From IMG/VR virus record IMGVR_UViG_3300035201_000434, positions 1 through 22,364 of that record: a stretch of DNA of 22,364 nucleotides; one strand, 5' to 3'. Positions 1 through 22,364 of this stretch are shown here, in pieces (position 1 is the stretch's first letter; every line of letters begins with the position of its first letter). Source of the DNA: a virus. Position numbers and translations under genes: made by a program. Below the pieces are notes generated by a model, which was not told where the DNA came from, ran no database searches, and worked only from the letters and a program-made list of their open reading frames with translations.

Positions 1-429
1 AACACTAACTGTACCCACACCTGAATTAAGAGGTTCATTAAGGGCATTACCGGTCAAATATGTTGCATTGGTTCCCGTATATCCCGATACAAAATCTGCT
101 TGTAAATAAAACTCCCTATCATTATCAGTAGGAGTAATTAAATTTGTAAGAGTAAGAGTTGTAGTAGCAGCTCCCGTAATATAAGTACCATTTTCTACCG
201 CACCCACACCTTCCTCATACCACTGATAGGAAATAGTACCATCTTGATCAACAGACTCATTTCCTTGGAAAGAGTAAGTAGCAATACCACTTAAAGTTAC
301 TGTTCCTCCACCCGTCGAACCAACTCCTACCCCAGTAGATCCCACTCCAGTAGGATTTTCTGTAAATGATAGGACTGGACCATTAAGGTCCAGATCTACC
401 TGTTTATCATCGAAAATGCTAATTGCCAT
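1..429 (-). CDS. Ig-like structural protein, 5' part only (runs off left edge)
   Basis: The reading frame opens at the ATG at 429-427 and stays open for 143 codons to the window edge, so only the N-terminus is seen. It begins MAISIFDDKQVDLDLNGPVL, followed by a Gly/Ser/Thr/Val linker (about residues 25-42). Next comes a beta-rich segment (about 43-130) with the look of an immunoglobulin-like fold: a central QWYEEG, a later TLTLTNL strand and a following DNDREFYLQA strand. The start codon shares one base with the TAA of the upstream 1973-codon gene (TAATG), which indicates translational coupling. Ig-like domains are common on exposed phage structural proteins, so a role in a fibre or baseplate decoration is inferred. 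The specific function is unknown. Confidence 0.75.
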   Translation of the reverse strand, partial: MAISIFDDKQVDLDLNGPVLSFTENPTGVGSTGVGVGSTGGGTVTLSGIATYSFQGNESVDQDGTISYQWYEEGVGAVENGTYITGAATTTLTLTNLITPTDNDREFYLQADFVSGYTGTNATYLTGNALNEPLNSGVGTVSV

Positions 430-3400
430 TAGGAGAAGTTCTGACCGCCTACTATACCGTAAAGGGTGGCACCACCATCGAATGTCTTGAAGGAATATAT
501 GTCCGATCTACTTGCAGTAGTGGTAACTATTGGAACCACTCCCCCTGGCCAGTAAACTGGAATACTTGATCCACTTTCATCCTTGAAGGTGTCAATACCA
601 ACGCTCCTGCTACCTGTGCTATCCTGAACAATCTTCAGTGTAAAGGAGGTGGAGTCAGTTGGTGGTTGTTTCAAAGTGAAACTTGTAATAGTATCATCTG
701 CTTCTAAAGTAAAGGTCTGTGCTGCCGTCAAATCTACAGTAACCACATTAGAAGAAATAGTAAGAATTCCTACATTTTCAGAGTAACTACGTAATCTAGT
801 ATGTCCATGAACATCTAAATTAGCAGTTGCAACCGTAGTACCGATACCAACAGAACCAATACCACTGATAACCATCATCTTATTATCAGCAGATACTCCC
901 AGAGTATTTGCTGATCCAACCTGGAATGCTAATAAAGTATTAGTTGTTCCAATACCAACCGAGGATGCCTGAATAGAACCTGACGAAACATTGTTAATAT
1001 TATAAGGTCCAACCGCAGTGAATCCAGAGCTAACAGTAACATTCTGAGCAGTAACTATGCCAGCAAAGTATGCTTCACCATTTACAACAACGGAACTACT
1101 AGATGCACCAACGGCACCCACTTCAAGAGCAACTGTTGGTCGTGTAGTTCCAACACCAACATTTAAGAGACCTGTTGGATAAATTCCTGTACCAACCCCA
1201 GCATGAACTCCTTCCCATCTACTATCATTAGCAAGGTCAGTTAGTCCAGAACCATCTCCTGTAAATGCAGTTGCAACAACAGCACCAGAAATATTAGTAT
1301 TACCAATGACTCTTAATGCAAGTCCATTGGCAGTGGTTCCAATACCAACTCCATCACCATCAACAGCAAAGAGAGTTGAACCACCACCAACTTGGAAAGT
1401 ATTATCTCCAGGAGTTGTGCTACCAATTCCAACCTTATCAAAGATTGCAACACTAGCATCTCCAAGAAGACTTACACTACCAAATCTACGCCAATCGTTG
1501 TTAGAACTATAAATCCAACCAACATATCCACCATCAGCAGGGTCAGAGTAGTGAGTTATATCACCAGGGTTACCTGCAAGTGAAGGAATTGAATCAGAAA
1601 GTGTGCGCTTCCTTGAAACTGTTTGGTCACCTTGAACAAAGTAAGACTGTGCTTCAATACCCTTGTCAGAAGTAGAAGTCAGTTTATTGCTAACAATAAT
1701 CGGACCATTAAATTCAGAAGCAACTTTACTGTCAGGACCACCTTCTACTTTAAGGGATCTTGCTACATTAACCTCAGTAGCGTCGGTAATATTCAATCCA
1801 GCAACATCACCAATATCTTCACCAGTTACTGTTGGAACTGGAGTATTAATAATTTCTTCCTTACCCGTAGCAGAACTTAATCTCTTATTACCATTATAGG
1901 ATACACCATATGCATTCATTCCAGTATAGAAGACTGCACCAGCATTTCTCTCAAATGATTGTGCTAGAAGTTCTTCCTCAATAGAAAGGGACCTATCTTG
2001 CTTATCTGGGAATGCTGTGGAGTAGTTACCAGGACCAAATCCAACATACTCAAATGTATGTCCAGAAGCACGAAGAATAGAATGTCTCCGCAGTTCAACT
2101 GGTTTAGCAGCCACTTTTCTAACTACCGAACCAATAGTATGAATACCTGCCTTGGTTCCCAAAATACCACGGAAGACTGACAGTGGATTAGATCCTGTTG
2201 TGGTTGTCTTAACACGAACTAATTCATTATCAACCATGAAGTAATCACCAATATTAACATCCAAATTACCAATATTGGTAAGACTCATATTAGCAGTAGT
2301 GGCACTATCAATAGTAGCAGAAAGAACAGTAGTAATTCCAGCATACTGCGGAATCATTCTACCGTTCAGATTCTCATTATCTTCGGTAATAACACCATCA
2401 TTAGCAGCATATCCTTCACGATATGCATACATGGTTCCAGTTGCAGTTGGTGCGGTAGTTCCTACCCCAATATTAACTGAGAATGAAGTAAGGCTTAAAT
2501 TCTCATCAACTACAAAATCTCCAACATAAGTAGTCTCATTTGCTCCAGCAAATCTAACTTTTTGATCTACTTTTAATCCATGAGCATTAGCAGTGGTGAC
2601 AGTAGCAATACCACCTGTCTTGTCATAATTAAGAGTACTAATTCTAATTGCTTCACCAGTTAGATAAAGGAAAGCACCAGTTGCATTTGTAGCACCAATT
2701 CCAGTAGTAGTAAATCCACTAATAGTAGATGCAGATGCTACGGTAATACTTGACCCTCCCCCTACATCAACTGCCGTGATCCTATAAAGATCATTATATA
2801 CATCATAAGTAGCCGATCCAACTCCACTAACACGAAGTGTATCTCCTACATTGTCATAAATCTGAGTAACAGTAACCACACCGACTGTATGACTACCCGT
2901 AGTCGCAACACCTACCACATTTAATGTGTTACCAATACCATAAGCAGAACCACCGTCCATTACCTTAACAGAAGTGATTGTACCACTACCATCAACGGTA
3001 ATCTTGGCAGTTGCATTACTACCAGTGATTGAATCGCCAATAGCAACTAACTTAGCATTGTAAATATCTCCTGCAGAACCAGAACCATATCCAGCACCAC
3101 CATCTACAATACCAAGGGCAGTAATAGGATTAAGTCCATGATCAATAAGGGTAGTAATTGTATGAGCAGATCCAGTTTGAGACTGAATTTGAGTAATACC
3201 AACACCTATTTCACTATCATTGTTATAGAGATTAAGAGTTTCCTTAGTAAGACTATTCTCAACATTATTAGCAACAACATCGCCAATTAATTCAGGTAAA
3301 GCAAAACACTTAGCTCCTTCTGGATCAGAATTAACATTATCTCTATTGGTTTGAGGATAAAGTTCCTTGATTGGTTGAGGGAACTTCTCCCCACCAAATG

Positions 3401-6350
3401 GAGAAACCGTAGGAACATTTGATGAATTAAGAAGAGTTAGATAGTAAACACCATCTTGTTCTCCCGATACCCACTTCTTGGACTCTTCAGTTCTGTATAC
3501 GAAATAAGTATTATCATATTCTTTTCTTTTAAAATATGGTAATGCAGTAGTCCTAGAACTAGTATCATTAGTAAATGTTCCAGGATTTGTAGTCAATCCA
3601 ACAGTAAATGCCTTGGAACTACTAATTCCAGTAACAGTATAAGTCCTATTATATCCTGTCTTGGCAGTTCCTGCAGTATTCTCACTACTCGTAATGTTAA
3701 CCAACTCTACTCTAGAACCATTAGATAAATGGTGAGGAAGTTCAGTAGTTACACTAACTTCTGTTCCACTCCATGTTGCATCAGCAATGAAACTAAAGTT
3801 CCTTTGCTGAGTATCATTAGTAAGTGAACCACTACCAAAGTAGGTTTCAATTTCAGAAGTAGTAGATCCTGTGCCAGTGTTAGATTCCTGAAGAATATAT
3901 CCTTCACTAGGAGGTCGTGCAGTTCCACCATCTTTAGGAAGAACAAATCTTGCACGATACAGAGTATCAGCAGCATTTCTAGTATCGGATCTTCTCTTAA
4001 TATAAGTCTTAGGAGTAGCAACACCCAATCCAGTAGATCCAAGTCCTACATTTCCAGCAATAATATTATAAATTCCATTTTCAGTGGTTGCAGCAGCAAC
4101 TTTAACGTACCACTGATTATTTGTACCATCCCACTGAACAGGATGACCAATATCACCCGAATTCTTATCAGATACTCTACTTACAACACTTAAAACACCA
4201 CCTTTACTGTTAATTGAAATGGCATTTCCGTCTAATGCATCATTTAAAGTCTTTGCTACCTTAATATTAACATTAGTGGAAAGACCACTTGCATTAGTAT
4301 TACTATCGGTAATTGCAAAATAAACCTTATTAGAATCAAGTCCATCAGGAAGATGACCATTAGAACTAATTACTCGAATAGATTCTCCATTTAGGAAAGT
4401 ATGAGCAGCAGTAAGAGTGATAACATTTTCATTTCCACCCTGACTACGTGTACCAATACTATTAATACCTGCTACACTCTGCTTAACAGTATAGTCTTTC
4501 TCCATACTGAATTGAGATCCAGGCATTACAATCCGAGAACTGTATTCAGTAACAGATCCCGCAGAAGAAACAAGAACTTTTAAACTGTCATTTGCTCTGG
4601 CACCAACTCTATATCCTTCTAAAACGTTCTCTGGTGCAACATCCTCATTGGTCTTTCCATACAAATAAAGATTAGCAGTAGATCCTACACCAACCGCCGA
4701 TCCAGTCTGGTTGACATCAATTAATTCAAATTCAACTGCACTTTCAGTAAGAGGAATTTCTTTTGGTGGAATAATATGAGTAAGATATCCCCTATCATCT
4801 TGTGAGAATGAAGTTCTCTTAAATCCATCGGCGATTAATGCTTTTGCACCAAAGTTAGAGTTAGAGTTGGTAAGTGAAATATCACCACCACTTTCAGATA
4901 CAAAATGCTCTGCATAACCAATAGCAAATACAGAAACTACCTGTAAAGTTGCATCATTTGAACATTTAATGTGATAGTTCTTATATGCAGGCTTATAAAC
5001 AGATTTTGAATTGGTATGAAGATTATCAACAGTTGTTGAATCATCATATGCTCCGGTTGAAGGAGTATCGTCATTATAAAGAACAAAGGCATTATTATCC
5101 TTCTGAAGTCCAATACCTGTAAACTGGGCAACAACCATGGAACGGAAACCAGTGGCATTATCACCATTGGCATACATACCACACATACCATATACGGATC
5201 TCAATGATACGTTAAAGATATATGGTGAAGATGAGGTTACAGTATCAGAACTTAATGTTAAAGTAGCACCCGAAACTGAAGGTAATGCTGTAGTCGGTGC
5301 ATTTTGAACACTATACGTGGCCTGAGTATCACTTGGTTTCGTAGCAACAACAAACTGACCATTATATCCGGATGCGGTAATTCCTTCTATACGGAATGCA
5401 GTATCTACTTGTAAACCATCAACAGCAGATGTAGTATCAACTGTAACCGTAGTAGTTGGTGTTACACCATCACCAGCCTTGATGCTCGAAATTCCAACAG
5501 ATTCTCCAGTTGGACCAACAATCCTATATTCATCAATTTTCGCTTGAATATCAATTCCACTACTTGGGTAATCTGGTTGAATTTCACGTCCAGAAGATTG
5601 TCCATAAACTAAACTAATCTTCTCATAATACATATCCAAATCAGTACGATTTGTAGAATATGTCTGAAATTCGTCGTTTATGTCAACATTATTAACACCA
5701 TCAGCATATTCAAAACAAGTCAGTTTATGATGTGAGAAATTAGGAACAAATTCATTAGTAGTATAATCAACATAACACTTTCCGTTTGGATCTGCATCAA
5801 ACATGGAAAATTGCCAAAAATAGCAACCACCCGTTACACGGAATAATGCACTTCTCCCAATATTGTCATTTGTTGGACTTGGAACATATTTTGGTCTTAT
5901 TTTGGTCTTTCTAAGGTCTAAACCAACAAGTGAAGTACCACGAGGAATTATAACACCACCGTAAATACTGTTTAATTTGTAAAGTTCGTTATTTGGAGAA
6001 TCTAGATCAAAATTAGAAGTTAAGTCATAAGGAGGTAAATCATCAGATGTTGCACCACTTCTTAATAGGTAATTATTTTCTCCATCAGGAATCCATCCAG
6101 GTCTATTATCTACCGTATGTTCACCAGGATATATTAAGATTGTGGTTTTCCCAAATCTATCATTATTCAATCCTTTCTGATATGAAAATCGTGCCGATTC
6201 AATCATTGCACGTTGAATCGTCTTAAAAGGTCGGGTTAATGAATTACCCTGATTTTCAATACTATCAGTCGCATCTAGGTCATTTGGATTGACATAGAGA
6301 ATATTTCCCCGAACTGATTTCAGAAAATTGTCTAATCTGGAAAGACCCAT
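429..6350 (-). CDS. Giant tail fibre / baseplate-attached adhesin, 1973 aa
   Basis: This is the largest gene in the window and almost certainly a virion surface protein. Residues 1-90 contain LYVNPNDLD, the segment RPFKTIQRAMIESARFS and a later ILIYPGEH, which resembles the start of a pectate-lyase-like right-handed beta-helix. The middle is a long Gly/Ser/Thr/Asn-rich beta region with no enzyme motif that I recognise. Residues about 1080-1177 hold glycine-tyrosine repeats (GGAGYGSG, GGSAYGIGN) like those in the gp5-like and 1338-codon proteins. Residues about 1637-1850 carry five copies of a VGIGTT-type repeat, with FTGDGSGLTDL between the second and third; both are typical of fibre C-terminal regions. 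The end (TFDGGATLYGIVGGQNFS) resembles the closing domain of marine phage fibres. The gene lies at the end of the baseplate operon. Host binding is inferred; the receptor is unknown. Confidence 0.8.
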   Translation of the reverse strand: MGLSRLDNFLKSVRGNILYVNPNDLDATDSIENQGNSLTRPFKTIQRAMIESARFSYQKGLNNDRFGKTTILIYPGEHTVDNRPGWIPDGENNYLLRSGATSDDLPPYDLTSNFDLDSPNNELYKLNSIYGGVIIPRGTSLVGLDLRKTKIRPKYVPSPTNDNIGRSALFRVTGGCYFWQFSMFDADPNGKCYVDYTTNEFVPNFSHHKLTCFEYADGVNNVDINDEFQTYSTNRTDLDMYYEKISLVYGQSSGREIQPDYPSSGIDIQAKIDEYRIVGPTGESVGISSIKAGDGVTPTTTVTVDTTSAVDGLQVDTAFRIEGITASGYNGQFVVATKPSDTQATYSVQNAPTTALPSVSGATLTLSSDTVTSSSPYIFNVSLRSVYGMCGMYANGDNATGFRSMVVAQFTGIGLQKDNNAFVLYNDDTPSTGAYDDSTTVDNLHTNSKSVYKPAYKNYHIKCSNDATLQVVSVFAIGYAEHFVSESGGDISLTNSNSNFGAKALIADGFKRTSFSQDDRGYLTHIIPPKEIPLTESAVEFELIDVNQTGSAVGVGSTANLYLYGKTNEDVAPENVLEGYRVGARANDSLKVLVSSAGSVTEYSSRIVMPGSQFSMEKDYTVKQSVAGINSIGTRSQGGNENVITLTAAHTFLNGESIRVISSNGHLPDGLDSNKVYFAITDSNTNASGLSTNVNIKVAKTLNDALDGNAISINSKGGVLSVVSRVSDKNSGDIGHPVQWDGTNNQWYVKVAAATTENGIYNIIAGNVGLGSTGLGVATPKTYIKRRSDTRNAADTLYRARFVLPKDGGTARPPSEGYILQESNTGTGSTTSEIETYFGSGSLTNDTQQRNFSFIADATWSGTEVSVTTELPHHLSNGSRVELVNITSSENTAGTAKTGYNRTYTVTGISSSKAFTVGLTTNPGTFTNDTSSRTTALPYFKRKEYDNTYFVYRTEESKKWVSGEQDGVYYLTLLNSSNVPTVSPFGGEKFPQPIKELYPQTNRDNVNSDPEGAKCFALPELIGDVVANNVENSLTKETLNLYNNDSEIGVGITQIQSQTGSAHTITTLIDHGLNPITALGIVDGGAGYGSGSAGDIYNAKLVAIGDSITGSNATAKITVDGSGTITSVKVMDGGSAYGIGNTLNVVGVATTGSHTVGVVTVTQIYDNVGDTLRVSGVGSATYDVYNDLYRITAVDVGGGSSITVASASTISGFTTTGIGATNATGAFLYLTGEAIRISTLNYDKTGGIATVTTANAHGLKVDQKVRFAGANETTYVGDFVVDENLSLTSFSVNIGVGTTAPTATGTMYAYREGYAANDGVITEDNENLNGRMIPQYAGITTVLSATIDSATTANMSLTNIGNLDVNIGDYFMVDNELVRVKTTTTGSNPLSVFRGILGTKAGIHTIGSVVRKVAAKPVELRRHSILRASGHTFEYVGFGPGNYSTAFPDKQDRSLSIEEELLAQSFERNAGAVFYTGMNAYGVSYNGNKRLSSATGKEEIINTPVPTVTGEDIGDVAGLNITDATEVNVARSLKVEGGPDSKVASEFNGPIIVSNKLTSTSDKGIEAQSYFVQGDQTVSRKRTLSDSIPSLAGNPGDITHYSDPADGGYVGWIYSSNNDWRRFGSVSLLGDASVAIFDKVGIGSTTPGDNTFQVGGGSTLFAVDGDGVGIGTTANGLALRVIGNTNISGAVVATAFTGDGSGLTDLANDSRWEGVHAGVGTGIYPTGLLNVGVGTTRPTVALEVGAVGASSSSVVVNGEAYFAGIVTAQNVTVSSGFTAVGPYNINNVSSGSIQASSVGIGTTNTLLAFQVGSANTLGVSADNKMMVISGIGSVGIGTTVATANLDVHGHTRLRSYSENVGILTISSNVVTVDLTAAQTFTLEADDTITSFTLKQPPTDSTSFTLKIVQDSTGSRSVGIDTFKDESGSSIPVYWPGGVVPIVTTTASRSDIYSFKTFDGGATLYGIVGGQNFS

Positions 6351-6381
6351 CTTATTAATTCTTATAGCCGTTATGGATTAT

Positions 6382-6564
6382 TTAGCTTTCGTACTGTCCT
6401 TCATATTCGTGGGTCTCTACCATCTTTTCTACAGCAGCAGTAACCTCATTCATCGTATCACGCAAATCATATTGTTGACCTGATTCACATTGTCTTGTAA
6501 AGGGATGAATCAACGTCCACCGCCACTTCTTTATATCCTTAGAGTACCAAAGCTTTATATCCAT
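6382..6564 (-). CDS. Small hypothetical protein, 60 aa
   Basis: A short intact frame starts with ATG at 6564-6562, just past a bidirectional terminator, and lies 31 nt ahead of the giant fibre gene. The protein is Trp- and Lys-rich at the N-terminus (LWYSKDIKKWRWTLIHP) and has a predicted helix rich in Glu, Ala and Met in the second half (MNEVTAAVEKMVE). It has no signal peptide or membrane segment. I do not recognise the family. It is kept as a gene because it fills an otherwise empty interval on the coding strand, has balanced composition and reads in the direction of the operon. No strong ribosome binding site is visible (AAGAAATAAATAAAAT precedes the ATG). Confidence 0.6.
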   Translation of the reverse strand: MDIKLWYSKDIKKWRWTLIHPFTRQCESGQQYDLRDTMNEVTAAVEKMVETHEYEGQYES

Positions 6565-6598
6565 ATTTTATTTATTTCTTGCCAAACCTTACGCGAGG

Positions 6599-6631
6599 AA
6601 AAAATTGGCGGGGTTTTTTTCCCGCTTTTTT
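6599..6631. terminator. Bidirectional Rho-independent terminator
   Basis: The stem GCGGG/CCCGC (6608-6612 with 6621-6625) encloses a T-rich loop. It is flanked by six A on the left and six T on the right. Read on either strand, this gives a GC hairpin followed by a T run. On the minus strand it lies right after the stop of the 73-codon gene (6636) and before the 60-codon gene, so it would end the short unit that starts at the promoter at 6860-6888. Confidence 0.8.
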
Positions 6632-6635
6632 GGAA

Positions 6636-6857
6636 TTAAAAGTCGTTTTTCCCTGAGAGTGGTTCTGCATACACCAACCTCTCCTCCGGACACATAGCAC
6701 GTACTAACTTTAATACATTCATAAACTGTTCGGTATTATCGCATAACACCTCCTTCTCATCTCCTTCATTAGAATAGAGATAAAAAGCTTTCTTGGTGGG
6801 ATCCACCACGCATTTCATTAAATACTCTTCGTCCATCCACGCACTCATCATGCTCAT
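6636..6857 (-). CDS. Small hypothetical protein, 73 aa (start uncertain)
   Basis: This is an intact short frame between a strong promoter and a terminator. The protein (MDEEYLMKCVVDPTKKAFYL near the N-terminus, CPEERLVYAEPLSG near the C-terminus) looks like a compact soluble alpha/beta protein; I do not recognise a family. The longest frame starts at 6857, but that ATG is only 2 nt past a TATAAT box, so a transcript from that promoter would begin at about 6853, inside the frame. Translation would then use Met3 (6851), Met4 (6848) or Met8 (6836); Met8 gives a natural-looking MDEEYL start and a 66-residue protein. If transcription instead reads through from upstream, the 6857 start could also be used. 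Confidence 0.6.
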   Translation of the reverse strand: MSMMSAWMDEEYLMKCVVDPTKKAFYLYSNEGDEKEVLCDNTEQFMNVLKLVRAMCPEERLVYAEPLSGKNDF

Positions 6858-6859
6858 TT

Positions 6860-6888
6860 ATTATACCACCCCATTATCTAAAAGTCAA
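6860..6888 (-). promoter_or_regulatory. Strong sigma70-type promoter with extended -10
   Basis: On the minus strand, TTGACT (6888-6883) and TATAAT (6865-6860) are separated by exactly 17 nt, and the -10 is preceded by TGG, giving an extended -10 (TGnTATAAT). The match is 5/6 at the -35 and 6/6 at the -10. The -35 box overlaps the TGA stop of the upstream 256-codon gene. The predicted start of transcription is about 6853, and the terminator at 6599-6631 lies about 230 nt downstream. Confidence 0.75.
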
Positions 6889-7655
6889 AGGGTCCGTGTG
6901 TTCTGACCCGCATATTTAGGATCATTTCCATCCCTATCCGGCCGATCTTCATAGGTTTCACCCTCATATTCTACCACTAAACCATTCACATCCTTTCTTT
7001 CGGCATAGATGTGATAGAAGCAATCGATAGGCATTCCACCTCGTGCTTGAAGATATACGGTTTCATCATCCCATCTCTTTATGATAACATCTTGATGAGC
7101 ACCAATGGGTTGTAGTTGAACTGAAATACTATTAATATGTACCAAATCTTTCCAATAATCTGGGAGTTTAATCTCCTTTTTATTTCTTACTCTTCCTCTA
7201 GTATATACTCCAACCTCTGGACCTTCAATACAAGCATGAGCCAGACGATATCCATCTCTGGAAGGATGCTTCATGTCAAAAAGTTTAGGAGAAGCATCTG
7301 CTGCTTGATGTCGTGCTTCTAATCTCCCAGTAGAAAGGCAATCAACCGATCCTGTTACATATACATCGCCATCAATATAAGTATTCCCTTTGGTCCACTG
7401 TGCCATAGGCAACTCACCCGAAAGTCCTACACTTTTTTTAGGATGAGGACAATCTTTGTCATCATTAGTTAAAGGTCCTACCATCAACGTAGCACCCGCA
7501 AAAGGAAAAGTAGTGGGTTCACCAAAAACTACAGGACCTTCTGCTGCCAGAGCACCATAAATTTCTCCCTCACCTACACCGATAGCCGGATAAACTCCTG
7601 CTCCTATCTGGCATTGACCACCAATGCCCAAGTCTCCTTGTACTGTATCACTCAT
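6885..7655 (-). CDS. Fibre-like structural protein with conserved C-terminal domain, 256 aa
   Basis: The N-terminal third is Gly/Ala-rich (residues about 5-65). The stretch GNTYIDGDVYVTGSVDCLS (about 90-108) looks like the fold-entry strands of tail fibre proteins. The C-terminal half has a distinctive pattern: LFDMKHPSRDGYRLAHACIE, then GPEVGVYTRGR, a LPDYW motif, a run of strands including QLQPIGAHQDV, then YHIYAERKD and VEYEGE. From memory, this pattern recurs at the C-terminus of many marine phage structural proteins; its fold and activity are not known to me. The start has a perfect AGGAGG (7670-7665), 9 nt from the ATG and overlapping the stop of the preceding gene. Position after the spike-like gene suggests a baseplate or short-fibre component. 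Confidence 0.7.
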   Translation of the reverse strand: MSDTVQGDLGIGGQCQIGAGVYPAIGVGEGEIYGALAAEGPVVFGEPTTFPFAGATLMVGPLTNDDKDCPHPKKSVGLSGELPMAQWTKGNTYIDGDVYVTGSVDCLSTGRLEARHQAADASPKLFDMKHPSRDGYRLAHACIEGPEVGVYTRGRVRNKKEIKLPDYWKDLVHINSISVQLQPIGAHQDVIIKRWDDETVYLQARGGMPIDCFYHIYAERKDVNGLVVEYEGETYEDRPDRDGNDPKYAGQNTRTL

Positions 7656-7664
7656 TTAATTATT

Positions 7665-7670
7665 CCTCCT
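7665..7670 (-). promoter_or_regulatory. Perfect Shine-Dalgarno AGGAGG for the 256-aa gene
   Basis: AGGAGG lies 9 nt before the ATG at 7655-7653 and overlaps the TAG stop (7671-7669) of the upstream spike-like gene. A ribosome ending there could restart directly. It is among the strongest ribosome binding sites noted here, which suggests high expression of the 256-residue protein. Confidence 0.8.
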
Positions 7671-8334
7671 ATGGTAAATCGTATCGATCAGTGGTTGGGG
7701 TAACCGTTTGTAACTGTTCTCTCAATTTCTTCTGCCCTCCGAATTTAGAATCCTTTACACCTGCTATGGAATCACTCACTGCCTTAACTAAAGATCCATA
7801 AATGTTAAGAACGCTATTAGCAGTTATTTCTACTGTACCACTTCCACAGATTTTTGTATAGGCTTGAGTAGTAATCAAACATTTCTTACTATCAACCTGA
7901 AAAGTTTCAGCAGCATTTATTACCACATTACCACTATCAGTTCCGCTTCCTGTAGTAACCAACTCAAAATCAGTACACTTCATCCTGATTTTACCTTTCG
8001 TCGCAGTAATACAGATGTTACCATTATCTGCTGTAATTGACATGGTATCCACTTCTTCAGTGTTAGTCATACCACATTTAACTGCCACATTTCCGGGACT
8101 GGTTAAAATAGAATGTCCTTTCCGAGGTCCAGAAATATCCATAGTAAAATTATGTTCAGCATCAGGGGTCTGAAGCATAATGCCCGATGTTACATCTCCT
8201 TTCTCATGAATTTGACCCATAGAAATGGATCCTTTTTCATTACCATACTTAATACCAACATAATTCTGCTCAGTAGTTCCAGTAGGATTAGGTCCTTCCG
8301 TATTCTTGGGTAATCTATCTATTGGGGTTGCCAT
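7669..8334 (-). CDS. Beta-helical spike-like baseplate protein, 221 aa
   Basis: Residues about 100-185 are a run of short alternating strands of the kind NICITATKGKIRMKC, NVVINAAETFQVDSKKC, TVEITANSVLNIYG. This resembles the trimeric beta-helix of VgrG and of the T4 gp5 C-terminal domain (established structural families; the assignment here is by pattern only). There is no enzymatic motif. The N-terminal part (DRLPKNTEGPNPTG) is Pro/Gly-rich and probably extended. The gp5-like protein encoded two genes upstream has the OB-fold but no beta-helix, so this protein may supply the membrane-piercing needle as a separate chain. The ATG directly abuts the TAA of the upstream gene (TAAATG), implying coupled translation. 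Four Cys in the helix region are unusual for a needle. Confidence 0.6.
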   Translation of the reverse strand: MATPIDRLPKNTEGPNPTGTTEQNYVGIKYGNEKGSISMGQIHEKGDVTSGIMLQTPDAEHNFTMDISGPRKGHSILTSPGNVAVKCGMTNTEEVDTMSITADNGNICITATKGKIRMKCTDFELVTTGSGTDSGNVVINAAETFQVDSKKCLITTQAYTKICGSGTVEITANSVLNIYGSLVKAVSDSIAGVKDSKFGGQKKLREQLQTVTPTTDRYDLP

Positions 8335-11300
8335 TTAATTATCGGTAAGGTTTTCAGGTGTGCCAGGAATGTTAAGACGCGGATCATTACTACTAATATC
8401 AGTACCCTGTCTCTGAATTGCAGATGGAGGTGTAGTAACTTGTGCGTCGATGCTCTCCTGAAGAGTATCATATATCTGAATAGGTTCTCCTATTGTTTCA
8501 TAGTACCCTGCATATTTAACACCTTCTTTATAGAAGATAGCACCATAATAAGGGCGACCCTCATAATATCCTGTTTGTTTAACACCAACCAAGTCAGTTA
8601 CTTGAACCAATTGATCCGGAGGAACTCCTAAAGGATCTCTTTCAATCTCAAATTGAGGTCGGAGAGTAGCATTAATTCCCGTGGGAGATACTATTCTTAC
8701 ATTTGGATACTCAGTCCATCCACTTCCCGGATCCTCTATACAAATTTTATTGATCCTACCAAAAGAATCGCAACCACAAATTACAAGTTCAGCTCCATTT
8801 GCAGGTTCAATAACTACCTTGTCTTCGGCACAATTATAATTGATTCCCGGATCTTCTACATCAATATTTTTTAATTTTAAAAGGGCTGGATATCCTGGAC
8901 CCTCTGGAGGATTGAAACCATTTCCGGGAGCTATCACCTTAACATCAGTTACTACACCTTTTCCTTCTATCTTTTTAGGGCAAGGAGGAGGAACAATATG
9001 CGCCGAAATACCAATAGGATTAACCGTCCATGGTTTAGTAATACCAGTTCCAATCTGTACTCCAGTAGTAATTTTCACCGCAGCAACAGTGGGATTAGTA
9101 CGAAAAGTGCTAGTATTATCACCCGGAATATTATATAATTCTAATTCCACCTCTTTCTTTCCAGCATTAAGTTGAACACTAAAAGTTCTTATTCCTTGGA
9201 ATACTCTTGCTTCTGCTACTTCAACTCCATCAATCCTAACCTTTAATACATCATCTGCCAAAGCATGAACAGTATACTGAGCAGTGGAAGGAAAATTAAC
9301 ATTACTCCACTTCATTACCCAGGTTTTATCCATATTATTAGCACGATAATCCGCAGCATTTTTCCAAACAGGAGTAAGTTCAGGACCTAAAGGACCACTT
9401 CTATAACTCGCTACCGCAGGTCCACTATAAGATACCCCCTTCTTTTTTACTCCCGGATTCAAAGAAGACCCAACAGTAGTAGTGGTTCCTTCCAACTTAA
9501 TAGTATGAGTTTCACTACCTCTTCTTACATTTAATTGAGTCCAGGTAGTATCTCCAATACTTAAACTCTCTAATGCTTTACTTTTATACCCAGGAATATC
9601 ATTCCAACTATAAGTTAAGGTTACTTCACCACTTCCTTCTAAAGTTATACCATCTTTATTAAACTTTGCATCTCCACTATCAATAGTAAAAGCAGCGTTT
9701 ACATCAAAACCATCCTCCGAATTATCATCAAACTCCAATCTCTTATCACTTACCCATCGTCTATCCCCTGCTTTTTTAAGTCCTGTGTATACAATCCTCT
9801 GAGTACCAGCAGTAGTAGAAACACTAGAAGTTCCTACTATCCAATCTGCAGTGTTAAAAATCTCCTGGTCAACTAATTTGAACTTTTCAAATCTAAAATT
9901 CTCAACCTCTACTTCTATCTCATGATTTCCTTCACTCAATTTAAATAGTATCTCACCTTTTCTCTTTTGTCCTTTTGGATTAGAAGGATTAAGATCTAAC
10001 TTAACTTCCCCATCAATGGAAATCTTTGCAATATCATCTACTTCTGCTTTTAATTGATAAAAACCTTCATAAGGAGCATTCATGGTCCACTTATTACGAT
10101 AAGGAACTCCTCCCCCACCATCACTATTAGGAGTAGATAAAGGAGGTATAGGGGACATAGCATACTTATTCAACCGCTTACTCCATCCCTTAAAATTAAC
10201 TGGATGCCATTTCTGATCAGCATTAGGAAATCTGGTTGACCATATAGGATTAGGAGGACACCTCCCTTCTTGTTGAGGTAACGGTGCTTGAGGAATAGAA
10301 GGTAAAGGTGCTTCAATAATCAATGAAACTCCCATAGGATTTTCATTGAAAGACTTCTGAACATCTACTTCTTTCTCCGTATACGCAGTAGCAATATTAA
10401 TCGCCAATGCCATAGGATTAATACCCTTAGTACTATCAAATCCAAACTGTCCTCCTGGAATTTGATTAAGAACCGCAGTGACCGGATAAACTCCCTTCTT
10501 AATATAATGAGACTGTTTATATGGTCCTGTACCAATAGAAGTTCCTGGTTTAAATCCTTCCTTTTTAATTGAAATTTGATCTCCAATCTTAAGGTCTACA
10601 TTATCATCTACTTCTATTTCAATTAAGTATTGACCATCAACTGGAAACTCTACACTATTCCACACAATAGTATGGTCTCCAGCATAAGGATTGTCCTCCA
10701 ATAATTTGGAAGTATCAAAAGGACATACCCCATTATCATTTAAAAATCCACCTCTAGCATAAACATTAGTTCTCCATAAAGGTCTGTTTGCTTTATCAAT
10801 ATACTCAACAGTATTAAATATATTTTTCTTTGAAAAATTAGAACCCGTTGAAGTAGGAATAGGTAGTGATTTAGCAGGCAAACTCCGTGTTCTCAACTTT
10901 GCTCCAGGACTATTACCTACAAGAGTTTTAACAATTACATCATATGTTTTCCCAACCTCAACAGTTTGTTTAAACTTTTTATTTAATTGTATTTTATTAC
11001 CAACAGCATCTACTTCAGGTCCACTAACAACAAACAAATCTACAATTTCAATTTGATTAATAAATTCAGAAGCACTAGTAATCCGAACATCTATTTCTTT
11101 TTGTGTACCAGCAGGAAATTCCCCACTAGCATCCACTACAAACTTACATCTTCCTCCCACAATATTAGTAAACCTTCCTTCATCCACATAGCATACTAAA
11201 TCTTGCCAATCTCCATCCGTCCACTCTTCTAGTTCTAGTACTGCTCCACCAGATAAAGTAAAATTCTGTTCCGCTACTTTCTGACGCTCAACAGTATTAA

Positions 11301-12324
11301 AAAGATCTAATCTAATATTATGACTTCCTTCAGTTAATTTCTTCTTTGCCTTAATGGCCGGACCTTTATAGTTGTGGTGGTAAATAGATACTTGCTTGTT
11401 ATCTATGTACAGTTTTCCTTCATTGTCTGCTGCTCCTCTAAAAATATATTCTCCATCATAAGGAACTTCTAAATCCCATTCCAAAGAATAAGTCTTTCCT
11501 GCAAAATCCGATCCCTTTACATTAGAAGGAGGGACAGGTGAAATTGCATACTCATTCATAAAATCACCCCAACGTGAGTCTTTAACATCATATTTGGTTT
11601 TAGTTGACTTACCCGGAGAAGTTATCTTTGAAGGCAACTCTTTACGGGTAGTCCACCAAGGATTTTTAAATTCTTGTAATTGCTTTTGATAATCGGATAC
11701 CTCTTTGTCAAAGGGATTCTTGGCATTATTAGTATACATCCCAGGATCCCAAGCACCAATAATCTTTCCTTCAGCATCATACTGATTTCCAAATCCTACT
11801 CTATCATCCTCACAAATCTGATAGTCCTCGAAATCTTCTTCATCTTCATAAGTCTGAACAGTCTCTATAATTTCACCTAGAGTAGCCTCAGTTACAGGAC
11901 CAGCACCAATACCACAAGGATCTTTTACTTCTACTTGAGGTGGGTATTGATATCCATATCCTCCATGTACTACATCCACCCCCAAGACCGCACCATCCGT
12001 ACCAATAATCGGATTTCCTTGGGCACCTATTCCTCCACCCCCACGAAAAATTACTTGAGGAGGACCACATTTGGCATCCATTTCAACACCAGGACAAGTC
12101 TCTATGTCACTGTCCAGATCATTAGGAGTTAACTTATTAACCTCATTAATATTAAGATATCTGGTTTCCTTTCTCGTCTGAAAAATAAAAACTGTTCCAG
12201 GATTTGCCTTCGCATACGAATTCGCAGCACAAATAGTTATATCCGAGATGTATCCTCTCTCGGTTGAAATGTAACCGACTCGAATATCTTCTTTAGTTGC
12301 GTCTCCAAATATGTTAAATGTCAT
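8335..12324 (-). CDS. Large baseplate-associated protein with four PA14-like modules, 1329 aa from ATG
   Basis: Four similar beta-sandwich-like modules occur at about residues 275-315, 548-585, 741-778 and 996-1036. Each has an aromatic W strand, a P-Y/F-x-G/A-x-Y turn and an acidic turn before an I-D/G strand (for example VPYDGEYIFRGAADNEGKLY and APYEGFYQLKAEVDDIAKIS). This is the pattern of PA14-type carbohydrate-binding modules. Modules one and three are preceded by a shared YAISPVPP / YAMSPIPP segment. Glycine-tyrosine turns (GGYGYQYPPQ near 120, and others near 1128 and 1205) match repeats in the neighbouring hub and fibre proteins. I prefer the ATG at 12324-12322, just after the upstream TAA (12331-12329); a GTG at 12351 would add nine residues inside the upstream gene. 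Glycan binding is inferred. Confidence 0.75.
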   Translation of the reverse strand: MTFNIFGDATKEDIRVGYISTERGYISDITICAANSYAKANPGTVFIFQTRKETRYLNINEVNKLTPNDLDSDIETCPGVEMDAKCGPPQVIFRGGGGIGAQGNPIIGTDGAVLGVDVVHGGYGYQYPPQVEVKDPCGIGAGPVTEATLGEIIETVQTYEDEEDFEDYQICEDDRVGFGNQYDAEGKIIGAWDPGMYTNNAKNPFDKEVSDYQKQLQEFKNPWWTTRKELPSKITSPGKSTKTKYDVKDSRWGDFMNEYAISPVPPSNVKGSDFAGKTYSLEWDLEVPYDGEYIFRGAADNEGKLYIDNKQVSIYHHNYKGPAIKAKKKLTEGSHNIRLDLFNTVERQKVAEQNFTLSGGAVLELEEWTDGDWQDLVCYVDEGRFTNIVGGRCKFVVDASGEFPAGTQKEIDVRITSASEFINQIEIVDLFVVSGPEVDAVGNKIQLNKKFKQTVEVGKTYDVIVKTLVGNSPGAKLRTRSLPAKSLPIPTSTGSNFSKKNIFNTVEYIDKANRPLWRTNVYARGGFLNDNGVCPFDTSKLLEDNPYAGDHTIVWNSVEFPVDGQYLIEIEVDDNVDLKIGDQISIKKEGFKPGTSIGTGPYKQSHYIKKGVYPVTAVLNQIPGGQFGFDSTKGINPMALAINIATAYTEKEVDVQKSFNENPMGVSLIIEAPLPSIPQAPLPQQEGRCPPNPIWSTRFPNADQKWHPVNFKGWSKRLNKYAMSPIPPLSTPNSDGGGGVPYRNKWTMNAPYEGFYQLKAEVDDIAKISIDGEVKLDLNPSNPKGQKRKGEILFKLSEGNHEIEVEVENFRFEKFKLVDQEIFNTADWIVGTSSVSTTAGTQRIVYTGLKKAGDRRWVSDKRLEFDDNSEDGFDVNAAFTIDSGDAKFNKDGITLEGSGEVTLTYSWNDIPGYKSKALESLSIGDTTWTQLNVRRGSETHTIKLEGTTTTVGSSLNPGVKKKGVSYSGPAVASYRSGPLGPELTPVWKNAADYRANNMDKTWVMKWSNVNFPSTAQYTVHALADDVLKVRIDGVEVAEARVFQGIRTFSVQLNAGKKEVELELYNIPGDNTSTFRTNPTVAAVKITTGVQIGTGITKPWTVNPIGISAHIVPPPCPKKIEGKGVVTDVKVIAPGNGFNPPEGPGYPALLKLKNIDVEDPGINYNCAEDKVVIEPANGAELVICGCDSFGRINKICIEDPGSGWTEYPNVRIVSPTGINATLRPQFEIERDPLGVPPDQLVQVTDLVGVKQTGYYEGRPYYGAIFYKEGVKYAGYYETIGEPIQIYDTLQESIDAQVTTPPSAIQRQGTDISSNDPRLNIPGTPENLTDN

Positions 12325-12328
12325 AGGT

Positions 12329-14851
12329 TTATTGGTAGACCCTCCGTCCACGACTATTTACTCTATAACTCCCTTTGGAATCTGTACCACTTCTATGATC
12401 TTTTGGTGGTTGTAAGAAATTTTTCTCAGGTTTAGTTGGTGGAACATTAGGATCTCCAGTTGCTCTATCAGCCACGGCCTTATTGCTTGGTAAATTTTGA
12501 TCTGGTTGACCAGAACTCCCTCGTGCTAAGGTATAATAATCTGAAAGAGCTTGAATAGGTGGAAGTTCAAACGGAAATACATTAGACATTATGTTCTTAA
12601 AGTTAAGAGCACTTGTTAAACTACCTGTAAGATTACCCAGATTTGACAGCATATCACTCATTTTCTTAGGTGCACCCGGAGAACCTGGAGGAGGTGGTTC
12701 CATCTGTACACTACCAGGATCAATAGTAGATGTAACTGTAAAAGTAGCATCCTGATTACCAGAATTAACAGTAATAACATCACCCACAGTATACCTAGTA
12801 CCAGGATCCGCAATAACAATACTACCTGTCTCAATAGGACCTGTTACAGTATCAATTGTGAAGGTAGCATTACCTCCTCCCCCAAGAATAGTAAGAACTT
12901 CTCCATCTGCGTACCCATCACCGGAAGCATTAATAGTAAGAGTACTAATGGCACCTGTACCAGTAGTAGCACCGATATTAACCTTACATCCTGTTCCACT
13001 TCCACTACTAGACGTAAGAGCAGGAGAAGCAGAAGTTGTAGTAGTATATCCTGTCCCTCCTGACGTTAGAGTTATAAAATTATCTGCGGCCCCTTTGATT
13101 ACAACATTATAATCCACTGTTAATCCTGTCCCGTCAGTAGTCGTACTGATTCCAGGTCTTACATTAGAGCGAAGAGTAGTTCCTACATTTAAATTTTTCC
13201 CTGGAGTATATCCTGATCCTCCCCGTTGAAGATTCAACACTTCTTCATCAGTAAGTTGAGTTACAGCACCATCACGAGTGGCATCTCTTACAGTATTCAT
13301 TTTATCATCCATCTCATTCAACTCACTCTTCATATCATCAATGAATGCATTAAGATTATTAATAACCCCATTATTTGCATCATCAATTGCTTCTCTATTT
13401 GCTGCTAACAACTGGCCAACAATATCTTCTGCATAACAAATAGGTACTTTAGGATAAGTAGGAGGTCTCTTAGTAGGAACAGCAACAGGTTGAGTAGTAG
13501 TCTCTATACCTACTTGGGGAGGTACAGGAGGTAAAGGATCGTTAGCAATTGCCTGTGCTTCTTTTACCTTATTATCTACATCCATTGTCTTCGATAGGAT
13601 GCCACTAAGTTGTGCCACCAATCCATTACTAATATTATTAAACTGTTTAAGATTATTCTGAGTCATTATCTCTTTCATATCTCCAAACATTGATCTTTTG
13701 GAAAGAGGTAATGCAGCTATAGTCTTGGTTAATTCTTTATTCAGAGTCTTATTAGTGAACTCCATCACCTTATCCATAATCACCTTGGTATATTTGGAGT
13801 TATCTTTAGCCGATTCTTGAATTAATTTCTGAATATTTCTGGAAGGATTGGATACTGCATCAGCATAATTTCCAATGGCAGAAAGATGCTTGTTTATATT
13901 AACACTCAAATTCTCAATCTCAGTCTGCATTCCTTTCATAGAAGATTGAACCATATCATGAGGATTCATCAAGACAGTCTTCATTTGATAAAGATGTTCT
14001 CTCGTCACATCAGATGCGGCCATTTGCATGAAGGCATCTGGATTTTCTATAGTAGCACCTTTTTTAGTAGGAGATCCAGGAGTCTGAGATTGAGCAATGC
14101 GTTGAACTAATCCTGACTGAACAACAGACCTCACTACCCCATCTGCCTGATCCTTGGTCAGTTTAGGAAGACCCATTCCAGTACGCCGGTCATCTCTCTT
14201 TGCTACATCAGCGAATCCAGACGCAATATCATTAAGTTGTTCCTTTGTACGTGGGAGGTTCTTGGGTAACCCAAACTTATCTACATTTACTACAGGTCCA
14301 GATCCAAAAGTTCCTGCCTCTGGACTAGTTCCTGGTTTAACTACTCCCTGTGATTCCGCAGGTACTTTAGTCCCAGGAGTAGGAGGTTTTTTTCCTTCTG
14401 CCCATCCACTGGTTGCTAAACTTCCTGGTTGCTCATTGGTAACATCATCCGTCCCAATTTCAGTCTTTAATTCAGTCTGAGCATTGTTACCAAGGATACC
14501 CATGATAACAGGTTGTTGTTGATCAATTCCATCCATAAAGAATCCAAACACCATCATTCCCTGACGGATATTTGGAGTATGAATAGAGTTAGCTTGACCC
14601 CCTCCACCTGTCACCGGATACATTACCTGTGCCCATGGCAACTCTTCATCTGCGATGGCAGTCGTACCAGCATCATGGATACCCAGGATTCTAACCTTAT
14701 ATCTTCGTCCCCATCCTGGTATAGAGTCCTTATTCTTAAATTTTCCCGGCAGAATATTATCTTCCCAGACAGATCGGTCAACTACCTGACCGATCCACCA
14801 TAGGAAATCGCCACCTAAAAATGACTGATTAAATAATCCCCCGCCTTCCAT
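12329..14851 (-). CDS. 5: gp5-like baseplate hub protein with N-terminal OB-fold, 840 aa
   Basis: Residues about 10-125 match the layout of the T4 gp5 OB-fold domain: FLWWIGQVVDRS, YKVRILGIHD, an ELPWAQVMYPVTGGGG strand pair, then GMMVFGFFMDG and PVIMGILG. In T4 this domain sits on the gp27 trimer at the baseplate centre. After it comes a Pro/Gly linker (about 130-190), a helical region (about 190-560) with coiled-coil character, and a Gly/Thr-rich repeat region (about 587-717) with GGTGYTTT, SGDGYADGE and PGTRYTVGD turns. I see neither a T4-type lysozyme catalytic pattern nor the C-terminal beta-helix that T4 gp5 has, so the usual name tail lysozyme may be wrong here. The gene follows the small 85-codon gene by 3 nt and the gp27-like gene beyond it. 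Confidence 0.75.
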   Translation of the reverse strand: MEGGGLFNQSFLGGDFLWWIGQVVDRSVWEDNILPGKFKNKDSIPGWGRRYKVRILGIHDAGTTAIADEELPWAQVMYPVTGGGGQANSIHTPNIRQGMMVFGFFMDGIDQQQPVIMGILGNNAQTELKTEIGTDDVTNEQPGSLATSGWAEGKKPPTPGTKVPAESQGVVKPGTSPEAGTFGSGPVVNVDKFGLPKNLPRTKEQLNDIASGFADVAKRDDRRTGMGLPKLTKDQADGVVRSVVQSGLVQRIAQSQTPGSPTKKGATIENPDAFMQMAASDVTREHLYQMKTVLMNPHDMVQSSMKGMQTEIENLSVNINKHLSAIGNYADAVSNPSRNIQKLIQESAKDNSKYTKVIMDKVMEFTNKTLNKELTKTIAALPLSKRSMFGDMKEIMTQNNLKQFNNISNGLVAQLSGILSKTMDVDNKVKEAQAIANDPLPPVPPQVGIETTTQPVAVPTKRPPTYPKVPICYAEDIVGQLLAANREAIDDANNGVINNLNAFIDDMKSELNEMDDKMNTVRDATRDGAVTQLTDEEVLNLQRGGSGYTPGKNLNVGTTLRSNVRPGISTTTDGTGLTVDYNVVIKGAADNFITLTSGGTGYTTTTSASPALTSSSGSGTGCKVNIGATTGTGAISTLTINASGDGYADGEVLTILGGGGNATFTIDTVTGPIETGSIVIADPGTRYTVGDVITVNSGNQDATFTVTSTIDPGSVQMEPPPPGSPGAPKKMSDMLSNLGNLTGSLTSALNFKNIMSNVFPFELPPIQALSDYYTLARGSSGQPDQNLPSNKAVADRATGDPNVPPTKPEKNFLQPPKDHRSGTDSKGSYRVNSRGRRVYQ

Positions 14852-14854
14852 AGA

Positions 14855-15112
14855 TTATTCGTCGTATACTCTGCACTCTTCTGCGTCAGGATGATTATCA
14901 CAATAGACTTCTAGGTGCTTATCCTGATGTCTAGTATGCCAATCATTAATACCAGTCTCTGGTTCATCATCCTTATGATACTCATCATAATATGCATGAG
15001 CAGATTCTAAATCTGCTTTGGTGTATTCCATTTTACCATGGTTAATATGTTCCTTGCCATCTTTAGGATCAAGGTAGACTTCGTGGTCTAAATCGTGCTT
15101 AATGTCTGCCAT
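14855..15112 (-). CDS. Small His/acidic-rich protein between hub genes, 85 aa
   Basis: The frame is packed between the gp27-like and gp5-like genes with 3-nt gaps on both sides, which makes it a confident gene. The 85 residues include ten His (6, 10, 22, 25, 39, 46, 59, 62, 66, 74), about 25 Asp/Glu and two Cys (71 and 80) in CDNHPDAEEC. It has no signal peptide or membrane segment. The composition would suit metal binding or acidic contact with a basic partner; both are inferences. I do not recognise a T4 counterpart. Its place between two hub genes suggests an assembly or hub-accessory role. Confidence 0.7.
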   Translation of the reverse strand: MADIKHDLDHEVYLDPKDGKEHINHGKMEYTKADLESAHAYYDEYHKDDEPETGINDWHTRHQDKHLEVYCDNHPDAEECRVYDE

Positions 15113-15115
15113 AGG

Positions 15116-16582
15116 TTACCTACCTGTTGTGTGATTGCCTTTTCTACCAAACGAATCTCTAATTAAATTTAATTTAGTAAACGTTTCTTTTGGAGTAATG
15201 AAGTGGCATAAGTCTGCTATAATATATAGACCTCCACTTTCCTGATTTACATCATCATTACTCGTATCAGATTCTAATTGAGGAGCATCTACAAAAACAG
15301 AATCTCCTGCATGTAATGAAAAGTCTCCAGGTATTGTAACAGTAGTCTTCTGAGAAAACAATTGATTCATCCTCATAATTGACTGATTCAACACAGACTT
15401 GGCCTCAAAATTAATATCTTTGGATTTATTAAGTTGCTCATCCGTGTCTCCAGTAGGTAGAGTACCAGTATCTAACAGCATATAAGTAGTGCGAGTATAA
15501 TCTTGGTTCTTCCCCTCCCTATCAAACTCTTTATTCAATAAAGGAAGTCCTCTTCCTGCGGTAGTCAAATTCTTTTTGTTGGCAGGTTGATTTTCGGCAG
15601 CTCCGGAACTCTCACCTTCCAGTTGACTGGCTCCCGCATTAGGTGCTACCACTTCATAAAAACAATTAAAAGGATCAAACATCACAATACGACTGGAATA
15701 AGCACCCATCTTATATTTGTTCTGTACATCCACCCGATTATCTAATTCATATGCTAATGCCTTAACATCATAACCTTGAGGAATAGAATCAAGTTCTACA
15801 GATTGATTAAAGATAATAGATTTTTTCTGTGGATTCTTGGTCTTATCTAATAGAGTATCAATGGCTTTAAATTTAAATCCTTCTGAAGTTTCCCAGAAAA
15901 AGAACCCTGCTGTGTTATCCTTATACTTACCATCCGATCCTTGACCTTCAGGTATACCAAATCTAGATAACCAATTCAAAATATAAAATGGTTTTCTATT
16001 ATTACCAATAAAATTATAATTATTGGAGGTCTTATCGACATCAATATTCTTTTTAGTTGCTAAGTATTTCTTATCGGTCTTTAAAATCTTTTCTATATGC
16101 CCACCACTATCTGCATTGGTAGTAGCATTACCCTCGGCACCTGAACCATTTGCTATCTTTCCATCAAATCTAGTATTCAATCTTACCTTTTCATTCATAA
16201 TGAATTCCTTGGATACCAAATCCAAATGAACCATAGATTTAGTTGAATCATTAGAAAGAGGAGTAACCTTATTCACATAGAGTGCTGTATCATCCTCAAA
16301 AACTAATTCATTTCCCTGATGATCCTCAAAAGATAAAGCAACCTTTTCTTGTCCTACGATAGGCAATCCGTCTACCGCCGTTTTCTTATCAATAGTATTT
16401 CCTGCGTCAGTATATACCACCGTTGCGCGAATAGTATCTTGCATGATACTTTCCCAATATTGAAGACGAACTAATCCTCCTAACAAACTTACATCATTTT
16501 GCTGTGAAGGATTAGCAAAAACTGTTAATTGGCTAACAGATGTTGCCTCACTTGCTCTTCCCAGTACATTTTGCTTAGACAT
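15116..16582 (-). CDS. 27: gp27-like baseplate hub protein, 488 aa
   Basis: The protein fits the T4 gp27 hub subunit, which forms the trimeric ring joining tail tube and spike (391 aa in T4). An N-terminal tube-like domain (about residues 25-135) includes LQYWESIMQDTIRATVVYTD, LPIVGQEKVALSFED and a conserved LVSKEFIMNEKVRLN. A middle segment (about 185-240) has FYILNWLSRFGIP and FFFWETSEGFKFKAID, as expected for the inserted domain. The second tube-like domain ends with a TIPGDFSLHAGDSVFVDAP strand pair and GGLYIIADLCHFITP. It is about 100 residues longer than T4 gp27, including a low-complexity insertion near 145-165. GAGG 8 nt ahead of the ATG is a good ribosome binding site. Order tape measure, hub, spike supports the call. 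Confidence 0.75.
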   Translation of the reverse strand: MSKQNVLGRASEATSVSQLTVFANPSQQNDVSLLGGLVRLQYWESIMQDTIRATVVYTDAGNTIDKKTAVDGLPIVGQEKVALSFEDHQGNELVFEDDTALYVNKVTPLSNDSTKSMVHLDLVSKEFIMNEKVRLNTRFDGKIANGSGAEGNATTNADSGGHIEKILKTDKKYLATKKNIDVDKTSNNYNFIGNNRKPFYILNWLSRFGIPEGQGSDGKYKDNTAGFFFWETSEGFKFKAIDTLLDKTKNPQKKSIIFNQSVELDSIPQGYDVKALAYELDNRVDVQNKYKMGAYSSRIVMFDPFNCFYEVVAPNAGASQLEGESSGAAENQPANKKNLTTAGRGLPLLNKEFDREGKNQDYTRTTYMLLDTGTLPTGDTDEQLNKSKDINFEAKSVLNQSIMRMNQLFSQKTTVTIPGDFSLHAGDSVFVDAPQLESDTSNDDVNQESGGLYIIADLCHFITPKETFTKLNLIRDSFGRKGNHTTGR

Positions 16583-16604
16583 AGTTATTTCCTCTTACTT
16601 ATAT

Positions 16605-18575
16605 TTAAGCTAGTCCACCAGAATAAAGTTTTTCATAAGCATCTGTAGAAGCCCCACCCTGACTCAAAAGAATACCAGAGGTGATCTTCAATGCTCTCTC
16701 ACTGGTTTTTTCTCCATCCCCTTCTTTTATTATCATGGGTGGACTTACAACAGTCTCTTCATAAGAAGCTTCATTACTAACTGCCTCAATTGTAGGATCA
16801 TTATTCGTTACATCTCCCATTTTCATCTCTTTTATATCCGGTGCCTTCTCCTTCTTAGGAGGGAAGAAAGATTTAACTAATAAAGGTGCTGTATTTGTTG
16901 GTAGCATCATCCATAAAAGATTTGGCACCTCCTTACCCAACAATAATGAAAGAGGTCCCATCGATACTTTCAGTCCCAATTTAGCTAAATTCCACAACTT
17001 TTGCTTCCCTGGAACCCAACTAGGGATCCAACTGGGAACCTCCTCTGGGAAATCTGGTATCTTAAACTTAGGTATTCCTTTCCAGAACCTTCCAAACCCT
17101 CCTAGCACAAAATCTTTAACTGCTGTACCTGCTTTCATAATACCCGACAAAGTATCTTTAAGTTTCTGCCCAACAGCCTCCATACCTCCACCCATTAGTA
17201 AGGTATAAAGTAAATCACCTACAAATACACCAAGAGTTTCACCGATCAAGGTTCCAAGAATAGGAATAGGTATAAAGCTTCCCAGGAATCCTCCAAGTGC
17301 AGCACCCATAGTCTTAAAGAGTGCTTGCCCAGCTGGTTCTCCTGAAAGAATAGAAACAATACCAACTACCAGAGGTCCAATGATAGGAACTCTACCAAAG
17401 AATTTAGAGAGGAATGGTTTAGCTGCCTTAAATGCACCACTAATTGCACCAGCAGACTTACCAAATATCTTTGCAACGAATCCACCAGCCTTTCCTGCTC
17501 CCTTAGCTAGAAGACCTTTACCACCCTGAAGTATTTTACCCCCAACATTTTTAACTGCTCCACCAATTACTTTTCCAGGTGCTTTGAGAAACTTTCTAGC
17601 GCCAGGTCCTATTAATCTTTTAGCACCAACCCCAATTCTTCGCGCCACTTTCCCTAGACGACCACCACTTGCCCAATTAAGTAATCTTCCTGTCTGTTTA
17701 ACAATATTAGCAGCAAATTTCCATGCACTTCTTATTGCTCCCACAGCTGCCTGAAATATTCTCTGCCCTACTAATTTCCATACTAGAAATCCATTAATAA
17801 GAGTCTTGGCAACATCACTTAACTTATCAAACCATTTCAAACCCTCTTCGCCAAAAGTATTACCTACCCATCCTCTTGCTTTATCATATAAACCATATGC
17901 GAGATCAATAGCAGTAACTAAAACATTCAATGCCCATCCCGCGAAACCTAAGATCCATGACCCCACCTTTGCTAACCCATTAATAATAGGAGCAAGTTTA
18001 TCCATCAACGGAAGTAATCTAACTGTGATAAATCCCAATAAAGTATTCAAGAAGAATGCTTTCATCTTCTCCCAGAAACTTTTGACTACCTTGGGTGCCG
18101 GGATACTAAACTTCTGTTTCTTTTTAGGTTTCTCTAACTGACCCTCTCTTGCTGCTGCTTCGGATGCTTCCTTTGCTTTTCGTGCATCCTCTCTCTGCTT
18201 TTCTTGAAGTGCAGCAGATCCTGCTAAAAGATTTTCAACCTTAATAACACTAGTCTTTATTCTTAATACTGTTCCTTCTAAATCTTGTCCTCCTCCACCA
18301 CCGGCAGCCGGAGTCTTACTAATTGCTAGTGCCGATGACTTAACTCCCCTAGGAATGATAGCACTGCTACCAGCAGGAACTATTGCTCCTCCCGTATCCC
18401 CACCTCCTCCATCACTGGGAGGTTGTTGCTGTTGTGGACGCTGTTTTCTTCCCCTAATCCTACTCGCCATCATGGCTCCACGACCAGCTACTCTTCCAGC
18501 TCCTACAGCACCCCGCGCAGCAACTTTGCCAGCACCCATCAATCCTTTTGCTACGCTTGCTAATCCTAGTGCCAT
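16605..18575 (-). CDS. Tape-measure-like tail protein, 656 aa (paralogous to the next-upstream gene)
   Basis: Residues 1-45 are Ala/Gly/Arg-rich, then a Gln/Pro/Gly linker (QRPQQQQPPSDGGGG). Residues about 105-150 form a charged helix, and a Lys-rich KPKKKQKF leads into an amphipathic/hydrophobic region (FFLNTLLGFITVRLLPLMDK near 165, then VGSWILGFAGWALNVLVTAI). A second hydrophobic stretch (about 395-465) contains VPIIGPLVVGIVSI and a Gly-rich FIPIPILGTLIGETLGVF. Such membrane-compatible helices are typical of tape-measure proteins and of T4 gp29. The layout (charged helix, basic stretch, W-x-K followed by a TLLG helix) repeats that of the 490-codon protein 4 nt upstream. At roughly 0.15 nm per residue, 656 residues would measure a tail of about 98 nm. 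The true tape measure could be this protein, its neighbour or both. Confidence 0.6.
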   Translation of the reverse strand: MALGLASVAKGLMGAGKVAARGAVGAGRVAGRGAMMASRIRGRKQRPQQQQPPSDGGGGDTGGAIVPAGSSAIIPRGVKSSALAISKTPAAGGGGGQDLEGTVLRIKTSVIKVENLLAGSAALQEKQREDARKAKEASEAAAREGQLEKPKKKQKFSIPAPKVVKSFWEKMKAFFLNTLLGFITVRLLPLMDKLAPIINGLAKVGSWILGFAGWALNVLVTAIDLAYGLYDKARGWVGNTFGEEGLKWFDKLSDVAKTLINGFLVWKLVGQRIFQAAVGAIRSAWKFAANIVKQTGRLLNWASGGRLGKVARRIGVGAKRLIGPGARKFLKAPGKVIGGAVKNVGGKILQGGKGLLAKGAGKAGGFVAKIFGKSAGAISGAFKAAKPFLSKFFGRVPIIGPLVVGIVSILSGEPAGQALFKTMGAALGGFLGSFIPIPILGTLIGETLGVFVGDLLYTLLMGGGMEAVGQKLKDTLSGIMKAGTAVKDFVLGGFGRFWKGIPKFKIPDFPEEVPSWIPSWVPGKQKLWNLAKLGLKVSMGPLSLLLGKEVPNLLWMMLPTNTAPLLVKSFFPPKKEKAPDIKEMKMGDVTNNDPTIEAVSNEASYEETVVSPPMIIKEGDGEKTSERALKITSGILLSQGGASTDAYEKLYSGGLA

Positions 18576-18579
18576 AATC

Positions 18580-20052
18580 TTATACGGTTATACCTAGGGT
18601 TTTAATCTTATAAGGTGATACCATAGTATCAGCAGAAAAATCTGGGATATCAGATCCCGGTGATTTAATTGCCTTTGCTTTTGCATTTTTGGCAGCGCCA
18701 TCTGCTTGCATCAAGGTCACTCCACGTCCCGCAGAAGGAGGAGATACCTCTCCAGGACCACTCTGAGAAGAAGATAATTTTATAGTCATCGTACTATCAC
18801 CACTGGAAGCGGTTACTGCGCCTCCACCAGCGTATCCTTTAACCACCATGGGTTTGTTTATATAACCACCCCCACGATATCCTTTAAGATTAAAATTATT
18901 AGTAGTAGATTGAAGAACAGAACCACCTCCCCTATACTGATTCATTATACTCGGCCGATTAGTTCCCCCACCAGCAGCATTCATTGAAGCAAGAGTACTT
19001 GCACCCCATTTACTCACCGCACCTTTACTCATAACAAACTCACCAGGAGTTAACATAGCAGGAACTGTATCTCTATTACCTGAACCAGGAACTTGTCCAC
19101 CCTGTGCAAACTCAGTGGGTGGTTCTTCAAGTTTAGAAGCATCTTGTTTAAGATTTTCTCCCATTTGTAGATCTACACCCTTAGGAAGATCTTCTTCACC
19201 TTCTTTTATTCCACCCTGTCTCGCATCTTGACGACTAACTCCACTAGGGGTCGTCTTCGTATCTATTTTATTATCACCCCCCGGACCTCCTTTAAGGAAC
19301 GCAAATATTTTTCCCGGTAACTCCCAAATAAATTTTGCTACATCTACAATTTTAGGAACACCCCAAGCTAATAAAGCAACCAATCCTACTGCAGATAAAA
19401 TTCCTGGTCCCAAGAATAACATCAGTCCAGCAACCAAAGCAGGCCACCAATCCTTTAAGAACCTAAACAAACTACTAATCTTCTCAGCATTCTTACCATC
19501 ACTAAACCACTCAATAAATTTAATAACTACTCTTCCTAATAAAACAGTGGTTATAAAATTAATTAACTTATCCCATATACTTTGTATAGGTTTCATTATC
19601 TTCTGACCCACCTTTTTCAGACCAGAAAATGTTTTAGTTTCTAATCCCTTCTCTCTACCTTTTGCTTCTTTTTCCTCTCCAGCAACCCGTGCATCTGCTG
19701 CTGCATCTTTCTGGGCATCTGCCTGACCTTTTAATATTCCTACAATATTATCCACCGAAGCAGCAATTGCCTGTACTGCATTCAGTAAAGCAGGAGATGC
19801 AACAGGTGACTGACTTATAGTATCCGCTTGTTGTATTGCTCCTGGTTTCCCTGCTTTAACCAGGGCACCTCCTTTACCATCATCTTTTCTCATAGCCAGT
19901 GCACCATTTACTGCACTACCTTTCTTAAAATCAGCTCCACTTATCCTTCTCTTCCTGAATATTGCCTTCCTCTCACCAGCCGACAGATACTCACCCTGAT
20001 CAGTAGTACCAGTGCTCCATAGTGGTTCAGTTGGAAGTAATTTACTTGGCAT
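18580..20052 (-). CDS. Tape-measure-like tail protein with C-terminal TPGEFVM motif, 490 aa
   Basis: The charged helical segment at about residues 90-150 (rich in Ala, Glu and Lys) precedes a hydrophobic region near 200-245 (LVAGLMLFLGPGIL, LVALLAWGVPKIVDVAKFIW). Around residues 314-364 lies a hallmark of phage tail tape measures: GGQVPGSGNRDTVPAMLTPG followed by EFVMSKGAV. Glycine-rich repeats follow (YRGGGSVLQS, YRGGGYINKP, YAGGGAV). It starts inside the last codons of the 61-codon frame (11-nt overlap), so translation is coupled. It sits directly after the chaperone-like pair, as tape measures do in lambda-type clusters. Its relation to T4 gp29 is not clear from sequence alone. The 656-codon gene 4 nt downstream looks paralogous. 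Confidence 0.65.
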   Translation of the reverse strand: MPSKLLPTEPLWSTGTTDQGEYLSAGERKAIFRKRRISGADFKKGSAVNGALAMRKDDGKGGALVKAGKPGAIQQADTISQSPVASPALLNAVQAIAASVDNIVGILKGQADAQKDAAADARVAGEEKEAKGREKGLETKTFSGLKKVGQKIMKPIQSIWDKLINFITTVLLGRVVIKFIEWFSDGKNAEKISSLFRFLKDWWPALVAGLMLFLGPGILSAVGLVALLAWGVPKIVDVAKFIWELPGKIFAFLKGGPGGDNKIDTKTTPSGVSRQDARQGGIKEGEEDLPKGVDLQMGENLKQDASKLEEPPTEFAQGGQVPGSGNRDTVPAMLTPGEFVMSKGAVSKWGASTLASMNAAGGGTNRPSIMNQYRGGGSVLQSTTNNFNLKGYRGGGYINKPMVVKGYAGGGAVTASSGDSTMTIKLSSSQSGPGEVSPPSAGRGVTLMQADGAAKNAKAKAIKSPGSDIPDFSADTMVSPYKIKTLGITV

Positions 20053-20227
20053 TCGCCTGTTCTTGTTTGCGTTTTAGTTCTTCTTCCTCAAGGTGTGCTT
20101 GAAGGAGACCCACATAGATGTCTCGTTCCCAAGGCATCATATTTTCTATCTCTGTTAAGCTATATTTATGGTACTGCATCAACGCAAAATTTAACCTAAA
20201 GTAAGACTCTAGGTTCATGTGTACCAT
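20042..20227 (-). CDS. Small frame after gp26-like gene; predicted T-like extension reached by -1 frameshift, 61 aa
   Basis: The frame encodes a compact acidic/helical protein: MVHMNLESYFRLNFALMQYH, then SLTEIENMMPWERDIYVGLL, ending in a Lys/Glu/Gln-rich tail. The aromatic LNFALMQYHKYSLTEIENM plus PWERD core resembles the T part of lambda-type GT tail assembly chaperones (pattern only). It could be translated alone from the ATG at 20227, but no Shine-Dalgarno lies at a useful distance. The frame is open upstream as far as the slippery heptamer at 20236-20242, with codons CGC GTA GCG joining it to the gp26-like frame. A -1 slip there would give a 302-residue fusion (238 + Arg-Val-Ala + 61). 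In T4 the corresponding map position holds gp51, a hub assembly factor; homology is not established here. Confidence 0.7.
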   Translation of the reverse strand: MVHMNLESYFRLNFALMQYHKYSLTEIENMMPWERDIYVGLLQAHLEEEELKRKQEQANAK

Positions 20228-20229
20228 CG

Positions 20230-20949
20230 CTACGCGAAAAAAGACGCTAAGCCCTCCAGTACCACTTCACTTTCTACTTTTGTCTTGGGATTGGTTACCT
20301 TAATAGTATGAGATAATTTAGGCATAGTCTCAAAGAAAGTTTCAATCTCTTTAAATTGTGAAGAGTTCATCGACTCCAGAAAATCATTCACTTCCTTTTT
20401 AGTACAGTCTGCAGTTGCCCATACCTCATCCTCATTATAAATTTTATCAATACAAGTAGCAATCAATTCAAATGATTGATCCATTTGATTCTTTTCATCA
20501 AAATCAAAATTGTTTTTAATGAATTGTTCCAAAGATGGATACTTCATCTCCATCATTAGATTTTCATCCAGTTTTATTTGTTTGGTATGCTTCTCATCTT
20601 TCTCAATCTGAATATCATCTAGATTGATAGTAGCTTTAACCTGAGTCTCTTCATCGTCAGGACAAATAACATTCACTTCCAACTCTTCACCAACAGACTT
20701 ACCCCTAATGTTAAGGAAGAGGTATTCAATATCAAAGGTAGGAAGATGTTCTACTTTAACCCCTCTGGTCTGAATACAACTCTTCAGTACTGCTTTAATC
20801 GCATTTGTAATCTGCTTATTATCTTCACTCTCTAAAGCGATTACAAGAACCTTCTCTTCTTTAACTAAGAAAGGTCTATATTTAACAGTCTGTCCGCTGG
20901 ACGGCAACTCCAACTCATAGGTCGGAGTACTAATTTTTGGTAAAGGCAT
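20230..20949 (-). CDS. 26: gp26-like baseplate hub assembly protein (G-like partner of frameshift product), 239 aa
   Basis: The N-terminus (YELELPSSGQTVKYRPFLVK, then EEKVLVIALESEDNKQI) and the later FDIEYLFLNIRGKSVGEELE fit the gp26 baseplate hub family of T4-like phages (T4 gp26 is 208 aa). An acidic strand region follows and then an alpha-helical second half (about 130-239). Two Cys in the middle (VICPDDEETQ and a Cys near residue 52) do not form an obvious CxxC zinc site. AGGA sits 6 nt ahead of the ATG. The last codons are GCG TCT TTT TTC GCG TAG, and the slippery T_TTT_TTC within them should divert some ribosomes into the next frame. Like lambda gpG, this protein would then exist alone and as the N-terminus of a longer fusion that acts on the tape measure. 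Confidence 0.75.
   Translation of the reverse strand: MPLPKISTPTYELELPSSGQTVKYRPFLVKEEKVLVIALESEDNKQITNAIKAVLKSCIQTRGVKVEHLPTFDIEYLFLNIRGKSVGEELEVNVICPDDEETQVKATINLDDIQIEKDEKHTKQIKLDENLMMEMKYPSLEQFIKNNFDFDEKNQMDQSFELIATCIDKIYNEDEVWATADCTKKEVNDFLESMNSSQFKEIETFFETMPKLSHTIKVTNPKTKVESEVVLEGLASFFA
20236..20242 (-). other. Programmed -1 frameshift slippery heptamer T_TTT_TTC
   Basis: In the gp26-like frame the codons are TCT TTT TTC GCG TAG, so the last T of TCT plus TTT TTC forms the canonical X_XXY_YYZ heptamer with X=Y=T and Z=C. After a -1 slip the reading continues CGC GTA GCG ATG GTA CAT, which is in phase with the 61-codon frame and has no stop in between. The zero-frame stop is two codons further on. 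The fusion would be 302 residues long. Confidence 0.75.
20252..20257 (-). promoter_or_regulatory. Shine-Dalgarno-like GGAGGG upstream of the slippery site
   Basis: GGAGGG, within CTG GAG GGC of the gp26-like gene, lies with its GGAGG core 10 nt before the heptamer. This is the spacing known for the stimulatory element of the E. coli dnaX -1 frameshift. It is 25 nt from the ATG at 20227, too far to start translation there, so a frameshift-stimulating role fits better than initiation. Confidence 0.6.
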
Positions 20950-20978
20950 AATATCCTAGTACAATTCAGTATTATTAT

Positions 20979-21746
20979 TTAGAAGAGTCTATCCAGTAAA
21001 TTTCCAGCAACATTCCCTGCGACATCGCCAAGGAAATTATTACCTGTAAATCTAGTAACAGCAGCATCCGCAAGGTTAGCACCAATATTAGTGAGTGCAT
21101 TACTATTAAAGACTGACTGCGAGAAAGGATCAAAAACATCAAGAATAGATGGTCTAGACCATGCACCAAATCCTCCACCCGGTTTTACCACATAACGAAT
21201 ATAAGTTAAAGACACATTACATTTTAACAAACTAGATGCATCATAAGAAACTGGCATAGATGTTATCGCTATGGGATAACTCTTTACAAATTCATATTCC
21301 AATTGTTGTTTATGATCTTTTTCAAACTTCTTAACTTTTAATCCGGTAGAAGTATATTCATCAGGATATCTCATTCTATAGGAATAATTTTCATTTAATG
21401 CATCATTAGAATTCTCATTAACAATATATGAAATCCATGCTTCAAAGAATCTAATAGGAACATAATCTTCAGCATCAACATAAAAACTTAGATCAATACG
21501 ATCATCAAACATTCTACGGTATGCATGTCTCTCTGTGACACCCGTAAAATCATTATTCATCTCAGTCGTTGCCAGTTGAGAACCGGGAAGGACTGCTTCG
21601 GAACACATCAATTGTAACTTGTCTGTTCTAGCACCCAATTGACGACGCAAATCATTAGGAATACCTAACTCCACTTCAAAAGCAGAAGTTAAAGCAGGTC
21701 TTAAGAGATTTGCTTTGATGTTTGAGACTGATCTTACTGTAGGCAT
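20979..21746 (-). CDS. Tail-tube-fold baseplate protein (gp48/gp54 type), 255 aa
   Basis: The layout matches the tail tube family to which T4 gp19, gp48 and gp54 belong. An N-terminal strand region includes LQLMCSEAVLPGSQLATTEM. A core follows with RMFDDRIDLSFYVDAEDYVP and the helix RFFEAWISYIV. Then come the strand VKSYPIAITSMPVSYDASSL and CNVSLTYIRYVVKPG. The C-terminus (about 205-255) is Ala/Asn/Gly-rich, as in proteins of this group that contact the hub or tape measure. In T4, gp48 and gp54 cap the baseplate and start the tail tube; which one this is cannot be told here, so no gene number is given. It is the first gene of the leftward unit, 29 nt ahead of the gp26-like gene. The ATG overlaps an AT-rich palindrome and lacks a good ribosome binding site. 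Confidence 0.65.
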   Translation of the reverse strand: MPTVRSVSNIKANLLRPALTSAFEVELGIPNDLRRQLGARTDKLQLMCSEAVLPGSQLATTEMNNDFTGVTERHAYRRMFDDRIDLSFYVDAEDYVPIRFFEAWISYIVNENSNDALNENYSYRMRYPDEYTSTGLKVKKFEKDHKQQLEYEFVKSYPIAITSMPVSYDASSLLKCNVSLTYIRYVVKPGGGFGAWSRPSILDVFDPFSQSVFNSNALTNIGANLADAAVTRFTGNNFLGDVAGNVAGNLLDRLF

Positions 21747-21747
21747 T

Positions 21748-21755
21748 TATAAATA
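21748..21755 (+). promoter_or_regulatory. T4-type late promoter TATAAATA
   Basis: TATAAATA at 21748-21755 is an exact match to the T4 late -10 consensus read by the gp55/gp33-modified polymerase. It lies 21 nt before the ATG of the gp4-like gene, so transcription would start near 21761 with a leader of about 16 nt. The surrounding ATTTATAAAT is a perfect palindrome, so the minus strand reads TATAAATG, whose last three bases are the start codon of the leftward gene. Confidence 0.75.
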
Positions 21756-21776
21756 TTTTTACCTTATATATTATGT

Positions 21777-22217
21777 ATGGCTGAAAGCAAGAAGAGTTTA
21801 TTTAAACCCTCCAATCCCAAAAAATATAAAGGTAATGCGAACAATATTATCTGTAGAAGTTCATGGGAAGATAAGTTCTGTAATTGGTGTGATCGCAGTG
21901 AAAATATTATAGAGTGGGGAAGTGAAGAATTTTGGATCCCCTACCGTGCTCCTGATGGTAAAGTTCGTAGATACTTTCCAGATTTTATTATCAAAGTGAA
22001 AGAAAGTACAGGTGAGATAAAAACATATGTAATTGAAGTTAAACCAGCGAAGCAAACCCGTCCACCCAAACCAAGAAAAAGAGTGTCCAAATCCTATCTC
22101 TATGAATGCAAAACTTATGCAATGAACCAAGCAAAGTGGGAGGCAGCAACTGAATGGTGCAAGGATAAAAAAATTGAATTTAAAGTCGTTACTGAAAGAG
22201 AATTAGGGATTAGATAA
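21777..22217 (+). CDS. 4: gp4-like head completion protein, 146 aa
   Basis: Length and pattern fit the T4 gp4 head completion protein (150 aa), which helps seal the packaged capsid before tail joining. It has a nuclease-like core: E31 in SSWEDKFCNWCDRSE, D69 in RRYFPDFIIKV, and E87 with K89 in YVIEVKPAKQ, spaced as in the PD-(D/E)XK superfamily (TnsA-like). A basic segment (TRPPKPRKRVSKS) follows and could contact DNA. Catalysis is not proven for gp4 proteins; the residues are simply present. It is transcribed rightward from the late promoter, away from the tail operon. No Shine-Dalgarno is seen upstream. The stop overlaps the next gene's start (TAATG). Confidence 0.8.
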   Translation: MAESKKSLFKPSNPKKYKGNANNIICRSSWEDKFCNWCDRSENIIEWGSEEFWIPYRAPDGKVRRYFPDFIIKVKESTGEIKTYVIEVKPAKQTRPPKPRKRVSKSYLYECKTYAMNQAKWEAATEWCKDKKIEFKVVTERELGIR

Positions 22218-22364
22218 TGGGAAGAAAAACACTTAAGCAAAGACAACAAAGGGAAAAGCAAAGAACTTTAGACAAACTTCAAGAAGCCCAAGAAGAATTG
22301 GGTATTGAATTAGATAATGAAGAGAAAGAATTAGAATTAGAAAAAAATCCTACTGCCAGGGTAG
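22217..22364 (+). CDS. Hypothetical protein, 5' part only (runs off right edge)
   Basis: The frame opens with ATG at 22217, overlapping the stop of the gp4-like gene by one base, and stays open for 49 codons to the window end. The visible part is a highly charged Lys/Gln/Arg/Glu helix (MGRKTLKQRQQREKQRTLDK, then a Glu/Leu-rich stretch). That looks like the N-terminal helix of a coiled-coil or DNA-contacting structural protein, and no family can be named from it. In T4 the gene after 4 is 53 (baseplate wedge), but this start does not resemble gp53 as far as I can judge. Confidence 0.65.
   Translation, partial: MGRKTLKQRQQREKQRTLDKLQEAQEELGIELDNEEKELELEKNPTARV

Follow-up and report, generated by a model that had tools for sequence, protein, structure and literature searches.

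The gp26-like gene of this marine T4-like phage and the small 'gp51' open reading frame (ORF) that follows it are very probably a single tail assembly chaperone gene, from which two forms of the protein are produced by a −1 slip of the ribosome. Both lie on the minus strand of the window, the 22,364-nucleotide stretch of viral DNA analysed here (IMG/VR record IMGVR_UViG_3300035201_000434). The gp26-like gene (20230..20949) encodes 239 amino acids and is the candidate short chaperone (TAC-N), the analogue of lambda gpG, while the −1-frame extension (20042..20236; 64 codons and a stop, RVAMVHMNLES...NAK) is the candidate TAC-C domain, the analogue of lambda gpT. The majority of ribosomes would terminate at the zero-frame stop TAG (20230..20232) to give the 239-aa short form, and a minority would slip back one base at the slippery heptamer T_TTT_TTC to give a predicted long form of 302 amino acids (TAC-NC), made up of residues 1–238 and 64 new residues. 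The gene model is built on conservation of the signal, the open −1 frame, relatives that lack a start codon, an extension homologous to the C-terminus of T4 gp51, and an N-terminal fold like that of a solved chaperone; we infer from it that slipping takes place in the cell, and likewise its rate and the binding partners of the two forms.

At the end of the gp26-like gene, the minus strand reads CTG GAG GGC TTA GCG TCT TTT TTC GCG TAG CG ATG GTA CAC. The heptamer (20236..20242, minus strand) stands in the phase of gp26, as the initial annotation had recognized. The same annotation placed it two codons before the stop; a single sense codon, GCG, separates it from the TAG (20232–20230). Past the heptamer the −1 frame continues as F-F-R-V-A-M-V-H-M-N... 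and enters the 61-aa ORF (20227–20042), whose frame is −1 to that of the gp26-like gene; the earlier claim that this path is free of stops is borne out by the minus-strand reading. Chance is excluded as the origin of the heptamer, because it is both unique and invariant: the main minus-strand genes of the window, 6,766 codons in all, contain one in-phase T_TTT_TTY, and the junction Phe-Phe (residues 237–238) is encoded by T_TTT_TTY in 193/193 aligned class orthologues, compared with only 4/174 loci for an internal control, the conserved Phe-Phe at residues 205–206.

Orthologues were collected from IMG/VR as a near set of 80 sequences (72–87% identical) and by six further clade-wise scans, five of which gave 11, 2, 10, 78 and 80 loci and the sixth none; gp26-like matches occur in 752 GenBank phage records. 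All 80 near orthologues show the same heptamer in the same phase, with the second ORF in the −1 frame wherever it is readable, and an in-phase T_TTT_TTY is found in 254 of the 267 loci with a readable end. The remaining 13 comprise ten T4-type gp51 genes, the T4-type gp26 of KMB20, Vibrio phage K469 and contig L095. The ten gp51 genes are already fused, one of them ending with an unrelated AAACCCA match. Contig L095 carries a gp26 that is 99% identical to that of HTVC008M, but its 3′ end departs from those of near-identical relatives and lacks the heptamer; it was set aside as possibly misassembled. The frameshift hypothesis survived the inspection of orthologues for a missing heptamer or for a −1-frame stop ahead of the downstream ORF: T_TTT_TTY is in phase at 197/197 distinct frameshift-class junctions from IMG/VR and GenBank, a set selected by presence of the heptamer, so that its universality is judged from the 13 exceptions, and the −1 frame is open for 56–73 codons in 195/195 complete junctions. 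Eight kinds of codon precede the heptamer at the 197 junctions (TCT, AGT, AAT, GAT, GCT, GGT, ACT and CAT), all of them ending in T. T_TTT_TTC or T_TTT_TTT is also present in phages of Pelagibacter, Methylophilales, Sinorhizobium, Stenotrophomonas, Pseudomonas, Aeromonas and Vibrio (VH7D). The very distant gp26 homologue of Agrobacterium jumbo phage Atu_ph07 ends CAT TTT TTC GCA TGA with an open −1 frame, and the mechanism may therefore extend to jumbo phages.

The small ORF has matches in two families, phrog_634 ('baseplate hub assembly catalyst') and phrog_150, in the latter at positions 241–280, so some phrog_150 members hold both parts in one chain. Through these families, the extension is a homologue of the part that T4 gp51 has at its C-terminus beyond the gp26 domain. 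Could the 61-aa ORF nevertheless be a gene in its own right, translated by reinitiation? Its ATG (20225..20227, minus strand) comes two bases after the gp26 stop TAG, and Vibrio phage relatives without the heptamer have a TAATG overlap at which reinitiation may operate. We regard this as highly improbable for the window, where the ATG looks like an optional or accidental start. The position of the start varies among relatives, and 44 of the 195 complete distinct loci have no ATG, GTG or TTG among the 12 codons that follow the slip site, even though the protein sequence is conserved over those codons. Furthermore, the Shine–Dalgarno-like (SD-like) sequence GGAGGG is ~24 nt from the ATG and thus beyond the normal distance, the heptamer is invariant, and in T4 gp51 the same domain is fused at the C-terminus.

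Translation of the extension by frameshifting also fits the way in which these genes have been annotated. The annotated gp51 or small ORF starts 32–89 nt past the gp26 stop in HTVC008M, P-HM2, Aeromonas phage 65 and Milchi, and the −1 frame is open across this gap. In T4-like phages of GenBank, loci L083, L087 and L091 among them, the annotated starts fall well inside the open frame. Such late starts were probably chosen because annotators required a start codon, and the entries look truncated. Compared with other gp51 proteins, that of cyanophages was noted to be missing its first ~200 residues (Sullivan et al. 2010, PMC3037559), which would be explained if gp26 supplies those residues through frameshifting.

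Two elements flanking the heptamer are possible stimulators of slippage. Upstream, the SD-like GGAGGG (20252..20257, minus strand) lies 9 nt before the heptamer. Almost all near relatives encode the Glu-Gly pair at this site as GAG GGN or GAA GGG, while GGG is rare elsewhere in the gp26-like gene (65/1,186 Gly codons), and pairing with the anti-SD sequence exceeds that of synonymous shuffles in both the near and far sets (mean z about −1.0; control windows, +0.2). Downstream, a 10-bp RNA hairpin is predicted at 20193..20215 (minus strand), beginning 20 nt past the heptamer, which is farther than usual for a stimulator. RNA structure just past the slip site exceeds that of synonymous-codon shuffles, with a mean z in 12-codon windows of −2.3 for the near set and −1.5 for the far set, against −0.3 to −0.8 in control windows within gp26; the excess is mostly gone from about codon 9, the one exception being the codon-30 window of the near set (−1.2). 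The downstream hairpin differs among relatives and, given that the pairings vary between clades, the evidence for RNA structure is moderate. A single shared hairpin, GGTCC-ATAT-GGACC and its variants, was considered and rejected: the window has it in disrupted form and other relatives lack it, although in the near clade 46 loci form 5 bp of this type versus ~30 under codon-permutation nulls. Both the SD-like element and, on this moderate evidence, downstream structure are favoured beyond coding needs, and the two probably increase the slip rate.

The flanking signals also bear on whether the fusion is made at the level of transcription. A six-T run is present in every class locus, with seven T in a few, and RNA polymerase slipping on it could in principle shift the frame. 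RNA polymerase slippage usually needs runs longer than this, however, and most loci have exactly six T; moreover, SD-like and RNA-structure signals on either side of the T run fit ribosomes. Polymerase slippage is therefore exceedingly improbable, and ribosomal slippage is retained as the source of the long form.

The gp26-like protein belongs to the PF12322 family (E=1.9e-77) and to phrog_150 (E=2.4e-81). Its PF12322 score of 260 bits is above those of T4 gp26 (216) and T4 gp51 (178), and all three exceed the curated cut-off of 24.5. An AlphaFold model of gp26 was built from 64 sequences (pLDDT 86, pTM 0.78). In a Foldseek search of the PDB, HK97 gp13 ranked first for this model at an E of 0.65, which is not significant; a second structure comparison against the PDB gave 2ob9 (HK97 gp13) with Z 7.8, then 3fgx and 3klu (YqbN) with 7.7 and 7.2, the next match being at 4.8. 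The three matches span gp26 residues 1–96, and YqbN is a phage-derived protein of chaperone type. The modelled N-terminal domain of gp26 thus resembles the tail assembly chaperone HK97 gp13 over 84 residues at 11% identity, a likeness whose Z below 8 alone is no proof, while gp26 has an additional C-terminal half without a clear match. A sequence-profile search of the PDB found no chaperone, and Foldseek of a T4-like gp51 model against the PDB gave no meaningful match.

The genes on either side are those expected of a lambda-like arrangement. Upstream of the chaperone gene lies the tail tube protein (20979..21746, minus strand; phrog_45, E=3.5e-37, and PF23849). Directly downstream, and overlapping the extension by 11 nt, is a 490-aa tape-measure-like protein (18580..20052, minus strand) with weak matches to several tape-measure PHROGs, followed by a second tape-measure-like protein of 656 amino acids (16605..18575, minus strand; phrog_35997 and, weakly, the tape-measure family phrog_167). 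In HTVC008M, a gene slightly further down is annotated as a putative tail tape measure. The order is hence tail tube, chaperone, tape-measure-like gene, in which the first assignment is clear and the last relies on weak matches and the HTVC008M annotation. The tail cluster also holds an 85-aa ORF (14855–15112, minus strand) with a match (E=1e-7) to the C-terminal portion of the CP12 domain (PF02672); CP12 is a carbon-fixation regulator known as a cyanophage metabolic gene.

This gene order and the fold likeness to HK97 gp13 support the comparison with lambda G/GT drawn in the initial annotation. By analogy with lambda gpG/gpGT, the domain shared by both forms would coat the tape-measure protein and the extra domain would recruit the tail tube protein. 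The slippery site of lambda is GGGAAAG, whereas the window has T_TTT_TTC; the window phage further differs from lambda in having a contractile T4-like tail and a chaperone of the PF12322 family.

T4 itself reaches the same two forms by a different route. Of the two T4 proteins that match PF12322, gp26 (208 aa; 8.8e-64) and gp51 (249 aa; 3.9e-52), only the latter has the extra C-terminal part; this part aligns with phrog_150 up to position 280 and also matches phrog_634. Judged by sequence, the two proteins are paralogues, gp51 being the gp26 domain plus the extension, so that T4 would obtain its two forms from two genes. T4 genes 26 and 51 thus share with the window a homologous chaperone domain and the same extension but are divergent neighbours that use no frameshift. 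In an unrooted tree of 53 sequences, each T4 group branches separately from the frameshift proteins as a well-supported clade. The 22-kb window record, itself a fragment, gave one gp26-type match in a single-sequence search, which could overlook a distant paralogue. The suggestion that T4-type and lambda-type chaperones share one mechanism accordingly cannot be carried over to T4 itself, with its paralogous genes 26 and 51.

A further arrangement is found in five Vibrio phages that lack the heptamer: K469, 1.255.O, D509, 207E48.1 and SD25 (three classed as Ackermannviridae and two unclassified). In 5/5 the gp26 stop overlaps the −1-frame ATG as TAATG, and the −1 frame is still that of the extension; it is possible that frameshifting was lost in this group in favour of reinitiation. 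A search of viral_contigs for relatives of the K469 protein found none. Tentatively, T4-like and related phages may have at least three interchangeable routes to a long chaperone (a stimulated frameshift cassette, duplication in the T4 group and a stop–start overlap in the Vibrio group), of which the stimulators and the third route may be undescribed; we hold this broader scheme to be possible and rather doubtful.

Vladimirov and colleagues reportedly found frameshifting to be conserved in several T4-like groups, with T4 using genes 26 and 51. Earlier, G–T frameshifting was described as conserved among long-tailed phages except T4 (Atkins et al. 2016, PMC5009743). The work of Vladimirov, Gautam and Davidson (2022, Virology 566:9–15) is cited for poly-T slippery sites within the TAC-N genes of T4-like phages (PMC12846349); a second citing paper refers to it for T4-like phages, some but not all, in which the short and long forms are separate genes (PMC10885494). 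The initial annotation knew of no description of this arrangement in T4-type gp26/gp51 clusters; as far as the 2022 study is represented in the papers that cite it, T4-like chaperones of the same gp26/gp51 family as in the window were identified there, and the finding is therefore already known in outline. Set against that work as so represented, the present analysis contributes ~200 junctions from the environment, a codon control internal to the gene, and evidence for an SD-like element and RNA structure, with overlap possible; the details of the stimulators may be new.

The short 'gp51' annotated in marine T4-like phages is probably no standalone gene, and a correction of its annotation would reach hundreds of deposited phage genomes. 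The finding connects the hub chaperones of T4 with tail-length control of the lambda type.
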